Source: a virus
Virus record (IMG/VR): IMGVR_UViG_3300028809_000015
Location: 1-61,006 of that record
Direction: 5' to 3' (one strand)
Length of the DNA stretch: 61,006 nucleotides
Under the pieces are notes generated by a model, which saw nothing but the letters and a program-made list of their open reading frames with translations, was not told where the DNA came from and did not search any database. Shown here piece by piece: positions 1 through 61,006 of the stretch. The position numbers were made by a program, and so were the translations under genes. Each line of letters opens with the position of its first letter. Position 1 is the stretch's first letter.

Positions 1-8
1 GGATAACC
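1..8. repeat. Left copy of 8-bp terminal direct repeat (ggataacc)
   Basis: The first eight bases equal the last eight (60999-61006). Treating them as one copy keeps a single reading frame and a family-typical protein end across the junction, while a plain end-to-end join would frameshift it. The window is therefore probably a circular or circularly permuted genome with a short assembly overlap. An 8-nt cohesive end is possible but not shown. Confidence 0.75.
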
Positions 9-481
9 TCTTTAAATAAAATATCTTCTTTGTTTTTTATATATGAATCAACAACATCGCCATCGCCATAGCCTCCAGAGTATTCAATGATCTGAGAGAG
101 GGCGGCCTCTTTTTCTTTGCATTTGAATAAATACAAAATCTTGTCAGACTGGTAACTCTTGCCGGCAGAGTTTTTTTGATGCTTATCATATGAGCGCAGT
201 ATCCAAGCCTTTCGGTGCGTCGAGGTTATGGCAAAGCTATCTTTGTCTACGTACGAAGCATATTCTCCAGATTGCTTTGATAGATCAACCCAGTTTTTTG
301 AAAGAGGCTCTCCAATTGGGAGGCTAATCTTTTTGCAGCCCGATGCGTCCCCATTGTTTTTGTATTCTGGCTTCCCGCTCTCATTAATACAGCGGTAGAC
401 CTCCAGAGGAAGAGGTGCCTGCGCATACCCAAGCAAAGGCAATGCCGATAAAACCAAGGCGATGGCAGCTGCGGTTTTCAT
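1..481 (-). CDS. Exported Adhesin_E-like protein, N-terminal 160 residues (gene crosses the window ends)
   Basis: The reading frame starts at ATG 481 and runs off the left edge. It continues from 61006 down to a stop at 60907-60909 if the 8-bp terminal overlap is collapsed, giving 190 residues. Residues 1-22 form a signal peptide ending GYAQA. The body follows the surface-adhesin protein E pattern: a YVDKDSF segment, then W, then [11 protein letters not shown] and [13 protein letters not shown]. The C-terminal part on the other edge adds VIPDSVGAGLLRRIC, the family's usual P-S...C ending. Family members are small exported proteins; the molecular role in a phage is unknown. The start overlaps the end of the Arc-type gene at 478-747, so the two are likely co-transcribed. 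A lysogenic conversion role is inferred. Confidence 0.85.
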
Positions 482-747
482 GGCTTGTCCCTTTTTTCAA
501 ACACAAGCTGAAATTTCGCCCCCATCTTTTCCGCCTCTGCTTGGAATATCTTGATTGCATCTTCAAGAGTGCCCTCCCTAGAAACAGGGCTGAAACTTTC
601 TTGTAGGCGAGCAACGATCTCGGCGTTCATCGAACGTTTATTTGCCTTGGCTGATTCAGCAATACGGTCTCGCATGCCGTCTGGCAGGCGCACCACAAAT
701 TGATCTGCGGTCCGGCTTGGGTAGTTCTTTTCTTTTTCGCTTGTCAT
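478..747 (-). CDS. Arc-type ribbon-helix-helix DNA-binding protein
   Basis: About 89 residues from ATG 747; a GTG seven codons upstream (768) is an alternative, and neither has a clear ribosome binding site. The segment [20 protein letters not shown] followed by [15 protein letters not shown] is the classic Arc/Mnt ribbon-helix-helix: a beta strand that reads DNA, then two helices. The C-terminal third ([18 protein letters not shown]) is probably helical. The stop overlaps the start of the Adhesin_E-like gene. A second Arc-type gene starts divergently at 856, with direct repeats between them, so autoregulation of this cassette is likely. Confidence 0.85.
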
Positions 748-780
748 TTGCGTCACGATACTAGCCACTGCATATTTTTT

Positions 781-805
781 CTATGATATGCACTTGCTAT
801 GATAT
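781..805. promoter_or_regulatory. Candidate operator: two CTATGATAT direct repeats
   Basis: CTATGATAT occurs at 781-789 and 797-805, a 16-bp step (about one and a half helical turns), in the only gap between the two divergent Arc-type genes. Arc-type dimers commonly bind tandem subsites, so these are candidate operators for one or both. No binding evidence is available. Confidence 0.45.
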
Positions 806-855
806 TAAATTGGGACTAATATGTAGTTGCGATGGTCGCAAAGCATGGGGGAAAT

Positions 856-1020
856 ATGACTGATCCAGTAGCAATGCAGGTTCGAATACCGCTTGACCTG
901 AGAAATTGGCTGCGCAAAGCGGCTGAGGTAAATGCTCGTTCAATGAACGGACAACTTGTCACCATCCTAAGGAATGCCAAAGCCGCAGATGAAAAGCACG
1001 TCATTGGGGCGACGGCATGA
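856..1020 (+). CDS. Small Arc-type ribbon-helix-helix protein
   Basis: A 54-residue protein. ATG 856 is chosen over an upstream in-frame GTG because GGGGG lies four bases before it. The segment AMQVRIPLDLRNWLRKAAEV followed by NARSMNGQLVTILRNAK is an Arc-family ribbon-helix-helix. Its stop overlaps the start of the KilA-N gene (ATGA at 1017-1020), so the two are translationally coupled. It is probably a repressor acting on the divergent promoters at 768-832. Confidence 0.8.
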   Translation: MTDPVAMQVRIPLDLRNWLRKAAEVNARSMNGQLVTILRNAKAADEKHVIGATA

Positions 1021-1658
1021 GCAAACTCGTCAAGGCTGAATACGAAGGCGTTGCCGTCAGTTTTCAGGACGACGGCTGGTTCAATGCAACACAAGTGGCC
1101 GCGAAACATGGAAAGCGAGTGGATAACTGGCTGCGCTCGCAGGAGACTCAGGACTATGTGGGCGCCCTTTCCAATGCACTAAATACCTCAGATGTGAGGG
1201 ATTTGGTAAAAACAAAGCGCGGCAAGGATGGTGGCACTTGGTTACACCCGAAACTAGCTGTTCGGTTTGCTCAATGGATTGACGTTCGATTTGCGGTTTG
1301 GTGCGACATGCAAATTGATGCGATATTGCACGAAAACAAAGCTGAACAGATTGACGAGAGTGAGCCAAGTACTGTACTGGAGCGGACGCCGCTGTATTTG
1401 GACGTCGTCCAGGCAGTAATTCGCCACCGTCTGATGTTTCCTGTTGTGTACCAAGGCATCAACGATGTCGCCGGGTCCGACGCATTTTGTTACATGACAA
1501 AAAAGCAGGTTCGCATTGCCAAGCCATTCGCCAGACGCATTGCAAATGGGACGGCGACGTCAGAAGACTGGAAAATTCTTGACGCTCGGCGGAAGGCTTT
1601 GGGGCGCGATCAAATTCAGCCAGAACTCAACGGCTTTGGGCCGCCGGCATTGAAGTAA
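1017..1658 (+). CDS. KilA-N domain protein
   Basis: A 213-residue protein. Residues 1-105 match the KilA-N DNA-binding domain: GWFNATQVAAKHGKRVDNWL, then a Gly-Gly-Thr-Trp-Leu-His-Pro segment followed by LAVRFAQWIDVRFAVWCDMQ. KilA-N proteins occur in phages and nucleocytoplasmic viruses, often as regulators or antirepressors. The C-terminal half (DVVQAVIRHRLMFPVVYQG) is a separate unassigned domain. It is coupled to the Arc-type gene upstream. A regulatory role is inferred from family and context only. Confidence 0.85.
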   Translation: MSKLVKAEYEGVAVSFQDDGWFNATQVAAKHGKRVDNWLRSQETQDYVGALSNALNTSDVRDLVKTKRGKDGGTWLHPKLAVRFAQWIDVRFAVWCDMQIDAILHENKAEQIDESEPSTVLERTPLYLDVVQAVIRHRLMFPVVYQGINDVAGSDAFCYMTKKQVRIAKPFARRIANGTATSEDWKILDARRKALGRDQIQPELNGFGPPALK

Positions 1659-1660
1659 AA

Positions 1661-1696
1661 AAGAAACCCCGAACGATCTTGGCGGAGGATTCGGGG
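1661..1696 (-). terminator. Hairpin with T-rich tail on the minus strand
   Basis: CCCCGAA (1667-1673) pairs with TTCGGGG (1690-1696). Read leftward the stem is followed by a T-rich run (complement of 1656-1666). It could end transcription of the leftward gene at 1945-2127, or act as an mRNA structure behind the KilA-N gene. Confidence 0.5.
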
Positions 1697-1729
1697 TCAT
1701 GCTCACCACTAAGAAGAATGGAGAAGCAA

Positions 1730-1936
1730 ATGAATATTATCACAACACGCGATGATGTAAAGGCGGAGTTTAAGCTAACGCCAGACGAAATGCGGGTGAT
1801 CCGAGCATATAGAAAGTTCGATGATGACAGCCAAGGCTTCTGGCTGGATAGCATGGAGGTATGCGCAAGAAAGCCAGAGTGCGGACTCCGAGCTAAAAAA
1901 TCCGAGTTGCGCCTGGTGGCAGGAGGTGCAGCATGA
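1730..1936 (+). CDS. Small protein of unknown function, HTH-like
   Basis: A 68-residue protein. ATG 1730 is preferred because GGAG lies seven bases upstream; longer in-frame starts would run through the hairpin at 1667-1696. The segment FKLTPDEMRVIRAYRKFDDD is predicted helical and is followed by a basic tail. It may be a small DNA-binding accessory factor downstream of the KilA-N gene. No family was recognised. Confidence 0.6.
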   Translation: MNIITTRDDVKAEFKLTPDEMRVIRAYRKFDDDSQGFWLDSMEVCARKPECGLRAKKSELRLVAGGAA

Positions 1937-1944
1937 GTAGCAAT

Positions 1945-2127
1945 CTAAAATCTCACGCTCGCCGGCCACCACTCATAGACCTCTTCGGCGGCGACATATC
2001 CAGGTTGTTCGGTGAAATAGAACCGGCGCTCATCGGCATTCCAAACGGCTTCGCGCCTAGTTCCGTCATGCAATACGGTAACGCAAATCTCGTCGTGGCG
2101 TAGGCGGGATAGGGCTGAATCTAGCAT
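1945..2127 (-). CDS. Small phage protein of unknown function
   Basis: A 60-residue leftward protein. The pattern TVLHDGTRREAVWNADERRF followed by a Trp-Trp-Pro motif near the C-terminus is typical of small beta-rich phage accessory proteins. An opposite-strand frame of 56 codons from 1933 overlaps it completely; the minus frame is preferred on residue pattern. Function unknown. Confidence 0.6.
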   Translation of the reverse strand: MLDSALSRLRHDEICVTVLHDGTRREAVWNADERRFYFTEQPGYVAAEEVYEWWPASVRF

Positions 2128-2284
2128 GTTGCAATTTTAGCATTGCGGCTCAGGGGGCGTCACGCTGCCTTGATTTTGCGCAACCGCAACATTTCCTTAT
2201 AGATCATTTACTTGCCTAACGTTATCACCACTTATCCACAGAGTTGGGCACAGGAACTGGGGGTATGTTTCTTTTTGTAATTGG
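2128..2284. other. Intergenic region with one consensus DnaA box
   Basis: No gene is seen in this 157-bp gap. TTATCCACA at 2232-2240 is a perfect DnaA 9-mer, with a nearby GTTATCACCA (2221-2230) that is weaker. One perfect 9-mer can occur by chance in 61 kb, so an origin here is only a possibility. The gap probably also holds the promoter of the leftward 1945-2127 gene. Confidence 0.3.
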
Positions 2285-2491
2285 TTAGGCTTGCTCCGTC
2301 CTTACGTCCTGCCAGTCGGTCCATGCAATCTTCGGCTCTTCCGGGTATCGAAGTGGCGCGGTCAAAATCTTCTTCCGCCATTGCAGAACCTTTTCCGTTC
2401 TGAATGATGGGCGCATTGAATTGCTATCCAGATGAAAGAACTCACCATATTCCACCTGTCGTTCGACAAACCGAAAATCCACGTCAACCAT
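2285..2491 (-). CDS. Small phage protein of unknown function
   Basis: A 68-residue protein. The second of two adjacent ATGs is chosen because AGGAGG lies four bases before it. The end pattern LRYPEEPKIAWTDWQDV resembles many short phage proteins that finish in a W-T-(D/E)-W-Q-D-V motif. It is the last of a closely packed leftward set (2285-5052). Function unknown. Confidence 0.7.
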   Translation of the reverse strand: MVDVDFRFVERQVEYGEFFHLDSNSMRPSFRTEKVLQWRKKILTAPLRYPEEPKIAWTDWQDVRTEQA

Positions 2492-2515
2492 CATTCCTCC
2501 TGCGCCCGTAGGCGA

Positions 2516-2719
2516 TCAATCATTATTACGCGGTTTGGCGCCAAGGGCAGTCTGTCCCTGCGCTTTCATTTTCGCAATAGTCCTCGCCAGCTTATTAATA
2601 TGGTTGGCAAGCAGCACCAAGTCTGAATCCTTAACGCTCGGATTGCTCCGCGTCAACAACTCTTGGCGCAGGCGGGCCGCGTGTTTCATTGCGTCGGCTA
2701 GGGTGCGGGTGGTGGACAT
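2516..2719 (-). CDS. Small helical phage protein of unknown function
   Basis: A 67-residue protein starting at the ATG four bases after GGGAGG; a longer frame upstream lacks a ribosome binding site and overlaps its neighbour. The protein is mostly helical (LADAMKHAARLRQELLTRS, then DLVLLANHINKLARTIAKMK). Its start lies inside the end of the gene at 2698-2916, so translation is probably coupled. Function unknown. Confidence 0.7.
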   Translation of the reverse strand: MSTTRTLADAMKHAARLRQELLTRSNPSVKDSDLVLLANHINKLARTIAKMKAQGQTALGAKPRNND

Positions 2720-2916
2720 GCATCCTCCCTTGTGTCTGCTTCTGGCGGGACGCCGACCTCGGCCGGATAAGCTATCTTGAATTCGACGAACCAATTCTCA
2801 TCGAAATATTGCCGAACAGAAAACGATCCGCCAAGTGCCGTAACTCTTTTGCACTCCTCACGCATTAAGTCCACCGTCTTCTGGTCTGTATAAAGCACTG
2901 TGCTCAGTGAAACCAT
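2698..2916 (-). CDS. Small protein of unknown function
   Basis: A 72-residue protein starting at the second ATG of a pair that follows GGGAGGTGGGAA. Residues FSVRQYFDENWFVEFKIAYP suggest a compact alpha/beta fold. It overlaps the downstream gene by 22 bases. No family recognised. Confidence 0.65.
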   Translation of the reverse strand: MVSLSTVLYTDQKTVDLMREECKRVTALGGSFSVRQYFDENWFVEFKIAYPAEVGVPPEADTREDACPPPAP

Positions 2917-2940
2917 CATTTCCCACCTCCCAATGGTCAA

Positions 2941-3141
2941 TCAGTTATTCCCGGCGCTCGGGGCTGCGTCCGGTCGAAGCGCCTTGAACTTGACGCCGAA
3001 TATTCTCAACGTCTTCGTGTAGCCGTGCCGCTCGCTGAACGTCGGCTCCATTGTCGAAATGCACAGGCCGTAGCCAAAGACGCGAAACCAGCAGCCCCAA
3101 TGCCTTCCTTGCATCCAAGCTGTGCCGCACAAAGCTTTCAT
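2941..3141 (-). CDS. Small conserved-type phage protein
   Basis: A 66-residue protein. The core FRVFGYGLCISTMEPTFSER and GYTKTLRIFGVKFKALRP match a pattern common in phage accessory regions (short basic proteins with FG(Y)GL and S-E-R-x-G-Y). A competing minus frame at 2945-3130 is rejected as a shadow. The start overlaps the upstream stop as ATGA, indicating coupling. Function unknown. Confidence 0.75.
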   Translation of the reverse strand: MKALCGTAWMQGRHWGCWFRVFGYGLCISTMEPTFSERHGYTKTLRIFGVKFKALRPDAAPSAGNN

Positions 3142-3518
3142 GCTTGGCCCTTGGTCGGATCGGCCAGTGCTACGGCAGCGCGGGTGATTGCGCGCCTGAT
3201 GGCGCCGGCTTCATCGTCTCCATATTTCTCATCGACGCGCACCGGCGTTCCAGAGCTCTTCCATACACAAACAGCAGGCGACTTTATCCAATTGCAATCC
3301 TTGTCGTAGCCATTGAACAATTCGCAGCCGGTATCAATGCATAGCTTCAGGCGTGCAGCCAGCCGCAGTGCATCGCCATCGTCGGCAAGTGAATTGAACT
3401 CAACAATTCGACCATCTCGCCAGATCATCACCCTGCCAGTCGCATCATTTGGCGATTCGTAAAGTCCGTAATTGGCCGCCTTCGCCGCCAGTTCGAGCAG
3501 TGTCTTGTCGTCTATCAT
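3138..3518 (-). CDS. Phage ABA-sandwich-like small protein
   Basis: A 126-residue protein. It starts with a helix (LLELAAKAANYGLYE), has a central FNSLADDGDALRLAARLKL segment and ends with a helix rich in R and A (AIRRAITRAAVALAD). The N-P/S-L-x-D-D-G-D-A-L-x-L-A signature occurs in phage accessory proteins assigned to the phage ABA sandwich domain; I recognise the signature but not a function. It overlaps both neighbours by four bases. Confidence 0.75.
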   Translation of the reverse strand: MIDDKTLLELAAKAANYGLYESPNDATGRVMIWRDGRIVEFNSLADDGDALRLAARLKLCIDTGCELFNGYDKDCNWIKSPAVCVWKSSGTPVRVDEKYGDDEAGAIRRAITRAAVALADPTKGQA

Positions 3519-3820
3519 GATGCTTCCTTTGCTTGGGTTGGCTCGTATTTGCGCAGCCGCTCAATCTCGGCGATCAGCTTGAGGACGGTGGCGGGGTTGG
3601 CGGCGGCGATGAAATGCACGTCGTGATTGTCGCGATACGGGGGATCTTTTGTGTCAACACAAGCGGCGCATCGAGCGACAACCATGGACTTCCCGGGTTG
3701 CCTTAAGAACTCAGGCTTGTACACGTACATATCCACCGGGTACGCGGTGCCGACATATTTGGAGCTCCACGGTCCCGGCGTTGCCGCAAGCGCCAGCGCT
3801 TTTAGTCTTTCAAGGTCCAT
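3515..3820 (-). CDS. Ea22-like phage protein
   Basis: A 101-residue protein. The ATG at 3820 is chosen because GGGG precedes it by six bases; an ATG two codons earlier abuts that site. LKALALAATPGPW at the N-terminus and HFIAAANPATVLKLIAEIERL at the C-terminus are the Ea22-like hallmarks. Ea22-like proteins are common early-left accessory proteins of lambdoid phages with poorly known roles. The gene overlaps 3138-3518 by four bases. Confidence 0.8.
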   Translation of the reverse strand: MDLERLKALALAATPGPWSSKYVGTAYPVDMYVYKPEFLRQPGKSMVVARCAACVDTKDPPYRDNHDVHFIAAANPATVLKLIAEIERLRKYEPTQAKEAS

Positions 3821-3829
3821 TCCCATCCC

Positions 3830-4012
3830 CTAATCTGGATACTTTTCATAGAATGCTCCCCTGCCGATTTCGTCGCATTCCTCGACGTACTGCCAAACTT
3901 CATCGGCCAGGCTTTCCTTTCCGTACATGTAATCCGAATATTTCAGCGTCTCGAAGTCCATGCGCTTTTCGATTGCCTTCTTCGCAATCCAGATCATTTC
4001 TTCTTTATTCAT
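3830..4012 (-). CDS. Small acidic protein of unknown function
   Basis: A 60-residue protein using the same start layout as its neighbour (GGGGATGGGA before ATG 4012). It is helical and acidic, with EEMIWIAKKAIEKRM and an end WQYVEECDEIGRGAFYEKYP. No family recognised; part of the packed leftward set. Confidence 0.65.
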   Translation of the reverse strand: MNKEEMIWIAKKAIEKRMDFETLKYSDYMYGKESLADEVWQYVEECDEIGRGAFYEKYPD

Positions 4013-4026
4013 TCCCATCCCCTTGG

Positions 4027-5052
4027 TCAGTTCTTCGATTGCTGAATGGCTGCGTCGATAGCGGCGCGCGGCGTCTCAAACGATTTCCCCTCTCCGGAAA
4101 GAACGATGTATTCCTCATCTTCATTCTGCGTGAACAACTGATACCGAACGACTGGGTGATCGAGTTTTGCCGCCTGAATCCATGCGGTATTCGAGATAAC
4201 AAAATCAAGTCGCTCTGCATCCTTGCCCTCTGGCTTCGCAGCCACCTGATTGCTGGATAGGGCGGCGCGGGCTTTCCATGCCTGCCATGCCGAGATAACC
4301 CAAATTTCTTCATTCGGCTGAGTGGTCACCCATTCTTGAAAAGCCTTCTGCTCATCCACTACGCCAGATACAGGCTGCGCATCTGTAGTTTGCTTCTCAC
4401 CAGTGAACGACAAATTTGTTTGATCTTCACATTTTCCAGAATCTTGAACACAAACGTGCTGCGCCTCCACTGAAGCTGGGAGGGCGGCAACGCGTCGAAT
4501 AAGCTCAGTCGAAGTAACGCCTTCGTACATGGCGCGATAGTCGGCAACGCAGTTGTGTTGGAACACGGCTTTGCGATGTCCGTGCGTGTCATGCCATTCA
4601 ATTAGCCATGCCTCAGTTTCCCGCTCGTCTGCCACCGGCTTGGCTTCTGCGGCATCGGCTGCAACAAATCTAGGATTTGTCATCATTGGCTTTACTTCGC
4701 CCATGCCTGGATACGTTTTAAACTTGTCGTATGCCTTGACCGCTTCCATTGACGGAAACCATCCATTGTTCTGGCCGTAGCGATGCTGACCGCAAGGCTT
4801 CAGCCAGCCGCAGGCATTACAGGAATAGAAATCGTAATGCGGCGTCCCTGATTTATGATCGCAAGGAATCATGCTTTCGTCGCCTGCGGCATTGGTAGCG
4901 GCGAGGGCGTCTTTGGCGAACGTCATGGCGTCCGACGCTTTTACGTACCAAACCGTCGGTCCAAGTTGCACCCCATTTGACAGGTTAAGCAAGCCAGCGG
5001 ACTCGATAATGTCTACCAAGTCTTTCAGCGCTTCGCGTGTGTTATCGGTCAT
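4027..5052 (-). CDS. Multi-module phage accessory protein
   Basis: A 341-residue protein starting at ATG 5052 (TTTGGAC precedes; GGA-type site). It looks assembled from short modules joined by A/P/E-rich linkers. These are an N-terminal helical part (EALKDLVDIIESAGLL), a Cys-rich part with CNACGWLKPCGQHRYG (possible metal site), a middle part (EAWLIEWHDTHGHRKAVFQH), and the C-terminal module KDAERLD...FETPRAAIDAAI. That last module is also the C-terminus of the protein at 9360-9668, and the QPVSGxVDE linker recurs in the protein at 9659-11455. Function unknown; modular reuse suggests recombination among accessory genes. Confidence 0.75.
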   Translation of the reverse strand: MTDNTREALKDLVDIIESAGLLNLSNGVQLGPTVWYVKASDAMTFAKDALAATNAAGDESMIPCDHKSGTPHYDFYSCNACGWLKPCGQHRYGQNNGWFPSMEAVKAYDKFKTYPGMGEVKPMMTNPRFVAADAAEAKPVADERETEAWLIEWHDTHGHRKAVFQHNCVADYRAMYEGVTSTELIRRVAALPASVEAQHVCVQDSGKCEDQTNLSFTGEKQTTDAQPVSGVVDEQKAFQEWVTTQPNEEIWVISAWQAWKARAALSSNQVAAKPEGKDAERLDFVISNTAWIQAAKLDHPVVRYQLFTQNEDEEYIVLSGEGKSFETPRAAIDAAIQQSKN

Positions 5053-5103
5053 GTCCAAATCCTTTCTGGTTTGATCGGCATACCAGCCACCCCCCTTAAT
5101 CAT

Positions 5104-5356
5104 TTAAGCAAAAGCGCATCCCGACAGAAATCGTCGTCCAATATACAGTTGTAAGTGGTTGATTTTATTGATGCCATACAGTGTGCTTTTGTGGATATGA
5201 GATTGCTATCAAAATGCCGTTTTGTCTTTAAAAATCAAACGGTTAAAGATAAATTGCCGATATAATGCACACATGTATATCGATTCCGCTAAGGCTAGTG
5301 TACATGCTGGTTTTGGGGCAGTCGTCCAAAATCGTCCAAAATTCGTCCAAAATAAA
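5104..5356. promoter_or_regulatory. Candidate attP / integrase arm-site region
   Basis: A 253-bp non-coding gap directly downstream of the integrase gene, AT-rich on its left part. TCGTCCAAAA occurs three times at 5322-5331, 5332-5341 and 5343-5352, and a related TCGTCCAATAT lies at 5134-5144. Short direct repeats flanking an AT-rich core next to int are the usual layout of attP with arm-type sites. The core crossover site itself is not identified. Promoter elements for the leftward genes below 5052 may also lie here. Confidence 0.5.
5322..5352. repeat. Three near-tandem TCGTCCAAAA repeats
   Basis: Copies start at 5322, 5332 and 5343, thus 10 and 11 bp apart, on the same helical face, five bases from the 3' end of the integrase gene. 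This spacing fits cooperative binding of integrase N-terminal domains to arm-type sites. Inference from position and pattern. Confidence 0.6.
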
Positions 5357-6457
5357 TCAACCATTTGCCACGTCGATCCAATCAGATCCGCGCGGATCGA
5401 TGTACTTTTCCGTCATCTCTAGCGATGCATGGCCGAAAAGTTTTTGGGTAAATTCCTTTTGGTACTCCCTTTCGTAAAGCCTGCCAGATAATGACCTGAT
5501 TTCGTGAAAACTCTGTGGGGTTTTGTCTGTATTTGGCATTACCCCGGCAGCATCACGCGCCGCAGCAAATGCATTGCTGATCGTATCCATTTTGACCTTT
5601 GCCCCAGCCTTCACCACGCCAATACTGCGACGGTGGTGTATTAGGTACTTGCTTACAACCCCGCTATTCCGGCATTGCTTTACAACATCATCAAGCGACA
5701 TTCCAACGGCATTTAGCCGCAATGTGACTGCAATTCTGATTTTGGCACCTGTTTTACCGCGCTGGCAGTACCAGTACCCGTCCTTGAAGTCTGAAAACAT
5801 GGCGTTGGAAATCTCGGCGCGGGCTTGCCCTGAAAGCAATGCGAGCCACATCGCATTAGTCAGCCATGGATCAGCATGCGGCAGTATTTGCATGAACTGG
5901 TCAAGCGACAGCCGATCCCGTTTAATAGTGACCTTTGCCGTCTTCGTGACTTCGACGGGGTTATGCCCGCGATTGATCAGCCCCTGCGACTCAGCATCAA
6001 AGAAGATGTCGAAGAGGGCTGTTCTACGCTGTCTTGCTGCGCTCGTCCCTCGTGACGCCTCAGTTTCGGCAAGAAAAACATGGATTTCACGCGTTGTTAC
6101 GGTGTTTACTGGCTTGCTTGCGAATGGCGCGGCCAAGATAAATCGAATGCTGGACTTCATCTGCTTGACCGTGTTCGGGTTCGGATGCTCCAATGCATAG
6201 GCCAGTTCGTATGCCTTGGCGCACTCAGCAAGCGTCTTCGTGCCGCCTCCCTGAACCCAATCCGCAAGGGTCGTCGCCTTTTTCGATGATAAGCAAAGGT
6301 TTGCTGTTATCGCCTCGTCAAATGCTTTTACCCGGTCCCGGCCAAGCCCCTTGGTCTTGCCGTTATCAGGGTTCCTGTACCAAAAATACCCATCCGGCTT
6401 TTGGTATAAATTGTCAGGCCAGTTTTTCCGCTTTGAAATTCTTCGTCTTGCTGCCAT
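5357..6457 (-). CDS. int: Tyrosine-family site-specific integrase
   Basis: A 366-residue phage integrase that recombines attP and attB. The N-terminus is basic (arm-type DNA-binding part), with a core-binding part around residues 70-170 and a C-terminal catalytic domain. Visible catalytic residues are H318 and R321 (FHEIRSLS), H343 (FGHASLEMT) and the nucleophile Y352 (EKYID). The box-I segment reads LLSGQARAEI: the position where lambda-type enzymes have the first catalytic Arg is A212, with R213 beside it. Excisionase lies just upstream and is likely co-transcribed. The gap downstream is the attP candidate. Confidence 0.95.
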   Translation of the reverse strand: MAARRRISKRKNWPDNLYQKPDGYFWYRNPDNGKTKGLGRDRVKAFDEAITANLCLSSKKATTLADWVQGGGTKTLAECAKAYELAYALEHPNPNTVKQMKSSIRFILAAPFASKPVNTVTTREIHVFLAETEASRGTSAARQRRTALFDIFFDAESQGLINRGHNPVEVTKTAKVTIKRDRLSLDQFMQILPHADPWLTNAMWLALLSGQARAEISNAMFSDFKDGYWYCQRGKTGAKIRIAVTLRLNAVGMSLDDVVKQCRNSGVVSKYLIHHRRSIGVVKAGAKVKMDTISNAFAAARDAAGVMPNTDKTPQSFHEIRSLSGRLYEREYQKEFTQKLFGHASLEMTEKYIDPRGSDWIDVANG

Positions 6458-6459
6458 CT

Positions 6460-6642
6460 TTAATCCCTGTATTGTGCGTCAGGCTGCACGAACCAGCCGC
6501 GCCCAATCTTCTTTGGGCGAGGGGAGATGCGCCCGCTATTTACCCAATTCCGCAAAGTATTGGCATGCGGGAGTTTTTCCCCGAACTGGATTTTTGCCCA
6601 GTCTCGCAACGAAATAAGTCTTGGCATTATTACTGCGCTCAT
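6460..6642 (-). CDS. xis: Excisionase (Xis-like)
   Basis: A 60-residue protein ending two bases before the integrase start. The pattern LISLRDWAKIQFGEKLPHAN, TLRNWVNSGRISPRPKKIG and GWFVQPDAQY is the lambda excisionase-like winged helix that bends attachment-site DNA and steers integrase towards excision. ATG 6642 has AGGTGGTGAGAG before it; an ATG five codons later is an alternative start. Confidence 0.9.
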   Translation of the reverse strand: MSAVIMPRLISLRDWAKIQFGEKLPHANTLRNWVNSGRISPRPKKIGRGWFVQPDAQYRD

Positions 6643-6683
6643 CTCTCACCACCTTTCGCTAACTGCTTATGCTGCTTGCTTAA

Positions 6684-7061
6684 TTACTCTGCCTGTTCGG
6701 CAGCAGGTCTGTCGGCCCGCGCCTCGGCTAGCTGCGCGTCCAGCTCCGCAATCTTGCTTCTGGCATTCGCCAGGCGTTCCGGCATGTCCGCGTGGACGGC
6801 GATGCGCTCACCAGTGAAAACGCGGCGTGCGTCATCAGTGCGGCTCAGTATGCCCGGAACAACCCCGCGCACAGACTCGAACAGGGTGCGCAGGCCAGCT
6901 TCGTGCGGCTGCATGTAGTGCTTGCCCAACTTTTCGTAGAACACCTTCAAGAAGGCGTCCGAACCGTAGCCCACCAGTGCGTCCAGTGCGCGCAGCTCGG
7001 CTTCACTGAAGCTCATCGTGGCCGTGACCTCGACTTTCGGCAATTGGATGATTTCAGCCAT
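6684..7061 (-). CDS. Helical protein of unknown function
   Basis: A 125-residue protein from ATG 7061, chosen for the CAGGAGGTCAG site upstream. It begins MAEIIQLPKVEVTATMSFSE and ends in a charged coiled coil (RLANARSKIAELDAQLAEAR). It overlaps the end of the next gene by eight bases. No family recognised. Confidence 0.7.
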   Translation of the reverse strand: MAEIIQLPKVEVTATMSFSEAELRALDALVGYGSDAFLKVFYEKLGKHYMQPHEAGLRTLFESVRGVVPGILSRTDDARRVFTGERIAVHADMPERLANARSKIAELDAQLAEARADRPAAEQAE

Positions 7062-7938
7062 TCTGACCTCCTGCACCCTTGGCAGCAGAGCTGTCATCGA
7101 AATACGCCTCCTTCAGCTCACGGACGTGCTTGTTGATAAGCATGGCATCCGCAGGGAGGGCGTCGGCGGCGCGCTTGCGCCATGTTTCTGTCAATGCCGT
7201 TAGGCGGGCGTGAGTGACGACGTTGGATTCGCGCAGCTTTCCAGCGATCATGCCGAGCACTGAACCGCGTGCGCCGTCCAGTGTCGCATCGTCTTTCGGC
7301 ACGGCGCTTTCCAGTCCTACCAACCGCGCCACATTCCGCAGGCGCGTGGCGTTGAATTGCAGTTCGCCGTCGCCGTGTTCTGCTGCGTTGGCAGCAGTAG
7401 GTCTGCTACCCTGTTCAGCCACTTCCAGCAGGGCCGCGCGAAGCTGTTCCAGCGCCTTGTTGTAGCCGTCTGCAAACGCTTTTGCGGTATCTTCAGTGTG
7501 AATCCAGGGTGTCAGTTGGATATTCACCAGCATCACGCACGCTAGTGGCCCGGTGCCGCCAGACAAGCACACCCGCGCTTCCCTACCTGCGCGCAATGCC
7601 TTGGTGATGTGAACCGGCTCTTTCAGCGGTGTGATGCCCTGCAGCGCCAGCAGCAGGTCGGTGGTCGCGTCTGGCGCTTTCGGTTCTAGGCTGAACAGGT
7701 ATCGTATCCAGTCCTGCGCGCCGCCTTTTGTGAGGTGCATGTCCTGAATTGTCCAGTCAGGCCACAAGTCTTCAAAGCCAGACATTGCCAAGTGATTGCG
7801 CATCTGCTGCGTAGTCACTGATGTATTGCCGCCGTACATTGCAAGGAATGAACGCACGGCGCGGTTCTCGCCGTCATCGTCAATCAGGTCACGCTTCAGT
7901 TCTTCCGCCGATACCGGCGATACATTAGGGGTGGTCAT
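7054..7938 (-). CDS. Phage protein of unknown function (294 residues)
   Basis: A well-formed 294-residue protein with no recognised motif. The N-terminal part (RAVRSFLAMYGGNTSVTTQQ, MRNHLAMSGFEDLWPDW) looks like a helical DNA-binding or adaptor fold. The C-terminal part has long helices (LRNVARLVGLESAV, ARLTALTETWRKRAADAL). Packed between short early genes; function unknown. Confidence 0.75.
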   Translation of the reverse strand: MTTPNVSPVSAEELKRDLIDDDGENRAVRSFLAMYGGNTSVTTQQMRNHLAMSGFEDLWPDWTIQDMHLTKGGAQDWIRYLFSLEPKAPDATTDLLLALQGITPLKEPVHITKALRAGREARVCLSGGTGPLACVMLVNIQLTPWIHTEDTAKAFADGYNKALEQLRAALLEVAEQGSRPTAANAAEHGDGELQFNATRLRNVARLVGLESAVPKDDATLDGARGSVLGMIAGKLRESNVVTHARLTALTETWRKRAADALPADAMLINKHVRELKEAYFDDSSAAKGAGGQNG

Positions 7939-7941
7939 GCC

Positions 7942-8160
7942 TTAATCCTTCCACTCAACTTTGAATTTCAGGATGTCGTCGGCGATTTCCGACATTACGC
8001 AAGGCGCGTCGATAATTGAGTTATCGCTTTGATGGATTCCCTCGCCGGAAAAATTCTCATGCTTCACGTAGTAGGCAAGGACGCGATCAAAAATAGCCTG
8101 CTTGGTCGCCTCGTCGTCGTTGAATGTAACGCGCAAATTCGTGGTTTCGATGGTTTGCAT
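7942..8160 (-). CDS. Small acidic protein of unknown function
   Basis: A 72-residue protein from the second of two ATGs; AGGAGG lies four bases before it. Sequence LRVTFNDDEATKQAIFDRVL then YYVKHENFSGEGIHQSD suggests a compact alpha/beta fold. It overlaps the upstream gene's stop by one base. No family recognised. Confidence 0.7.
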   Translation of the reverse strand: MQTIETTNLRVTFNDDEATKQAIFDRVLAYYVKHENFSGEGIHQSDNSIIDAPCVMSEIADDILKFKVEWKD

Positions 8161-8726
8161 CATTCCTCCTGTTGTCCCGCCCCAGCGGAGGCGGATAGCT
8201 GGTTATCTGCGCTCTGTGCTGTATGGGCGGCAGGGGTGGAAAACTGCTCAAGCATCGGCAGCAGCGTGTATTCCAAAAACTGACGCGCACGGATCACGTG
8301 TTCGTAGTTTGTGATGTAGTCCCTGGTCGGGCACTTCTCGCCCACGATGGCAGCGGATATGTGCGTCGAAGTCAGTTCTTCAATTACCTGCTTGGCGGTA
8401 TCGATTGCTTCCGCAATTCCAGTCACTTCTCCAACCCGCGCTGTCTGCTCTGCCTGTACAGGATGGGCATTGGCTGCAATAGATTGATGACAAATGTGTT
8501 TGTCCGCCATTTCTGCTGGCTTTTGAGACGCAACGTTACTCGGCTCGGTATTGGCTGCGGAGAGCAAGGAGATGGCGCGATCTATCGCTGCAAGATCGTC
8601 ATCGCTAGGACGAGGCTTGCGCCCTCCGAATCCTTCAAACATGCCTTCTGCGCGATTTTGCAGTTCTACGTACTTACGGCCTGTTGTTAGCGCATCCAGT
8701 AGTGCTGCCTGTGTTGGGTTAGTCAT
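8160..8726 (-). CDS. Mosaic accessory protein of unknown function
   Basis: A 188-residue protein from ATG 8726 (AAGGAG eight bases upstream). The N-terminal helical part (AALLDALTTGRKYVELQNRA, DLAAIDRAISLLSAAN) is joined by a low-complexity linker to a C-terminal helical part (EAIDTAKQVIEELTSTHISA) and a polar tail. The linker style resembles the neighbouring modular proteins. Function unknown. Confidence 0.7.
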   Translation of the reverse strand: MTNPTQAALLDALTTGRKYVELQNRAEGMFEGFGGRKPRPSDDDLAAIDRAISLLSAANTEPSNVASQKPAEMADKHICHQSIAANAHPVQAEQTARVGEVTGIAEAIDTAKQVIEELTSTHISAAIVGEKCPTRDYITNYEHVIRARQFLEYTLLPMLEQFSTPAAHTAQSADNQLSASAGAGQQEE

Positions 8727-8895
8727 GGCTTGGCTCCTTTTTCTTAATTGCTCGAAGCGTTGCAACGGAAAAGAAAAGCGAAACTGCTAGCGATGGAATC
8801 ATCCGCCAATCGCGAGTCGCAATGCTATGCGCGCCAAGAACAAGGACGCCGACTATGCAAACCCACATGAGAAACTTCAATGCTGGAGTCTTCAT
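8719..8895 (-). CDS. Small two-helix membrane protein
   Basis: A 58-residue protein from ATG 8895, with GGGAGGGGGA upstream. Two hydrophobic segments (LMWVCIVGVLVLGAHSI and MIPSLAVSLFFSVATL) predict an inner-membrane hairpin with a basic, charged tail. It overlaps both neighbours. Function unknown; could influence the cell envelope during early infection. Confidence 0.7.
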   Translation of the reverse strand: MKTPALKFLMWVCIVGVLVLGAHSIATRDWRMIPSLAVSLFFSVATLRAIKKKEPSHD

Positions 8896-9278
8896 TCCCC
8901 CTCCCTTTGAGTAGAGGCGGCAATAGCGGCGTCCCATGCAGCATTGAAGAACCCTTCGGTGCCAATTGCGCCGCCTATATAGCTCTTGTATGCCTTGGTG
9001 AGCGCTTCCTGCTTTGCTTGCGCAATCTCGTGCTCATTCAGCATAGTCGGCTGCTCTACAGGTGCTTGCTGTAGTGCTGCGTCGATAGCTGCAATAGCCT
9101 CCAATGCGGTGTCTGGAACGTCGTAGAGCAAACGGCGCTGAACCAAGTCCTTCAGGTGTTCGTCGGATGTCTCGGCCAGCGCTTCGGTGAGACCATCGAT
9201 CTGCACAGCTTTAAAACAGCCGCAAATATGCTCTAGCGTCTCTCGCGCCATGCGCAGCGCATCGTGTTGTGTAGTCAT
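8892..9278 (-). CDS. Accessory protein of unknown function
   Basis: A 128-residue protein, largely helical. It has an N-terminal ALRMARETLEHICGCFKAVQ and a C-terminal TEGFFNAAWDAAIAAS, the latter a frequent ending of phage early accessory proteins. The ALEAIAAIDAALQQAP stretch resembles linker-module borders in nearby proteins. Function unknown. Confidence 0.7.
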   Translation of the reverse strand: MTTQHDALRMARETLEHICGCFKAVQIDGLTEALAETSDEHLKDLVQRRLLYDVPDTALEAIAAIDAALQQAPVEQPTMLNEHEIAQAKQEALTKAYKSYIGGAIGTEGFFNAAWDAAIAASTQREGE

Positions 9279-9279
9279 A

Positions 9280-9363
9280 TTAGTAAGGCAGGAACCGCCA
9301 AAAATGGTTGAGAATCAAGATAGCGATGATCAAGACACTAATCACTTCCCAAGGTCGTCTCAC
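9280..9363 (-). CDS. 27-residue membrane microprotein, GTG start
   Basis: The GTG start at 9363 overlaps the upstream stop (GTGA) and follows AAGGAG by six bases. The product VRRPWEVISVLIIAILILNH (first 20 residues) is a single hydrophobic helix with charged flanks, ending WRFLPY before the stop. It fills the gap between 9360 and 9278 almost exactly. It is too short for default gene callers. Function unknown. Confidence 0.65.
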   Translation of the reverse strand: MRRPWEVISVLIIAILILNHFWRFLPY

Positions 9364-9668
9364 GATTGCTCCTTCCCCGCCATTGCGCGGTCGATAGCTG
9401 CGCGTGGCGTATCAAACCAGTCGCTTTGTGCTTCGCCTGAATCAGGCCAATGGAGGCGGTAGCGCGTACCTGACTGCAAGGTTAGGTTTTCGATCTGGCA
9501 ACCCTCTTCAACCAGATAATCCAGACGTTCCGCATCCTTCCCGCCAGCGGCTTCTTTGATTGCCTGGCATTCATCTATGAAGGTCATAAATCGTTCTGCA
9601 TCTGACTCGCGTAGCGTGAAGCTGACAGGCGGCAATCCGTCTTCAAGATCAAAGTTCATTACTGGCAT
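9360..9668 (-). CDS. Accessory protein with shared C-terminal module
   Basis: A 102-residue protein from ATG 9668 with GGAG seven bases before it. Residues about 44-100 (GKDAERLDYLVEEGCQIENL, then WFDTPRAAIDRAM) repeat the C-terminal module of the protein at 4027-5052. The module is widespread in phage accessory proteins, role unknown. It overlaps the gene at 9659-11455 by ten bases. Confidence 0.75.
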   Translation of the reverse strand: MPVMNFDLEDGLPPVSFTLRESDAERFMTFIDECQAIKEAAGGKDAERLDYLVEEGCQIENLTLQSGTRYRLHWPDSGEAQSDWFDTPRAAIDRAMAGKEQS

Positions 9669-11455
9669 TTCGCATCTCCTTTGTCGGCTTCCGGCGCGGG
9701 TTCGGGGCGCTTGAGTTCAAGGATGGCTTTCTCGGCTTCTTTCGCAAACTGTGCAGCGGGGGAGTTCTCGTGTAAGAATGACCCGTTTTTTATGCGCTTT
9801 GCCGCCGCCTCAATCGCCGCATTCCACTCGCTCGGCTGCTGCGCATTTACCACTTCAGCAAGCAACTCGCATGCTTCCTCTGCCTTGAGTGCGCGTCGCA
9901 TCCAGTCATGTATTGTTTGTTCCGGCTGCTGCGCTGCTGGTGCTGAGATGCGGGAACACAGCATTTCATGTACAGAGAATCCGGGTTTTATGCTTCTTGC
10001 CTGCTCAGATGCTTTTTCCCTTGCCTCCTCCTCTGTTTCTGCATCACTGATGATGTGCAGGGTGAACGTATAGCCATGAATCCCGATGCTTGACTGGTTC
10101 AACTGGCATGCGACGGCAAACGTCGGACGTTCGCTTACTGCTGGCGCTGCTGGTGCTGAGAGAGCGCCTGTCTCAAGTTTCTTGATGCGGTCATACACCC
10201 ACGCTATCCCGTCACACAGACTACCTGTCGTGCCAATCTCTACGCCGCGTTCCGCCCGCTCTTTTTGGAACTGCTCCATGAGGTCGCAGGCATACATATA
10301 TGCATCGGCCTCGATATTCTCCGGCTGTGCTGGCGCTGCTGGCTGGGAGAGTAGAGCGCGGGCAAGCTGATAAGCAAAGTCGCTGGCTAGTTCATCTTGA
10401 ATGTAGCGCGTGAACGTGCGATCCATGAAATGCTCCAGCATGTATCGGATCAGGTAGTTCCGCGCCGAAGTTGTGTCCGCGATTCGCTCATCACTCACTG
10501 CCACCACAGGCTGAGATGATGGGAACTCTGCGCCTTGATAAAATGCCATCAGCGTCAGTGCGCCATTCTCAACCCCTGGCAACCCACTACGGGCCGCTTT
10601 TTGCAGCCAGCCGTAGACCTCTGCTATGTCATCTACAGGCTGAGAGCGGGCAAGCAGGGCACGGGCGAAGCCGATCAGCCCTTCAGCCTTAAACTCGTAC
10701 TTCTGGCCCCCACCAACATCGAAGGCAATCGCCATCTTCTTGATTTCCGCATCCGTTAGCGGCGCTGTCTGTTCGGAATCTACATGTTGGGGCGTTCTTG
10801 CAAACACCTCTTTTTGGACGAGTTCGGCGAACACATACAGCTTTTCAAGTTGGCTTCCATCTGGATGTAACGTGGAGACGCCAGCGGTTTGCATCAGCAC
10901 ATCGACGACACGCTCTGGGAGCGGCGACGGCACTGCCTGTGTTACTTGCTGGAGGGCGGCTTTCTTTTGGCGCATTCCAAGCTCGTAACCGGAGCTATGC
11001 GCCTTCAGCACATCAACAACCGAATATTCCTTATCCGTCGCTGTCTGTGCTGGTTGGAGGGCGGCGATGTCGGATCGCAGAGATTCCCGAATCTCCTGCA
11101 TAACGTCATCGTCTATGCCGTCGAATATTCCTCGCCGGTCGGCCAGATTTTCCATTACCGCATCAACGATCCGCTCATCCACTTCGCCAGATACCGGCTG
11201 TTCGGCGGTATCGCTTTTGCATTCGCAGAGCGGCACCCACTCGTAGCCATTGATTAGCGGGGCTGTCGGCTTGGCGCGCATTGGCGTTACATCTGACAAG
11301 CTCCCGTTGGGGCTGCGAGCGGCCCATGCCTCCGGCGGCGCTTGCTTGGCTGCGAGTAGTTCAATAAACCGCTCGAAGAAAGCGGCATTTGCTTCTGGCA
11401 TTGGGTGTCCGGCTTCTTTCGCCAGCCGCAGCACTTCGTCTTTATCTGTGGTCAT
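9659..11455 (-). CDS. Large multi-module accessory protein (598 residues)
   Basis: Starts at ATG 11455 with GAGGG upstream. The chain looks like several short phage modules strung together by A/P/Q-rich linkers: DEVLRLAKEAGHPMPEANAA, then WVPLCECKSDTAEQPVSGEV, then VYGWLQKAARSGLPGVENGA, then YMYACDLMEQFQKERAERGV, then IHGYTFTLHIISDAETEEEA, then TIHDWMRRALKAEEACELLA. Linkers such as SQPAAPAQPEN, LSAPAAPAVSE and SAPAAQQPEQ separate them. No enzymatic motif is seen. It appears to be a fusion of elements that exist as separate small genes elsewhere. Confidence 0.75.
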   Translation of the reverse strand: MTTDKDEVLRLAKEAGHPMPEANAAFFERFIELLAAKQAPPEAWAARSPNGSLSDVTPMRAKPTAPLINGYEWVPLCECKSDTAEQPVSGEVDERIVDAVMENLADRRGIFDGIDDDVMQEIRESLRSDIAALQPAQTATDKEYSVVDVLKAHSSGYELGMRQKKAALQQVTQAVPSPLPERVVDVLMQTAGVSTLHPDGSQLEKLYVFAELVQKEVFARTPQHVDSEQTAPLTDAEIKKMAIAFDVGGGQKYEFKAEGLIGFARALLARSQPVDDIAEVYGWLQKAARSGLPGVENGALTLMAFYQGAEFPSSQPVVAVSDERIADTTSARNYLIRYMLEHFMDRTFTRYIQDELASDFAYQLARALLSQPAAPAQPENIEADAYMYACDLMEQFQKERAERGVEIGTTGSLCDGIAWVYDRIKKLETGALSAPAAPAVSERPTFAVACQLNQSSIGIHGYTFTLHIISDAETEEEAREKASEQARSIKPGFSVHEMLCSRISAPAAQQPEQTIHDWMRRALKAEEACELLAEVVNAQQPSEWNAAIEAAAKRIKNGSFLHENSPAAQFAKEAEKAILELKRPEPAPEADKGDAKCQ

Positions 11456-11463
11456 AAATACCC

Positions 11464-11592
11464 TCACTTTTTCGTTTCAGCAGCCCGCTGTATCGCCCTG
11501 CAAAATGATTCCCAGCGCCCAAGGTGCAGAACCATAATGTGGCCGGTGCGGTAGTGCCTGTACCAGCCAATGAACGATTTGAGCTTGTGCAT
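11464..11592 (-). CDS. 42-residue basic protein
   Basis: Lies between SSB and the large modular gene, from ATG 11592 with AGG upstream to a stop at 11464. The sequence MHKLKSFIGWYRHYRTGHIM then WESFCRAIQRAAETKK is strongly basic and fits a recurrent phage pattern (W-Y-x-H-Y-R near the start, F-x-x-A near the end). Function unknown; possibly nucleic-acid binding. Confidence 0.65.
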   Translation of the reverse strand: MHKLKSFIGWYRHYRTGHIMVLHLGRWESFCRAIQRAAETKK

Positions 11593-11603
11593 TTAGTTGC
11601 CTG

Positions 11604-12083
11604 TCAGAAAGGAATATCGTCATCCATGTCGCTGAAGTTCGGCGCTGGCTTGCTCCCGCCTTTGGCATTTCGGTAGTCTTCGCCAGACGCTTGGCGCGGC
11701 GCCGGGGCGCTTCCATGATCGTCATCACTTGGATTGGCGTTGCCGCCTTGTTTCCCGCCTAACATTTGCATGGTGTCCGCGATGATCTCGGTCGTGTAGC
11801 GCTCGGTACCATCCTTATCCGTCCATTTACGCGTCTGCAAACGGCCCTCGACGTAGACCTGCGAACCTTTTTTCAGGTACTGGCCGGCAATCTCCGCTAA
11901 CTTGCGGTAAAAGGTGATGCGATGCCATTCCGTCAATTCCTTCTTCTCGCCAGTCGCTTTGTCTTTCCAGCTTTCAGTAGTTGCAACTGTGATATTGGTG
12001 ACGGCCTCGCCATTCGGCATGTAGCGCGTCTCCGGGTCCCGCCCGAGGTTGCCGACGATGATGACTTTGTTGACTGATGCCAT
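11604..12083 (-). CDS. ssb: Single-stranded DNA-binding protein
   Basis: A 159-residue SSB. The OB-fold occupies about residues 1-110 ([20 protein letters not shown], then [20 protein letters not shown], then [12 protein letters not shown]). A glycine- and polar-rich linker follows, then the acidic tip DMDDDIPF that recruits repair and replication proteins. It lies in the recombination block with the exonuclease, so it probably protects ssDNA made during recombination and replication. Confidence 0.95.
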
Positions 12084-12092
12084 GACTAATCC

Positions 12093-13145
12093 TTAGTAAT
12101 TAACTTGAATCGCAGGCACCTTGCCGGATGCGATTAGGGTGATGCACTGGATTCCGCATTCTTCGCTGATGCCGCCAGCGATAAGTGCGGCAAGCGCGGC
12201 TCGGTTAATCTTTTTCTTGTGAGCGGTGTTCGCTTCGCGCTTAGCCTGGGCCTCTGCTTCTGCTCTCGCCTGTGCAGCAACGCGGTCCTTCTCGTCTTGA
12301 ATGGCGCGCTGCTTGTCCGCTTCTGCTTTGGCGGCAGCTTCTTTCGCGTCGTCAATAGCCTTTCGTTCCGTCTGGATGCGGCTGATCTCCGCACGTTCTA
12401 TCTGGAGTTTCAGCTCAAGTTCCTTGCGCTCGGCGTCTTCGCGCTGCTGATTGGCCTTGGCTTCGGCGGCGGCAATCGCTTGCGCTGCTTTCTGTGCTTC
12501 GGCGGCTGCGCGTTGCTCGGCTTCAACACGGGCCTTTTCAGCAGCAGCGGCTGCAATGGCGGCATCACGGTCGGCTTGTGCGCGGGCTTCGGCTTCGGCG
12601 CGGAGGCGAGCCAGCTCGGCGGCTTCGGCCTCGCGCTTCTCGTAAGCAGCCAAATCAGTACGCAGTTGAGCAAGCGCGGCATCCTTTGCCTTGGAGGCTG
12701 GCACCGCAAATTCTTGCCATGAGTCGTCAATCGCAATGCCTTCAATCTTGGCGATTTCGTCCTTCACAGACTGCACGGTGTCATCGATAGATAAGTGCCC
12801 AGCGAAAGCAAGGAGTCGCAATTCCAGTGCGGCAATTCTGTCTTTCTCGCGCTGCTCAATCTCGTCGAGTTTTGCCTGGTGCACGACAATCATTGCCTCG
12901 ATGCGGGCATTGATGGCGCGACCAATGCGCAATGATTCCTCTTTTGCTTCCTTGCGAGTGCGCTCCAAGGCTCCTTTGGTTAGCCGCAGCGTATTCACGT
13001 GGCTGCGCGCTTCTTTGTTGCCCTTCTTGCTTTCGTAATCGAAGGCGAGGGCGGCATTGTCTTTTTCGAGTTGCGCAAGTTGCGCGTAAAAAGGCTGGTA
13101 TTCAGCAACGGCGCTTTTTGGTGCGTCTAAAAGTTCGGTTGTCAT
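12093..13145 (-). CDS. Coiled-coil protein of the recombination block
   Basis: A 350-residue protein. Residues about 60-310 are an Ala/Glu/Arg-rich coiled coil. The C-terminus KKINRAALAALIAGGISEEC followed by ITLIASGKVPAIQVNY is a conserved ending found in phage proteins located beside exonuclease/annealing genes. It lies between the exonuclease and SSB with a four-base overlap. A role in the recombination system is inferred from position. Confidence 0.8.
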   Translation of the reverse strand: MTTELLDAPKSAVAEYQPFYAQLAQLEKDNAALAFDYESKKGNKEARSHVNTLRLTKGALERTRKEAKEESLRIGRAINARIEAMIVVHQAKLDEIEQREKDRIAALELRLLAFAGHLSIDDTVQSVKDEIAKIEGIAIDDSWQEFAVPASKAKDAALAQLRTDLAAYEKREAEAAELARLRAEAEARAQADRDAAIAAAAAEKARVEAEQRAAAEAQKAAQAIAAAEAKANQQREDAERKELELKLQIERAEISRIQTERKAIDDAKEAAAKAEADKQRAIQDEKDRVAAQARAEAEAQAKREANTAHKKKINRAALAALIAGGISEECGIQCITLIASGKVPAIQVNY

Positions 13146-13798
13146 GCCGCCTCCCTCATTGAAAACAGTGCGCGGTAGGTTTCGACGCGACGGTCAAATG
13201 CAAGAAGCTGCTCGACCATTGCATCAATGAAGTTGTCATCTCGCTCAATCCGCTTGATGAACAGATCCTTATCGACTGGGGCAAGATCCGGAACGTACAT
13301 GATGAAGTCCAGCCACTTGCGTCCAGTCAGCCACATGCCGCCCTGAATCTGGTGGATATACTCGGAGACGTCGCCTGTCTTCCACATCTGGGCGATCTTG
13401 AAGCCATCGATAGGGCACTTGATCTCGATTAGTCCGTCATCGCCAACGAAGCCATCTGTGCTGTAGCCGAACTTGCGATCATCGGTCAGGACAATCCCTG
13501 ATTCGGCCGCCAGCATCTCGGTCTTTGCTTCGTACCCCATACGTGCTTTCGGCTCCAAGTCGTGGCCGCGGGCAAGAATGGCGGCCCTCGGCGGGATGCC
13601 GTAGGGTTTGCCGCTGACACGTTCGATTGCCTTGTCACAGGCGTAGCGATCGGATGCGTCGGTCGGGTCGCCGGCCTTCTTGCTGCCAGAGGTGCGGGTC
13701 AGCTTGGAGATTGCGACCTCGTATTCCGAAGCGGTAATCACGCCTGCGCGTGCTTCGAACCATTGGGGCGTGCCTTGTTGGCATTCGATCATGATCAT
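13142..13798 (-). CDS. YqaJ-type viral recombinase (lambda exonuclease-like)
   Basis: A 218-residue protein from ATG 13798 (AGGAGG six bases upstream; overlaps upstream stop). N-terminal GTPQWFEARAGVITASE matches the YqaJ/lambda exonuclease start. GYSTDGFVGDDGLIEIKCPI carries the D...E-x-K nuclease core of the PD-(D/E)xK fold. IHQIQGGMWLTGRKWLDFI is the usual Q-helix region. Such enzymes resect 5' strands at dsDNA ends and pair with an annealing protein; the gene upstream is the natural partner. Confidence 0.9.
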   Translation of the reverse strand: MIMIECQQGTPQWFEARAGVITASEYEVAISKLTRTSGSKKAGDPTDASDRYACDKAIERVSGKPYGIPPRAAILARGHDLEPKARMGYEAKTEMLAAESGIVLTDDRKFGYSTDGFVGDDGLIEIKCPIDGFKIAQMWKTGDVSEYIHQIQGGMWLTGRKWLDFIMYVPDLAPVDKDLFIKRIERDDNFIDAMVEQLLAFDRRVETYRALFSMREAA

Positions 13799-14802
13799 TG
13801 CTTGCCTCCTGCCGCACGAGCATTCAGGCGAGCGAAAACGCCTTCCAGCTTGTTGATGTTGTCCTTGGTTGCCTTGGAGAGTGAACCCCATGCTGAGTTG
13901 AAGGCTTCGGTGCCTTCGTCAGCGGCGGCTTCGAGGTCTGCGATCAGGCCTTCCAGTTCCGGCGGAATGGCGACAGGACTCTCCGGTGCGGATGCAGATT
14001 TGAATTCCGCTCCCTTGGCGGTTACGGCAGCCTTGAAAGCATTGGACGCAGCCACATCCTTGGCGGCGTTAATTTCTTTTACGCCAGCCTTCCAGACCGC
14101 GGAGAGTTCTTCCGCATTGGTGGCCTTGTTTGCTTCACCGACCCACTTCAGCGCAAGATGGGTGAGGACGGGTTCGCCGCCCTTACTTTCATGGTCACGC
14201 AGTTCTTCCGGCAGGTCTTCGATGTCCTGCGTGAAAATGTCAGATGCGGCTGTCACATTGAGCGTCATCGCGATCATGGCGCGCTTGCAGGCCATCTTCA
14301 GTACTGTATTGGCAAGGTCTGCGGCTTCGGTGCGGACCTGCGTTTTCTTCTCTACGTTGCCTTTGTATTTCGCGAACTTGAGGCGGCGCATGTGTTCTGG
14401 CGTCAGGTCGAATTCCTCAGTGCATACAGCGCCGCGCCATTTGTACTTTTCCTCGCCTGACGAGCACTCGCCAACGCCTTCGCCAAGCACGATGCCAGTT
14501 GTTTGGTGCCTACCTACGCAGGTCACGCGATAACGGGCGATGTCTGCGGTGGAAAGATCTTCAATCTTGTATTCCTGCGCCACGCGGAAAGTCACGCATA
14601 ACACTTCTGCACCCGGCTTGTACAAGGTTGGTTTTGGCGTACCGGGGATGGTGCCGTAGTGGGTATCCCTCTTCATGATGCCCTGCATAACCTCTTGAAC
14701 CAGGTTCACGCGCTGGCGAATCTCGACAGCTGAGAATCGATGCGTCTCTCCTGCTACAATCCCGGCGCTTTCACGGCGCGGCATTTCAATAACGTCATTC
14801 AT
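13795..14802 (-). CDS. Candidate ssDNA-annealing partner of the exonuclease
   Basis: A 335-residue protein. The segment MKRDTHYGTIPGTPKPTLYK then PGAEVLCVTFRVAQEYKIE is a recognisable phage-conserved pattern without a clear assigned name. ADLANTVLKMACKRAMIAMT resembles the helical part of recombination mediators that carry K-R-A contacts. The C-terminal third is helical and probably flexible. It is coupled (ATGA) to the YqaJ-type exonuclease, the position normally held by RecT, Beta or Erf. No sequence similarity to those is evident by eye. Confidence 0.7.
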   Translation of the reverse strand: MNDVIEMPRRESAGIVAGETHRFSAVEIRQRVNLVQEVMQGIMKRDTHYGTIPGTPKPTLYKPGAEVLCVTFRVAQEYKIEDLSTADIARYRVTCVGRHQTTGIVLGEGVGECSSGEEKYKWRGAVCTEEFDLTPEHMRRLKFAKYKGNVEKKTQVRTEAADLANTVLKMACKRAMIAMTLNVTAASDIFTQDIEDLPEELRDHESKGGEPVLTHLALKWVGEANKATNAEELSAVWKAGVKEINAAKDVAASNAFKAAVTAKGAEFKSASAPESPVAIPPELEGLIADLEAAADEGTEAFNSAWGSLSKATKDNINKLEGVFARLNARAAGGKQ

Positions 14803-14885
14803 TACTTTCTCCCTTTCAATCTCTTAACCACCCGCCGCCACACCCTCAACAGCCGCCCAACTCGGCAAGTAGGCAAGCGGGTCAT
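14802..14885 (-). CDS. 27-residue highly basic microprotein
   Basis: ATG 14885 overlaps the upstream stop as TGATG and the stop TAA overlaps the next start as TAATG, so the frame fills the gap exactly. The product begins MTRLPTCRVGRLLRVWRRVV and has eleven Arg/Lys in 27 residues. The end-to-end coupling is the main support; no independent ribosome site. Function unknown; an RNA- or DNA-binding peptide is possible. Confidence 0.5.
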   Translation of the reverse strand: MTRLPTCRVGRLLRVWRRVVKRLKGRK

Positions 14886-15097
14886 CACATCCGCGCTAGT
14901 TGGCTGATCCTTGATGCAAGCCTGACTTGCCGCTCGTGCTCGTGCCTCTCTTCGGCCCGCAATTGCTTCTGCTGCATTTGGAGTACTTCAACGTTGCGCG
15001 TTGACTGCTTTCTCTGTCGATCCAGCCACCAAATTAGTGGGCGTTTTACGGACATGAGCAATAGAGCGGGCAGGGTGATTTGGGTTGATTGGTTCAT
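14885..15097 (-). CDS. Small membrane-anchored or coiled-coil protein
   Basis: A 70-residue protein from ATG 15097 with GGAG upstream. It has a short hydrophobic start (ITLPALLLMSV) followed by a long charged helix (RKQSTRNVEVLQMQQKQLRA). No family recognised. The 90-bp gap above it (15098-15187) holds only a possible 19-codon frame from 15191 that overlaps the upstream stop; I do not call it. Confidence 0.65.
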   Translation of the reverse strand: MNQSTQITLPALLLMSVKRPLIWWLDRQRKQSTRNVEVLQMQQKQLRAEERHEHERQVRLASRISQLARM

Positions 15098-15187
15098 TGT
15101 TTTCTCCGGTTTTATTTACGTGGCCGATGCCTCAAACTGCCGACATCAACCTCCCCATCGAGGCAAAAAGTAGGGCGGCTGGAATGA

Positions 15188-15529
15188 TCATTCTTGATCG
15201 CATTCACGCTCGGCTTGAACTGGAGCGCTCAGTGGCCCAAGTTGGAACCAATCTGGTTTTTGCCCGCCGACATCCCCCGTATAGCAATCTTTGCGCTCTT
15301 CGTTCCCATCCTTGAATTGGATTTCCAAGGTGGGCGTTGCCCAGAAGGAGCTATCGATCCCGCCGATCTGCAAACCGTCGGCGTCAAAATCCTTGGTAAA
15401 TTCGCCGTTTTTAAAAACGGTTTCCGAAGTCCAGAACCAGTCTTCGTGCATTCCCATCGATGCGCTCTCAATTCGATCGCGATGCATCTCGATGTATTCC
15501 TTTGCGCTTTTGAAGTCGTAAGTCGCCAT
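15188..15529 (-). CDS. Accessory protein of unknown function
   Basis: A 113-residue protein from ATG 15529 with GGGAGAGAAG before it. MATYDFKSAKEYIEMHRDRI and GMHEDWFWTSETVFKNGEF then WATPTLEIQFKDGNEERKDC suggest a small beta-rich domain. A plus-strand frame of 202 codons overlaps but lacks a ribosome site and is judged a shadow. Function unknown. Confidence 0.75.
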   Translation of the reverse strand: MATYDFKSAKEYIEMHRDRIESASMGMHEDWFWTSETVFKNGEFTKDFDADGLQIGGIDSSFWATPTLEIQFKDGNEERKDCYTGDVGGQKPDWFQLGPLSAPVQAERECDQE

Positions 15530-15652
15530 GCTTCTCTCCCTATTTGGTTGCTGGTGGCCGGCACCACATCCTTAATCCCGGCAGGTCAGAAATCGCCAAC
15601 ACAGAAGCGGGCCGGGCACCAATCCGGCATGGCACTGTCAAGACGTGCCCCA

Positions 15653-15949
15653 CTAGTCGGCCGCATGATTCCGGTAGCGGCCAAGCTGATTTCTTCCCCG
15701 GTTTATCGTCCCGGCATATTTCCGGCTTTGCGTGCTCTGCGTAACAACCTTCCACACCGCCGCTTCTGTGTTGCCCCTGCTCTTACCCGGCAAGGGCTTT
15801 AGGTGTCGGTGGCCGGTGCTGACTTCTTCCGGCTTGCCGTGCAGTCCGAACAACGGTACCGGCTCGTTACACTGCTCTTTCTCATAGCGCATCAGCATTG
15901 CGCTTTCACCAACAGGGAGGGCGACTGTATTGGCCCCGTGCGATGCCAT
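15653..15949 (-). CDS. Doubtful protein in an ambiguous 545-bp stretch
   Basis: A 98-codon frame from ATG 15949 (GCGGAAAG before it). It carries ALPVGESAMLMRYEKEQCNE then PVPLFGLHGKPEEVSTGHRH. The LPVGE start recurs in the protein at 16419-16586, which supports it. Between 15530 and 16074 several other frames on both strands also stay open (for example minus 15540-15755, plus 15803-16051), so coding assignment is uncertain. The remainder of the stretch holds nothing I can identify. Confidence 0.4.
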   Translation of the reverse strand: MASHGANTVALPVGESAMLMRYEKEQCNEPVPLFGLHGKPEEVSTGHRHLKPLPGKSRGNTEAAVWKVVTQSTQSRKYAGTINRGRNQLGRYRNHAAD

Positions 15950-16074
15950 CTTTCCGCATCCGGTTTGCGTTCCGACCATCGAAGCCGGTGCCGCAAGTCG
16001 CCCTTCCTGTTAGCCGCCACGTTTCGTGGGCGAGACGGCGCAGCTAGTTAATCTGCGCACCAAGGGAGACTCGG

Positions 16075-16422
16075 TTAGTTACCCGGCCCGAAGTCTTCGG
16101 GTGTCATAGCGTCAACAATTACTTCGGCGCGTTCCTCGGCGATGCGTTGTGCTGCTGCGTTGTATTCCTTGAGGACAAGACCGATTAGCCGCTCACCATC
16201 GCCAAGCAAAGCCGCCCTGATTTGATCGGCCATCGCTTCGTCAGCAAGACGGCAAAGAATTCCGTCTGCAACTTCAAGTGCATCTGAATCATTGGTAAGC
16301 ACAGTCAATTGCAAGCCTTCGGCTATGCTCTTTGCTCGCGTATCAATCAGAGCCTGACGGTCGTCCGCGCTGTGGAATGCCTTACGAAATAGGCGCTCTG
16401 CTACTAGTTGGGCGTTGATCAT
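16075..16422 (-). CDS. Helical protein of unknown function
   Basis: A 115-residue protein from ATG 16422, overlapping the upstream gene by four bases; longer frames run through that gene. Sequence INAQLVAERLFRKAFHSADD then EEYNAAAQRIAEERAE-like helices and the end DAMTPEDFGPGN. Acidic and helical. First block of the early-left transcript; function unknown. Confidence 0.7.
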   Translation of the reverse strand: MINAQLVAERLFRKAFHSADDRQALIDTRAKSIAEGLQLTVLTNDSDALEVADGILCRLADEAMADQIRAALLGDGERLIGLVLKEYNAAAQRIAEERAEVIVDAMTPEDFGPGN

Positions 16423-16586
16423 TTGGATGCTCCCTGAATCGCTTCCCGCGCCATCGCAGCCATATCCAGCGCTGTTAATGTCGCGTCGTACGCTATGCGC
16501 TCTAGAGTCGCCATCGCTGTGTCTCGTGCGATGACGCTGCACTCTTCGCCGACTGGCAACGGCGTTGATGTATGTTTCGCACTCAT
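16419..16586 (-). CDS. Small protein of unknown function
   Basis: A 55-residue protein from ATG 16586. It begins MSAKHTSTPLPVGEECSVIA and ends with a helix (ALDMAAMAREAIQGASK). It overlaps both neighbours by four bases, so it sits in a translationally coupled trio. Function unknown. Confidence 0.65.
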   Translation of the reverse strand: MSAKHTSTPLPVGEECSVIARDTAMATLERIAYDATLTALDMAAMAREAIQGASK

Positions 16587-16915
16587 GCTGCACCTGCTTT
16601 GGTGAGAGCAGCGCATTCAGTTATTAATAATCCCTTGATGACTTTCTCTTTAGCGGATTGGGCCTGCCGTTCGGCGAATACTTGCTTATTGATGTCATTG
16701 ATTTCGTCGAATACTTTTTGCGCCAAGTGCTTGCGGATGAATGAGCCTTCTTCGGTTTCGCCCGTGGCAATTTCGATGAGTTTTTGATCGCGACGGAGAA
16801 CGGCTAATCCGGCTTCCTCAAACGAAACACCGTTAAGCATGGCCGGCATCATTCGCAACAGAAATTGCGCCGCCGCCTCGATGTCTTTCTGCGTTGCTGT
16901 ATGTCTCGCTTCCAT
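16583..16915 (-). CDS. First gene of the early-left operon, unknown function
   Basis: A 110-residue helical protein (EAAAQFLLRMMPAMLNGVSF, then KHLAQKVFDEINDINKQVFA). It lies about 48 bp below the predicted start site of the strong leftward promoter at 16970-16997, so it is among the earliest products. No family recognised. Repression by the CI-like protein is predicted from the operators over that promoter. Confidence 0.75.
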   Translation of the reverse strand: MEARHTATQKDIEAAAQFLLRMMPAMLNGVSFEEAGLAVLRRDQKLIEIATGETEEGSFIRKHLAQKVFDEINDINKQVFAERQAQSAKEKVIKGLLITECAALTKAGAA

Positions 16916-16969
16916 CCCAATCCCCTTATGTCTTCGCTGACCAGCGGCGTTGTGTTGCGGTATGGACTT

Positions 16970-17013
16970 AACTATACGCGAATGAATAGATATGTCAATA
17001 CGTGAATGGATAG
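16970..17013 (-). promoter_or_regulatory. Early-left promoter with two repressor operators
   Basis: Read leftward: -35 TTGACA (16997-16992), 16-bp spacer, -10 TATAGT (16975-16970). Two similar sites overlie it, CTATACGCGAATGAATAG (16971-16988) and CAATACGTGAATGGATAG (16995-17012), 24 bp apart centre to centre. They match, in reverse orientation, CTATCCATTCGTGTATAG at 22718-22735 beside the repressor gene. The outer CTAT...ATAG gives partial dyad symmetry. Control by the CI-like repressor is inferred. Confidence 0.75.
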
Positions 17014-17053
17014 AAATATGCGAAAATATCCCCAGCCCGATCTGGGCGAAGAA

Positions 17054-17072
17054 ATCCCGGACTAACCGGGAT
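17054..17072. terminator. Short hairpin, possibly bidirectional terminator
   Basis: ATCCCGG (17054-17060) pairs with CCGGGAT (17066-17072) around a five-base loop. The tails are CTTTAA on the plus strand and TTTCTTC on the minus strand. It separates the early-left promoter from the gene at 17124. Weak T-runs make termination uncertain. Confidence 0.35.
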
Positions 17073-17123
17073 CTTTAAGGCAGTTAAGGCAGGGAGTCTC
17101 GAAGGGGTATTCTTGGAGATGTG

Positions 17124-17300
17124 ATGCTGAACAGTATTGGCGAAATGCCGCTGGTTAAGATTTATAGTTTAGACGGCCATATGTGGACGGTCTGGCCGGA
17201 TGGGAGGATTGATGGGTTCCCTCCCGGCGTTTTTGTAATCAACCATGCGCAGGAGATCGATTGCCGGCTCAGGAATGAGGTGTGCATTGATGTCAGCTAA
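17124..17300 (+). CDS. 58-residue protein on the opposite strand
   Basis: A plus-strand gene in a leftward neighbourhood: ATG 17124 with GGAG seven bases upstream, stop at 17300. Sequence MPLVKIYSLDGHMWTVWPDG and GFPPGVFVINHAQEIDCRL looks like a real beta-rich small domain. It is divergent from the early-left promoter and could share its repression. Function unknown. Confidence 0.65.
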   Translation: MLNSIGEMPLVKIYSLDGHMWTVWPDGRIDGFPPGVFVINHAQEIDCRLRNEVCIDVS

Positions 17301-17360
17301 ATAACAATAGCCCGCAAGCCGGTTGGCTATGCGGGCCATTTAATGGGTGTAAATGGGCGT

Positions 17361-17422
17361 AAAAAACCGGCTCATGGCCGGTTGGTAGGGGGGCGGAAAA
17401 GAAAAACCCGCCGGAGCGGGTT
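17361..17422 (-). terminator. Tandem terminators of the kinase gene
   Basis: Read leftward, AACCCGC/GCGGGTT (17405-17422, CCGG loop) is followed by TTTTTC. Next AACCGGC/GCCGGTT (17365-17383) is followed by TTTTTT (17361-17366). Both lie downstream of the leftward dTMP kinase gene. A further GC hairpin at 17310-17336 lacks a T-run. Confidence 0.75.
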
Positions 17423-17449
17423 GGGAATCTTTGAGCGGATGTATCTGGC

Positions 17450-18172
17450 TTATAGGGCCGTCGAAGCCAATTTCTTTTTAATGCTCCACCAATCACATGT
17501 GTCGGTGTGACGAGGAATGCAATAAACTGGCTCGTCGCAGCCGTACTTTTTTGCGCACCGCTTTTCTTTCAATGCGCCGCCAACCAGCTTGTCAATAATC
17601 GATTTGTGAAGTAGTGGGACAGACATGGTGGCATCCACTCGGGCCAAGACAGGATCGGCTTCTGAGATTTGGCGGAATATATCGCCAGCCTTTGTCAGGT
17701 CATCCTGGCGCTCGAAGTTATTCAATGCTCCGTCACGACCACGAACGCGGCTCACCGCCAAGTCAGATGGCAAGTCCATCCAGAACGCAACATCGGGGAC
17801 GACAACCTCATGCCGAATACGGGCCTCTATTTCCTTATAGTCACCAACTAGAATGCCCTGATAGGCAATCGTTGAGTAAAAGTAACGATCCAGAATAACA
17901 ATACTTCCAGACTCTAGCGCCGGGATGATTTTGTTGTTTAGATGGTCTTGTCTGTCATGGATGAATGCCTCCAGCTCTTCTGCAAATGGCATGCGCCCAT
18001 TTAAAGCAGATTCTCTGAGCTTCTTTCCCCACTGTCCGTCCGTTGGCTCTTTGGAAACGATGACATTTTCGCCGATGGCGGTAAGGGCGTCTTCAAGCAA
18101 ACGGACCTGAGTGGTCTTGCCAGCACCGTCGATTCCGTCAAAGACAATTAAAATGCCGGGATATGTATTCAT
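17450..18172 (-). CDS. tmk: Thymidylate (dTMP) kinase
   Basis: A 240-residue kinase converting dTMP to dTDP with ATP. The P-loop is GIDGAGKTT (residues 13-21). EPTDG lies at 42-46. The D-R-Y motif is D95-R96-Y97 in LDRYFYSTIAYQG. AFWMDLPSDLAVSRVRGRD carries the LID-proximal arginines. Unusually, residues about 205-240 form a Cys- and Lys-rich tail (KRCAKKYGCDEPVYC, then TDTCDWW) not usual in this family. It is framed by its own terminators, consistent with an independently transcribed accessory gene boosting DNA precursor supply. Confidence 0.92.
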   Translation of the reverse strand: MNTYPGILIVFDGIDGAGKTTQVRLLEDALTAIGENVIVSKEPTDGQWGKKLRESALNGRMPFAEELEAFIHDRQDHLNNKIIPALESGSIVILDRYFYSTIAYQGILVGDYKEIEARIRHEVVVPDVAFWMDLPSDLAVSRVRGRDGALNNFERQDDLTKAGDIFRQISEADPVLARVDATMSVPLLHKSIIDKLVGGALKEKRCAKKYGCDEPVYCIPRHTDTCDWWSIKKKLASTAL

Positions 18173-18206
18173 GCCCGCGAGTATAACAAAACTGGTTTGC
18201 AGTAAC

Positions 18207-18231
18207 GAAAAAAAGCCACCCGAAGGTGGCT
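18207..18231 (-). terminator. Strong rho-independent terminator
   Basis: AGCCACC (18214-18220), loop CGAA, GGTGGCT (18225-18231); read leftward it is followed by a run of seven T. It ends the two-gene leftward unit 18300-19012 and isolates it from the kinase gene. Confidence 0.85.
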
Positions 18232-18299
18232 ATCGCTGGCTCTAAAGAAGGTCGCACCAATTAGGGACACCTCATTGAGCTGAGCGTTTTTTGGGGGCA

Positions 18300-18473
18300 C
18301 TAGGCGGCTTGTTTTAGCGCTAGGGTTTTACTCTGCGAGCACAAGGCGTCTATAACGATACTCTTCCCGACTTTTTGGGCAGCCTCGTGAATGCAATTTT
18401 TGATAATCCTATCAAAAGATTCTGGATTGACATCCCGTACTGATGCCAATGTGGTGTGGTGAGTGGTTTTCAT
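18300..18473 (-). CDS. 57-residue protein of unknown function
   Basis: ATG 18473 has AGGAG five bases upstream, overlapping the stop of the gene above it. The sequence begins MKTTHHTTLASVRDVNPESF and continues with DRIIKNCIHEAAQKVGKSIV, a small helical protein. It is co-transcribed with the GNAT-like gene and followed by a strong terminator. Function unknown. Confidence 0.7.
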   Translation of the reverse strand: MKTTHHTTLASVRDVNPESFDRIIKNCIHEAAQKVGKSIVIDALCSQSKTLALKQAA

Positions 18474-18481
18474 CTTTTCTC

Positions 18482-19012
18482 CTATGTTGCAGAAATCACA
18501 AGCCAGCGGCCTTCAATTTTTGTGGAGTAGTCTCCACTAATTTGGGCGGAAAGTCGTTCTTTAAGGGCGATCAGCAATTTCATTAAGCTGTCATTTCGAC
18601 CATATAGTTTCACGACCCTAGCCATATGTCGTCCTGTTAGCCCAATAGTTCCAATTGTGGCTATCGCATAGATGTCTAATACCTGCAGAAGTTTCTCAGG
18701 GTTTGCGTCAACTTGTTCTGGTGCAAATTCAGGCGAAAATTTAACGCTCAGCATTTTTAGCCACCCTCTGTCTGCGCCGACTCGTTGATGGTAAACAATA
18801 TCAACGACAGCAACTGCAGCCGAATTTCCCTCTAGAAATATACCATACGCAAAAGAATCTCCATTTGCGTTTCCATAATTGGAGTGATTCTCGGCCCAAT
18901 CCAATACCATTTCATAATCAAGCGCGGGCATATCCAAATCCTCTGCGGCTTGTATCCAGGCTTCTCGCGTAGCGGCAAGTGATTCAATGGTGAATTGTTT
19001 GAGATTACCCAT
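18482..19012 (-). CDS. GNAT-like accessory protein
   Basis: A 176-residue protein from ATG 19012; the frame extends to a TTG at 19099 but that start is poor. The arrangement of LAATREAWIQAAEDLDMPAL, a central strand-rich part (AAVAVVDIVYHQRVGADRGW, LKMLSVKFSPEF) and a helical end (LMKLLIALKERLSAQI) recalls GNAT acetyltransferase folds, but the acetyl-CoA loop is not clear. The upstream region is notably AT-rich, as in acquired accessory genes. Function uncertain. Confidence 0.65.
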   Translation of the reverse strand: MGNLKQFTIESLAATREAWIQAAEDLDMPALDYEMVLDWAENHSNYGNANGDSFAYGIFLEGNSAAVAVVDIVYHQRVGADRGWLKMLSVKFSPEFAPEQVDANPEKLLQVLDIYAIATIGTIGLTGRHMARVVKLYGRNDSLMKLLIALKERLSAQISGDYSTKIEGRWLVISAT

Positions 19013-19169
19013 TAATAAATTTGCCTTTTTATTTAAAAAATCATCGTAAAAATTGCAAGCCCAGTACTGTACTTTATTATTAATATTGTGGCTTACCAAA
19101 ATTTGGTTTATTCGCAGAAACTTAATCCCGTTTTGCGTCCGCCATTAAACCCCAATCCTCTCTTTACGA

Positions 19170-19188
19170 CATCCCATGTTCATGGGGC
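19170..19188. repeat. 19-bp palindromic boundary element, copy 1
   Basis: CATCCCATGTTCATGGGGC, with CCCAT/ATGGG arms. It lies 50 bp beyond the 3' end of the gene at 19238-19429 and upstream of the 18482-19012 cassette. Same-orientation copies are at 20592-20610 and 21228-21246. Confidence 0.7.
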
Positions 19189-19237
19189 CTTATTCTTGCG
19201 GGGATTTTGTCGACAGGCGGAGAGAGGCGGTAATAAG

Positions 19238-19429
19238 CTACGCGAGCCAGCCGAAGCCTTTTGCCATCAGGCCGGCAAGGCCAAGGGCAACAGCAATAAT
19301 CGCTCCGAACAGGATACGGAAGTCAGTTTTGAGGTCTTGGCGCAGCTCACGAGCATCGACCTTCAGCTCTGCAATGTCACGCTGAATGTATTCGGTGGTT
19401 GATTCTAATTTTGCTACGCGAGCTTCCAT
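19238..19429 (-). CDS. Coiled-coil protein with C-terminal membrane helix
   Basis: A 63-residue protein from ATG 19429 (GGGA upstream); a longer frame lacks support. Residues 1-38 form a coiled coil (MEARVAKLESTTEYIQRDIA, then ELKVDARELRQDLK), followed by a membrane segment (ILFGAIIAVALGLAGLMA). The layout resembles XhlA-type phage membrane proteins, but it lies far from the lysis genes. An envelope or exclusion role is possible. Position 19430-19580 upstream holds its promoter region and no gene. Confidence 0.7.
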   Translation of the reverse strand: MEARVAKLESTTEYIQRDIAELKVDARELRQDLKTDFRILFGAIIAVALGLAGLMAKGFGWLA

Positions 19430-19580
19430 ATTCCCATCTTCTGGCTGCCCTCCAGTCGGAGGCGTTTCATCACCAGAATAGGGGGCGCGTGTGCGTATGT
19501 CAATCCGCAGCGGCGCAGGGCTACACAACCGGGATGTATTCAATGCCGTTCTGAATGAGGGGAATGGCGCTATGAGTAGG

Positions 19581-19877
19581 TTAGGGCGAACGATCTATTT
19601 CTTTATGTGTTGCGACGCGACGGAGTGTCGCTTGAGTCCCGTCGATCTCCAAAGAAATCTTGTAGGAGTGATTAGAGAACACATCAATGGTATAAACTTT
19701 TGGATTTGATGAGTAATCGACGCAATGAAGTCGTCGAGAAGTGGGCACTGGTACTTTGTACAAATCTTCGATGGCAGCCTTGGCTGCTTTCAATATATCA
19801 GGAGGGAGCCCTTTCAGTTCCCGCTCAAAACGCTTCGTTGGTTTCGTTGCTTTAATTGTTGGGACGAACGGAGGCAA
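19581..19877 (-). CDS. RelE/ParE-type toxin
   Basis: A 98-residue protein with a TTG start immediately after the antitoxin stop. KRFERELKGLPPDILKAAKA, then a strand region (SRRLHCVDYSSNPKVYTIDV) and SYKISLEIDGTQATLRRVAT ending H-K-E-I-D fit the RelE/ParE superfamily fold. Such proteins cleave ribosome-bound mRNA or poison gyrase; which applies here cannot be told. Order (antitoxin then toxin, no gap) is typical of type II modules. Confidence 0.75.
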   Translation of the reverse strand: MPPFVPTIKATKPTKRFERELKGLPPDILKAAKAAIEDLYKVPVPTSRRLHCVDYSSNPKVYTIDVFSNHSYKISLEIDGTQATLRRVATHKEIDRSP

Positions 19878-20375
19878 TCACACACCCAGCGCGGCAAATA
19901 AATCATCAGAAGATGTGTAGGGCCCGCCTGGCAGTGGCTCGTCAAAGTCCGCGTCGTGCTCACCAATAGCCCAGCACAGAGAATTGATGGCATTATGCAG
20001 ATCCGCTGCGGCGTTTAGCATGTCATAGTACGCCTCAACAACGCCATCATCTTCGCATAATTCTTCGGACCGCTTGGCGGACTCGCATTTTCTTACGAAT
20101 TTTGCGTGTACCGAGCCGAGCAGATCTCTTGTCTCTTCAAGAGACTTGACGATTGATCCATCCTCATCAATAACCTTTGCATAGCCCCTGACTCGAACAA
20201 TCTCGCCACGGACAGTATTGGTATGGTAAGACATCTGCTCCTTGATCAGATCAAGGACGGCAATCGTTTTGTCGATTGCCTCGAGTAGATCAAGGTCACG
20301 CGCAGTAGCGCCGACGATGCGGTTCAGCGCACGAAATTTACTCGCTTCGTGAGTGTTCATATCAACTCGGCTCAT
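19878..20375 (-). CDS. Candidate antitoxin, unusually long
   Basis: A 165-residue protein from ATG 20375 (GGGGGAATCATC upstream). It is largely helical with no visible HTH or ribbon-helix-helix. The C-terminus ADFDEPLPGGPYTSSDDLFA followed by ALGV is the kind of tail that wraps RelE-type toxins. The length and the N-terminal helical part (residues 1-130) are unusual for an antitoxin. It abuts the toxin gene. A palindrome lies at its promoter (20419-20434). Confidence 0.65.
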   Translation of the reverse strand: MSRVDMNTHEASKFRALNRIVGATARDLDLLEAIDKTIAVLDLIKEQMSYHTNTVRGEIVRVRGYAKVIDEDGSIVKSLEETRDLLGSVHAKFVRKCESAKRSEELCEDDGVVEAYYDMLNAAADLHNAINSLCWAIGEHDADFDEPLPGGPYTSSDDLFAALGV

Positions 20376-20418
20376 GATGATTCCCCCATGGAAATACTCT
20401 AGTTCTTTTCGTGGAGTT

Positions 20419-20434
20419 TAGCAAACTTTTGCTA
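20419..20434. promoter_or_regulatory. Palindrome at the toxin-antitoxin promoter
   Basis: TAGCAAACTTTTGCTA has perfect seven-base arms around CT, 44 bp upstream of the antitoxin start. It is a candidate operator for autoregulation of the toxin-antitoxin pair. Confidence 0.5.
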
Positions 20435-20591
20435 TTGACAGGCTTCTTTATTTCGCGTAAGGGAATGCGGTTTATCAAAAATCTCCACTCTTGGTTAGTG
20501 GCTTGATCTTTGTGTTTTGTTCCATGCTGCCCATTCCAATGGCGACAATGCAATTGCAAAAATGCATTACACCTTAGACCCACCAAGGCGG

Positions 20592-20610
20592 CATCCCATA
20601 TCTATGGGGC
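20592..20610. repeat. 19-bp palindromic boundary element, copy 2
   Basis: CATCCCATATCTATGGGGC, 35 bp beyond the 3' end of the gene at 20645-21001 and upstream of the toxin-antitoxin cassette. On its left side it shares TGCATTACACC-like sequence with copy 3. Confidence 0.7.
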
Positions 20611-20644
20611 TGAATCGATTCGTGCCAGACGCAAGTTAATTCCG

Positions 20645-21001
20645 TCAGCAATATGCGCCATGCTTTCGACAAAGCAAGCGTGCGTGCCTTTCGCACTTCT
20701 TAAGCGCCTCTTGTCCATTACGGACATGTAGCAAACACTTAGTGCGGCCAACTTCTTCAGGGATGGATCTGCATTGATCAAGTGCCGCTACGTATTCCCA
20801 GCGTCTTTCAATTTGCATTTCAAGTACAACATGTTGCTCAACCCAGAAGTCCTTCGGGGCATATTTTTCTCTGAGGGCGCTTAGTAAGCCATCTGGCTCG
20901 CAGCGCACCAATTCAATCCGCAGTTGGAAGTCTTTTGCTTGCGCCGATGATTGACTCAATAGCGCAAGCAGCCAGAAGGCTTTTGCAATTGCCTTCATCA
21001 T
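20645..21001 (-). CDS. Exported cysteine-rich protein
   Basis: A 118-residue protein with a signal peptide (MMKAIAKAFWLLALLSQSSA, cut near QAKD) and a mature part with six cysteines (for example LVRCEPDG, QCRSIPE, KCLLHV, KKCERH, LLCRKHGAYC). It follows the YHYH-like gene with a four-base gap and no clear ribosome site, so translation is probably coupled. Secreted or periplasmic; function unknown. Likely a lysogenic accessory gene. Confidence 0.7.
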   Translation of the reverse strand: MMKAIAKAFWLLALLSQSSAQAKDFQLRIELVRCEPDGLLSALREKYAPKDFWVEQHVVLEMQIERRWEYVAALDQCRSIPEEVGRTKCLLHVRNGQEALKKCERHARLLCRKHGAYC

Positions 21002-21004
21002 TGG

Positions 21005-21136
21005 TCAATGACAGTGGTAACCACCGGTCGAGTGATCTCGATGGCAACCGTTTCTATCCGTTCCGCCAGAATGTGCAAAAGAAGCAGTGCTTGTAACAAG
21101 TGCCATTGCCAGTACTGTTGCGATTAGTTTTTTCAT
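21005..21136 (-). CDS. 43-residue exported YHYH-like protein
   Basis: ATG 21136 follows AAGGAAAGACAA. Residues 1-21 are a signal peptide (MKKLIATVLAMALVTSTASF). The mature 22 residues contain HSGGTDRNGCHRDHSTGGYH then CH, the Cys/His motif (GCH...TGGYHCH) of small YHYH-type exported domains, a plausible metal site. It forms a secreted-protein operon with 20645-21001. Confidence 0.8.
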   Translation of the reverse strand: MKKLIATVLAMALVTSTASFAHSGGTDRNGCHRDHSTGGYHCH

Positions 21137-21227
21137 TTGTCTTTCCTTTTCTTATGCAAGATGGCGTGTCGTTATGTCACGTCTAAAATTGCATAAAAGG
21201 AATTACACCGCAAACCTCATACATCCG

Positions 21228-21246
21228 CATCCCATATTTATGGGGC
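21228..21246. repeat. 19-bp palindromic boundary element, copy 3
   Basis: CATCCCATATTTATGGGGC begins three bases beyond the 3' end of the gene at 21249-21521 and lies upstream of the secreted-protein cassette. The three copies are identical at 15 or more of 19 positions. Confidence 0.7.
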
Positions 21247-21248
21247 CA

Positions 21249-21521
21249 TCAGAGCTTCCCGGGCTTGACCATCTTGCTTGCGAGCTTGCTAAGGATGTTC
21301 AATAATCGGCCAGCAGCGGTAAGCCCAGATACTGGATCGTCTCGATATGTGCCGGTTGCTCCGATTCCATGCTCAAAGTCGGTCAGGCGCAGGGCAAAGA
21401 GCATTCCTGTTACTTCGCCTCGTTCGGCCTTTTCAATGATTTCCCTGCAAACTGCGATCGTGTCTTTGTTCTGGTATTCAACGATTGTGATTGCGTTGCT
21501 TGGCGGCGTCTTCTTCGGCAT
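21249..21521 (-). CDS. Phage protein of unknown function next to the Arc gene
   Basis: A 90-residue protein from ATG 21521 with GGAG upstream. AITIVEYQNKDTIAVCREII, EKAERGEVTGMLFALRLTDF and TAAGRLLNILSKLASKMVK form a pattern that I recognise from temperate phage immunity regions but cannot name. Its start lies 44 bases inside the Arc-type gene, so the two form a coupled unit. Confidence 0.7.
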   Translation of the reverse strand: MPKKTPPSNAITIVEYQNKDTIAVCREIIEKAERGEVTGMLFALRLTDFEHGIGATGTYRDDPVSGLTAAGRLLNILSKLASKMVKPGKL

Positions 21522-21834
21522 GATGGGTTTCTCCTGAATCGGTTAGCTTTTTGTTTAATGCCTTTACCGCATCTTGGATTGCCCCGCCGTCTTCTTGTTC
21601 GCCGCCAATGCGGATGAATATACGTTCGCGGCCCCAGCGCCGGATTAGCTCGTCGATCAGCTCGCCGTCGCTGAATGCGCCCAGTTCGTGACGAGTCTTA
21701 AGACTTTCCTCAAGGCGCTCCACGATTTCTGCGTTGAGTGACCATTTTGGCTTTCCTGCCGCTGCTTCTTCCAGTTTAGACCTCAGATTTGGCTGCATGC
21801 GCAAGCCGAATGGAGCAATGTTTTTATATTTCAT
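21478..21834 (-). CDS. Arc-type ribbon-helix-helix regulator (third copy)
   Basis: A 118-residue protein. The N-terminal domain FGLRMQPNLRSKLEEAAAGK, then WSLNAEIVERLEESLKT, is an Arc-type ribbon-helix-helix. Residues 50-118 add an acidic, polar part (AFSDGELIDELIRRWGRERI). Two similar ATATC(C/T)GGAA sites at 21853-21862 and 21888-21897 lie just upstream and may be operators. It overlaps the next gene by 44 bases. Distinct in sequence from the two Arc-type proteins at the left end. Confidence 0.8.
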   Translation of the reverse strand: MKYKNIAPFGLRMQPNLRSKLEEAAAGKPKWSLNAEIVERLEESLKTRHELGAFSDGELIDELIRRWGRERIFIRIGGEQEDGGAIQDAVKALNKKLTDSGETHHAEEDAAKQRNHNR

Positions 21835-21976
21835 CCCCCGGAAATTAACCGCATATCCGGAACAAATGTGGCTACATAGGTGTAACTATATCTGGAATCA
21901 TCAGTCAAATTGCTGGTCGTGGTCGTAGTTAAAATACGCGCCCATTAAGGCGAGTGATTTCTGCGAGGAATAGGTT

Positions 21977-21996
21977 TATACTGTGCATACATACAG
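21977..21996 (+). promoter_or_regulatory. LexA box overlapping a -10 element
   Basis: CTGT-GCATACAT-ACAG (21981-21996) fits the CTGT-N8-ACAG LexA consensus exactly, flanked by TA...CA. A rightward -10 TATACT (21977-21982) overlaps it; the -35 (GTGATT near 21954) is weak. The box lies 120 bp upstream of the gene at 22118. SOS control of that gene is inferred. Confidence 0.7.
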
Positions 21997-22117
21997 CACT
22001 CTTCTGATCCCCGCAGACCTTCGGCCAGAACCTCAGAAGTTACATTTCTTAACTGAAATTTTCATGGCAGCCACAAATTAGAGGCGTAGCCTTATCAGAC
22101 AAAGCGGTGGAGGCAAT

Positions 22118-22306
22118 ATGCAAAAGCAGCAAGACGAAGCATTGCTGGAGGCATTTCACTTAATGAATGCGGATGAACAGCAGTTCTTCTTGGAGATGGC
22201 GCAAGTACATACCGAAGGCCGAATTTCCAAAAAACCGGTATTAACGTTAGTTTTGTGTAGTTCGACCGCGCCTGTTGGCAACTCGCTTAGCCGCGGCCTT
22301 GGCTGA
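22118..22306 (+). CDS. Small gene behind a LexA box, candidate antirepressor
   Basis: A 62-residue protein from ATG 22118 with GGTGGAGG upstream. Residues 1-35 are helical and acidic (MQKQQDEALLEAFHLMNADE, QQFFLEMAQVHTEG); the rest is short and polar. The gene points towards the repressor gene and overlaps its 3' end by 60 bases. With the LexA box upstream and a repressor lacking a self-cleavage domain, a role in prophage induction is plausible. No sequence match to known antirepressors is evident. Confidence 0.6.
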   Translation: MQKQQDEALLEAFHLMNADEQQFFLEMAQVHTEGRISKKPVLTLVLCSSTAPVGNSLSRGLG

Positions 22307-22654
22307 ACTCATCAGAATTCCGCGTTCTGTTGGAGTCATGCTTTTGTATGCGTTGATTAACTCAATTATTTCTTCGGCTGTCACGTTCGCATCGTTTGCT
22401 GCTTCTGCTTGATGGAAGCGCTCTTCTTTGTTGGGCGCTCCAATCCCGACGCCCCCTTCGTTTAGCGACTCAAAAGAGATATTTAGCGCTTTCGCTAATT
22501 TTTTGACCGTCTCTGTTTCTGGCCCTTTTTTCCCGCCGCCCTTGAGTATCCGACTAATAGTCGCTTGAGGTACGCCAGACCTACGCGCCAGTTCGCTCTG
22601 CGACTCAATTTTCGCAGCCTTCATTGCCCTGTCTAGTCGGTCGCCAATAGTCAT
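22247..22654 (-). CDS. CI-like repressor, short form without peptidase domain
   Basis: A 135-residue protein. ATG 22654 is chosen because longer frames run through the operators and promoter. The HTH is IGDRLDRAMKAAKIESQSEL then ARRSGVPQATISRILKG (residues 3-40). The C-terminal part (VTAEEIIELINAYKSMTPTE) is helical. There is no S24/LexA-type peptidase domain, so RecA-stimulated self-cleavage is not expected. The -10 TATAGT ends six bases before the ATG, so the mRNA is probably leaderless. It likely binds the sites at 22662-22735 and 16971-17012. Confidence 0.85.
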   Translation of the reverse strand: MTIGDRLDRAMKAAKIESQSELARRSGVPQATISRILKGGGKKGPETETVKKLAKALNISFESLNEGGVGIGAPNKEERFHQAEAANDANVTAEEIIELINAYKSMTPTERGILMSSAKAAAKRVANRRGRTTQN

Positions 22655-22660
22655 GCGCGA

Positions 22661-22736
22661 ACTATACATCTGCGTATATGGCGACGCAAAAATCGACTCA
22701 TTCGCGTATTGCATTATCTATCCATTCGTGTATAGT
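22661..22736. promoter_or_regulatory. Immunity control region: divergent promoters and three operators
   Basis: Operators: CTATACATCTGCGTATAT (22662-22679), CGACTCATTCGCGTATTG (22694-22711) and CTATCCATTCGTGTATAG (22718-22735); the last two are 24 bp apart, as at the early-left promoter. Rightward promoter: TTGCAT (22709-22714), 16 bp, TATAGT (22731-22736), leading directly to the Cro-like ATG at 22743. Leftward promoter: TTGCGT, 17 bp, TATAGT (22666-22661), leading directly to the repressor ATG at 22654. Both transcripts are predicted leaderless. Confidence 0.75.
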
Positions 22737-22742
22737 TGGATC

Positions 22743-22988
22743 ATGGACAAGGACATTTGCACCCTTCTAAAAGAAATCAAAGTCGAGAGCGGCTGGAGTG
22801 AGACGCATATTGCCCGCGAGATAGGCACGTCTCAGCCGACTGTAAATCGCATCCTTAATGGGCAGCTTGATTGCCAAGGAAGCACTTTGCTCTCCATTGT
22901 TAATGTGCATAAGCGAATTTGCATCGCCTCCGTTGCAAAAGTAAATGCGGCATCAAAGAAACGACGCTCCACCGATAAACAAGAGTAG
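22743..22988 (+). CDS. Cro-like HTH protein
   Basis: An 81-residue protein from ATG 22743, six bases after a TATAGT -10 element. TLLKEIKVESGWSETHIARE then IGTSQPTVNRILNGQ is a Cro/XRE helix-turn-helix. The tail is basic (ASKKRRSTDKQE). It is divergent from the repressor and first in the rightward early transcript, the usual Cro position. A strong terminator follows at 23001-23028. Confidence 0.85.
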   Translation: MDKDICTLLKEIKVESGWSETHIAREIGTSQPTVNRILNGQLDCQGSTLLSIVNVHKRICIASVAKVNAASKKRRSTDKQE

Positions 22989-23000
22989 CTCCAGGGTTCG

Positions 23001-23028
23001 CCGCTGGCTTCGGCTGGCGGTTTTTTTT
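23001..23028 (+). terminator. Terminator after the Cro-like gene
   Basis: CCGCTGGC, loop TTCG, GCTGGCGG (eight-base stem with two G-U pairs when transcribed), then eight T. It resembles the lambda tR1 position: early-right genes beyond it would need read-through or their own promoter in the AT-rich gap 23029-23154. Confidence 0.85.
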
Positions 23029-23154
23029 GGCTTGAATTTGAGTTTTTGAGATTTATCAATCGAGTTTCCAGGCAAAAAGTGTGTTTGTTTTTCAAGAATC
23101 AATTGCCGTTAAGACAGTTTCTCTTTTTTTAACCAGACCGGGTAGCCAAATAAA

Positions 23155-23619
23155 TTGAATACGTCCACCAAATTACAGGTTGTCGATCTCGATAAAAATC
23201 CTCCGGCTGATGTTGAGGTTAGAGAGTCGGATATTTCGTTCTCCAGAGAGCCGATGCATATCGACATCCCGCTAGAAAAGATCCGCGCCTGCAATACGCC
23301 GGGCGATGCATTCAAGCTGGCCTGCTGGGCGTCTGGGTTGGACGACAAGGAAATCTACTCAGAAGTGGGTATTGATGCGGGTTATTTCACAAACATAAAA
23401 AAGAATGCCGCGACCCTAAAGGCGGACAAAGAGGCTTTGTTCTGCAAGGTCGTTGGCAACCGTATCTATCCAGAGTGGCGCGCGGCACAACTTGGCTGCT
23501 CGATGGTGTCGGTTGATCGATACGAAGATCTATTGGCAATCGAAGCCGCCGCAAAAAAACTAAAGATTGAAAACGAGTTGCTGCTGTCGGTCCTCGGTCA
23601 GCGCGTGAGGTCGGCATGA
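23155..23619 (+). CDS. HTH protein in the CII position
   Basis: A 154-residue protein with a TTG start at 23155; ATG 23254 is an alternative with GAGAG before it. GDAFKLACWASGLDDKEIYS then EVGIDAGYFTNIKKNAATL is a helix-turn-helix-like segment, and KADKEALFCKVVGNRIYPEW follows, a pattern seen in Burkholderiales phages. A C-terminal coiled coil (AAKKLKIENELLLSVLGQR) suggests oligomers. Location suggests an early transcription regulator; the name is not secure. Confidence 0.75.
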   Translation: MNTSTKLQVVDLDKNPPADVEVRESDISFSREPMHIDIPLEKIRACNTPGDAFKLACWASGLDDKEIYSEVGIDAGYFTNIKKNAATLKADKEALFCKVVGNRIYPEWRAAQLGCSMVSVDRYEDLLAIEAAAKKLKIENELLLSVLGQRVRSA

Positions 23620-23693
23620 AAAGCGTAGCGCTGATAGTTGTGCTGACAGCCTGGGGCGCTATGTGCGCCATTGCGGTCGCGGCTAGTTTATAG
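23616..23693 (+). CDS. 25-residue membrane microprotein
   Basis: ATG 23616 overlaps the previous stop (ATGA) with GAGG six bases before it. The product begins MKSVALIVVLTAWGAMCAIA, one hydrophobic helix. Its stop overlaps the ribosome site of the next gene (TAGGAG). Function unknown. Confidence 0.55.
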   Translation: MKSVALIVVLTAWGAMCAIAVAASL

Positions 23694-23703
23694 GAGCGGT
23701 GCC

Positions 23704-24066
23704 ATGAAGCGGAACGTCGCCCAAAGTTCTCTCGATGCTTATTTTGGAGGTGTGAAGCAGGTCATCGCGCCGAATCAGAAGAATGTAATTCGCGCCGCCA
23801 TGTGTGTCGGCGTGAAGTACACCAGAGCAGAACTTGGGCGCATTTGCGGGTATAGCCAGACGTCGGCTGGTCGCGCAATTGGCGAGCTAATTAAAGATGA
23901 AATTGTTGTGGAAGTTGGCCGCAAGGTTTGCGATGTGAATAAAACCAACGTTGGCGCGGTAACTCTTTCTTTGGCCGAGGCGACAAATCAGAACCTCCCC
24001 ACTATTGCCAATACTGCGCCCATCCAGCAAGGGCTTTCTGATGCGCGTCAAGGGGGTGATAAGTGA
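23704..24066 (+). CDS. Winged-helix-like early protein
   Basis: A 120-residue protein from ATG 23704, which follows AGGAGCGGTGCC. The segment IRAAMCVGVKYTRAELGRIC then GYSQTSAGRAIGELIKDEIV looks like a winged-helix DNA-binding domain; the rest is polar. It overlaps the next gene by four bases. Role unknown, possibly replication or regulation. Confidence 0.65.
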   Translation: MKRNVAQSSLDAYFGGVKQVIAPNQKNVIRAAMCVGVKYTRAELGRICGYSQTSAGRAIGELIKDEIVVEVGRKVCDVNKTNVGAVTLSLAEATNQNLPTIANTAPIQQGLSDARQGGDK

Positions 24067-24497
24067 GCACTCTTGTCATCAACAGCGACGAGTCCCTGCA
24101 ACGCTTTTTTGGCATGTTGCGCGAGGATTTCGCCAAATACAAATATCTGCAAATGAACTGGAAGCGCGGCAAAGATCGCAGCGCAAAGCAGAATAGCCTT
24201 AGTCACGCATGGTACGCGCAAATGGCCCGCGAACTGCGGGAAGACGACGAGCTTGGATGGAAGTGCTACTGCAAGTTGCACCACGGCGTGCCGATCCTTC
24301 GCGCCGAAGATGCCGAGTTCCGCGAGACATACGACGGCGCAATCAAAGGCCTGACCTACGAACAGAAGCTAAAGGTCATGCGCCTATTCCCAGTCACGTC
24401 CTTAATGACCAAAGAGCAGCTATCCAAGTACGCAGAATCTGTGCAGATGGACTTTGCGCAGCGTGGCGTGCGTCTTGACTTTCCGGAGGCGAAGTGA
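24063..24497 (+). CDS. NinB-like protein
   Basis: A 144-residue protein with a GTG start overlapping the previous stop. Residues KQNSLSHAWYAQMARELRED, then GWKCYCKLHHGVPILR, then TSLMTKEQLSKYAESVQMDF and a final Q-R-G-V-R-L follow the order of landmarks in NinB/Orf proteins (QN-x-x-W, W-K, T-S-x-M, R-G-V). NinB assists RecBCD-independent recombination. NinG lies further down the same transcript. The similarity is by pattern only. Confidence 0.55.
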   Translation: MSTLVINSDESLQRFFGMLREDFAKYKYLQMNWKRGKDRSAKQNSLSHAWYAQMARELREDDELGWKCYCKLHHGVPILRAEDAEFRETYDGAIKGLTYEQKLKVMRLFPVTSLMTKEQLSKYAESVQMDFAQRGVRLDFPEAK

Positions 24498-25888
24498 TCG
24501 ATCGATACCTTGAGTTTATCAAATCAAAGCAGGCATCGTTCGTGCCTTCCGGCTTTGATTGCGGCGATCTTGGTGGTCATATGTTCGACTTCCAAAAGGC
24601 GATGGTGCAATGGGCGCTCAAGCGTGGGCGCGCCGCCTTATTCGCTGATACTGGCCTTGGTAAGACCATTATGGAATCGACATGGGCGCAGAAAGTCCAT
24701 GAACACACAGGCGCCAATGTCCTGATCGTTGCGCCGCTGTGCGTTTCTCAACAGACAGTCGAAGAAGCAGCCAAGTTTGGCATCACAATCAAATATTGCC
24801 GCTCACAGGAGGAGGTTGAGCCGGGCATCACGATCACCAACTATGAAATGCTGGAAAAGTTCGATCTGGATTCGTTCATTGCTGTCGTGCTGGATGAGTC
24901 CTCGATCATCAAGAGCCATACCAGCAAGACACGCGACTTCATCATTTCCGCTTTCCGCGATACGCCCTACAAGCTTACCGCGACCGCAACACCTAGCCCG
25001 AACGACTTCATCGAACTGGGCAATCAGGCGCAATTTCTGGGCGTGATGAGCCAGCAGGAAATGCTCGCGACGTTCTTTACTCACGATGGCGGCGATACGT
25101 CGAAATGGCGCCTTAAAGGCCACGGCAAAACCAAATTCTGGGAATGGATGGCGACCTGGGCGATCTGCGTGCGCAGCCCGGCCGATCTTGGTTTTGACGG
25201 CTCGCGGTACATCCTGCCCCCGTTGAATGTGCGTGAACACGTTGTATCTGGCGGCGAGCTTCTTGATGGGCATCTGTTCGCTACGGTGGCGATGAGCTTG
25301 TCCGAGCGCCGCGAAGCCAAGCGCAAGAGTATGGCTGACCGCATTTGTCTGGCCGCCGACATCGCCAATGCGAACAATGAACCGTGCATCGTTTGGTGTC
25401 ACTTGAACGACGAATCAGCTGCGCTCGCCAGGGAAATCAATGGCGCAGTTGAAGTAACCGGCTCCATGAAACCGACTGAGAAGGAAGAAATGATCATGGC
25501 ATTCACGCACGGCGATGCCCGCGTGATCGTGACGAAGCCATCCATCGCCGGATTCGGCATGAACTGGCAGCACTGCCGCAACATGATCTTTGCCGGCATG
25601 GATGACTCGTTCGAATCCTATTACCAGGCAGTGCGCCGTTGCTATCGCTTCGGACAGAAACGCGAAGTCAACGTGCACATCATCACCGCCGAAACCGAGG
25701 GCGCAGTGAAGGCCAACATCGAACGCAAGCAAGCGCAATCGAATGAAATGGCCGCGCAGATGGTTGACCACATGCGTGAAATCACTTGGCGCCAGATCAT
25801 TGGCGCATGCAGCAACACCGAGACATATATCGCCAGAGTTCCAATGACGGTTCCCGCCTGGCTTGTTCAAAACGTGGAGGCGGCATGA
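24494..25888 (+). CDS. SNF2-type DEAD/H helicase-like ATPase
   Basis: A 464-residue protein from GTG 24494. Walker A is ADTGLGKT (residues 51-58), motif II is L-D-E-S near residue 134 (VVLDESSIIKS), motif III is LTATATPSPND, and the C-terminal lobe has CIVWCHLNDESAALAREING then a final motif QAVRRCYRFGQKREVNVHII, the R-x-x-R-x-x-Q element of SNF2 proteins. Phage SNF2 helicases act in replication or recombination. It is followed by a methyltransferase with overlapping start. Confidence 0.88.
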   Translation: MIDRYLEFIKSKQASFVPSGFDCGDLGGHMFDFQKAMVQWALKRGRAALFADTGLGKTIMESTWAQKVHEHTGANVLIVAPLCVSQQTVEEAAKFGITIKYCRSQEEVEPGITITNYEMLEKFDLDSFIAVVLDESSIIKSHTSKTRDFIISAFRDTPYKLTATATPSPNDFIELGNQAQFLGVMSQQEMLATFFTHDGGDTSKWRLKGHGKTKFWEWMATWAICVRSPADLGFDGSRYILPPLNVREHVVSGGELLDGHLFATVAMSLSERREAKRKSMADRICLAADIANANNEPCIVWCHLNDESAALAREINGAVEVTGSMKPTEKEEMIMAFTHGDARVIVTKPSIAGFGMNWQHCRNMIFAGMDDSFESYYQAVRRCYRFGQKREVNVHIITAETEGAVKANIERKQAQSNEMAAQMVDHMREITWRQIIGACSNTETYIARVPMTVPAWLVQNVEAA

Positions 25889-26769
25889 ACGTCATCAATC
25901 AGGAAATCACCGACAAGTTCGCCCTGTATCACGCCGATTGCGTGGATACGGCGCGTGCCATTCCCGACAACTCGATCGACTTCAGTGTCTACTCGCCGCC
26001 GTTTGAGTCGCTGTATGTGTTTTCAAACTCAGAGCGAGACATGGGCAACAACGCCAGCTCAGAGGATTTTTGGGCGCACTACAATTTCCTGATTGCCGAG
26101 CATTTCCGCATCATGAAGCCTGGCCGCCTTATCGCGATCCATTGCATGAACCTGCCGACCTCGAAGGTGCGCGACGGGTATATCGGTATCAAGGACTTCC
26201 GCGGCGAAATCATTCGCGCGCACCAGAAGGCCGGGTTCATCTATCACTCCGAGGTTTGCATTTGGAAAGACCCGGTAGTCGCCATGCAGCGTACCAAGGC
26301 GCTAGGCCTGCTCTACAAACAACTCAAGAAAGACAGCGCCATGTCGCGGCAGGGTATTGCTGATTACCTGGTAGTCGTTCGCAAGCCGGGTGACAACCCC
26401 GATCCGGTTACAAAGACCGAAGACGGGTTCCGCGTTGATAAGTGGCAACAATACGCATCGCCGGTCTGGATGGACGTCAATCAAACCCGCACGCTGCAAT
26501 ATATGAGTGCCAGAGAAAGCGACGACGAGCGCCATATCTCACCGCTTCAGCTTGACGTGATTGAGCGCGCTATTGATCTGTGGACGAATCCGGATGATCT
26601 TGTTTATTCGCCGTTCGTCGGCATCGGATCGGAACTCTATACGGCATTAAAGATGGGGCGGCGAGGAGTCGGCTCAGAACTAAAGCGCAGCTACTTTGAA
26701 GTTGCTCGACGCAATCTGCTTGAGGCAAAAGCGGAGCAAGTCGACCTCTTCTCCGAGTTGGGCGCATGA
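25885..26769 (+). CDS. DNA methyltransferase (N4/N6 type)
   Basis: A 294-residue protein from ATG 25885 overlapping the helicase stop. The catalytic motif IV is S37-P-P-F40 (FSVYSPPFESL). The AdoMet-binding motif I is near residue 243 (YSPFVGIGSELYTALKMGRR), so motif IV precedes motif I (beta-class order). S-P-P-F/Y is more usual for N4-cytosine enzymes but does not exclude N6-adenine. No restriction enzyme lies nearby, so protection of phage DNA or regulation is likely. Confidence 0.88.
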   Translation: MNVINQEITDKFALYHADCVDTARAIPDNSIDFSVYSPPFESLYVFSNSERDMGNNASSEDFWAHYNFLIAEHFRIMKPGRLIAIHCMNLPTSKVRDGYIGIKDFRGEIIRAHQKAGFIYHSEVCIWKDPVVAMQRTKALGLLYKQLKKDSAMSRQGIADYLVVVRKPGDNPDPVTKTEDGFRVDKWQQYASPVWMDVNQTRTLQYMSARESDDERHISPLQLDVIERAIDLWTNPDDLVYSPFVGIGSELYTALKMGRRGVGSELKRSYFEVARRNLLEAKAEQVDLFSELGA

Positions 26770-27407
26770 CCACCTCCACCCTAAAGCCGTCCAGAAAGCC
26801 GGCAATTTCTCCGAAGCCGAAGCTGCACAAGTGCCGTGTATGCCAAGAGAAATTCCAGAGATCTCGCTCCATACAGCCGACCTGCGGAAAGATCGCATGT
26901 CAGCTTGCGTACGGCAAACAGGTAGCTGCCAAGTCTGCCGAAAAGCGGATGAAGGAGAAAAAGCGGGCAGAGGTGGCTCAAATAAAAGCGCGTAAGGATG
27001 CGATCAAGACGCGCTCTGACCATGTGCGCGAGGCGCAAGAGGCATTCAATGCGTACCGGCGTGCAGTGGCAAAGCAAGCCGGGTACGACTGCATATCAAG
27101 CGGGAAGCCATTGGACTGGAATGGGAATGGCGTCGATGCGGGGCACTACAGGAGCATTGGTTCTGCGCCCCATCTTCGATTTGACGAGAGAAACGTCCAT
27201 GCGCAATCGAAGCACGATAACCGATACCTGGCAGGTAATGCAGTGGATTACCGAATCGGCTTGATCAAGCGTATCGGGCTTGCGGAAGTCGAAGCGCTCG
27301 AAGCCGATCAAACCCCGCGTAAGTGGTCAATTGATGACCTAAAGGCAATCAAGGCTGAATACAAAGCCAAATTAAAGGCGCTGGCGATGGATAAGGGAGA
27401 GGCGTGA
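26766..27407 (+). CDS. ninG: NinG/Rap-type recombination protein
   Basis: A 213-residue protein. HKCRVCQEKFQRSRSIQPTC is the N-terminal Cys cluster. FNAYRRAVAKQAGYDCISSG then GNGVDAGHYRSIGSAPHLRF and NVHAQSKHDNRYLAGNAVDY carry the D-A-G-H-Y-R core and H-N residues of the NinG HNH-like family. NinG (Rap) acts on Holliday junctions and D-loops in lambda. Codons overlap the methyltransferase stop. Confidence 0.92.
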   Translation: MTTSTLKPSRKPAISPKPKLHKCRVCQEKFQRSRSIQPTCGKIACQLAYGKQVAAKSAEKRMKEKKRAEVAQIKARKDAIKTRSDHVREAQEAFNAYRRAVAKQAGYDCISSGKPLDWNGNGVDAGHYRSIGSAPHLRFDERNVHAQSKHDNRYLAGNAVDYRIGLIKRIGLAEVEALEADQTPRKWSIDDLKAIKAEYKAKLKALAMDKGEA

Positions 27408-28432
27408 TGCGGGATTACGCAAAGGTAAGCCCGAAGTTCTGGACGGGCGAGAGCGGCAAGAAGATGCGTGGTCAAGTCGAGGCGCAGATCGTCGCCATGT
27501 ACCTGATGTCTTCGCCTCATTCGGACATGACAGGCGTCTATACCTGCCCAATGATTTATATCGCTTACGAAACTGGCCTGGGGATGGAAGGGGCTTCGAA
27601 GGGTCTTCAAAGGCTTATCGAGACTGATTTCTGCACCTATGAAGAGGTAAGCGAAACCGTATTCGTCCACGAAATGGCGAAATACCAGATTGGCGAAGAA
27701 CTGAAGGTAAATGACAACCAAGTAAAAAGCGTCAAAAAGGCTTACGCGTCTATGAAAGGCGTGATTCGCGAGCGCTTTTTTGCCCGGTACCACATCTCTT
27801 TTCATTTGGAAGGAGTGAGCCCCTTCGAAGCCCCTTCTAAGCCCCTTCGAAGCCAAGAGCAAGAGCAGAAACAAGAGCAGAAGCAAGAGCAAGCCCAAGC
27901 AAGCGTGGGGGCTGTCACGGCTGCGCAGCTTTCCATCGCAATGCGAAAGGCCGGCGTCAACTCGCAACCTGCAGACCCACGCTTGATCGCTTTTGCCGAA
28001 CAGGGGGTTAGCGTTGAAACCGTTGAGGCGGCTTGCTCCGAGGCAAAGAAATCGAAACCGAACGAATCCATCGGTGTGGGCTACGTTGCGAAGATTCTGG
28101 AGCGCTGGGCGCGGGAAGCATCCGAGCTGAAAGCCAAAGGCGCGGTGACACCGAAGCGAGAGCCTGCATGGTGGCTAACGCCGGAAACAAAACTGGCGAA
28201 GGCTATGGAGGTGGGAGTCGGTCCCGCGAATCTCGGCGAATCAAATCCGGCATGGGAGGCGCGCATACGAGCCGCCATCGACAACGGCGGAAAGCCTCCG
28301 GTGCATAAGCAATCGCCGCCCGTCACCGTCATGGCTGCCGAGCCTAAACGGATTGAAGTTGAGCTGTCAGCAGAAGAAAAGGCTCATCGCAGTCAGGCAT
28401 TGAAAGCGGCTCTAAGTCGAGCCAGCGCATAA
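27407..28432 (+). CDS. Replication initiator-like protein (lambda O position)
   Basis: A 341-residue protein from ATG 27407, overlapping the previous stop as TGATG. The N-terminal domain (VSPKFWTGESGKKMRGQVEA, then YTCPMIYIAYETGLGMEGAS, then KGLQRLIETDFCTYEE) is a winged-helix type found in phage replication proteins. A linker rich in Q, E and K (residues about 148-165) is encoded by the repeat array at 27819-27901. The C-terminal part has a helical domain like DnaT/primosome proteins (GYVAKILERWAREASELKAK). It probably binds the embedded repeats and recruits the host helicase. Confidence 0.78.
   Translation: MRDYAKVSPKFWTGESGKKMRGQVEAQIVAMYLMSSPHSDMTGVYTCPMIYIAYETGLGMEGASKGLQRLIETDFCTYEEVSETVFVHEMAKYQIGEELKVNDNQVKSVKKAYASMKGVIRERFFARYHISFHLEGVSPFEAPSKPLRSQEQEQKQEQKQEQAQASVGAVTAAQLSIAMRKAGVNSQPADPRLIAFAEQGVSVETVEAACSEAKKSKPNESIGVGYVAKILERWAREASELKAKGAVTPKREPAWWLTPETKLAKAMEVGVGPANLGESNPAWEARIRAAIDNGGKPPVHKQSPPVTVMAAEPKRIEVELSAEEKAHRSQALKAALSRASA
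27819..27901. repeat. Candidate replication origin: iterons inside the initiator gene
   Basis: Three 11-bp tandem units (GCCCCTTCGAA, GCCCCTTCTAA, GCCCCTTCGAA; 27819-27851) are followed by a purine-rich array of hexamers of the CAAGAG type (27854-27901). A perfect 16-bp inverted copy (AAGGGGCTTCGAAGGG, 27588-27603) of 27821-27836 lies upstream in the same gene. Iterons next to a strand-biased segment inside an O-like gene are the lambda origin layout. Function is inferred. Confidence 0.6.
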
Positions 28433-28446
28433 CGGAGGAACCAAAC

Positions 28447-28695
28447 ATGACCAAAAACACAGCAGGCGACCCGGACAAGCTGATCGACGGGCTGATCGAC
28501 CACTTGAGTCTGAAAAATGACGCGGCGCTGTCTCGCGCTTTGGATGTGGCGCCGCCCGTCATCAGCAAGATCCGCAACCGCAAGCTGCCGGTGGGGCCTT
28601 CGATCCTGGTGCGGATGCACGACGTTACCGGTCTGCCGATCAACGATCTGCGCAAGATGGCTGATCTACCTATACCGGCGCGGAAGGGGAACTGA
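28447..28695 (+). CDS. HTH protein of unknown role
   Basis: An 82-residue protein from ATG 28447 with GGAGG upstream. DKLIDGLIDHLSLKNDAALS then RALDVAPPVISKIRNRKLPV is a Cro/CI-like helix-turn-helix, and PSILVRMHDVTGLPINDLRK follows as the usual fifth helix region. It may regulate the early-right genes. A similar protein type often follows phage replication genes. Confidence 0.75.
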   Translation: MTKNTAGDPDKLIDGLIDHLSLKNDAALSRALDVAPPVISKIRNRKLPVGPSILVRMHDVTGLPINDLRKMADLPIPARKGN

Positions 28696-28696
28696 A

Positions 28697-29086
28697 ATGA
28701 ACTCCAACCAGCGAGCAGAGCAGCGCAAATCCATGATCGTCGAAATCCTTGGCGCCAATGAAATGAGCCAAGACGCGATTGGCGAGCTTCTTGATGTTTC
28801 GAGGTCAACGGTTCGGAAGTACATCCTTGACCTGAAGGACGGCGGATTTATTTACGTCGCTCGATACACGGCATCCAAGCCTGGAAGCGATCTTGATACT
28901 GCGATGTACCGTGCGGGCGATCTTGAGGATGCCCCGATGCCGGAAAAAGTCAAAGTGTGGCACGAACGGTTTCTGGCGACGATACAGAAAAAACAAGATG
29001 CTGCGCCCAAGCCGCGCATCAATATTCACCGCCACTGGATGGATGTGGCTCTGTTTGGCGAGTACCAGCCATGTGCACCGACCTAA
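28697..29086 (+). CDS. Winged-helix early protein
   Basis: A 129-residue protein from ATG 28697 (GGGGA upstream). RKSMIVEILGANEMSQDAIG then ELLDVSRSTVRKYILDLKDG is a winged helix-turn-helix of the type that recognises DNA with an S-R-S-T-V-R helix. The C-terminus (VWHERFLATIQKKQDAA) is basic. It overlaps the next gene by 16 bases. Probably a regulator. Confidence 0.72.
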   Translation: MNSNQRAEQRKSMIVEILGANEMSQDAIGELLDVSRSTVRKYILDLKDGGFIYVARYTASKPGSDLDTAMYRAGDLEDAPMPEKVKVWHERFLATIQKKQDAAPKPRINIHRHWMDVALFGEYQPCAPT

Positions 29087-29322
29087 ACACAGACATCTGC
29101 TGCCGATCCTGCCAACTGGCGGCGAATAGCCATGGATCGGCGGTTGATTACTGGTGTGTCGATTGCTGTGTACGGATGCTTTCGAGGCAAGTGACGGACG
29201 AAATGGTGGACGGACATCTTCGGAGCATCGAGCGGATTACAACGGAGAGGCCGGAGCATGCGGTGAAGGTGAAAGCAAAGTGGGGCGAGCTTGTGGCGAA
29301 ACGGGAAATTAAGGGGAAATGA
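29071..29322 (+). CDS. Small zinc-ribbon-like protein
   Basis: An 83-residue protein from ATG 29071, inside the end of the previous gene. Cys pairs ICCRSC and WCVDCC separated by 17 residues look like a zinc ribbon. The C-terminal half is helical and basic (HAVKVKAKWGELVAKREIKG). Function unknown, nucleic-acid or protein binding possible. Confidence 0.7.
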   Translation: MCTDLNTDICCRSCQLAANSHGSAVDYWCVDCCVRMLSRQVTDEMVDGHLRSIERITTERPEHAVKVKAKWGELVAKREIKGK

Positions 29323-29471
29323 TGATTGAAATAATAAAAACACTCGTGGTCCTGTTAGCTGCGGGCATATGCGCCGGATTGTGCGGATTCGCGATCGCAT
29401 TTTGTCTGGCGGATCAAGTGGAGAGTGTGGATCAATGCCGGACGCTAAACGAAATGGTCAACCGCAAATGA
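29319..29471 (+). CDS. Small membrane protein
   Basis: A 50-residue protein beginning with two ATGs (29319 and 29322), overlapping the previous stop. MIEIIKTLVVLLAAGICAGL then CGFAIAFCLAD is one long hydrophobic helix, followed by a short polar tail. The end overlaps the next start as ATGA. Function unknown. Confidence 0.65.
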   Translation: MMIEIIKTLVVLLAAGICAGLCGFAIAFCLADQVESVDQCRTLNEMVNRK

Positions 29472-29626
29472 CCTGGCTAACCAATCCCGCCATCTTTCTA
29501 TGGGCCGTCATCGTGCTATTTGCCCTATCTGCTGGCCGGTATGCATGGAATTTGGACTGGCCGAATGCGGGTTATTCCGCATGCGCTGCTCTGCTTAACG
29601 TATTTGTGGTGATGGGAGGGAAGTGA
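29468..29626 (+). CDS. Small two-helix membrane protein
   Basis: A 52-residue protein from ATG 29468 overlapping the previous stop. Two hydrophobic segments (AIFLWAVIVLFALSAGRYAW and YSACAALLNVFVVMGG) predict a membrane hairpin. Co-transcribed with 29319-29471. Function unknown. Confidence 0.65.
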   Translation: MTWLTNPAIFLWAVIVLFALSAGRYAWNLDWPNAGYSACAALLNVFVVMGGK

Positions 29627-29627
29627 G

Positions 29628-29774
29628 ATGACCGAAGAGCAAAAGATAAAGCTACTACTCCAGATCGTTGAGCAGCAGGGGCAGCTGATCGACATGAACT
29701 GGGCGATTGTGCGGATGCTGACGGAGCCCGGGAAAGATGACGACGATGGCGTATTGATCGCCACCATCCAATGA
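29628..29774 (+). CDS. 48-residue acidic protein
   Basis: ATG 29628 follows GGAGGGAAGTGAG. MTEEQKIKLLLQIVEQQGQL then IDMNWAIVRMLTEPGKDDDD is one helix with an acidic end. Its stop overlaps the next start (ATGA). Function unknown. Confidence 0.6.
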   Translation: MTEEQKIKLLLQIVEQQGQLIDMNWAIVRMLTEPGKDDDDGVLIATIQ

Positions 29775-29974
29775 AGAACGACGCCCTAGAAGAAATGCTC
29801 GCCATCCTGACCGCAGGTGGACGGGTGACGAATCAGCCAAGTAGCGCACTGCCTCAGCGCTCATACGGCGATCCGGCAAATACGGTGGAATTCCCAGCCG
29901 AGAGGGAGCGGAGGAGGAAGGCGAAAGAGGCGCGGAAGTTGGGTCGGGTGACTTATAGAGGGAAGGGGAAGTAA
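29771..29974 (+). CDS. 67-residue basic protein
   Basis: Starts at ATG 29771 overlapping the previous stop. N-terminal helix MKNDALEEMLAILTAGGRVT, C-terminal strongly basic tail (ERERRRKAKEARKLGR). It ends directly before the Q-position gene. Possibly nucleic-acid binding; function unknown. Confidence 0.65.
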   Translation: MKNDALEEMLAILTAGGRVTNQPSSALPQRSYGDPANTVEFPAERERRRKAKEARKLGRVTYRGKGK

Positions 29975-30520
29975 ATGGAACAGCTTTTCACGAATGCCAC
30001 CGAGGCGCTTATCTTTGCCTTCCGGTTCTCATCACAGCAATATGCGCTGTCGCCAACGGCGAAGATGATGAAGACGGGTATTGTCGGCTCAGGAAAAGGT
30101 CTTGTCTCCTTGGATGGGGCTGGTCAAGCCGGCTTCATCCGAGGGGAGATCGACCGCATGCCGTCACTCCGCAGGTCCTGCATCATCGCCCGTTATTCGC
30201 TAAAGCACGAAGAATGCTCGTGCTGTGGCGGGGAGAAGATGCTGGACGAGTACAAGGAGGCTGTTGCGAATCTTTCTGAGTGGGCTACGCAGTGGATTAC
30301 CGGTATGTCCGTTCGCACGATGCGGCACACCATCATTCGGGCATATTTTGAGCGCGGGGTGTCTATTAGGGAGGTTGCCGAACGCATCAATGTGCCGAAG
30401 TCCACCGCCTACGATCAAAAGAATTTAATTTGGGCGAAGTTGAAGCAGCTCGATTCGGAGGCGCAAAAAGAGGCATCTGACCGTCTGGATAAAATGTGCG
30501 GGTTTCAAGATGCTGCGTGA
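29975..30520 (+). CDS. Candidate late antiterminator (Q position)
   Basis: A 181-residue protein from ATG 29975. It has a Cys cluster (EECSCCGGEKML, possible zinc site) and a C-terminal helix-turn-helix (YFERGVSIREVAERINVPKS then TAYDQKNLIWAKLKQL). Like lambda-type Q genes it is last in the early-right unit and is followed within ten bases by a promoter and a nearby terminator. Antitermination function is inferred from that layout and the DNA-binding look, not from sequence similarity. Confidence 0.65.
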   Translation: MEQLFTNATEALIFAFRFSSQQYALSPTAKMMKTGIVGSGKGLVSLDGAGQAGFIRGEIDRMPSLRRSCIIARYSLKHEECSCCGGEKMLDEYKEAVANLSEWATQWITGMSVRTMRHTIIRAYFERGVSIREVAERINVPKSTAYDQKNLIWAKLKQLDSEAQKEASDRLDKMCGFQDAA

Positions 30521-30528
30521 GAAACTTC

Positions 30529-30557
30529 TTGCGCCGGACAAATATGTCCGCTATAGT
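30529..30557 (+). promoter_or_regulatory. Candidate late promoter with dyad
   Basis: TTGCGC (30529-30534), 17-bp spacer, TATAGT (30552-30557). The spacer contains CGGACA-AATA-TGTCCG (30535-30550). The predicted start is near 30564, which gives a short transcript of about 60 nt to the terminator at 30589-30622, as with lambda pR' and tR'. Read-through would depend on the Q-position protein. Confidence 0.6.
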
Positions 30558-30588
30558 GCCATTTCATATACACGTCATTAGTGTGTCT

Positions 30589-30622
30589 AAAGCCTGCCGC
30601 CTGAAAAGGTCGCGGGCTTTTT
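30589..30622 (+). terminator. Promoter-proximal terminator (tR'-like)
   Basis: AAAGCC...GGCTTT arms (30589-30594 and 30615-30620), extended by a GC step on each side, followed by TTTTT. It lies about 30 bp after the predicted late start site and before any gene. Confidence 0.7.
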
Positions 30623-30637
30623 GCATTGGAGGTCACC

Positions 30638-30820
30638 ATGCAGCAGCCGACCAAGCAAGACGAGCGCAAGATCATGCAGCAATTGCAAAAGGAGCGCGAG
30701 ACGCAAGACCGTAAAGACCCCCAGTGGATACGAGACTACTGGTCGCAGTCCACGCAGAGCGACAATGACCGCATCCGGCGGCATCTTGGCTTTGGTCTGC
30801 TGCACGGTAACGGATCATGA
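30638..30820 (+). CDS. Small charged protein of unknown function
   Basis: A 60-residue protein from ATG 30638 with GGAGG eight bases before it. QPTKQDERKIMQQLQKERET and QWIRDYWSQSTQSDNDRIRR are helical and highly charged. First gene of the late transcript. Function unknown. Confidence 0.65.
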   Translation: MQQPTKQDERKIMQQLQKERETQDRKDPQWIRDYWSQSTQSDNDRIRRHLGFGLLHGNGS

Positions 30821-30879
30821 CCTTTTGGCTGTGGTACTGGGTGATTGTTTGGTATCCGCCAGAGCCAGAGAAGAATTGA
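30817..30879 (+). CDS. 20-residue aromatic membrane peptide
   Basis: ATG 30817 overlaps the previous stop (ATGA). The peptide MTFWLWYWVIVWYPPEPEKN is very rich in Trp and Tyr and would insert in a membrane. The coupling is the main support. Function unknown. Confidence 0.4.
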   Translation: MTFWLWYWVIVWYPPEPEKN

Positions 30880-30889
30880 ATCATCTGAT

Positions 30890-31106
30890 AGCCGACTTAC
30901 CACGGATGGGGCCATAGGGCAGTGGGTAGCAGGGGAGTGGCGAACCCCGAACGGATAAGTAGCCTTTCACCACATGGAAGTGCCTTATGTCGTGCAGCTA
31001 GCGGCAGGGGAAAAACATCAGCCGTAAAGCCAAACGGACGCCGGACGCTGTAACCGGCACGAATTCAGCACCAAGCCCGATACGGTTAGCCGGTCGGGCT
31101 TTTTAT
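30890..31106 (+). ncRNA. Candidate structured RNA ending in a terminator
   Basis: No plausible gene is seen here. Several hairpins can form in order: GGGG/CCCC (30932-30935 with 30945-30948), CCGT/ACGG (31022-31025 with 31034-31037), GCCGG/CCGGC (31040-31044 with 31054-31058), then the terminator AAGCCCGA/TCGGGCTT (31073-31080 with 31094-31101). It lies just downstream of the late promoter. A regulatory or leader RNA is possible; no known class was recognised. Confidence 0.4.
31073..31106 (+). terminator. Rho-independent terminator
   Basis: AAGCCCGA (31073-31080) pairs with TCGGGCTT (31094-31101), followed by TTTTATTT. It ends the structured stretch and precedes the small gene at 31118. Confidence 0.8.
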
Positions 31107-31117
31107 TTGGGGCCGGC

Positions 31118-31342
31118 ATGTTTAATGTGAAAGCCATCTTTGGCCGCATGGCTAGATCGTGCTACGTCTCATGCTGGCTGAGCAGCTATCGGTGGTATCG
31201 AAAGCTCCATGGCGGACGATGGGAGCTGTGGTGGATTGGGCCGTGCGCAAGCGCCTTGTGGCTTGATATATGCGCAGAAATGCCGGACGACTACCGCCAA
31301 CCATGCTCAGAAGGGCCGAGAATAGCCCGCGAAGACTGGTAA
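31118..31342 (+). CDS. Small Trp/Cys-rich protein of unknown function
   Basis: A 74-residue protein from ATG 31118 (GGGGCCGGC upstream). SCYVSCWLSSYRWYRKLHGG then WELWWIGPCASALWLDICAE is rich in Trp and Cys. No family recognised. It is bracketed by two terminators (31073-31106 and 31410-31439), so its expression is separated from the terminase genes. The gap 31343-31563 holds only that second terminator. Confidence 0.55.
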   Translation: MFNVKAIFGRMARSCYVSCWLSSYRWYRKLHGGRWELWWIGPCASALWLDICAEMPDDYRQPCSEGPRIAREDW

Positions 31343-31409
31343 TGACCGCATAGACGATTCATAAAGATTAATTAACAGTCTCCTCCCTCACATCTCCCAA
31401 GATGTGTTC

Positions 31410-31439
31410 GCCCGCACTGGTAACGGTAGCGGGCTTTTT
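31410..31439 (+). terminator. Rho-independent terminator
   Basis: GCCCGC (31410-31415) pairs with GCGGGC (31429-31434), followed by TTTTT. It lies upstream of the morphogenesis genes. Confidence 0.75.
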
Positions 31440-31563
31440 ATTTGCGGTACGCCAGAGCGCTCCAGTGGCGAATTACGGGCGCACTGCTCGACGAGCAAAG
31501 GCTTCACATGGACCTAGGGCCGTGAGGGAGCGCGGGCGGGCGGAAAATCAACTGAGGAAGAAT

Positions 31564-31842
31564 ATGAAAATCTGCATCCAGACGCAGGAAGACGGCACGT
31601 TCAGCGTGTACGACGAGGAAGTGGCCCCGCAGGGTGGCGAGGGTAATGTGAGTGGCGCCGAAACGCCTGCGCAGACCGCCGCAACCGCTGATGAGGCGCT
31701 TGAGATTGCGCGTGGCATGCTTGGTGGCGGTCAGGGGGGTGATGCGGAAGCCTTGTTCAAGGAGCCTGCGGCAGCAGTTCCAGCCGCCGATGCGATGCAA
31801 GCAGGATTCCGCAAGGGGCGCGGTGCGCCGGCGGGGTATTGA
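31564..31842 (+). CDS. Small acidic late protein with AGF-K-RG tail
   Basis: A 92-residue protein from ATG 31564 (GAGGAAGAAT upstream). It starts MKICIQTQEDGTFSVYDEEV, has a G/A/E-rich middle, and ends AMQAGFRKGRGAPAGY. The A-M-Q-A-G-F-(R/K)-K element also ends the scaffold-like protein at 37972-38913. Function unknown; possibly a head assembly factor. Confidence 0.7.
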   Translation: MKICIQTQEDGTFSVYDEEVAPQGGEGNVSGAETPAQTAATADEALEIARGMLGGGQGGDAEALFKEPAAAVPAADAMQAGFRKGRGAPAGY

Positions 31843-32114
31843 TCGTGATCGACTCTCAAGCCGCAGCCCAAGCCTGCGAGAACATCGCCAAGCGTCTTGC
31901 TGCGTTGCCTGTTGAGGTGCTACGTGAAGCAAAGCGCCGTGCTGAGATTGAGGCGCATAACGCTGAGGTGGATCGGAAGAAGGCCGAGCGGGAGAAAGAA
32001 AAGCGCTCCCGCAAGATGGCGAAAAAGCGCGCGGAGAATGCCGCTCGTGCCGCCAAGGAGAATAAGTTCATTGCCTTCGCTCATCCATCGGCGGAGTTGG
32101 ACCTGCGGGGCTGA
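31839..32114 (+). CDS. Basic coiled-coil protein
   Basis: Up to 91 residues from a TTG overlapping the previous stop; GTG 31845 is an alternative. AEVDRKKAEREKEKRSRKMA and KKRAENAARAAKENKFIAFA are a highly charged helix. It lies directly before the small terminase, where small DNA-binding or packaging helpers occur. Function unknown. Confidence 0.65.
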   Translation: MIVIDSQAAAQACENIAKRLAALPVEVLREAKRRAEIEAHNAEVDRKKAEREKEKRSRKMAKKRAENAARAAKENKFIAFAHPSAELDLRG

Positions 32115-32116
32115 TC

Positions 32117-32746
32117 ATGGCAACGAAGAAGAAGCCAGCGAAGAACCCCGAACTGTCGGAAGATGGGAACTGTGAGATCACGCGCGGCAAGAAAGCCGCT
32201 GCAGCCAAGATCAAGGAACTGGTAACCGGCGCCGGGAAGAAAGCGCCCGTCAAGAAGGTCAAGGCAGAAAAAGCGCTTGAGCCAAAGCCGCTCGGGCGCC
32301 CAGCAATGTTCAGCCAGGCGCTTGCCGACACTATTTGCGAGCGAATCTCGGATGGCGAAAGCCTCCGGTCTATTTGCTCGGAAGAAATAATGCCGAATAA
32401 GGCCACTGTATTCCGGTGGCTGGCTTCGGACAAAGAGTTTAGCGACCAATACGCGCGCGCAAAGGAAGAGCAGGCGGAGACGCTGGCCGATGAGATTATC
32501 GAAATTGCGGACGATGGCCGGAACGACACGTATATCGATCATGAATCTGGCGTCGTCAAGACAGATCACGACGTTATTGCCCGCTCCAGGCTGCGCGTCG
32601 AGGCCCGCAAGTGGGTGGCCGCTAAGCTAAAGCCGAAGAAATACGGTGACAGGACGACGATTGCAGGGGATGCGGAGAGCCCGCTGGCGGTCTTGACCAT
32701 GGACCAGATCGCCGCGAACCCGAACAGCCGTCTCAAAGTGAAGTGA
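32117..32746 (+). CDS. terS: Terminase small subunit (Sf6-like)
   Basis: A 209-residue protein. The basic N-terminus (residues 1-58) is followed by LGRPAMFSQALADTICERIS, then an HTH-like segment NKATVFRWLASDKEFSDQYA, then RAKEEQAETLADEIIEIADD, and ARSRLRVEARKWVAAKLKPK, the pattern of Sf6 gp1-type small terminases. It recognises the packaging site and stimulates the large subunit. Stop overlaps the terL start. Confidence 0.9.
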   Translation: MATKKKPAKNPELSEDGNCEITRGKKAAAAKIKELVTGAGKKAPVKKVKAEKALEPKPLGRPAMFSQALADTICERISDGESLRSICSEEIMPNKATVFRWLASDKEFSDQYARAKEEQAETLADEIIEIADDGRNDTYIDHESGVVKTDHDVIARSRLRVEARKWVAAKLKPKKYGDRTTIAGDAESPLAVLTMDQIAANPNSRLKVK

Positions 32747-34236
32747 TTGAGGTCGTTGACTGCCTCGGGGATTGGCGCTGGAGGTTAGCCAATCTCTATT
32801 ACATCGTTGACGAGTTCGGCAAAAAGGTAAAGTTCAGCCCAAACGCCGAGCAGCTTGATCTGCTGTCGCACCTGCATTTCCTGAACTTGGTTTTGAAGGC
32901 GCGGCAGCTTGGTTTTACGACACTGATCGACCTTGTTGGCCTGGATCAGACGATTTTTACGCCGGACTTCTCGGCCGCGATCATCGCGCATGGCTTGAAC
33001 GAGGCCGGGAAGATCTTCCGGAATAAGGTCAAGTACCCGTGGGATAAGCTGCCGGACGGCGTCAAGGCGTTGAATCCACCGGTGAACCAGACAGCATCGG
33101 AGTTTGTGTTCTCGAATGGATCGTCTATCTCGGTGAGCACATCGGCGCGGTCAGGCACGTTGCAGTTCCTGCACATTTCAGAGTACGGGAAGATATGCCG
33201 GCGCTTCCCGGATAAGGCGAATGAGATTAAAACCGGCTCTCTGCCGGCGGTGCATGCGGGTGGCCTGATATTCATTGAGTCGACCGCAGAGGGAACTGGC
33301 GGCCACTTCTATGAGATGGTCAAAGAGGCCGAAAAGCGCGGCGTGCGGCCGCCGAATGATATGGAGTTCAAGCTCCATTTCTATCCGTGGTGGCGCAAAG
33401 AGTCGTACCGAATGGACCCTGATGGCGTGATCATCGAGCCGGAAGTCATCGAATACTTCAACGAGCTTGAAGAAAAGGGGATTTACGTCGATGACGCCCA
33501 GGTCGCTTGGTATGCCGCAAAGAAGCGTCTTCTAAAGGAAGACATGAAGCAGGAATATCCATCAACGCCGGAAGAGGCGTTCGAGGCGGCGATGCAGGAA
33601 AAATACTTTGCTGAACAGATGGCGGCGGCGCGGAAGCAGGACAGGATCAAGCCGATCCCGATCCTCACGAACAAGCGCGTCAATCTGTATTTCGACTTGG
33701 GGCGCGATACGACAGCGGTTTGGTTTCATCAGTACTCTGCGCTAGAGCATCGCATGATCGACTACCTGCAGGACTCAGGCAAAACGCTGGACTTCTATGC
33801 GCGTGAGATTCAGAAGCGCGGATACCTTCTCGGGAACATCTACTTGCCGCACGATGCTGAAGATCAGAGCGTTGTGACAACCATCACAGCAGAGGCGGAG
33901 ATTAGGCGCCTGTTCCCGGGCGTGAAGGTCCGGGTTGTACCGCGCATCCCGCAGAAGATGATGGCGATCAATGCTGCGCGGTCCCGTATCGCCGAATGCT
34001 ATTTCCATGAAGTGCAGTGCGCAAAGGGCATTGAATGCCTGGACAACTACCGCAAGAAGTGGAACGAGACGATCGGAAACTGGAGCGATGAGCCGGTGCA
34101 TGACCAGGCATCACACGGCGCTGACGCATACATGCAATTCGCGCAAGGGTGGGAGCCGTCGCACGAATTAGCGGATCGTCCTAAAGCTCCACGCATCGCC
34201 GGGTTCACTCCTTCCGATAGCGGGATGGGGTATTGA
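32743..34236 (+). CDS. terL: Terminase large subunit
   Basis: A 497-residue packaging motor from GTG 32743. The Walker A-like loop is KARQLGFTT, usual in this terminase branch, and LIFIESTAEGTGGHFYEMV lies in the ATPase domain's later part. The nuclease domain shows NLYFDLGRDTTAVWFHQ and a final HGADAYMQF with acidic residues of the RNase H fold. It drives DNA into the prohead through the portal and cuts at the end. Confidence 0.92.
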   Translation: MIEVVDCLGDWRWRLANLYYIVDEFGKKVKFSPNAEQLDLLSHLHFLNLVLKARQLGFTTLIDLVGLDQTIFTPDFSAAIIAHGLNEAGKIFRNKVKYPWDKLPDGVKALNPPVNQTASEFVFSNGSSISVSTSARSGTLQFLHISEYGKICRRFPDKANEIKTGSLPAVHAGGLIFIESTAEGTGGHFYEMVKEAEKRGVRPPNDMEFKLHFYPWWRKESYRMDPDGVIIEPEVIEYFNELEEKGIYVDDAQVAWYAAKKRLLKEDMKQEYPSTPEEAFEAAMQEKYFAEQMAAARKQDRIKPIPILTNKRVNLYFDLGRDTTAVWFHQYSALEHRMIDYLQDSGKTLDFYAREIQKRGYLLGNIYLPHDAEDQSVVTTITAEAEIRRLFPGVKVRVVPRIPQKMMAINAARSRIAECYFHEVQCAKGIECLDNYRKKWNETIGNWSDEPVHDQASHGADAYMQFAQGWEPSHELADRPKAPRIAGFTPSDSGMGY

Positions 34237-34269
34237 GCGTAGAATAAAGGCTCGATTGGGAGGGTGATT

Positions 34270-34536
34270 ATGACTTATTACTATGCTAGAACGCCCCTTT
34301 TAAAGGACGGGAAAATCGTTGCGTTGTGGGATGTGCCGTCACAAAGCTATGTCCCATTTTCCGGCATTGTTGCTCATCTTGAATACTTAGCCGAACAGGA
34401 TCAGCGGAACGCTGAGATGCGCGCGGCGTTGGATGCTGTTGCGCCACTAAATACAATCATTGCCTCGCCTGTGATGCGTGGTGATGAAGAAAAGCCCATC
34501 GACATCATGGCCGTGACGCGGGGGATGTGCAAATGA
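34270..34536 (+). CDS. Late protein of unknown function
   Basis: An 88-residue protein from ATG 34270 (GGGAGGGTGATT upstream; a GTG two codons earlier is less likely). YYYARTPLLKDGKIVALWDV then FSGIVAHLEYLAEQDQRNAE. Overlaps the next gene by four bases. Function unknown. Confidence 0.7.
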   Translation: MTYYYARTPLLKDGKIVALWDVPSQSYVPFSGIVAHLEYLAEQDQRNAEMRAALDAVAPLNTIIASPVMRGDEEKPIDIMAVTRGMCK

Positions 34537-34751
34537 GTTGGCTTAGATTCCATACGCCGCCAAGGCACTGGTTGCGCGGCGCCACTCTTACATCATTGTC
34601 GCCTCGCGGCAAATGGCTATATGAGCAATCACTCGCGCGGTATAACGCTTCACCGATGGGCGTAGAGATGGCTGCAACCGGGCGCGCTGTGATAGCTGCC
34701 GGCGAAATTGGAAAAATTGAGTCGTTTCGCTTCATAGTGACGCAACCGTAA
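34533..34751 (+). CDS. Late protein of unknown function
   Basis: A 72-residue protein from ATG 34533 overlapping the previous stop. LRFHTPPRHWLRGATLTSLS then GKWLYEQSLARYNASPMGVE. No family recognised. Followed by tandem terminators. Confidence 0.65.
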   Translation: MSWLRFHTPPRHWLRGATLTSLSPRGKWLYEQSLARYNASPMGVEMAATGRAVIAAGEIGKIESFRFIVTQP

Positions 34752-34774
34752 CAAGCGCAAACCAAACAACTTAG

Positions 34775-34828
34775 AACCGCCTTCGGGCGGTTTTTGCATT
34801 TCAGAGCCTCGCAATCGCGGGGCTTTTT
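34775..34828 (+). terminator. Tandem terminators after the terminase block
   Basis: AACCGCC-TTCG-GGCGGTT plus TTT (34775-34795), then GCCTCGC-AATC-GCGGGGC plus TTTTT (34806-34828). They divide the terminase unit from the portal/capsid unit. Confidence 0.85.
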
Positions 34829-34845
34829 CATTTTAAGGACGCGAC

Positions 34846-35427
34846 ATGCGCATCAGTGAATCCTACGCCTCATCTGCCGCAGATACGGATGGCTACGCGA
34901 ACGACGTAACAGCAAGTTCAGGCACCGCATTCACGTTGGCGGCGGACGAAACACCTGATTCGGTGGCGCACAAGATCATCATCACGCCGAGCGGTTCTGT
35001 TACTGGCAACTACGGCATTAGCGGCAAGGATGCTAACGGCGCGACCATTAGCGAAACGCTGGCGACAAACACCACAAATGCCGTCACGTCAGTCAACTAT
35101 TACATGTCAGACATTGTGGTTACTGCGCCGTCCGGTCTTGGCGCCGAGACTGTGGACATCGGCTGGACTGCTGCTGCTGTGACGCCAGCGATCAATATCA
35201 CGCCCTACTTGAAGCAAGGCTATTTCGCCATGGGCATTGCAGTTGAGGCGACCGGAACACCGGCCTATTCGCTCCAGCAGTCCTACGGCGGCGAATGGTT
35301 CAACCATGCCAGCATCGCAACCAAGACGGCCAGCGCTGATGGCTCGTTGTCATTCCCAGTTTCCGCAGTTCGCCTGATCTTTACTGCGGCTTCGACCGTG
35401 GTGATGAATCTGGTTCTACCTGGTTGA
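34846..35427 (+). CDS. Virion-type structural protein of unknown role
   Basis: A 193-residue protein, low in charged residues and rich in T, S, A and V. SESYASSAADTDGYANDVTA, HKIIITPSGSVTGNYGISGK and LSFPVSAVRLIFTAASTVVM suggest a beta-sandwich. Its overlapping position before the portal suggests a head or decoration protein. Confidence 0.7.
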   Translation: MRISESYASSAADTDGYANDVTASSGTAFTLAADETPDSVAHKIIITPSGSVTGNYGISGKDANGATISETLATNTTNAVTSVNYYMSDIVVTAPSGLGAETVDIGWTAAAVTPAINITPYLKQGYFAMGIAVEATGTPAYSLQQSYGGEWFNHASIATKTASADGSLSFPVSAVRLIFTAASTVVMNLVLPG

Positions 35428-35435
35428 CGCGCGCA

Positions 35436-37664
35436 ATGAAAAAACGAGATCAGGCAGCCATTGCTGAAGAGGCGCGTATTGCGCGTTTGGAGGCGTTTGC
35501 TCAAGCTCTTGTCGCCAAACGCAAAGAGGCGATCGATGGTCGCGCTGCGTCTGGCATAGAGACTATCTGGCGCGAGGACGAGGAGTTCTACGAGGGCATC
35601 GACGATGTAAATCGCGCAGAGGTAATGAGTAAGGCGACGACGCTCAATAGCGGTCTGACGAGCACACGTACGCCCAACTCGACCAAGAGCAATGTTTTCG
35701 TCAACATCACGCAGCCGTATGTGGATATGGCCAGCGCGCGTGTTGCGGACATGCTTCTGCCGACGGATGACATGCCGTTCAGCCTGGACCCGACGCCGAT
35801 GCCTGACATCGTCTCCGCGACCAAAGACATGACGACGATGGTCGGCCCTCCGGGGGCGATGAAGCCTGCGGCCATTCTGGCCAAGCAGATGATCGCCGAG
35901 GCAAAAGAGAGGGCGAAGAAGGCTGAGACGCATATTTGGGACTGGCTGGTCGAGTCGCAATGGCATAGCGAGGTTCGCCAAGTGATTGAGGACGCGGCAC
36001 GTATCGGCACCGGCATTCTTAAAGGCCCGTTCCCTGTCAAGGTTCGCAACAAGGCAATGAATCGTCTTGAGGATGGCACGGTCGAGATGACGATCGTCGA
36101 GAAGACGCGGCCAGCTTGCAAGCGCATTGACCCACGCAAGTTCTATCCTGATCCAGGATGCGGCCGGTCCATTCATAACGGCTCATTCGTGTGGGAAGAG
36201 GATGACATCACAGCCCGTCAAATCCGCGAACTCAAAGGAACGATGCATAGCGATGGTACGCCGCTGTATATCGACTCCCAGATTGATGAGGTTTTAAGGG
36301 AAGGCCCGCAAAAGACTTATCTCGAAGCAGGCAGCGTGAAGTCTGACAACGATGTCTTCAAGATTTGGTACTACCACGGCATTGCAGGCGCTGAAGATTT
36401 GCGCGCGGCGGGTTGTGAGTGTGAAGACGATAAGACCCTGCCTGTCATGGTCACAATGATCAATGACCGCGTGATCAAGGCAAAGCTGAGCGCGCTTGAT
36501 TCCGGCGAGTTTCCGTATGACGTGTTTGTTTGGCAGCGCAAGGCAAATTCTTGGACCGGCAAGGGCGTCTCCCGTCAGATTCGCACCCCGCAACGCATGA
36601 TCAATGCAGCAACGCGGAACATGATGGATAACGCAGGTTTGTCTTCTGGTCCGCAAATTCTGGTTGATCAGTCAATGATCGAGCCTGCCGACGGCAATTG
36701 GGAGATCACGCCGCGCAAGATTTGGCTGCGCGTTGAGAGCGAGACTAGCGGCCAGAAAATGTCCGACGCCATCCACAGCGTGGAGATCAAGTCTCTCCAG
36801 CAGGATCTGATGAACGTGATTACCTACGCCATGGAGTTGGCGGAAAAGGTCACGAACATGCCGCTGCTGATGCAGGGCCAGCAGGAGCCGAACGCTGAAA
36901 CTCTGGGCGGCACCCAGATCAGGAACAACAACGCATCCGTCGTGCTGCGCCGCACCGCCAAGATTTTCGACGATGACATCACTGTGCCGAAGATCAATCG
37001 CTACTACGAGTGGCTGATGCTGTATGGCGAAGACCCTGAAGAAAAAGGTGATTTCGTCATTGTCGCCAAGGGATCGACGGCTCTGTTCGAGCGAGATGCA
37101 CAAAATCAGGCCATCTTGCAGATGGGTGCCCTGATTAAAGACCCGACGTTCAAGATCAACCCAGAGAAATGGATCGTTGAGGCATTCCGTGCTCAGCGTT
37201 TGGACCCGTCCCGCTTTCAGTACACGGAAGAAGAGTGGGAGGATGTTCAAGCCAAGATGGCAGAGCAAGGCCCGCCAGCAGATCCACGTATCGAATCCAC
37301 CAAGATTAAAGCCGAAGTCGATAAGTACAAGACCGACAAGATGGCCGAGGTCACGCTTGAAAAGGCGCGCCTGGATACAGACCGTGACACCGTTTATGTG
37401 CAGGCCGAGCAGGAGCGCACACAGTCTATGCACGAAGCCAAGATGGTTGAGTTGGCGCAGCGTGAGCGTCTAGCCATGCTTGAGTATGCCAACCGCGAAA
37501 AGATTAGTCTCGAGCAGGTCAAGGCCAAGCTGGCTGGCGACGCAATGAAACTGCGAGTGCAGAAGGAGTTGGCCATGACGCCGCCTGCTGGCGCGCCGCA
37601 GATTGCAACGCCGCCGACGGAGCCGGCTGGGCGCGCACCTAATGGACAGGCATTTCAGCGATGA
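35436..37664 (+). CDS. Portal protein (large podovirus type)
   Basis: A 742-residue protein; ATG 35436 is preferred over a TTG four codons upstream. Typical portal segments are WREDEEFYEGIDDVNRAEVM, VNITQPYVDMASARVADMLL, DPRKFYPDPGCGRSIHNGSF and GTQIRNNNASVVLRRTAKIF. The C-terminal 130 residues form a charged coiled coil (VTLEKARLDTDRDTVYVQAE). It forms the dodecameric DNA channel of the head. Length fits the large portals of Bcep22/N4-type podoviruses. Confidence 0.9.
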   Translation: MKKRDQAAIAEEARIARLEAFAQALVAKRKEAIDGRAASGIETIWREDEEFYEGIDDVNRAEVMSKATTLNSGLTSTRTPNSTKSNVFVNITQPYVDMASARVADMLLPTDDMPFSLDPTPMPDIVSATKDMTTMVGPPGAMKPAAILAKQMIAEAKERAKKAETHIWDWLVESQWHSEVRQVIEDAARIGTGILKGPFPVKVRNKAMNRLEDGTVEMTIVEKTRPACKRIDPRKFYPDPGCGRSIHNGSFVWEEDDITARQIRELKGTMHSDGTPLYIDSQIDEVLREGPQKTYLEAGSVKSDNDVFKIWYYHGIAGAEDLRAAGCECEDDKTLPVMVTMINDRVIKAKLSALDSGEFPYDVFVWQRKANSWTGKGVSRQIRTPQRMINAATRNMMDNAGLSSGPQILVDQSMIEPADGNWEITPRKIWLRVESETSGQKMSDAIHSVEIKSLQQDLMNVITYAMELAEKVTNMPLLMQGQQEPNAETLGGTQIRNNNASVVLRRTAKIFDDDITVPKINRYYEWLMLYGEDPEEKGDFVIVAKGSTALFERDAQNQAILQMGALIKDPTFKINPEKWIVEAFRAQRLDPSRFQYTEEEWEDVQAKMAEQGPPADPRIESTKIKAEVDKYKTDKMAEVTLEKARLDTDRDTVYVQAEQERTQSMHEAKMVELAQRERLAMLEYANREKISLEQVKAKLAGDAMKLRVQKELAMTPPAGAPQIATPPTEPAGRAPNGQAFQR

Positions 37665-37861
37665 AGCTGACTGACGCTGAGAAGGTTTCGCCGCTCTGGC
37701 TGAAGATCAAGTCGCACCTAGAAGAGCGCATAGAGATACACCGCGCATCCAACGACAAGACACAAGAGGCTGACGCAACAGAGAAGTTGCGAGGCCGCAT
37801 AGCCGAACTGAAGGATCTGCTGAGGCTGGAGAAAGAGCGTCCGCAGATCAGCCAAGAATAG
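37661..37861 (+). CDS. Small helical late protein
   Basis: A 66-residue protein overlapping the portal stop (ATGA). SPLWLKIKSHLEERIEIHRA then EKLRGRIAELKDLLRLEKER is helical and charged. Proteins of this kind often follow portal genes in podoviruses; role unknown. Followed by a terminator. Confidence 0.75.
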   Translation: MKLTDAEKVSPLWLKIKSHLEERIEIHRASNDKTQEADATEKLRGRIAELKDLLRLEKERPQISQE

Positions 37862-37932
37862 AAATTCGTTGGCGCCGGCAACGGCCCCAACACAAGAGAC
37901 AAGCGACGGTACGCCGCCCCTTGTCATGTGAG

Positions 37933-37956
37933 AGCCGCCCTTGAGGCGGTTTTTTG
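37933..37956 (+). terminator. Terminator between portal and scaffold-like genes
   Basis: Core CCGCC/GGCGG (37935-37939 with 37945-37949), extended by A-U and G-U pairs, followed by TTTTTTG. It would reduce read-through into the scaffold and capsid genes unless they have their own promoter. Confidence 0.75.
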
Positions 37957-37971
37957 TTTTGGAGAGCAGCT

Positions 37972-38913
37972 TTGGAAAACACAGAAAGCCAGGAGAACCA
38001 GCAGGAACAACAAGTTCATGAATCGATGATGGCCGGCTTCAACAAGGTGCGTGGTGATGAGCCTCCCGCCGAAGACCCGCCTAAGCAAGTCGAAGTCACT
38101 GAACAAGCGCAATCAGAAGCTGCAACGGAACCCGTCAAGGAAGAAGAAGCCAATGCCGACGTCGTCAACACGTCAACAGAGGCATCGGAAGCCAAGACAG
38201 CCGAACCAGCTGCAGCAGATGAAGACCCGATCGTTCCAGGAATCGGCCTTAAAGCATCCGAAGTAAAGAACCTTCTTTCGAGGGCGGCCAGTTTTGACCC
38301 GGCGGCAATCGAGGAAAGGTTGAGCAGCAAGATGTTCGGCAAGTTCGGGCAGTTTCAGCGCGAAATCAATCAGCTGAAGTCCTCGCCAGCCGGGCAGCCC
38401 TTGAAGCTCACGACGGAGAAGCTGAAAAGACTGCATGCCGAATACCCGGAAATGGCGGCGATTCTTGCTGAGGACTTGAGCGAAGTGCTCACGGCCCCCG
38501 CAGGGACGTTTACCCAGGAACAGGTCGACCAGATGGTGGCGAAAAAGGTATCGGAGAAATCCACCGAAACCGAACTCAAGCTGCTGACTATTGCGCATCC
38601 CGACTGGTACGAAAACAGGCGTTCGCCTGATTTCAATGTTTGGCTTTCCACCCTGCCTGCTGACATCAGTGAGCGGGTGCAGACAAGCGAGGACTCCGCA
38701 TTCCTCACTCAGGCATTCCACGGTTTTAAAGCCTGGAAAAACGCAGCGCAGGAAGCAAGGCGCGCTGCCGAAGAAGCCGCTGCCGCAAAACAAAAGAACG
38801 AAAAGCGATTGGAGGGAAGCATCACGCCGAAGGGTGTGACTGTCGCCGCTCCGCCACTACCAACAGCATCAAGCGCCATGCAGGCCGGATTCAAGAAGGT
38901 CCGCGGGCCTTAA
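37972..38913 (+). CDS. Scaffold-like head protein
   Basis: A 313-residue protein. TTG 37972 is chosen because GGAGAG lies five bases upstream. It is acidic and largely helical, lies between portal and capsid, and has a disordered E/P/A-rich part (residues about 25-95), all usual for scaffolding proteins. It carries MMAGFNKVRGDEPP near the N-terminus and AMQAGFKKVRGP at the very C-terminus, a repeated short motif. Function is inferred from position. Confidence 0.75.
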   Translation: MENTESQENQQEQQVHESMMAGFNKVRGDEPPAEDPPKQVEVTEQAQSEAATEPVKEEEANADVVNTSTEASEAKTAEPAAADEDPIVPGIGLKASEVKNLLSRAASFDPAAIEERLSSKMFGKFGQFQREINQLKSSPAGQPLKLTTEKLKRLHAEYPEMAAILAEDLSEVLTAPAGTFTQEQVDQMVAKKVSEKSTETELKLLTIAHPDWYENRRSPDFNVWLSTLPADISERVQTSEDSAFLTQAFHGFKAWKNAAQEARRAAEEAAAAKQKNEKRLEGSITPKGVTVAAPPLPTASSAMQAGFKKVRGP

Positions 38914-38928
38914 ATCTAAGGAATCACC

Positions 38929-39978
38929 ATGACTACGCAAGCCTATTCCACCCAGGCGGGTCGGATCAATGAAGTCAAGGGCGAGATGATCGCTCACGCG
39001 CTGCCGCACGAAGTTCTTTCGCTTGGCTGCACCATGAAGCCAATGCCGAAAAAGCAGGGCGACAACATCACTTATCGTCGCGTCCTGCCGTACGGTGCCA
39101 CCACCACCAACGCCAACACGATTAACCGCTGGTCGCTGACCGCCGCGGCGCACGTCGTTACAGAGGGCGTTACGCCTGCAGCTGAGGGTATCACTTACCA
39201 CGATGTGGCGGTGCAGATCCAGCAGTACGGCTGCCTATACAGCTACACCGACAAGGCCGCACTCCTGTACGAAGACGACATCCCGCAGGATGAGAAAGAG
39301 CAGTGCGGCGAACGCATGGGCATGGTCCGCGAGATGATCCGCTTCGGCGCAATGAAGGCCTGCTCCAATGTCTATTACGCCGGCGGCACGACCCGCTCCA
39401 CCGTGGATGAGCCTGTCAGCCTGCCTCTGCTGCGTCATATCGCCAAAAACTTGGCGCTGAATGGCGCGAAGATGAAGAACAAGATCCTCTCTGCGAGCCC
39501 CGAATACGACACCAGCGCGATCGAGGCGGGGTACTTGGTGTTCGCTTCGTCCAACTGCGAACCGGACATCCGCGATCTACCAAACTTCGTTCCGGTAGCG
39601 AAGTATGGCGATCGCAAGCCGATCAACGAGCATGAGCTTGGTTCGTGCGAGCGCTTCCGCTTCATCGTGTCGAAGGAGTTGACAGCCTACGCCGATGCTG
39701 GTGCAGCAGTTGGATCAACCGGACTCGAATCAACGTCCGGGAGCAACATCGACGTCTACCCGATGATCGTTGTCGGTGCGGATGGGGCGTTTGACATCGC
39801 TCTGCGTGGCGAAAGCGCCCTGAGGGTGGTCCATATCTCGCACGACAAAGAAGACAAGGCCGACCCGCTGTGCCAGCGCGGCTATGTGGGCGCAACGTTC
39901 TGGTCCGCTGTTCTGGTCGCCAACCCCGGCTGGATGGCTGTCGCTGAAGTCGGTACCACCAACACCGCTCCTGCCTAA
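38929..39978 (+). CDS. Major capsid protein (N4-gp56 type)
   Basis: A 349-residue protein from ATG 38929. AGRINEVKGEMIAHALPHEV, GDNITYRRVLPYGATTTNAN, HDVAVQIQQYGCLYSYTDKA and FVPVAKYGDRKPINEHELGS then ERFRFIV fit the N4-gp56 family of HK97-fold capsid proteins. It forms the icosahedral shell. It is preceded by the scaffold-like gene and followed by a GGCCGC/GCGGCC hairpin (39990-40010) without a T-run. Confidence 0.9.
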   Translation: MTTQAYSTQAGRINEVKGEMIAHALPHEVLSLGCTMKPMPKKQGDNITYRRVLPYGATTTNANTINRWSLTAAAHVVTEGVTPAAEGITYHDVAVQIQQYGCLYSYTDKAALLYEDDIPQDEKEQCGERMGMVREMIRFGAMKACSNVYYAGGTTRSTVDEPVSLPLLRHIAKNLALNGAKMKNKILSASPEYDTSAIEAGYLVFASSNCEPDIRDLPNFVPVAKYGDRKPINEHELGSCERFRFIVSKELTAYADAGAAVGSTGLESTSGSNIDVYPMIVVGADGAFDIALRGESALRVVHISHDKEDKADPLCQRGYVGATFWSAVLVANPGWMAVAEVGTTNTAPA

Positions 39979-40023
39979 TCAATAAGGCCGCACTGAGTGG
40001 CGGCCACTCCTTAAGGAATCATC

Positions 40024-40497
40024 ATGGAAAAGAATGCGCTTTACGGGCAGAACTGCTGCCTGTCGTCTGGGCTATTGACGGCCACTGGAGCGGAAACGGT
40101 GTACGACACGACCGTCACCATCGATTACGTGCTGGATGGCGTTATCGCCAGCAAGACCGCAATCACCGATGGCGTTACGCCGACCACGGATTACGTGACC
40201 GGCAACGCAATCACTCTGACAGCAAGTAAGGCCCGTATTGTTGTTTGGGGCTTGATCTCGGGCGGCACGGTCAAAGTGATTGCTGGTGACATCGTTGACT
40301 GGGACGGCGTGGCGTTCAATGTCCCGCCTCCGATGCCAACAGTGCCGGATACGTTTGTTCCGTTCGCAACGCAGATGCTGAAAGCTAGCTCGGCTGCGGG
40401 AACGATCACGTTCGGATCTTCGAACTGGAACGCCACCGGTTTCACCAATTCGATCAAGAACGTGGCTTGGCTGCCGGCGCGCACCCGCACCGCTTAA
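40024..40497 (+). CDS. Head or decoration protein
   Basis: A 157-residue protein from ATG 40024. TTVTIDYVLDGVIASKTAIT, VTGNAITLTASKARIVVWGL and TITFGSSNWNATGFTNSIKN are beta-rich with few charges. The spot directly after the capsid gene suggests a capsid decoration or cement protein. Followed by a strong terminator. Confidence 0.7.
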   Translation: MEKNALYGQNCCLSSGLLTATGAETVYDTTVTIDYVLDGVIASKTAITDGVTPTTDYVTGNAITLTASKARIVVWGLISGGTVKVIAGDIVDWDGVAFNVPPPMPTVPDTFVPFATQMLKASSAAGTITFGSSNWNATGFTNSIKNVAWLPARTRTA

Positions 40498-40519
40498 GCA
40501 GGATAAATCCCATTCAAAT

Positions 40520-40546
40520 AACGGCCCTTCGGGGCCGTTTCTATTT
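40520..40546 (+). terminator. Strong UUCG-loop terminator
   Basis: AACGGCCC-TTCG-GGGCCGTT (40520-40539) followed by TCTATTT. Confidence 0.85.
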
Positions 40547-40558
40547 CAGGAAACCATC

Positions 40559-41164
40559 ATGCTATTACGCAAACTTACGACTGCGATTGTCGAAAAGACG
40601 CTGACTTTCGCCAAAGGTGCCGTCCTCAGGGTAACAAACTCCGACGGCACACTGAGCACCATCAACCTGACAGAGCTAGGCGTCCTCGACGGACTAACAG
40701 CCAGCGCCGCAGAGCTGAACATCCTCGACGGCGTTACTGCCACTGCAGCGGAACTCAACATGGCGGCGGACAGCTCAGCCAACGTGGAAGTCGTCGCTGC
40801 AACCAATGTCATCACCGCGGCGGAAAGCGGCAAGACTTTCTTCCTGAACTCAGCAACAGAGTTCGTTTCCACGCTCCCCGTTGCCGCTGCCGGTCTGCGC
40901 TACACGTTCATTGTGTCTGGCGCGCCGTCCGGTGCCAGCTATACGGTTGTCACTGATTCCAGCGCAAACGTCATCATAGGCTTGCAAAACAGCGCAGCCG
41001 GCGACGCCGGAGACACTGGAACCGCAGACGATACCATCTCATTTGTCGATGGCCAGGCAGTTGCTGGTGACCGCGTTGATGTGATTAGCGACGGCACAAG
41101 CTGGTTTGCCTACGCTCGCAGCAAAGTAGCAGCCGGCATCACATTCACTCAAGCATCGGCGTAA
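40559..41164 (+). CDS. Head fibre or structural protein with LDG-TA-AELN repeats
   Basis: A 201-residue protein. Residues about 38-70 carry two repeats of the pattern L-D-G-(L/V)-T-A-(S/T)-A-A-E-L-N, known from phage fibres and tail structural proteins that form trimeric stalks. The C-terminal domain (TFFLNSATEFVSTLPVAAAG, YTVVTDSSANVIIGLQNSAA) is beta-rich. Probably a head- or tail-attached fibre. Terminators flank it on both sides. Confidence 0.75.
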   Translation: MLLRKLTTAIVEKTLTFAKGAVLRVTNSDGTLSTINLTELGVLDGLTASAAELNILDGVTATAAELNMAADSSANVEVVAATNVITAAESGKTFFLNSATEFVSTLPVAAAGLRYTFIVSGAPSGASYTVVTDSSANVIIGLQNSAAGDAGDTGTADDTISFVDGQAVAGDRVDVISDGTSWFAYARSKVAAGITFTQASA

Positions 41165-41179
41165 TAGCCAAAAAACAAG

Positions 41180-41205
41180 GGCCTCTTCGGAGGCCTTTTT
41201 CTTTT
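41180..41205 (+). terminator. UUCG-loop terminator
   Basis: GGCCTC-TTCG-GAGGCC (41180-41195) followed by TTTTTCTTTTT. Confidence 0.85.
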
Positions 41206-41217
41206 TAGGAGAAGACT

Positions 41218-41730
41218 ATGCCAAGAGGCGTACCCAATACACAGCGAGTTCCCAACGTTGCCCCGACCAAGACTTTTGAGCCGATGGAGCAGCAAATTGG
41301 TCAGGACGCTCCGCGCGTCATGAAAAGCACCGGCCCGGCAAGAGAAGCGCTGGAGGATGCTTACATCCAGGTCGTAGATCGCCCTCTCGATCAGGAGAAA
41401 TTGGCGATGATGGCCTTCATGGAAGAGCCTGTCACCGTCCATATTCACAGCGTCAGCGACCCGAAAGAAGCACAGATTTTCCCGATCGGGAATAACGGGC
41501 AGACTGAAATTTTCAAGCGCGGCGAAACCAAGACCGTCAAGCGCAAGTTCGTCGACATCCTCGCATCGCGCAAGATCACGACCTACACCCAAGAGCGGCG
41601 CCAGAATGCACAAGGCATCTTCGAGGACGTGCAGATCCCGCATTCCTCGTTGATCTATCCGTTCAGCGTGGTCCGTGACGCCCATCCTCGTGGTGCGGAC
41701 TGGCTCCGGGCAGTATTGGCCCAGCCCTAA
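41218..41730 (+). CDS. Structural protein of unknown role
   Basis: A 170-residue protein from ATG 41218 with AGGAG upstream. PVTVHIHSVSDPKEAQIFPI and IFKRGETKTVKRKFVDILAS then KITTYTQERRQNAQGIFEDV. It lies between head and neck genes; possibly a head completion or connector part. No named family. Confidence 0.7.
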   Translation: MPRGVPNTQRVPNVAPTKTFEPMEQQIGQDAPRVMKSTGPAREALEDAYIQVVDRPLDQEKLAMMAFMEEPVTVHIHSVSDPKEAQIFPIGNNGQTEIFKRGETKTVKRKFVDILASRKITTYTQERRQNAQGIFEDVQIPHSSLIYPFSVVRDAHPRGADWLRAVLAQP

Positions 41731-41732
41731 GC

Positions 41733-42413
41733 ATGTCCACCTTCTTGGAGTTGTGCCAGGACTTCCGAGAGGAGGCTGGCATCACAGGCAGCGGGCCGGT
41801 TTCCGTCATCGGGCAGACTGGGGAAATGAAGCGGGTCGTCAACTGGATTTTGAAGGCATACAAGGACATCCAGAACAAGCATAGGAATTGGGATTTTCTG
41901 CGCGAAAATTTCTCGTTTGAGACTATCGCGAGTACGTCCACCTACCTTCCGACGGCTGTCTCTCTCGACGAGCTGGCCACTTGGAAGCAGGACACTTTCC
42001 GCATCTACCGGACAGCTACTGGCGTAGCGGATGAGCAATGGCTTCGGTGCTGGCGCTGGGACGAGTTGCGCGATGCCTATTTGATCGGGCCTAGTCGCAG
42101 CCAAACAGGTCGCCCAACTGAGTTTGCGATCAAGCCGGACAAATCGGTGGTGTTCTGGCCGGCGCCAGATGCCGTCTATACGGTGACCGGAGAGTATTTC
42201 CAGCGTGCGCAAACCATGACCGCGAACGCGGATGAGCCTCTTTTGCCGGAGCAGTTCCACGACATCATCAAATGGCGGGCCATGATGTACTACGGAGCCT
42301 ATGAGGGGGCAGCGGAAGTTTACGCAAATGGCAAATCCGAGTACGCAAGGATGATGTTCGAGATGCGTCTCGATCAGCTTCCGGGAATCACGCTGGGAGG
42401 CGCACTTGCGTAA
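41733..42413 (+). CDS. Head-tail adaptor-like protein
   Basis: A 226-residue protein. FLELCQDFREEAGITGSGPV, then MKRVVNWILKAYKDIQNKHR then NWDFLRENFSF, is the pattern of podovirus adaptor or head-completion proteins (gp4-like helical bundles). WRAMMYYGAYEGAAEVYANG follows near the C-terminus. It probably forms the ring below the portal. Confidence 0.75.
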   Translation: MSTFLELCQDFREEAGITGSGPVSVIGQTGEMKRVVNWILKAYKDIQNKHRNWDFLRENFSFETIASTSTYLPTAVSLDELATWKQDTFRIYRTATGVADEQWLRCWRWDELRDAYLIGPSRSQTGRPTEFAIKPDKSVVFWPAPDAVYTVTGEYFQRAQTMTANADEPLLPEQFHDIIKWRAMMYYGAYEGAAEVYANGKSEYARMMFEMRLDQLPGITLGGALA

Positions 42414-44442
42414 TCTGCCGAATGTGGATGTCCGCACTGACTATGCAAAACTGGTCGGCGGCTTAGACCTGGTATCTCCCGCGTTGTCGGTACGCCCCGG
42501 TTTTGCGCTGGATGCCGTCAACTATGAGCCTGGTGTTTTTGGCGGGTATAAGCGGATTGATGGGTACGAGCGATTCGATGGGCGGACGTCGCCATCGACC
42601 GGGACGTATTACTACACCACCTATACCCCGACAACGACTGCGCCGGCTGTAGGAGACACCTTGACGCAAGGAGCGGTAACGGCTGTTGTCGCTTATGTCG
42701 CTGATGGTGCGCTAGCTCTTACGAAGGTTGCGGGCGGGACGCTTGCATCAGGGGCGTACACGGGGAGCGGCGGCGGGACGTTCGGCATGACGCCGCTTGC
42801 TCGCGGCTTCGCGGATGGGTACACGGATGCTGTTGCGCTGAATGCTGCGGCGGACATTTACCGCGCCGATATTGCGGCAGTGCCTGGAAGTGGCTCCGTC
42901 CTCGGTGCTTGGATGTACGACGGTACTGTCTATGCATTCCGCAACAATGCCGGCGCTACTGCGGCTGTCATGCACAAATCAACCGCTTCAGGATGGTCCG
43001 CCGTTTCGCTTGGTCGAGAACTGGCTTTCACCTCTGGTGGCGCGACCGAGATCGTCGAGGGGAATACGATTACCGGCGCGACATCAGGGGCAACGGCGGT
43101 GATTACGCGCGTGGTGCGGCAAAGTGGCAGCTGGGCAGCAGGGAATGCGGCAGGGCGTTTTATCTTCGCGTCGCAGACAGGGACATTCCAGGCTGAAGAC
43201 CTGAACGTTGGCGCCACGCTGAATCTGGCAACCATTGCCGGGAACAGCAGCGCAATTACGCTTCTGCCAAGCGGACGATATGAGTTCGTCAATCACAACT
43301 TTACTGGGCATACCGACACCTTCCGGATGTATGGCTGCGATGGTGTGAACCGCGCATTCGAATTTGACGGGACGGTATTTGTACCCATTGCCACAGGGAT
43401 GGTAGAGGACAAGCCTTCTTATATTGCCGCCCATAAGAAAAAGCTCTTTCTATCATTTCGCGGATCCTTGCAAAACTCCAGCGACGGCGACCCATATGAA
43501 TGGTCTGCCATCACAGGCGCAAGCGAGATTGGCGCAGGAGAAGACATCACCGGCTTGCTGGTCCAGCCGGGTGAGGTCCTGGCGATCTTCACGCGCAACA
43601 GCATCAAGCAGTTGCTCGGTTCAACGATTGATAACTTCGACCTGCAAGAGTTGGCGCCGGAAGTCGGGGCGATCGGCCATACGGTGCAAAACATTGGCGT
43701 GGCGTACTGCTTCGACGACAGAGGTATTAACCAGATCACGCGCACTCAAGCGTACGGCAATTTTAACCACGGCACGGTCAGCCGTTTGGCGCAGCCCGTC
43801 ATAGACTCGCTTCGCAGCAAGGTTGTTGCCTCAACTGTGTATCGCGCTCGCAATCAGTACCGGCTTTATGCGAATGACGGCACCGGCGTAATTATGACCG
43901 TCGAAGGAAGCAAGATCGTCGGCATCACAAAGCTCGAATATCCGGTCAATGTCACTTGCGCATGCAATGGAGAAGACGCGACGGGCAAGGATGTCGTGTT
44001 CTTCGGCGATGACGACGGCTTTGTGTATCAGGCTGACAAAGGATCGAGTTTCGACGGAGAAGAGATCGAGGCCTATATCCGCCCTGTTTTCAATCATTCC
44101 GGATCGCCGCGTATTCGCAAGCGTTATCGAAAAGCCGTCTTGGAGATGAGCGCAGAAGCCTATTCGTCCATCCGAGTTCAACCTGAATTCACTTATGGCG
44201 ACGCTGACGCAGCTTCGCATATCACGCAAACCGAAACGATCCAAGGTGCGGGCGGATATTGGGATGTGGACAACTGGGAGAGCTTCTTCTATGACGCCCG
44301 CGTTGTCGCAGCTCCCGAATTCAGCATCGCCGGCACCGGCACAAATCTATCCCTGATTTTTTATTCGAAGAGTGACATTGACCTTGGACATACGCTTCAA
44401 GGGGTGTTGCTGCAATTTACGCCAAGAAGGTTGTCACGATGA
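42406..44442 (+). CDS. Large tail-tube/stabiliser-like protein
   Basis: A 678-residue protein from TTG 42406 overlapping the previous gene. It starts RNLPNVDVRTDYAKLVGGLD then NYEPGVFGGYKRIDGYERFD, and the later part carries repeated strand motifs (NHNFTGHTDTFRMYGCDGVN, GRELAFTSGGATEIVEGNTI, FNHGTVSRLAQPVIDSLRSK). Proteins of this start and size are tail nozzle or stabilisation proteins of podoviruses (P22 gp10-like role). Exact family not fixed. Confidence 0.75.
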   Translation: MRNLPNVDVRTDYAKLVGGLDLVSPALSVRPGFALDAVNYEPGVFGGYKRIDGYERFDGRTSPSTGTYYYTTYTPTTTAPAVGDTLTQGAVTAVVAYVADGALALTKVAGGTLASGAYTGSGGGTFGMTPLARGFADGYTDAVALNAAADIYRADIAAVPGSGSVLGAWMYDGTVYAFRNNAGATAAVMHKSTASGWSAVSLGRELAFTSGGATEIVEGNTITGATSGATAVITRVVRQSGSWAAGNAAGRFIFASQTGTFQAEDLNVGATLNLATIAGNSSAITLLPSGRYEFVNHNFTGHTDTFRMYGCDGVNRAFEFDGTVFVPIATGMVEDKPSYIAAHKKKLFLSFRGSLQNSSDGDPYEWSAITGASEIGAGEDITGLLVQPGEVLAIFTRNSIKQLLGSTIDNFDLQELAPEVGAIGHTVQNIGVAYCFDDRGINQITRTQAYGNFNHGTVSRLAQPVIDSLRSKVVASTVYRARNQYRLYANDGTGVIMTVEGSKIVGITKLEYPVNVTCACNGEDATGKDVVFFGDDDGFVYQADKGSSFDGEEIEAYIRPVFNHSGSPRIRKRYRKAVLEMSAEAYSSIRVQPEFTYGDADAASHITQTETIQGAGGYWDVDNWESFFYDARVVAAPEFSIAGTGTNLSLIFYSKSDIDLGHTLQGVLLQFTPRRLSR

Positions 44443-45488
44443 CGAATGCTTATTACACCAGCCCTACCGACATTTCAGCAGGTACGAAAGCACGGTCCGT
44501 CGATATTAACACCCTTGATTCGTCAGTTGATGCGGCATTCGACAAACTGCCGACCGAAACAAATATCAAGCAAGGGAAGGTTAACTATGCGGTGACAGGC
44601 GGCTCCGCCAATGCTTACACTATTTCTCTACCGCACGCGCCGGCAAGTTACGCCGACGGCCTGCTGGTAGATGCGTACATCCATGCCACAAATGGAAGTG
44701 GCGGATCGACGGTCAACGTCAATGGATTGGGCGTAAAGAGTATCAAGCTTCAGAACGGCGACGACCCAGCCGCTGGAGACTTGCAGAAATTCGTGTCTAT
44801 GAGGTACAGCACGACGACGGGGTTTTTTCATGCCCAAGGCAGCGCATCTACTGCCGCCGCAAGCGCATCAGCAAGCGCGGCTGCTGCGGCAGCAGCATCT
44901 TCTGCGGCAGCAGCAAGCGAATCTACAGCATCAGCCGCAGCCCAGTCGGCGTCAGAATCTGCGGCATTGGCATCTGGGTACACCGTGCCTTTTAGTGATG
45001 CTAATCCCCTAGTCAAAGGAAGCGCGGACGACACCAAGCGCTGGCGGGTAGAGGTTGACGGCTTTACAGCGGGACAGACTCGTGTTGGAACACCGCCAGA
45101 TGCCGATTTCAACATGGCCGGCACGAACTTGAAGCAGGAGTTTTCCAAACCTCAGCGCCCGAGCCTGTCCACCGAAACCGCCCCATCGTCCAACGCGGTC
45201 ACCTGGGACCTGACAACGGATAGCGTCTTTCGCATAAATCTAAATGCAAACATCACGACGTTCAACTTAACAGGCACGCTAGCCGATCTTGCTGGCTACC
45301 AGTTCCAGACAATCGTGCGCTACAACGGCGGCACGGCGGTAACGTGGAACGCAAACATGAAGCTGCCCGGCACGGTGACTCTGACGGGCACCAGCGGAAA
45401 GGTTGACATCTTCAATTGGGTAGTTGCTAGCGCCAACGGTACCGACTACTACCTGCTCTGCACCGGCTACAGCCAGAATTTGGGGTGA
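44439..45488 (+). CDS. Tail fibre protein with Ala/Ser stalk
   Basis: A 349-residue protein overlapping the previous gene. The N-terminal part (MTNAYYTSPTDISAGTKARS) is of the virion-attachment type. Residues about 133-180 are an Ala/Ser-rich repeat that probably forms a trimeric stalk. The C-terminal part (LNANITTFNLTGTLADLAGY, TVTLTGTSGKVDIFNWVVAS) is a common fibre domain. It is followed by the spike gene with a four-base gap. Confidence 0.8.
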   Translation: MTNAYYTSPTDISAGTKARSVDINTLDSSVDAAFDKLPTETNIKQGKVNYAVTGGSANAYTISLPHAPASYADGLLVDAYIHATNGSGGSTVNVNGLGVKSIKLQNGDDPAAGDLQKFVSMRYSTTTGFFHAQGSASTAAASASASAAAAAAASSAAAASESTASAAAQSASESAALASGYTVPFSDANPLVKGSADDTKRWRVEVDGFTAGQTRVGTPPDADFNMAGTNLKQEFSKPQRPSLSTETAPSSNAVTWDLTTDSVFRINLNANITTFNLTGTLADLAGYQFQTIVRYNGGTAVTWNANMKLPGTVTLTGTSGKVDIFNWVVASANGTDYYLLCTGYSQNLG

Positions 45489-45492
45489 CCGC

Positions 45493-47391
45493 ATGTTTCC
45501 ATTACAAGGCGGGGCTCCGCGTCAGACAACGTACATTGAAGATGTGTTCAGCGCTTACACGTATGGGGGAAACACATCTACACAAGCAATAACCAACGGC
45601 GTTGACCTATCTACGCATGGCGGTTTGGTTTGGACGAAAGAGCGTGGTGCTTCATATACGCATTATCTTGCAGATACTGCACGCGGAACGGGTCAGTATT
45701 TAAAGACACCTACCACGGATGCGAATCAAGCAAGTGCCGACCGCATAACGGCATTCAATACGACAGGCTATTCATTGGGAGCAAATCTTGCTCTAAACGA
45801 GAACGGTAAAAATTACATCTCGTGGACCTCCCGCAATGCTGCAAATTTCTTCACCCATAACACTGTTAGCCATACAAACGGGGTAGCGACAAACATCGAC
45901 CTATCGAGTCTTGGCGTAGTCGGTGCGGCTCAAGTAAAGATTACGGGAACGACAGGGGACTGGTATTACTGGCACCGCAGTCTTACCGCTGGCAATAACC
46001 TGCGGCTAAATACGACAGCAGCACAGAGTACAACAAACGCATATTTGTCTGTATCGGGTACAACGCTGACGATTTCGGCATCAGCTCCAAGTGGCACATA
46101 TGTGTATCACGCAAGGGCACATGACGATAGTGAGAACGGGCTGATTTATTGCGGGAGTTTTACAACAGACGGTAGCGGGAATGCGACGGTAACAACTGGG
46201 TGGGAAGCCCAGTACTTGGAGATTAAGTGCATATCTAGCGTACCTTCTGAACCGAACTGGCAAATTTATGATTCGATGCGTGGGCTTACAGCGGCAGGTT
46301 CACTAGATGCATTTTTATACGCAAACACGTCGACAACAGGAGGCACGGGATCGCGCATTGGGCTATCAGCAACAGGTTTTACTGCGGCCCTAGATAACTC
46401 GCAAACCTATATCTTCATCGCCATCCGTCGCGGCCCTATGCGTCCACCTACTAGCGGGACGCAGGTTTATAACGCAGTTGCAAGGACAGGTACGGGGGCT
46501 GCTGCTACGGTGACAGGGGCGGGGTTCCCGCCCGACTTGACACTATTTAAGGCTCGGTCGCAGACATATGCACAGCGCACACATGACCGCCTGCGTGGGG
46601 CCAGTGCAAATCTATCAGCTGCCACAACGTCTGCCGAAAACTCAGACACATCAACTACGACAGCGTTTGGAATGGATGGGGTGTCCCTTGGAGCAAGTGC
46701 TGGGGTGAATGAGAATTCAACCACGTATATTAACCATTTCTTCCGCCGCTACCCCGGCGTGTTTGATCAGGTTTGTTATACGGGAGATGGCGTAGCAGGA
46801 AGGCAGATCCCTCATAACCTCACAGTCTCTCCAGAGCTAATCATCGTTAAAAAACGAAACAGTTCAACCGATTCACTCTGGCCCGTATATAACCCAAGAA
46901 CTGTGGCAACAAATCAAGTTCTGTACTTGGAACAAAACTCAGCGCTGACAAGCAATGCATCTGTGTTATTTGGGAACGGGACAAGTGTGGTTTCGCCAAC
47001 AGAGAACGTATTTACAGTCGGTGCGTTTACTTACGTAAACAATACATCCGACACATACGTTGCCTACCTTTTCGCCACTCTCGCAGGTATTTCTAAAGTA
47101 GGAAGCTATACAGGCACTGGAACAACAAATCAAATCGATTGTGGTTTTGCTGCCGGCGCTAGGTTTGTCCTGATTAAACGTACAGACAGCACAGGTGACT
47201 GGTATTTATGGGACAGCGTGCGGGGAATCGTCGCGGGCAACGACCCATACCTGCTACTGAACTCTTCAGCTGCAGAGAATACCAGCACGGATTACATTGA
47301 CCCGTACGCGCCGGGGTTCGAACTGTCTTCTTCCGCCCCGGCAGCGCTCAATGCCAGCGGTGGAACTTACGTATTTTTAGCATTCGCATAA
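45493..47391 (+). CDS. Tail spike/receptor-binding protein with repeated domains
   Basis: A 632-residue protein from ATG 45493. The domain start YIEDVFSAYTYGGN and repeated blocks of the type G-D-W-Y-x-W with a later SAPSGTYVY or SAPAALNASGGTYVF element occur at both ends (for example around residues 155-215 and 570-632), showing internal duplication, as in DUF7483-type phage proteins. Codon use is richer in A and T than in neighbours, as in host-range genes. Receptor binding is inferred. Confidence 0.78.
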   Translation: MFPLQGGAPRQTTYIEDVFSAYTYGGNTSTQAITNGVDLSTHGGLVWTKERGASYTHYLADTARGTGQYLKTPTTDANQASADRITAFNTTGYSLGANLALNENGKNYISWTSRNAANFFTHNTVSHTNGVATNIDLSSLGVVGAAQVKITGTTGDWYYWHRSLTAGNNLRLNTTAAQSTTNAYLSVSGTTLTISASAPSGTYVYHARAHDDSENGLIYCGSFTTDGSGNATVTTGWEAQYLEIKCISSVPSEPNWQIYDSMRGLTAAGSLDAFLYANTSTTGGTGSRIGLSATGFTAALDNSQTYIFIAIRRGPMRPPTSGTQVYNAVARTGTGAAATVTGAGFPPDLTLFKARSQTYAQRTHDRLRGASANLSAATTSAENSDTSTTTAFGMDGVSLGASAGVNENSTTYINHFFRRYPGVFDQVCYTGDGVAGRQIPHNLTVSPELIIVKKRNSSTDSLWPVYNPRTVATNQVLYLEQNSALTSNASVLFGNGTSVVSPTENVFTVGAFTYVNNTSDTYVAYLFATLAGISKVGSYTGTGTTNQIDCGFAAGARFVLIKRTDSTGDWYLWDSVRGIVAGNDPYLLLNSSAAENTSTDYIDPYAPGFELSSSAPAALNASGGTYVFLAFA

Positions 47392-47400
47392 GGAACAAAC

Positions 47401-48015
47401 ATGGAAATCAGACTCAGAGAAAACGGCGCCGTCATATCGGATCAACAATTCAGGGCGATGTACCCAAATGTGACTTTTTCATCCGTGCTCACGCACGAGG
47501 TTCTAAACGACTTTGGCGCCGATCCGGTTTTGCCATCACCGCCACCGATGGCGCAGCCGAATCAAATCCCCATCCGCAATGGCGCGACACAGGATGTCAA
47601 TGGCAATTGGGTATGGGCGTGGGCTCTTCAGGCCATCCCGCAGGCTCAGCTAGACGCATCATTGGCGGCGGCAAAGACTGCAAAAAACACCCAGATTAAT
47701 CAATGGCGAGAGCAGGCCAATGGTTCCACATTCCCCTATGGCGGAAAGCATATAGCCTGCGACCGGCTGTCTAAAGACGACATTATGGGAACGGCGCTGC
47801 ATGCCCTTCTCTTCAACGCTTTTCCTGATGACTTCCCGGGAGCGTGGAAGGCCACCGACAATAGTTATCTACCCATGCCGGATATAGCCACATTCAAGGC
47901 CATGTTCAGCGCGATGACAAATCAAGGCAGCCTTAATTTCGCCTATTCCCAGCAATTGAAAACGCAATTGGCCAACGCTGCAACTCTGGCAGCCGTAAAT
48001 GAAATCGTCTGGTAA
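47401..48015 (+). CDS. DUF4376-type tail fibre assembly-like protein
   Basis: A 204-residue protein from ATG 47401. The N-terminus (MEIRLRENGAVISDQQFRAM) is of the tail fibre assembly type, and the C-terminal part (INQWREQANGSTFPYGGKHI, WKATDNSYLPMPDIATFKAM) matches the DUF4376 layout, with W-K-x-x-D-N and alternating helices. Such proteins are chaperones or parts of fibres. Confidence 0.8.
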   Translation: MEIRLRENGAVISDQQFRAMYPNVTFSSVLTHEVLNDFGADPVLPSPPPMAQPNQIPIRNGATQDVNGNWVWAWALQAIPQAQLDASLAAAKTAKNTQINQWREQANGSTFPYGGKHIACDRLSKDDIMGTALHALLFNAFPDDFPGAWKATDNSYLPMPDIATFKAMFSAMTNQGSLNFAYSQQLKTQLANAATLAAVNEIVW

Positions 48016-48057
48016 TCATTTCGTGACCTTAATGCAGTAACTAAATGGGAGTCCGCC

Positions 48058-48519
48058 ATGCCGTTACAAGCCGCCTTTTACAAAGCCACCCGCCCCGGTA
48101 TCCCTGGAATTTACAACCGGCTGGTGCGAGCGTGGGAGCCGGGAGAATATAGCCACTGCGAGTTGATTTTTTCGGATGGGCTGGCGGCGTCTGCATCGTT
48201 CATGGATGGCGGGGTACGTTTCAAACGGATCGATTTCGACCCGAGGCATTGGGACATCATCGACTTGGGATGGGCAGATGAAGATTATGCGCGTCAATGG
48301 TTCGCAGATCACGAGCATGCGCCATATGACGTAATCGGACAGGTGCATTTTGTGATCAGTCCGGTGCGCGGCAGTAAGCGCGGTTACTGGTGCTCTGAGG
48401 CGATGGCGGCCGCACTGCGGTTGAAAGATCCATGGAGGTACGGGCCAAATTTATTACACGCTGTCCTAAGCAGTACATCACTCAACCCCGCTTCGGCGGG
48501 TTTTTTATTGCCCGGTTGA
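48058..48519 (+). CDS. Permuted papain-fold (NlpC/P60-like) enzyme candidate
   Basis: A 153-residue protein. The segment GEYSHCELIFSDGLAASASF has the early His and RGYWCSEAMAAALRL the later Cys, the order of permuted NlpC/P60-like amidases. The last residues (NPASAGFLLPG) are encoded by the terminator hairpin at 48487-48506, so the natural C-terminus overlaps it. It may cut peptidoglycan during entry, or be a tail-associated enzyme. Confidence 0.75.
   Translation: MPLQAAFYKATRPGIPGIYNRLVRAWEPGEYSHCELIFSDGLAASASFMDGGVRFKRIDFDPRHWDIIDLGWADEDYARQWFADHEHAPYDVIGQVHFVISPVRGSKRGYWCSEAMAAALRLKDPWRYGPNLLHAVLSSTSLNPASAGFLLPG
48487..48506 (+). terminator. UUCG terminator within the end of the 48058 gene
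   Basis: CCCGC-TTCG-GCGGG (48487-48500) then TTTTTT. It overlaps the final codons of the upstream gene, so transcription and the end of translation are closely tied. Confidence 0.85.
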
Positions 48520-48554
48520 GTAGCAAAAAGCAAACAATAAGAATCAACAACAAC

Positions 48555-48582
48555 ACCCGCCAATGAGCGGGTTTTCTTTTTT
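48555..48582 (+). terminator. Second terminator before the lysis genes
   Basis: ACCCGC (48555-48560), loop CAATGA, GCGGGT (48567-48572), then TTTCTTTTTT. Confidence 0.75.
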
Positions 48583-48594
48583 AAGGGGTAACAC

Positions 48595-48957
48595 ATGGCA
48601 GAACCGGCGAGCTCAACGGTGGGCATTGCAATTGCGGCGGGAACCATCACGCTGACGGGGTCAATTTTAGGTGTGCATTACGACGCACTTACTGCAGGCC
48701 TATTTGGCGGACTGGTGGCCTTGTCCTATTTGCCGTCAATGTCTGCGGCGCGTATCGCCGGCAGCGTTGCCACATCATCACTGCTGGCGGGATTCTTCGC
48801 GCCAGTGATAGCGGCGGCGGCGCTGAATTATTTCCCATGGCTGGTCGGCATGGGCGACTACATGCGCATCGCTGCTGCTGCGGCGTTAGGCATTAGTGCG
48901 CAGGCCATTATCCCGTCCGTCTTAAGCTGGATCCGCATGAAAGGCGGCGCGCAATGA
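48595..48957 (+). CDS. Holin-like membrane protein
   Basis: A 120-residue protein with three or four predicted membrane segments: VGIAIAAGTITLTGSILGVH, ALTAGLFGGLVALSYLPSMS, SLLAGFFAPVIAAAALNYFP and IAAAAALGISAQAIIPSVLS. The short polar ends and its spot before a second membrane gene and the endolysin fit a holin, which opens the inner membrane at lysis. Confidence 0.8.
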   Translation: MAEPASSTVGIAIAAGTITLTGSILGVHYDALTAGLFGGLVALSYLPSMSAARIAGSVATSSLLAGFFAPVIAAAALNYFPWLVGMGDYMRIAAAAALGISAQAIIPSVLSWIRMKGGAQ

Positions 48958-49214
48958 TACTTGCTATCAATCTGATCGCAGCAGCGATCATCCTAATCTA
49001 TGGACTGGCCGCGATAAACAAAATGGGGTGGCGTACATGTTACGGGATGCGCGCTGCGTGGCTGGTCCTGACAACCGGTGCACTTGGGGTCCTGATTTCC
49101 CCGATCTATGGACACCAGTATTTTGGCTTGTGGGAGACGGCTCTGAACGTGGGAATTGCGCTGCATGTTGTATTTGAGCGCAGGCGCTCTCGTGACGAGA
49201 GGAGGGCGATATGA
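48954..49214 (+). CDS. Second small membrane protein of the lysis cassette
   Basis: An 86-residue protein overlapping the previous stop. Segments MILAINLIAAAIILIYGLAA, AWLVLTTGALGVLISPIYG and ETALNVGIALHVVF are hydrophobic, followed by a basic tail (ERRRSRDERRAI). It could be a second holin or an antiholin; its overlap with both neighbours shows co-translation. Confidence 0.75.
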   Translation: MILAINLIAAAIILIYGLAAINKMGWRTCYGMRAAWLVLTTGALGVLISPIYGHQYFGLWETALNVGIALHVVFERRRSRDERRAI

Positions 49215-49777
49215 CTCGCGACCAACTGCTGGCGATCATGCCCTACGCAAAAACACGTGTAGATATGTTTCTGCCGCACCTGAATGCAGCAATGGCCGAA
49301 TTTGAGATCAATACGCCGGCGCGACAGGCGGCATTCCTTGCCCAGATCGGGCATGAGTCAGGGCAATTGCTATATGTCCGCGAGCTGGCCAGCGGCTCAG
49401 CCTATGACGTCGGGGATCTTGCGCGCCGCCTCGGCAACACTCCTGAAGACGACGGCGACGGCGAGCGCCTCAAAGGGCGCGGACTGATCCAGATCACCGG
49501 ACACGACAACTACCTTGCTTGTTCGATGGCCTTGTTCGGTGATGACCGATTGCTGCACTTTCCTGAGTTGTTGGAGGATGCGCGCAACGCCTGTCGATCG
49601 GCTGGCTGGTTTTGGCGTTCACGCAGACTCAATGAGCTGGCCGACCTTTGCAATTTCAGACTCATCACCAAGCGAATCAACGGCGGCTACAACCATTACA
49701 AGGCGCGAGTCGCCCTGTATTTCGCCGCGATCAAGCATCTTGGAGCGTTACCAATATCAAAGGAGGTTCGGCTATGA
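49211..49777 (+). CDS. GH19 endolysin
   Basis: A 188-residue protein. AAFLAQIGHESGQLLYVREL has the catalytic Glu (HESG), and KGRGLIQITGHDNYLACSMA is the GH19 Y/G-R-G-x-x-Q-x-T-G motif. The C-terminal part (LITKRINGGYNHYKARVAL) includes the N-G-G element of the family. It hydrolyses cell-wall glycans for host lysis. No signal peptide, so release depends on the holin. Confidence 0.9.
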   Translation: MTRDQLLAIMPYAKTRVDMFLPHLNAAMAEFEINTPARQAAFLAQIGHESGQLLYVRELASGSAYDVGDLARRLGNTPEDDGDGERLKGRGLIQITGHDNYLACSMALFGDDRLLHFPELLEDARNACRSAGWFWRSRRLNELADLCNFRLITKRINGGYNHYKARVALYFAAIKHLGALPISKEVRL

Positions 49778-50007
49778 AAACCCTTGCTTTCGCTCTGCTA
49801 CTGGTTTGCGCCCCAGCGCTATCGATCACCAACCATCCAGACGGCTCTGTAACTCTGACAAAGGAAGAGGCGGCGAACCTCACGGAAAATTTTCAATCGA
49901 TGGCCTCCGACAAGGAGCAGTACGCAAAAGACAGGGCGCGTGCGACTGAAGTCTTGCAAGACCTGCTTAAGCAGATGGAGGCACTCAAAAACAGGAAGTG
50001 CCTATGA
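49774..50007 (+). CDS. Small exported coiled-coil protein
   Basis: A 77-residue protein from ATG 49774 (AGGAGG seven bases upstream). Residues 1-19 form a signal peptide (MKTLAFALLLVCAPALSIT). The mature part is helical (ENFQSMASDKEQYAKDRARA then EVLQDLLKQMEALKNRK) with a terminal Cys-Leu. Its position between endolysin and Rz suggests an envelope role in lysis. Family not recognised. Confidence 0.75.
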   Translation: MKTLAFALLLVCAPALSITNHPDGSVTLTKEEAANLTENFQSMASDKEQYAKDRARATEVLQDLLKQMEALKNRKCL

Positions 50008-50483
50008 ACCCGCTGAACCTAATCCCGACTCAATTCAAAGTTGTTGCCGTGCTGGCAGCAGCTTTGGCGGCGTTCGGTGCCGGCTGGGTTACCAATGGCT
50101 GGCGATTTGGCGGCCAGTTGGCCAGCTTGCAATCGGAGTGGGACAAGGAAAGAGCAGATCAGGCTGAAGCGGAACTTGATCTTGAGCGCGAAACCCGACG
50201 CGCAGTCGATGCCATCACCGTCAACAGTCAAAAGGAGAAACAACGTGCGAAAGCAACTATCGATAGCTTGCGCGCTGATGTGCGTAACGGTACTGAGCGG
50301 CTGTCCGTCGCCGTCTCTTCCTGTGCGACTGGAGATCCCAGAGCTGGGAATCCAGAAGCGCGAGCCGAACTTCTGCCAGCGGTTGCTGACCGAATTGTCG
50401 GCATCGCCGCAGACGCTGACGACGCGGTGCGGGAGTTAAACGAATGCGTGGACAAGTACAGCGCAGTGAAAGAGACAAGGTGA
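50004..50483 (+). CDS. Rz: Inner-membrane spanin Rz
   Basis: A 159-residue protein from ATG 50004, overlapping the previous stop. N-terminal membrane anchor (FKVVAVLAAALAAFGAGWVT), then a long charged coiled coil (SEWDKERADQAEAELDLERE) and a C-terminal helix (VADRIVGIAADADDAVRELN). With Rz1 it fuses inner and outer membranes at the last lysis step. Confidence 0.85.
   Translation: MNPLNLIPTQFKVVAVLAAALAAFGAGWVTNGWRFGGQLASLQSEWDKERADQAEAELDLERETRRAVDAITVNSQKEKQRAKATIDSLRADVRNGTERLSVAVSSCATGDPRAGNPEARAELLPAVADRIVGIAADADDAVRELNECVDKYSAVKETR
50245..50439 (+). CDS. Rz1: Outer-membrane spanin Rz1, embedded in Rz
   Basis: A 64-residue lipoprotein in another frame inside Rz. GTG 50245 has AAGGAG seven bases upstream. 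Signal peptide RKQLSIACALMCVTV and lipobox L-S-G-C, then the proline-rich CPSPSLPVRLEIPELG. Fully nested Rz1 within Rz is a known lambda-like arrangement. Confidence 0.85.
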   Translation: MRKQLSIACALMCVTVLSGCPSPSLPVRLEIPELGIQKREPNFCQRLLTELSASPQTLTTRCGS

Positions 50484-50487
50484 AAAC

Positions 50488-51702
50488 ATGGCAATAAGTA
50501 AGTCTACGGCAGACCAGATTCAGTCTTGGTACACGACATATCTTGGGCGCGAGGCGGATGCAGGAGGATTGCAAAATTGGGCGTCCGCATTGGACAGCGG
50601 AGCAAATGTCTCGGATTTGCAATCTGCATTCCAAAGGGATGCATCGTCTGAGATCTCAGCCCGCCAATCGGCGGTGCCAGCCACAAGTAGCGGAGGCGGC
50701 GGCAGCTCGACGGGCTTGATTAATTCCATTCCCGGAGTGAGTTTCGCTGACTACAACGGGAAACAAGTCAGGGTAGATGATTATTACAAAAAGGACCTAA
50801 CCGACAATGCGGCAGATTTAGGCAAGAGGCTCGGTCGCACGATCACTGCGCAGGAATACGACGCGATGATCAATCCGGATACTTATGGCGCTCGGTGGGG
50901 GAATGTGGCTAACCCCGGGAAGAGTTCTGGGCCGGCGCTTTTATCGCAGACGGATCTCACTCAGCGCTCTGTTAGTCCAGCGACAGAAACTGTAAGTGGT
51001 CAAATGGGGAGCCTTCTTTCTGCGGATAGCCCCTACATGCAATCCGCGCGAGCACGCGGGCAACGTGCAGCGGCATCAAGGGGGCTAATAAATAGCTCGA
51101 TGGCCGGCACTGCTGGCGAGTCCGCTGCGATTGATGCCGCTCTTCAAATCGCCACGCCAGATGCCGCCACTTATGGCCGTGCCAGTGATTACAACACCGC
51201 ACTGGCGAACCAGACAGCGCAGTACAACGCGGATGTCCAAAACGATTTTACGCAACGCCAGCTAGACCGCAACCAACAACAATCGCTCGCGCAAATGCAG
51301 GATGCGACATCGCGATATACAGCAGAGCTGAGTTCAAACACATCACGTTACAACACAGACGCCGATTACCGCAGGACGATAGATGCCAATCGAGATTCGT
51401 TGGTGAATAACATCCTGATGAGTGGCGATTCAATCTCACCAGACCGTAAGGCCGCGATGCTGGAACAGCTTGGCATGGGCACTGCAGCACGCAGAGACGC
51501 CGGCGGAAATGTTATCCCAGGCACTGGCTTGGCTGGTGCCATCTACGTCATCGACAGTGTGAGCGCAGATTTGGTTGCACCAAGCCAGCAGCAATTCCGT
51601 GGAATAGTTGGGGGCAATGCAGGCGGGGTTGGCAACGGAGATGGTGGCGACGGAGGAGGCAGCGGTGGCGATGGCGGATTTGGTGGCGGGATTTCGGTCT
51701 GA
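50488..51702 (+). CDS. DUF4214-type virion protein
   Basis: A 404-residue protein. The N-terminal domain (STADQIQSWYTTYLGREADA then GGLQNWASALDSGANV) is DUF4214-like. The middle is a coiled coil (NDFTQRQLDRNQQQSLAQMQ) and the end is glycine-rich. Such proteins are internal or ejected virion components in podoviruses. It starts the ejection-protein block 50488-60752. Confidence 0.75.
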   Translation: MAISKSTADQIQSWYTTYLGREADAGGLQNWASALDSGANVSDLQSAFQRDASSEISARQSAVPATSSGGGGSSTGLINSIPGVSFADYNGKQVRVDDYYKKDLTDNAADLGKRLGRTITAQEYDAMINPDTYGARWGNVANPGKSSGPALLSQTDLTQRSVSPATETVSGQMGSLLSADSPYMQSARARGQRAAASRGLINSSMAGTAGESAAIDAALQIATPDAATYGRASDYNTALANQTAQYNADVQNDFTQRQLDRNQQQSLAQMQDATSRYTAELSSNTSRYNTDADYRRTIDANRDSLVNNILMSGDSISPDRKAAMLEQLGMGTAARRDAGGNVIPGTGLAGAIYVIDSVSADLVAPSQQQFRGIVGGNAGGVGNGDGGDGGGSGGDGGFGGGISV

Positions 51703-52052
51703 TGGACGCCCGCATTGTCAGATATTTTGAAACACTGGGCGTTTCGTCCGAAGCGTTAGATGGGTGGGATGTCAAGTTAGCCCAGCGGGATGGCAAGGAT
51801 TGCGGATTCATCCTGACGAAGGGATCGGAAATCCACATGCAAGCATTCGAAAGCGGCGCGATGTCTCGCAAGAATATTACCGAATACCTGCAGCCACTGC
51901 TTGATGAATATGGCTACGCGACGACGCGTGTTCCCATCGCCGAAAGAGACCACAAATTGCGCCAAGTTCTAGGGTTTGAAATGACTTGGCAGGACGAAAG
52001 TTTCACCTATTGGGCGATTACAGAAATGCCTTTCCAGCGAAGGAATAAGTAA
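51702..52052 (+). CDS. GNAT-like small protein in the ejection block
   Basis: A 116-residue protein overlapping both neighbours by one base. DARIVRYFETLGVSSEALDG, then NITEYLQPLLDEYGYATTRV, then AERDHKLRQVLGFEMTWQDE then SFTYWAITEMPF recall the C-terminal half of GNAT acetyltransferases (N/D-H-x-x-R-x-x-L-G-F). Activity is unproven; the virion context may mean a structural use of the fold. Confidence 0.65.
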   Translation: MDARIVRYFETLGVSSEALDGWDVKLAQRDGKDCGFILTKGSEIHMQAFESGAMSRKNITEYLQPLLDEYGYATTRVPIAERDHKLRQVLGFEMTWQDESFTYWAITEMPFQRRNK

Positions 52053-52981
52053 TGAATAAACATTATCTAACAATTGGGCAGTCTCGCATCTACACGCTGG
52101 ATAACCCTATTGGCGACGCTTTCGGCGGGGCCGCGTATGGCGAGCGGAGGATGCCGGTTGCGGCGGTTGCAATGGCTGCAGGCAGTTTCGCGGCTGGGGC
52201 GACGGCATTCGCTGCGGCCACCACGACACTTGGCGCTATTGCTGCTGGTGCGACGATGATCGGCTCCGCGTTGACGATTATCGGCACGGTCACCGGCAAT
52301 GCAAAGCTGGCGAAAATCGGCGGAGTTCTTTCAATTGGCGGAATGGTTGGCACAGGATTGATTAACCATGCCGCCAAAAATGCTGCGGCTTCCGCTGGCG
52401 CGGCAGAGGCGGGGACAGCGTTAGCCGAAGGTGGAGCGGTTAATGAAGCAGCCGGTATCGCTGACGCCGTAGCCGATACCGGTGCGACCGGAATAGCAGG
52501 CGCCCCGACCGCAGGTACAGATTTGGCAGTGGATTCCATGCAATCAGCCGGGCCAATGACTGACATCCAGGCGCAAGGACTTATCGACAGGGTGCCGCCT
52601 ACGGTCGCTGATACGGCAACAGGACTGCAGCAACAAATTGGTTCGGACGCATCCAATGCGATGGTCGCCCAAGCACCTAACACATTGAGCACTGCAGGCA
52701 CTGGCGTAGAGCAATCCCTGCAAGGAAGCGCATTCGATCCAGAGATGAACAAGCTGTTGAGGCAACAGGAGCTTGTTCAGCAAGGTCAAGGCGGGTTTTT
52801 CGATAAGTTTGGCCGGTGGGTGAAAGACAACAAGGAATTAGTGCAGCTTGGCGGCGAAGGATTGAAAGCTGTTGGGGCGCTACTGCCTAGCGACAAAGCA
52901 AAGGCAGAGGCTGAATATTACAAGACGAAATCTGAAGAGACGCGTCGCCGTGCGCTTTGGGCTTCTGGCCGTACGGCGTAA
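52052..52981 (+). CDS. Ejection/internal virion protein with hydrophobic N-terminal part
   Basis: A 309-residue protein. Residues about 33-110 are Ala/Gly-rich and hydrophobic (AAVAMAAGSFAAGATAFAAA then TTTLGAIAAGATMIGSALTI), the type that can insert into membranes; the rest is polar. It lies in the ejection block and probably helps the genome cross the envelope. No family name secure. Confidence 0.7.
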   Translation: MNKHYLTIGQSRIYTLDNPIGDAFGGAAYGERRMPVAAVAMAAGSFAAGATAFAAATTTLGAIAAGATMIGSALTIIGTVTGNAKLAKIGGVLSIGGMVGTGLINHAAKNAAASAGAAEAGTALAEGGAVNEAAGIADAVADTGATGIAGAPTAGTDLAVDSMQSAGPMTDIQAQGLIDRVPPTVADTATGLQQQIGSDASNAMVAQAPNTLSTAGTGVEQSLQGSAFDPEMNKLLRQQELVQQGQGGFFDKFGRWVKDNKELVQLGGEGLKAVGALLPSDKAKAEAEYYKTKSEETRRRALWASGRTA

Positions 52982-52993
52982 ACTGGAGATCAC

Positions 52994-53515
52994 ATGGACC
53001 AGCAAAACATTCAACAAGAAATCAATCAAGCAGGAACAGATCGATCCGGTATGGTCGATGTGGATTCAATCATCTCCGACATTGACGGGAAGATCCCATC
53101 GAACTTGAGGGGTATGTATGACAAGCTCATCTTGAGCGGCATGCGCATCATGTTTGATCGGAACTCGCATCAGATGTTTCTCGATCAGCTCGACAAGCCA
53201 GGCGACATGCCGACGAAGATGGCAGAGGGGATCATCAGTCTGATTTACATGTTGTGGGAGCGAAGCAATAAGACGATCCCGCCGCAGCTTATCTATCCGG
53301 TGACAGTCGTTCTCACGCTGCGCGCATTCGAATTTCTCCAGCGAGCTGGAGAACAAGAGGCTACGCCGGAGGTTTTGGGCGAGGCTGTATCTCAGTCTGT
53401 TGAGGGAGTTGTCTCGCGCTTCGGGTTTTCCGAGGATCAACTGTTGAACGCGGTGCAAGCACAGAAGTCAGGGAACAAGCGCGGTTTAATCAACGCACAA
53501 CCGGGAGGTAAGTAA
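52994..53515 (+). CDS. Ejection-block protein of unknown role
   Basis: A 173-residue protein from ATG 52994. LRGMYDKLILSGMRIMFDRN, HQMFLDQLDKPGDMPTKMAE, then VYPVTVVLTLRAFEFLQRAG-like helices and a C-terminal VSRFGFSEDQLLNAVQAQKS. Mostly helical. Function unknown; co-transcribed with the large virion gene. Confidence 0.7.
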   Translation: MDQQNIQQEINQAGTDRSGMVDVDSIISDIDGKIPSNLRGMYDKLILSGMRIMFDRNSHQMFLDQLDKPGDMPTKMAEGIISLIYMLWERSNKTIPPQLIYPVTVVLTLRAFEFLQRAGEQEATPEVLGEAVSQSVEGVVSRFGFSEDQLLNAVQAQKSGNKRGLINAQPGGK

Positions 53516-53517
53516 TC

Positions 53518-54594
53518 ATGGCTGATTGGGGTGCGGCACTCTCGTCACTAGGCGGATCGATTTCTAATCTTGCGGGCGCTGCGATTAAGCGCGAAGAGGA
53601 TCAAGCGGCGGAGGAACGGGCGGCAGATAGAAAGCTGGCTGATGCGGAGCGTCTTCTTGCGATTCAAGAAGCCATGAAGATGCGCGCGCATGAACGCTTC
53701 TCCAGCGTGGCAAAAATGAAAATGGAAGAACAGGTGCCGGTTCAGTCGGAGCCTGTCACGTCCTTGACGCCGGAAAGCGCGCGCGCGTCAGGCTTGAAAA
53801 ACGGCTTAATAAACGTGGACCCTGGGCAAATGGCTGGGAAGCTCCAGGCAATCCTGTTTGATCCGAATGCCACGCCGGAGCAAAAAGCAGATGCGCAGGG
53901 AATACTTGAGCAAATCACCGAACAGGCCGCAGCGCAAAAGGGGTTGAATGAAGAGGCCGCCGCAGGGAAGACGCGGAAGAGGACATTCTCAGAAGCTGTC
54001 CAGGCCGCGCGCGAGGAGACCGCTTTGAATGACCCAGCAGCGTTCGTCGCTGGGGAATCGATGTTCGGTGGCGATCGCAAGGCCGAACTCGAAGAGAAGA
54101 AGCTGACTTCCAAGGAGAAAATGGAGCAGTTGCGTATCGAGCAGCGCGACCGTAGCGACGACAAGCGCTTCGAGGCGATGATGGCACGCATTGAATCTGC
54201 TACAGGCGGCAAGGGCGGAAACAGTACGGCACTCATCCAGAATGCCGAATACCTTAAAACGCTTGGCTATTCCGACGACAAGATCGAGAAGTTTATCTTC
54301 GAGAAAAAGGAGATACCGCTTGCCGATCTGGCCGCGAAAATCATGGCCGGCGATTCCGTGCTTACGCCGCAAGAGGCGGCACAAAAAGCGGTGCAACTGA
54401 GCCGTGCGTTGGACGCGAGCCAAGTTAAAGTTCCTGATAAGCAAGGCGCATCGCAAGGTGCATCACCCTACCCAGAAGGTACTCCGCTTCGCGGGAAGGA
54501 CGGGAAAACCTACGTTGTAAAGAACGGGCAGCCCGTACTTCAGACGCAAGCCGGAAGAACTAGCGGTGGCCTCATCAACATGCGCCCACAATAA
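53518..54594 (+). CDS. Helical ejection-block protein
   Basis: A 358-residue protein. Residues about 20-60 and 180-240 are charged coiled coils (KREEDQAAEERAADRKLADA, LRIEQRDRSDDKRFEAMMAR). The end is a short repeated K-D-G-K-T domain (EGTPLRGKDGKTYVVKNGQP). It precedes the giant virion gene by nine bases. Function unknown. Confidence 0.7.
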   Translation: MADWGAALSSLGGSISNLAGAAIKREEDQAAEERAADRKLADAERLLAIQEAMKMRAHERFSSVAKMKMEEQVPVQSEPVTSLTPESARASGLKNGLINVDPGQMAGKLQAILFDPNATPEQKADAQGILEQITEQAAAQKGLNEEAAAGKTRKRTFSEAVQAAREETALNDPAAFVAGESMFGGDRKAELEEKKLTSKEKMEQLRIEQRDRSDDKRFEAMMARIESATGGKGGNSTALIQNAEYLKTLGYSDDKIEKFIFEKKEIPLADLAAKIMAGDSVLTPQEAAQKAVQLSRALDASQVKVPDKQGASQGASPYPEGTPLRGKDGKTYVVKNGQPVLQTQAGRTSGGLINMRPQ

Positions 54595-54602
54595 GGAAAC
54601 TC

Positions 54603-57600
54603 ATGTCAACAAAATGGGATGATTTCACTCCGATTGACGAAGACGTTACTGACAGTGCCGCTGTTGATTGGGCGTCTTTCACGCCGATTGAGGCGAAGAA
54701 TGGACGTAATGCTTTTGCCGTCGCCAATGATACGGTCATTGAGGCGGGTAATGCCGTTGCCAGCGGTGCTGGCGCGATTGCAAACTTCATCTCCCCAGGC
54801 AACAGATTTTCCAGGTCGGTTGATGAGTTTGTAAAGTCCGGAGAAGAAAAGCAAAGCGATGTCACGAAGGCTGACAAGGAGCAATTCCGCTCTGATCTTC
54901 AGAATTCGGACACGATCAGCGACGACTTGGCTGCCGTGGGGCGACATGTTGTATCTAGTCCGCTCCAAGTTGCCGCGCAGGCGGCTGGTAGTTTTGCCGG
55001 CCCCGGCCTTGCTGTCGGTGCTGCGCGCGGACTTGCCGGTTTGCTTGGCGTAGGAGCGAAGATCGCTGGCCGTGTTGGACTTGGTGCTGGCGCGACAACC
55101 GGCGCGGCAATGGGCGGTGGTGACGCCGCAGGGAGCGCGTACGAGCTGGTGCAGCAAATCAGCGACGACGTTCTGCTGAAGGTCCCTGAAGTCGTTGAGA
55201 TGCGCAATTCCGGCATGTCGATGCAAGACGTCCGGCATGAAGTGGCGACCGCTGCCGCGCGTGATGCTAGTGTATTTCCCGCGCTTGCTGGCGGCGTCGC
55301 CGGTCTGGTTGGCGCGGAGAGGCTTCTTGCTGTGGGCAAGGTCGGTCAGGCTGGCGTAAAGGGAGTATTGGCAACCGGCGCTATTGAAGGTGCTACTGAA
55401 GCGGCTGAAGAAGGTCTGACCCAGTTTGAGGGGCGTCGTGCTGCGCAGCAGTACGATCAATCCATTGACCCGACCAAAAACGTCGCCGCCATGGCTGCGA
55501 TGGGTGGAATAACTGGATTTGGTACAGGCGCGGGCTTGAGCGCGATCACCAGGCCGACTCCGAAGATTGAAGACATCGCCTCCGCCGAATCCGTGGACGA
55601 GGCGATAGCAGCTGCAAACGCTGTCGTGACCGCTCCGCATCCGTCAGCGAACGCGGACCAGCAGAAACTATTGATGGAATTAGAAAGACAAGCCAAGCAG
55701 GTCGCTGAGCCTATCGTTTCGAATCCCATCGAACAGCCTTCTATGGCGGTGCCGTCCGAGCAAATAGCTGTTCCTCCTGCAGTTGCCGCGCAAGAGACGC
55801 CAATTCCAGAGCTTGAAGACTTCATTAAACGCGGACGCACAAAGGACGAACTGTTTGCCGAACGTGAGGCGCAACGCCGCATGCAGGAAGACGCCGCGCG
55901 TGAGCAGGGCATCGCAAAGATGCTGGAAGCCGGTCGAGATCAGCAGGTAGAACAGGCAGAGGTTTTGACGCAGGCGCAAGGATTTGATTCTGCCGAGCCA
56001 ACCGCCATGCAATTGGCGATGCAAAAAGCGCAGGAGCGCCGGAGATTATTAACTACGCCAATTTCCCAACGTCAGCCGGTTCAAGCGGAATCGCCAAAAA
56101 TTGAGGGGCAAACAAATGACAAGCAATCCCTTGCCACTGATTTACCAATTCGAGATGGGGGCGTTGGAGGCGCTGAAGTTGGCGCGCCAATGCTGGGAAG
56201 TGCCGCGACAGGACGCCAAATTGCTGCGCAATCTGCTCCTATGGGATCGCCCAATACCCAAGCGGTTGTTCCCGTTGGTGGAACTGATATTTTTGCTACA
56301 AACCAGACCGCCAACGAACAGCCTGCATTAGGTCAAACTGCCCCGCAAGTAGCTGATGTCGCTGCAATAGAGCGAAGGCTAGACGCGAACGCCCGCAAGC
56401 TGGTTGACCAGATGACGCCGGAAGAAATGCGCCGCGCGCTGTTGACCGATGAAATGACTGGACTTGGGAACCGCCGCGCCTATAATGAAGTTGTCAAAAA
56501 ACCATTTCAGGCAAGCATCGATATTGATTCGTTGAAGTGGATTAATGACAACATGGGGCATGAGGCCGGCGATCAGTTGATTCAGGCTGTCGGCACGGCG
56601 ATGCGGGATGAAATTGCGGATTCCTACCATCTCAGCGGCGACGAATTCGCGGCGCAGTTTGATGATGAAGTCACTGGCAACGAGGCGATTGCCAGAGTGC
56701 GCGAGAGATTGAATGGTGCTACATTTACCTACACGGCACCAGACGGAACCGTTATTACAAAACAGGGAGCGGAGTTAAGCTATGGAATCGCAGACACCTA
56801 TGGCGCAGCCGATGAAAAGCTCAAAGCCGACAAAGCAGGTAGAGAAGCCAGAGGCGAGCGCGCCGGACGAGGCGCAGAGCCTGCAGGCGTGGTTAGAAAG
56901 CCTGCCGCCAGGCGGGAAATTGACCGTGACGCTGCCGCCCAAGAAGTAGAAGCGGGGCCACAGGCAAAGGGCGAAGACGCCAAGTTCTTCCAGCCCGGCA
57001 GCGCAGCAGAAGAAAGCATCGTCCCAGAAACGACTTTCAAAAAAGCAGGGCCTTTCAAGACCAAGACCGATGCGTCTTTATTCCGAGATAAACATAAGCT
57101 ATCTGGCGTATCTATTAGGCAGACGGAAGGCGGATGGGTATTTGACCCAACTCCAGCGCCGCTGACGGATGCGGAGCGAGAGGCTGTTCGTGCCGATATT
57201 CAGGCGTTGAACAAAACTCTCAAGGCAAACGGCATCCCTGCTGTGCTGCCGATCTATACCGCGCCCACCGCCAACCACCAACTCGCTCGCAGTATCGCCA
57301 AGGTCTTTGGCGCCGAAGTCCGCTTTGTCTCAAACAACAAGGTATTCCAAGGTGTTGCGCATCGGGGAAAGGCTTTCATCGCCTCCAGCATGAAGCACCC
57401 GGAATTGGCGATTACGGGGCATGAGACGTTCCACGTCATGGAGCAAACCAATCCTGAGCTGGCTGATGGGCTGCTGGAACAAGTCCGCGCCTATCTCCAA
57501 GACGACGCCATCCCAGACCGGCAGATGCGCGAAGAACTGATGGCTGGCCGCTCGATCAGCGAGCGCTATGCTGCCGGCGAAGTGCTTGCCGACCTGAACG

Positions 57601-60600
57601 GTGCCATGTGGCTTGACCCGAAGTTCTGGCGCGAGATGGTGCAGCGCGATGTGAATCTGTTCCGCCGCGTGGCTTATGTGTTCATGGAGAACGCGACTAA
57701 GGCCATTGAATCGCTGACCGGGACACGGTTCGACGTGGAAGCGCTGGTGACGGATGTTGATAAGGTGCGCTCGATCATTGCGCAGGCTTGGGCGGATCAC
57801 AATCAGGGGCGGGATAAAAAGACGCCAAAAGACGATGATGTGCAGTTCTCGCGCGTCGACGCTGATCGCAGCGCCACTCCAGATAAGCCGAACGATTCCG
57901 CTATTCCAGAAGAAACCAGCACACAAGCGGCTCGCCGAGTTATTCAGGATAAATTCAACCGCTTCAAGGTTCTGCAGGCGAATATTGAAATGGTGGCTGC
58001 GCAGGAGGCTGGCTATCAAGGCGACGACATTTTTGAAGCTCGCGCTTTCATGGAAGAAAAGGGCATACTAAATCCAATTAGCGACCAGTCTGACGTGTAT
58101 CAGGCTGAAACACTGATGTCCGGTCGAATCTCTACTCGCAAGGAGGATTTCCGCGAAAGACAGATGAACCCGCTAATCGAAAAGACTTACGCCGCCGGAC
58201 TGAGCATGTCGCAGGTTGCTGACTTCCTGAAGATGCAGCACGCTCCTGAGGCGAACAATAGAGCGCGCGAAATTCAAGGCAGCCCGGAAGCTACTGCTTT
58301 CGGAATATCGGACGAAAAAGCCGCGCAAGCAATGAAGGAATTCAAGGCGCTACCAAACTTCAGCGAACTGAAGAGCGTCGCTAATGAATGGCGAGCTATT
58401 ACGGAGCAGTCAAAGAAAATCCTTTTAGATGCCGGCATCATTACGAAAGAAATAGCTGACGCATGGGATGCAACATATTCCGTATATGTCCCAGTAAAAG
58501 GCAAGGATAGCAAGTCTGGCGGCGGCAAAGGATTGTCCGTGAATGGCAGGCAGAAGCAGCGCTTGGGACATAGCGAGCGTGACGAGGCGATTCTTGAAAA
58601 CATCCTCCGGGATCATGAGCGCGCGATTTCAAATCAGGAAGTCAACGAAGTTGGGATGACGCTCATCCGCTTTGGTCTGGCGGCGAAGAATCCCGACATC
58701 ATGACGATAGAAAAGCCGGCGAAGCGCCAAGTATTGAAAGATGCCTCAGCATTCGAGGTGCAATATAACGGTAATTTTGTTGCCGCGTTCAGCGACAAGG
58801 CGAGCGCAGAAGCATTCAAAGCAAAGGACGCGCTAAAGAATTCACGCGACACGAAAGATTATTCGATTGAGAAAACGACGAATCCATATGTCGCTCTCAT
58901 GACATCGCCGTTGCTCGCGGAGAATGAGGTAAACGTTTATGTGGCAGGCCATGCGGTGCGCATTCAAATTAACGATGAGATTGCCGCACGCGCCTATACT
59001 AACTTGGGGGTTGAAAGCCTTGGAGCAATCCTGTCAGCTGGTCGCGAAATCAACTCGTGGCTGTCAAAAGCGTATACCGGATACAGCCCCGATTTCATTT
59101 TGACAAATCCAATACGCGATGCGATTCAAGGATCTATCACCCTGGCAGGCGAGCATGGCGCCGGCATGGCAGCAAAGATATTTGGCAATTATCCGCTGGC
59201 AGTAAAAGAGCTGGTCAAACACTTCCGCGAGCCAGGGAAATCGAAGTTGGTGACTGAATACCGGGCGGCAGGGGGATCGACTGGTGCTGCATACCTATCG
59301 GATCTTGAGCGAATCGGCAATGACGTGATGGCGGCTTACGACGAGTGCGCGGGTGCTATTGCAACATATCGACGTGTTTATGCAGAGAAAATCGAAAGTG
59401 GCGCCAGCCCAGCAAAAGCAGGCACTTATGCAGCAGCAAAGGCCGGACTGTCCGGGTTCAAAAATCTACCAGTGATCGGCCATTTCTTGCGGCTGATGGA
59501 GCGAATCAACGCCGTAACTGAAAACGCGCTACGCGTCGCAACGTTTAAAACGCTGGTCGATAACGGCGTCAGCAGGCCGAAAGCGGCGGCACAGGCCAAG
59601 AACTTGATGAACTTCAATCGCAAAGGCGAGTTGTCAAACCAGGCAGGAGCGCTTTACTTGTTTTTTAACCCGAGCGTACAGGGGGCATCTCTTTTTGCTG
59701 ACACGCTCGCCACGTCGAAGCACAAGAACCAAGCGCGCGCATTGGCCGGCACGATGACGCTGGCTGCGTTGTTCCTCGCTGAAGCGGCTCGTAGTGACGG
59801 CGAAGACGATGAACGTAAATGGAAGCAAACGCCCGATCACGTGAAGGACCGCAATTGGGTTGTTGGTTTCGGCGATTATCAATTCACACTGCCCTTGCCG
59901 TATGGGTATGGCGTGTTCCAAACGCTTGGTAATGTGATGTCCGACTACATGCACGGCGAGGATGGTTATAAGCTCGGCATCCGCCTTGCCTCAAGTGTGT
60001 TCGGCAATTTCTCGCCGATTGGGAATCCAATGGAAGGGAAGTCGGCTGTTTTTTCAATGTCGCCAACGCTGCTCAAGCTGGCTGGCGGCCCGGGCATAAA
60101 CGAGAACACTTTTGGCCAGCAGATTAAGCCGGATCAGTGGGGATCTTCTAAGCCAGAGTCGCAACTGATGTACCGCAGCACGAAAGGGTCAAGCTACGCA
60201 GAGATTGCCGAGAGTCTTAACGCCATAACCGGCGGCTCAAAGTTTGAGCGAGGAATTATCGATGTTTCTCCGGAAACATTAAAGTATTGGGTTAAATCGC
60301 TTACCGGCGGCGCAGGACAATTTGCATTTGACTCCATCAATATTCCCTCAAATCTAGTTCAGGGCGCCCCTTTGGATCCCAAAGACATCCCGGTAGCGAG
60401 AAGATTTGTTCGGGAGGTTGGCGTCACCGATGCTCGATCGGCATTCTGGGAAAAGGCCAATGCAGTCAAGGCCGCAGCAGATACCTTTTCAACAGCAAAG
60501 AAGTCCGGCGACATGGCGGCGGCACGCGCAATATTCAACGAAAACAAGGCCCTAATATCGCTTGCCGACTACGCTAGGGAGTCGCAAAAGATGGCAAAAG

Positions 60601-60752
60601 CGCGAAGGGACCAAGCGGACAAAATCCGTATGGATGACGCAATCCCGTTGGCCGTAAAGCATGAAAGAATGAAGATTATCGAAATGAAGGAAGCTGCGGT
60701 TTATCAGCGGTTCTTAAAGAACTTTGACGCAAGGACTGAGGCGAAAAAATAG
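54603..60752 (+). CDS. Giant internal virion 'polyvalent' protein with GGDEF-like and zincin-like domains
   Basis: A 2049-residue protein. Residues 1-35 repeat W-x-x-F-T-P-I. About 110-240 are Ala/Gly-rich and hydrophobic (membrane-active). Residues 613-770 resemble a GGDEF domain: LTDEMTGLGNRRAYNE at 613, then SIDIDSLKWINDNMGHEAGD, then HLSGDEFAAQF with S678-G-D-E-F682. About 865-1030 carry H940-E-T-F-H944, an HExxH zincin motif. About 1460-1900 are helical modules of the large-polyvalent-protein type (INSWLSKAYTGYSPDFILTN, NRKGELSNQAGALYLFFNPS). It is probably packaged and ejected into the host. GGDEF enzyme activity is not proven (first G is S). Confidence 0.8.
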   Translation: MSTKWDDFTPIDEDVTDSAAVDWASFTPIEAKNGRNAFAVANDTVIEAGNAVASGAGAIANFISPGNRFSRSVDEFVKSGEEKQSDVTKADKEQFRSDLQNSDTISDDLAAVGRHVVSSPLQVAAQAAGSFAGPGLAVGAARGLAGLLGVGAKIAGRVGLGAGATTGAAMGGGDAAGSAYELVQQISDDVLLKVPEVVEMRNSGMSMQDVRHEVATAAARDASVFPALAGGVAGLVGAERLLAVGKVGQAGVKGVLATGAIEGATEAAEEGLTQFEGRRAAQQYDQSIDPTKNVAAMAAMGGITGFGTGAGLSAITRPTPKIEDIASAESVDEAIAAANAVVTAPHPSANADQQKLLMELERQAKQVAEPIVSNPIEQPSMAVPSEQIAVPPAVAAQETPIPELEDFIKRGRTKDELFAEREAQRRMQEDAAREQGIAKMLEAGRDQQVEQAEVLTQAQGFDSAEPTAMQLAMQKAQERRRLLTTPISQRQPVQAESPKIEGQTNDKQSLATDLPIRDGGVGGAEVGAPMLGSAATGRQIAAQSAPMGSPNTQAVVPVGGTDIFATNQTANEQPALGQTAPQVADVAAIERRLDANARKLVDQMTPEEMRRALLTDEMTGLGNRRAYNEVVKKPFQASIDIDSLKWINDNMGHEAGDQLIQAVGTAMRDEIADSYHLSGDEFAAQFDDEVTGNEAIARVRERLNGATFTYTAPDGTVITKQGAELSYGIADTYGAADEKLKADKAGREARGERAGRGAEPAGVVRKPAARREIDRDAAAQEVEAGPQAKGEDAKFFQPGSAAEESIVPETTFKKAGPFKTKTDASLFRDKHKLSGVSIRQTEGGWVFDPTPAPLTDAEREAVRADIQALNKTLKANGIPAVLPIYTAPTANHQLARSIAKVFGAEVRFVSNNKVFQGVAHRGKAFIASSMKHPELAITGHETFHVMEQTNPELADGLLEQVRAYLQDDAIPDRQMREELMAGRSISERYAAGEVLADLNGAMWLDPKFWREMVQRDVNLFRRVAYVFMENATKAIESLTGTRFDVEALVTDVDKVRSIIAQAWADHNQGRDKKTPKDDDVQFSRVDADRSATPDKPNDSAIPEETSTQAARRVIQDKFNRFKVLQANIEMVAAQEAGYQGDDIFEARAFMEEKGILNPISDQSDVYQAETLMSGRISTRKEDFRERQMNPLIEKTYAAGLSMSQVADFLKMQHAPEANNRAREIQGSPEATAFGISDEKAAQAMKEFKALPNFSELKSVANEWRAITEQSKKILLDAGIITKEIADAWDATYSVYVPVKGKDSKSGGGKGLSVNGRQKQRLGHSERDEAILENILRDHERAISNQEVNEVGMTLIRFGLAAKNPDIMTIEKPAKRQVLKDASAFEVQYNGNFVAAFSDKASAEAFKAKDALKNSRDTKDYSIEKTTNPYVALMTSPLLAENEVNVYVAGHAVRIQINDEIAARAYTNLGVESLGAILSAGREINSWLSKAYTGYSPDFILTNPIRDAIQGSITLAGEHGAGMAAKIFGNYPLAVKELVKHFREPGKSKLVTEYRAAGGSTGAAYLSDLERIGNDVMAAYDECAGAIATYRRVYAEKIESGASPAKAGTYAAAKAGLSGFKNLPVIGHFLRLMERINAVTENALRVATFKTLVDNGVSRPKAAAQAKNLMNFNRKGELSNQAGALYLFFNPSVQGASLFADTLATSKHKNQARALAGTMTLAALFLAEAARSDGEDDERKWKQTPDHVKDRNWVVGFGDYQFTLPLPYGYGVFQTLGNVMSDYMHGEDGYKLGIRLASSVFGNFSPIGNPMEGKSAVFSMSPTLLKLAGGPGINENTFGQQIKPDQWGSSKPESQLMYRSTKGSSYAEIAESLNAITGGSKFERGIIDVSPETLKYWVKSLTGGAGQFAFDSINIPSNLVQGAPLDPKDIPVARRFVREVGVTDARSAFWEKANAVKAAADTFSTAKKSGDMAAARAIFNENKALISLADYARESQKMAKARRDQADKIRMDDAIPLAVKHERMKIIEMKEAAVYQRFLKNFDARTEAKK

Positions 60753-60755
60753 GGC

Positions 60756-60899
60756 TTAATGCGATTTCCAGCCATAGCCGCCTGTGTCCTGTGGCTCGCA
60801 ATCGTCGCAGCGATAGATGGATCGGTCTTTGAAAATGCACGATCCGACGAGCCAAGATGCAAATAGAACGGCTATGACTACTTGAATTTTCTTCCGCAT
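60756..60899 (-). CDS. Small lipoprotein
   Basis: A 47-residue protein from ATG 60899 with AAGG five bases before it; a longer frame upstream lacks a site. MRKKIQVVIAVLFASWLVGS then C is a lipoprotein signal peptide (lipobox V-G-S-C, less strict than L-A-G-C). The mature part (IFKDRSIYRCDDCEPQDTGG) has two further Cys. It follows the Adhesin_E-like gene by seven bases and ends three bases from the giant gene's stop, which it faces. Confidence 0.65.
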   Translation of the reverse strand: MRKKIQVVIAVLFASWLVGSCIFKDRSIYRCDDCEPQDTGGYGWKSH

Positions 60900-60906
60900 A
60901 GCTGCC

Positions 60907-61006
60907 TTATTGTGCGCGCTTATCTGGCGATTGCTTTTTTTCTGATGCCGGATTGAATGCACATATTCGTCTTAAAAGTCCAGCTCCAACACTATCGGGG
61001 ATAACC
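60907..61006 (-). CDS. C-terminal part of the Adhesin_E-like protein (gene continues at position 481-1)
   Basis: With the 8-bp terminal overlap collapsed, the frame from 481-1 continues here: VIPDSVGAGLLRRICAFNP, ending at a stop at 60907-60909. The P-x-S...L...C ending is typical of the family. The gene is complete only when the window is circularised. Confidence 0.8.
   Translation of the reverse strand, partial: VIPDSVGAGLLRRICAFNPASEKKQSPDKRAQ
60999..61006. repeat. Right copy of 8-bp terminal direct repeat
   Basis: Equal to positions 1-8; see the left copy. It supports circularity of the genome. Confidence 0.75.

Follow-up and report, generated by a model that had tools for sequence, protein, structure and literature searches.

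The locus described here raises the question of whether a phage delivers a nucleotide-signalling enzyme into its host together with its DNA. The window, by which we mean the whole stretch of DNA that was analysed, is a virus record of 61,006 bases, and it contains an intact open reading frame (ORF) at 54603-60752 on the plus strand, encoding a giant protein of 2,049 amino acids. A first-pass annotation had described this product as a possibly ejected polyvalent protein with a GGDEF-like domain, a zincin motif and membrane-active parts. The coordinates that it gave for the ORF are exact, and an AAGGAA ribosome-binding site precedes the start.

Genome setting and probable delivery scaffold

50488..54594, plus strand: five small genes of the presumed ejection block (starts 50488, 51702, 52052, 52994 and 53518), from gene order
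54593..54598, plus strand: AAGGAA ribosome-binding site of the giant ORF, from the sequence
54603..60752, plus strand: polyvalent, probable virion (ejection) protein, 2049 aa, from the ORF call, Pfam, PHROG and homology to JC1 gp69
54696..55556, plus strand: N-terminal scaffold part, aa 32-318, phrog_18222, with aa 128-397 matching JC1 gp69, from PHROG and a pairwise match
57897..60737, plus strand: C-terminal scaffold, aa 1099-2045, common to Bcep22-like and Stx podoviruses, from homology
59817..60395, plus strand: LPD38 domain, aa 1739-1931, from Pfam

Family matches place the giant ORF beside phage genes for an integrase, terminase, SU10-type portal, capsid, tail and lysis, and the phage is a temperate, podovirus-like one. 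The terminase, portal, capsid, tail and lysis genes all lie upstream, followed by five small genes, most of which gave no informative family match, and then by the giant ORF. This gene order, together with the relationship of the giant protein to one found in virions of phage JC1 (PMC9144972), bears out the proposed position in an ejection block. The presence of a GGDEF domain, a zincin motif and an LPD38 domain (Pfam, E=6e-33) in a single ORF of a virus record likewise agrees with the earlier description of polyvalent-protein modules. As for the membrane-active parts, we observed two Gly/Ala-rich stretches, at approximately aa 135-156 and 222-245, whose mean hydropathy of 1.3-1.55 is weakly suggestive of such a role.

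Several minor features of the surrounding genes were also observed. The tetrapeptide GLIN occurs six times across four neighbouring ejection-block proteins (50488-51702, 52052-52981, 52994-53515 and 53518-54594), compared with a mean count of 0.019 in shuffled sequences, and two of these occurrences lie no more than 6 residues from a C-terminus (GLINAQPGGK and GLINMRPQ). A role as a linear motif in assembly or packaging is possible; in a loose scan of relatives, its conservation was not found. At 24494-26769, the ORFs of a DNA helicase and a DNA methyltransferase share approximately 100 bases, and each matches a different part of a single helicase family profile. At 49211-49777, an endolysin/chitinase-family gene separates the tail genes from the ejection genes. 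A small ORF at 48058-48519, directly 3' of the tail fibre genes, has an enoyl-CoA hydratase-like PHROG match (E=2e-32) that spans only part of the profile, and the PHROG name may be misleading.

The giant protein resembles proteins of known phages at its two ends. JC1 gp69, a DarB-like protein of a Bcep22-like Burkholderia phage, matches it at aa 128-397 and 1163-2041 (E=6.9e-123), with the middle unmatched; the two proteins also have LPD38 in common, and gp69 occupies an equivalent position, after two virion-associated genes and last in the virion gene block. DarB-like proteins from Bcep22-like phages of Burkholderia align with the C-terminal 950 aa at 31-32%, and Stx podovirus proteins at about 25%; the PHROG families found at the N-terminus (phrog_18222) and C-terminus (phrog_14770, 616 and 10691) are of unknown function. 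JC1 gp69 was identified in purified virions by 51 unique peptides in mass spectrometry (PMC9144972). Because its N- and C-terminal parts match those of this virion-found protein, the giant protein probably leaves with the DNA at ejection, and by the same homology it is very likely to be carried in the virion. Unlike the window protein, gp69 is 4515 aa in length, and its reported cargo consists of lytic-transglycosylase-like, helicase/methylase-like and LPD3 domains, with GGDEF not listed (PMC9144972).

The closest C-terminal relatives among viral contigs (L001-L007, 53-57%) carry, where scanned, either LPD37 together with a methyltransferase-like domain, or RadC, and no GGDEF domain was found in them. 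The closest GGDEF domain (L016, 62% over 178 columns) lies in a protein in which a match to the C-terminus of the window protein was not detected. Only two of 44 LPD38 giants have this GGDEF domain, and 28 of the 44 have an HExxH motif. Given that relatives by C-terminus carry other cargo, that the closest GGDEF domain sits on another scaffold and that the domain is rare among LPD38 giants, we read the protein most naturally as a scaffold for delivery whose cargo can be exchanged, with the GGDEF and zincin domains as that cargo in the middle. We also considered late or prophage-derived synthesis of the giant protein, in which case it would act within the cell that makes it or in the lysogen instead of being ejected. 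An integrase in the phage genome and standalone GGDEF relatives encoded outside structural gene blocks would fit such a role, but the terminal parts and gene position are those of a proven virion protein, JC1 gp69 (PMC9144972), and we regard this alternative as rather improbable.

The GGDEF domain and its phage clade

56412..56897, plus strand: GGDEF domain with phage-specific C-terminal extension, aa 604-765, from Pfam, alignment, model and fold matches
56520..56549, plus strand: DIDSLKWIND motif, aa 640-649 (metal Asp640, Lys645, guanine-binding Asn648), from motif and alignment
56634..56648, plus strand: SGDEF active-site hairpin, aa 678-682, from motif and alignment
56853..56882, plus strand: phage-clade motif GxRAxRGxxP, aa 751-760, from alignment

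The hallmark GGDEF motifs pointed out previously are all present in the giant protein, with TGLGNRR at aa 619, DIDSLK at aa 640 and SGDEF at aa 678-682, including D680 and E681. Pfam PF00990 matches aa 615-722 with E=4.6e-10 and 39.9 bits, well above the cut-off of 23.8. Searches against diguanylate cyclases in the PDB gave E-values down to 6.5e-7 with the single sequence and down to 6e-17 with the family profile. An AlphaFold model of the domain has a pLDDT of 92.5, and the 50 PDB fold matches listed are all GGDEF-domain structures, nearly all of them named diguanylate cyclases, so the concern that the fold might prove unrelated to GGDEF was not borne out. The profile, fold and clade evidence rules out a chance occurrence of the motif, and the identity of the domain as a true GGDEF domain is near certain.

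We compared 59 non-redundant phage and prophage GGDEF sequences from viral-contig and genome scans with 52 cellular sequences, which were fished with the pattern LKWINDN and are therefore biased to the nearest cellular relatives. In the resulting tree, 56 of the 59 phage sequences fall on one side of a branch with an SH-aLRT of 99, defining a phage-specific clade. The residues which, from PleD structures, we take to function in metal binding, GTP binding and catalysis are conserved family-wide: D640 and N648 in 59/59, K645 in 57/59, D657 as 55 Asp and 4 Asn, G679/D680/E681 in 58/58 (one row is gapped there) and K744 in all 53 sequences that reach this position. In fold and catalytic residues, the phage domain thus resembles bacterial diguanylate cyclases such as PleD, DgcB, DgcR and DosC.

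The phage domain differs from these enzymes at several other sites. Residue 678 is Ser in 56 of 58 phage sequences and Gly in 49 of 52 cellular ones, and position 676, which is Arg in 52/52 cellular sequences (the Arg of RxGGDEF), is mostly His in the phage clade, giving mostly HxSGDEF. The first helix (alpha-1) is shorter, with a median of 15 residues between the NRR and DxD motifs as opposed to 25. The RxxD product-inhibition site is found in 34 of 52 cellular relatives as compared with 3 of 59 phage sequences, and is thus missing in 56 of the latter. After SGDEF, the phage domain has the new, phage-specific motif GxRAxRGxxP, and the C-terminal Arg that binds phosphate in PleD is not at its usual position. 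The phage domain is also without a known sensor domain. Plasmid matches look like ordinary cellular-type cyclases by annotation.

Among 19 giant proteins with a mean column identity of 16%, nearly all invariant columns fall in the GGDEF domain, indicating that this module is kept while its surroundings turn over. The domain could instead be a module that serves virion structure or folding and plays no part in signalling, as its location inside very large virion-type proteins, the standalone group excepted, might suggest. Such a module, however, would not be expected to move between unrelated scaffolds, to exist as standalone proteins of 150-200 aa or to be absent from most LPD38 scaffolds (present in 2/44), and we consider this explanation very improbable.

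Probable catalytic activity and pairing with pyrophosphatase

GGDEF domains that act as receptors or decoys usually keep RxxD, and their active site may be lost. We observed the opposite in the phage family, in which RxxD occurs in 3/59 sequences and the active site is intact, and the receptor/decoy reading is disfavoured. Since a divergent family retains the active-site residues and lacks the RxxD c-di-GMP-binding site, an active, feedback-free cyclase is favoured over a c-di-GMP-binding decoy; of the two roles entertained in the first-pass annotation, the alignment speaks for the signalling enzyme and against the decoy. Overall, the phage GGDEF domain is, in our judgment, reasonably likely to be an active cyclase. 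The broader possibility of a catalytically dead domain that acts as a decoy, sponge or sensor by binding c-di-GMP or GTP has precedent in degenerate GGDEF receptors (reviewed in PMC3974145) and is consistent with Ser as the first motif residue. We consider it quite improbable, given that the active-site acidic residues are invariant and RxxD is gone in 56/59, the reverse of what a receptor would be expected to show, and that the domain is repeatedly paired with pyrophosphatase.

The SGDEF signature does not by itself decide activity: the SGDEF enzyme ECA3270 is cited as active in PMC3974145 and the SGDEF protein MbaA works in vivo (PMC8079147), whereas introducing Ser at the first motif position of VCA0965 abolished its activity (PMC3974145). 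We found no measured activity for any member of the phage GGDEF clade in the open-access literature searched.

The inorganic pyrophosphatase domain PF18823 is present in 16 of 51 GGDEF giants, where it is fused beside the GGDEF domain in either order (L020, L027, L033, L061, L010, L034, L044 and others). The median gap between the two domains is 56 aa, as compared with 562 for random placement, and presence or absence of the pyrophosphatase changes about 10 times on the tree. Only 2 of 44 LPD38 giants have the domain (Fisher p=0.001; p=0.014 with a conservative count of 11/45 that allows for near-related members), a comparison in which the LPD38 set differs in scaffold and related sequences are not independent. 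The association is asymmetrical, with GGDEF in only 2 of the best 80 pyrophosphatase ORFs, and the enrichment is suggestive. A full-sensitivity search found no pyrophosphatase domain in the window protein. Because a cyclase reaction gives off pyrophosphate, the pairing fits an active enzyme and lends supporting evidence to a cyclase. Iyer et al. (PMC5512222) suggest that the pyrophosphatases of polyvalent proteins remove pyrophosphate or act against nucleotides.

The domain might also be an active nucleotidyl cyclase, or another enzyme that uses GTP, with a product different from c-di-GMP (cGAMP or a linear dinucleotide, for instance, or hydrolysis of GTP only), and would in this way disturb nucleotide-based immunity of the host. 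The altered surroundings of the active site (SGDEF, His for Arg) are compatible with this, as are neighbours and fusion partners that are anti-defence or nucleotide-metabolism domains; both guanine-contact positions (N648 and D657), however, are kept in nearly all members, and we regard this as unlikely, although it is the alternative that we take most seriously.

Zincin-like domain, proposed entry mechanism and standalone relatives

57255..57827, plus strand: zincin-like metallopeptidase domain, about aa 885-1075, from alignment and model
57420..57434, plus strand: HETFH motif, aa 940-944, from motif and alignment
57579..57581, plus strand: Glu993, invariant third zinc-ligand candidate, from alignment

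The HETFH motif noted previously at aa 940 is weak evidence when taken alone, but phage relatives share with the window protein the pattern GHExxH...E...D..G..FW, represented downstream of HETFH by Glu993, Asp997 and Gly1000. The alignment over the domain comprises thirteen phage sequences, one of which (L173) is without the second His. These relatives were recovered from viral contigs with a four-sequence profile, a scan with the single sequence having given none. In a model of moderate confidence (pLDDT 76.5), strands 60-65, 72-75 and 78-82 are followed by the HETFH helix and then the Glu helix, so that alignment and model point to the arrangement of a polyvalent zincin, in which a three-stranded sheet precedes an HExxH helix and a further helix that supplies the Glu. 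In the structural search that had been suggested for this part, Foldseek gave no PDB match at E<=0.001, and a PDB sequence search likewise gave nothing significant. By the proposal of Iyer et al. (PMC5512222), such peptidases would cleave polyvalent proteins into working units, and by analogy the zincin is likely to cut the giant protein in this way.

In the mechanism that we propose, the N- and C-terminal parts, which homology shows to be common with Bcep22-like phages, are a packaging and delivery scaffold, and the middle is exchangeable cargo consisting of a putative diguanylate cyclase and the zincin. At infection, the giant protein would exit the capsid along with the DNA and the zincin would cut it, freeing the GGDEF module. 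This module would then dimerise and make c-di-GMP from host GTP using the active-site residues identified by alignment, and with RxxD absent from the aligned sequence its synthesis would escape product inhibition. Speculatively, an early c-di-GMP pulse could alter motility, pili or envelope of the entered cell, with the exclusion of rival phages as the most plausible consequence or a sessile lysogen favoured instead. Several points count against this proposal: the Ser of SGDEF, the mostly His for Arg substitution, the PleD-type Arg missing from its usual position, the short alpha-1, the lack of a pyrophosphatase in the window protein and of a PDB match for the zincin, and the swimming of LK3 lysogens described below. 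We consider the whole, comprising an ejected scaffold, cyclase cargo and a c-di-GMP pulse at entry, to stand slightly on the probable side. The wider generalisation, that many unrelated phages carry this feedback-free cyclase clade in their particles, sometimes with a pyrophosphatase that removes the by-product, and raise host c-di-GMP at entry before phage gene expression, is tentative and falls somewhat short of an even chance.

The first-pass annotation regarded delivery of a signalling enzyme at entry as new. Iyer et al. 2017 (PMC5512222), however, already report GGDEF domains in polyvalent proteins, one of them with a zincin, and propose cyclic-nucleotide signalling against the host or rivals. 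That example, Acetonema longum prophage protein WP_004096050.1, is likewise a giant phage protein thought to be delivered on entry, but it also has SWI2/SNF2, methyltransferase and ART domains, whereas the window protein combines LPD38 with a scaffold of the Bcep22-like type. Given this report and the earlier GGDEF annotation in Yua-like phages, the idea of a phage-borne GGDEF domain is not new. We found no analysis of clade, active site or RxxD for the GGDEF domain in the accessible text of PMC5512222, nor did the open-access literature searched contain a defined phage clade, a missing inhibition site, pyrophosphatase pairing, cargo-swap anatomy or an enzyme assay. Provided that the clade is active, phages would control a second messenger of central importance to bacteria from the moment of entry, and early remodelling of the host, superinfection exclusion or a shift towards biofilm could be accounted for in this way.

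Standalone members of the clade (phrog_5594), of about 152-156 aa, are encoded by YuA (gp44), MP1412, PaSz-4 and Bordetella phages CN1/CN2 and LK3. YuA gp44 and the CN1 and LK3 proteins share DSLKW(I/V)ND, GDEF and GxRAxRG with the window protein, but unlike it they stand alone outside the structural genes, in several genomes near a KlcA/ArdB-type antirestriction gene. This gene lies just downstream in YuA, MP1412, PaSz-4, WP2 and CN1 (PF03230 confirmed in CN1 and WP2) and does not adjoin the GGDEF gene in PC1 and CN2. The standalone genes are under purifying selection (dN/dS 0.2-0.48), and YuA gp44 and the LK3 protein were already annotated as diguanylate cyclases. Bordetella LK3 lysogens, which carry the standalone gene, show increased biofilm and also increased swimming (PMC8471281); the latter is not expected of high c-di-GMP, and the phenotype neither proves nor disproves cyclase activity. 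At about 155 aa and from cultured Pseudomonas and Bordetella phages, these Yua-type proteins make the question of activity directly testable in laboratory strains. In Yua-like phages (L015:19248-20474, L176:2186-3471 and L182:613-1965), a conserved gene of 250-295 aa, without a Pfam match and assigned to phrog_3628 by annotation, stands immediately before the standalone GGDEF gene, and the product of this conserved gene is a possible partner of the standalone GGDEF protein.
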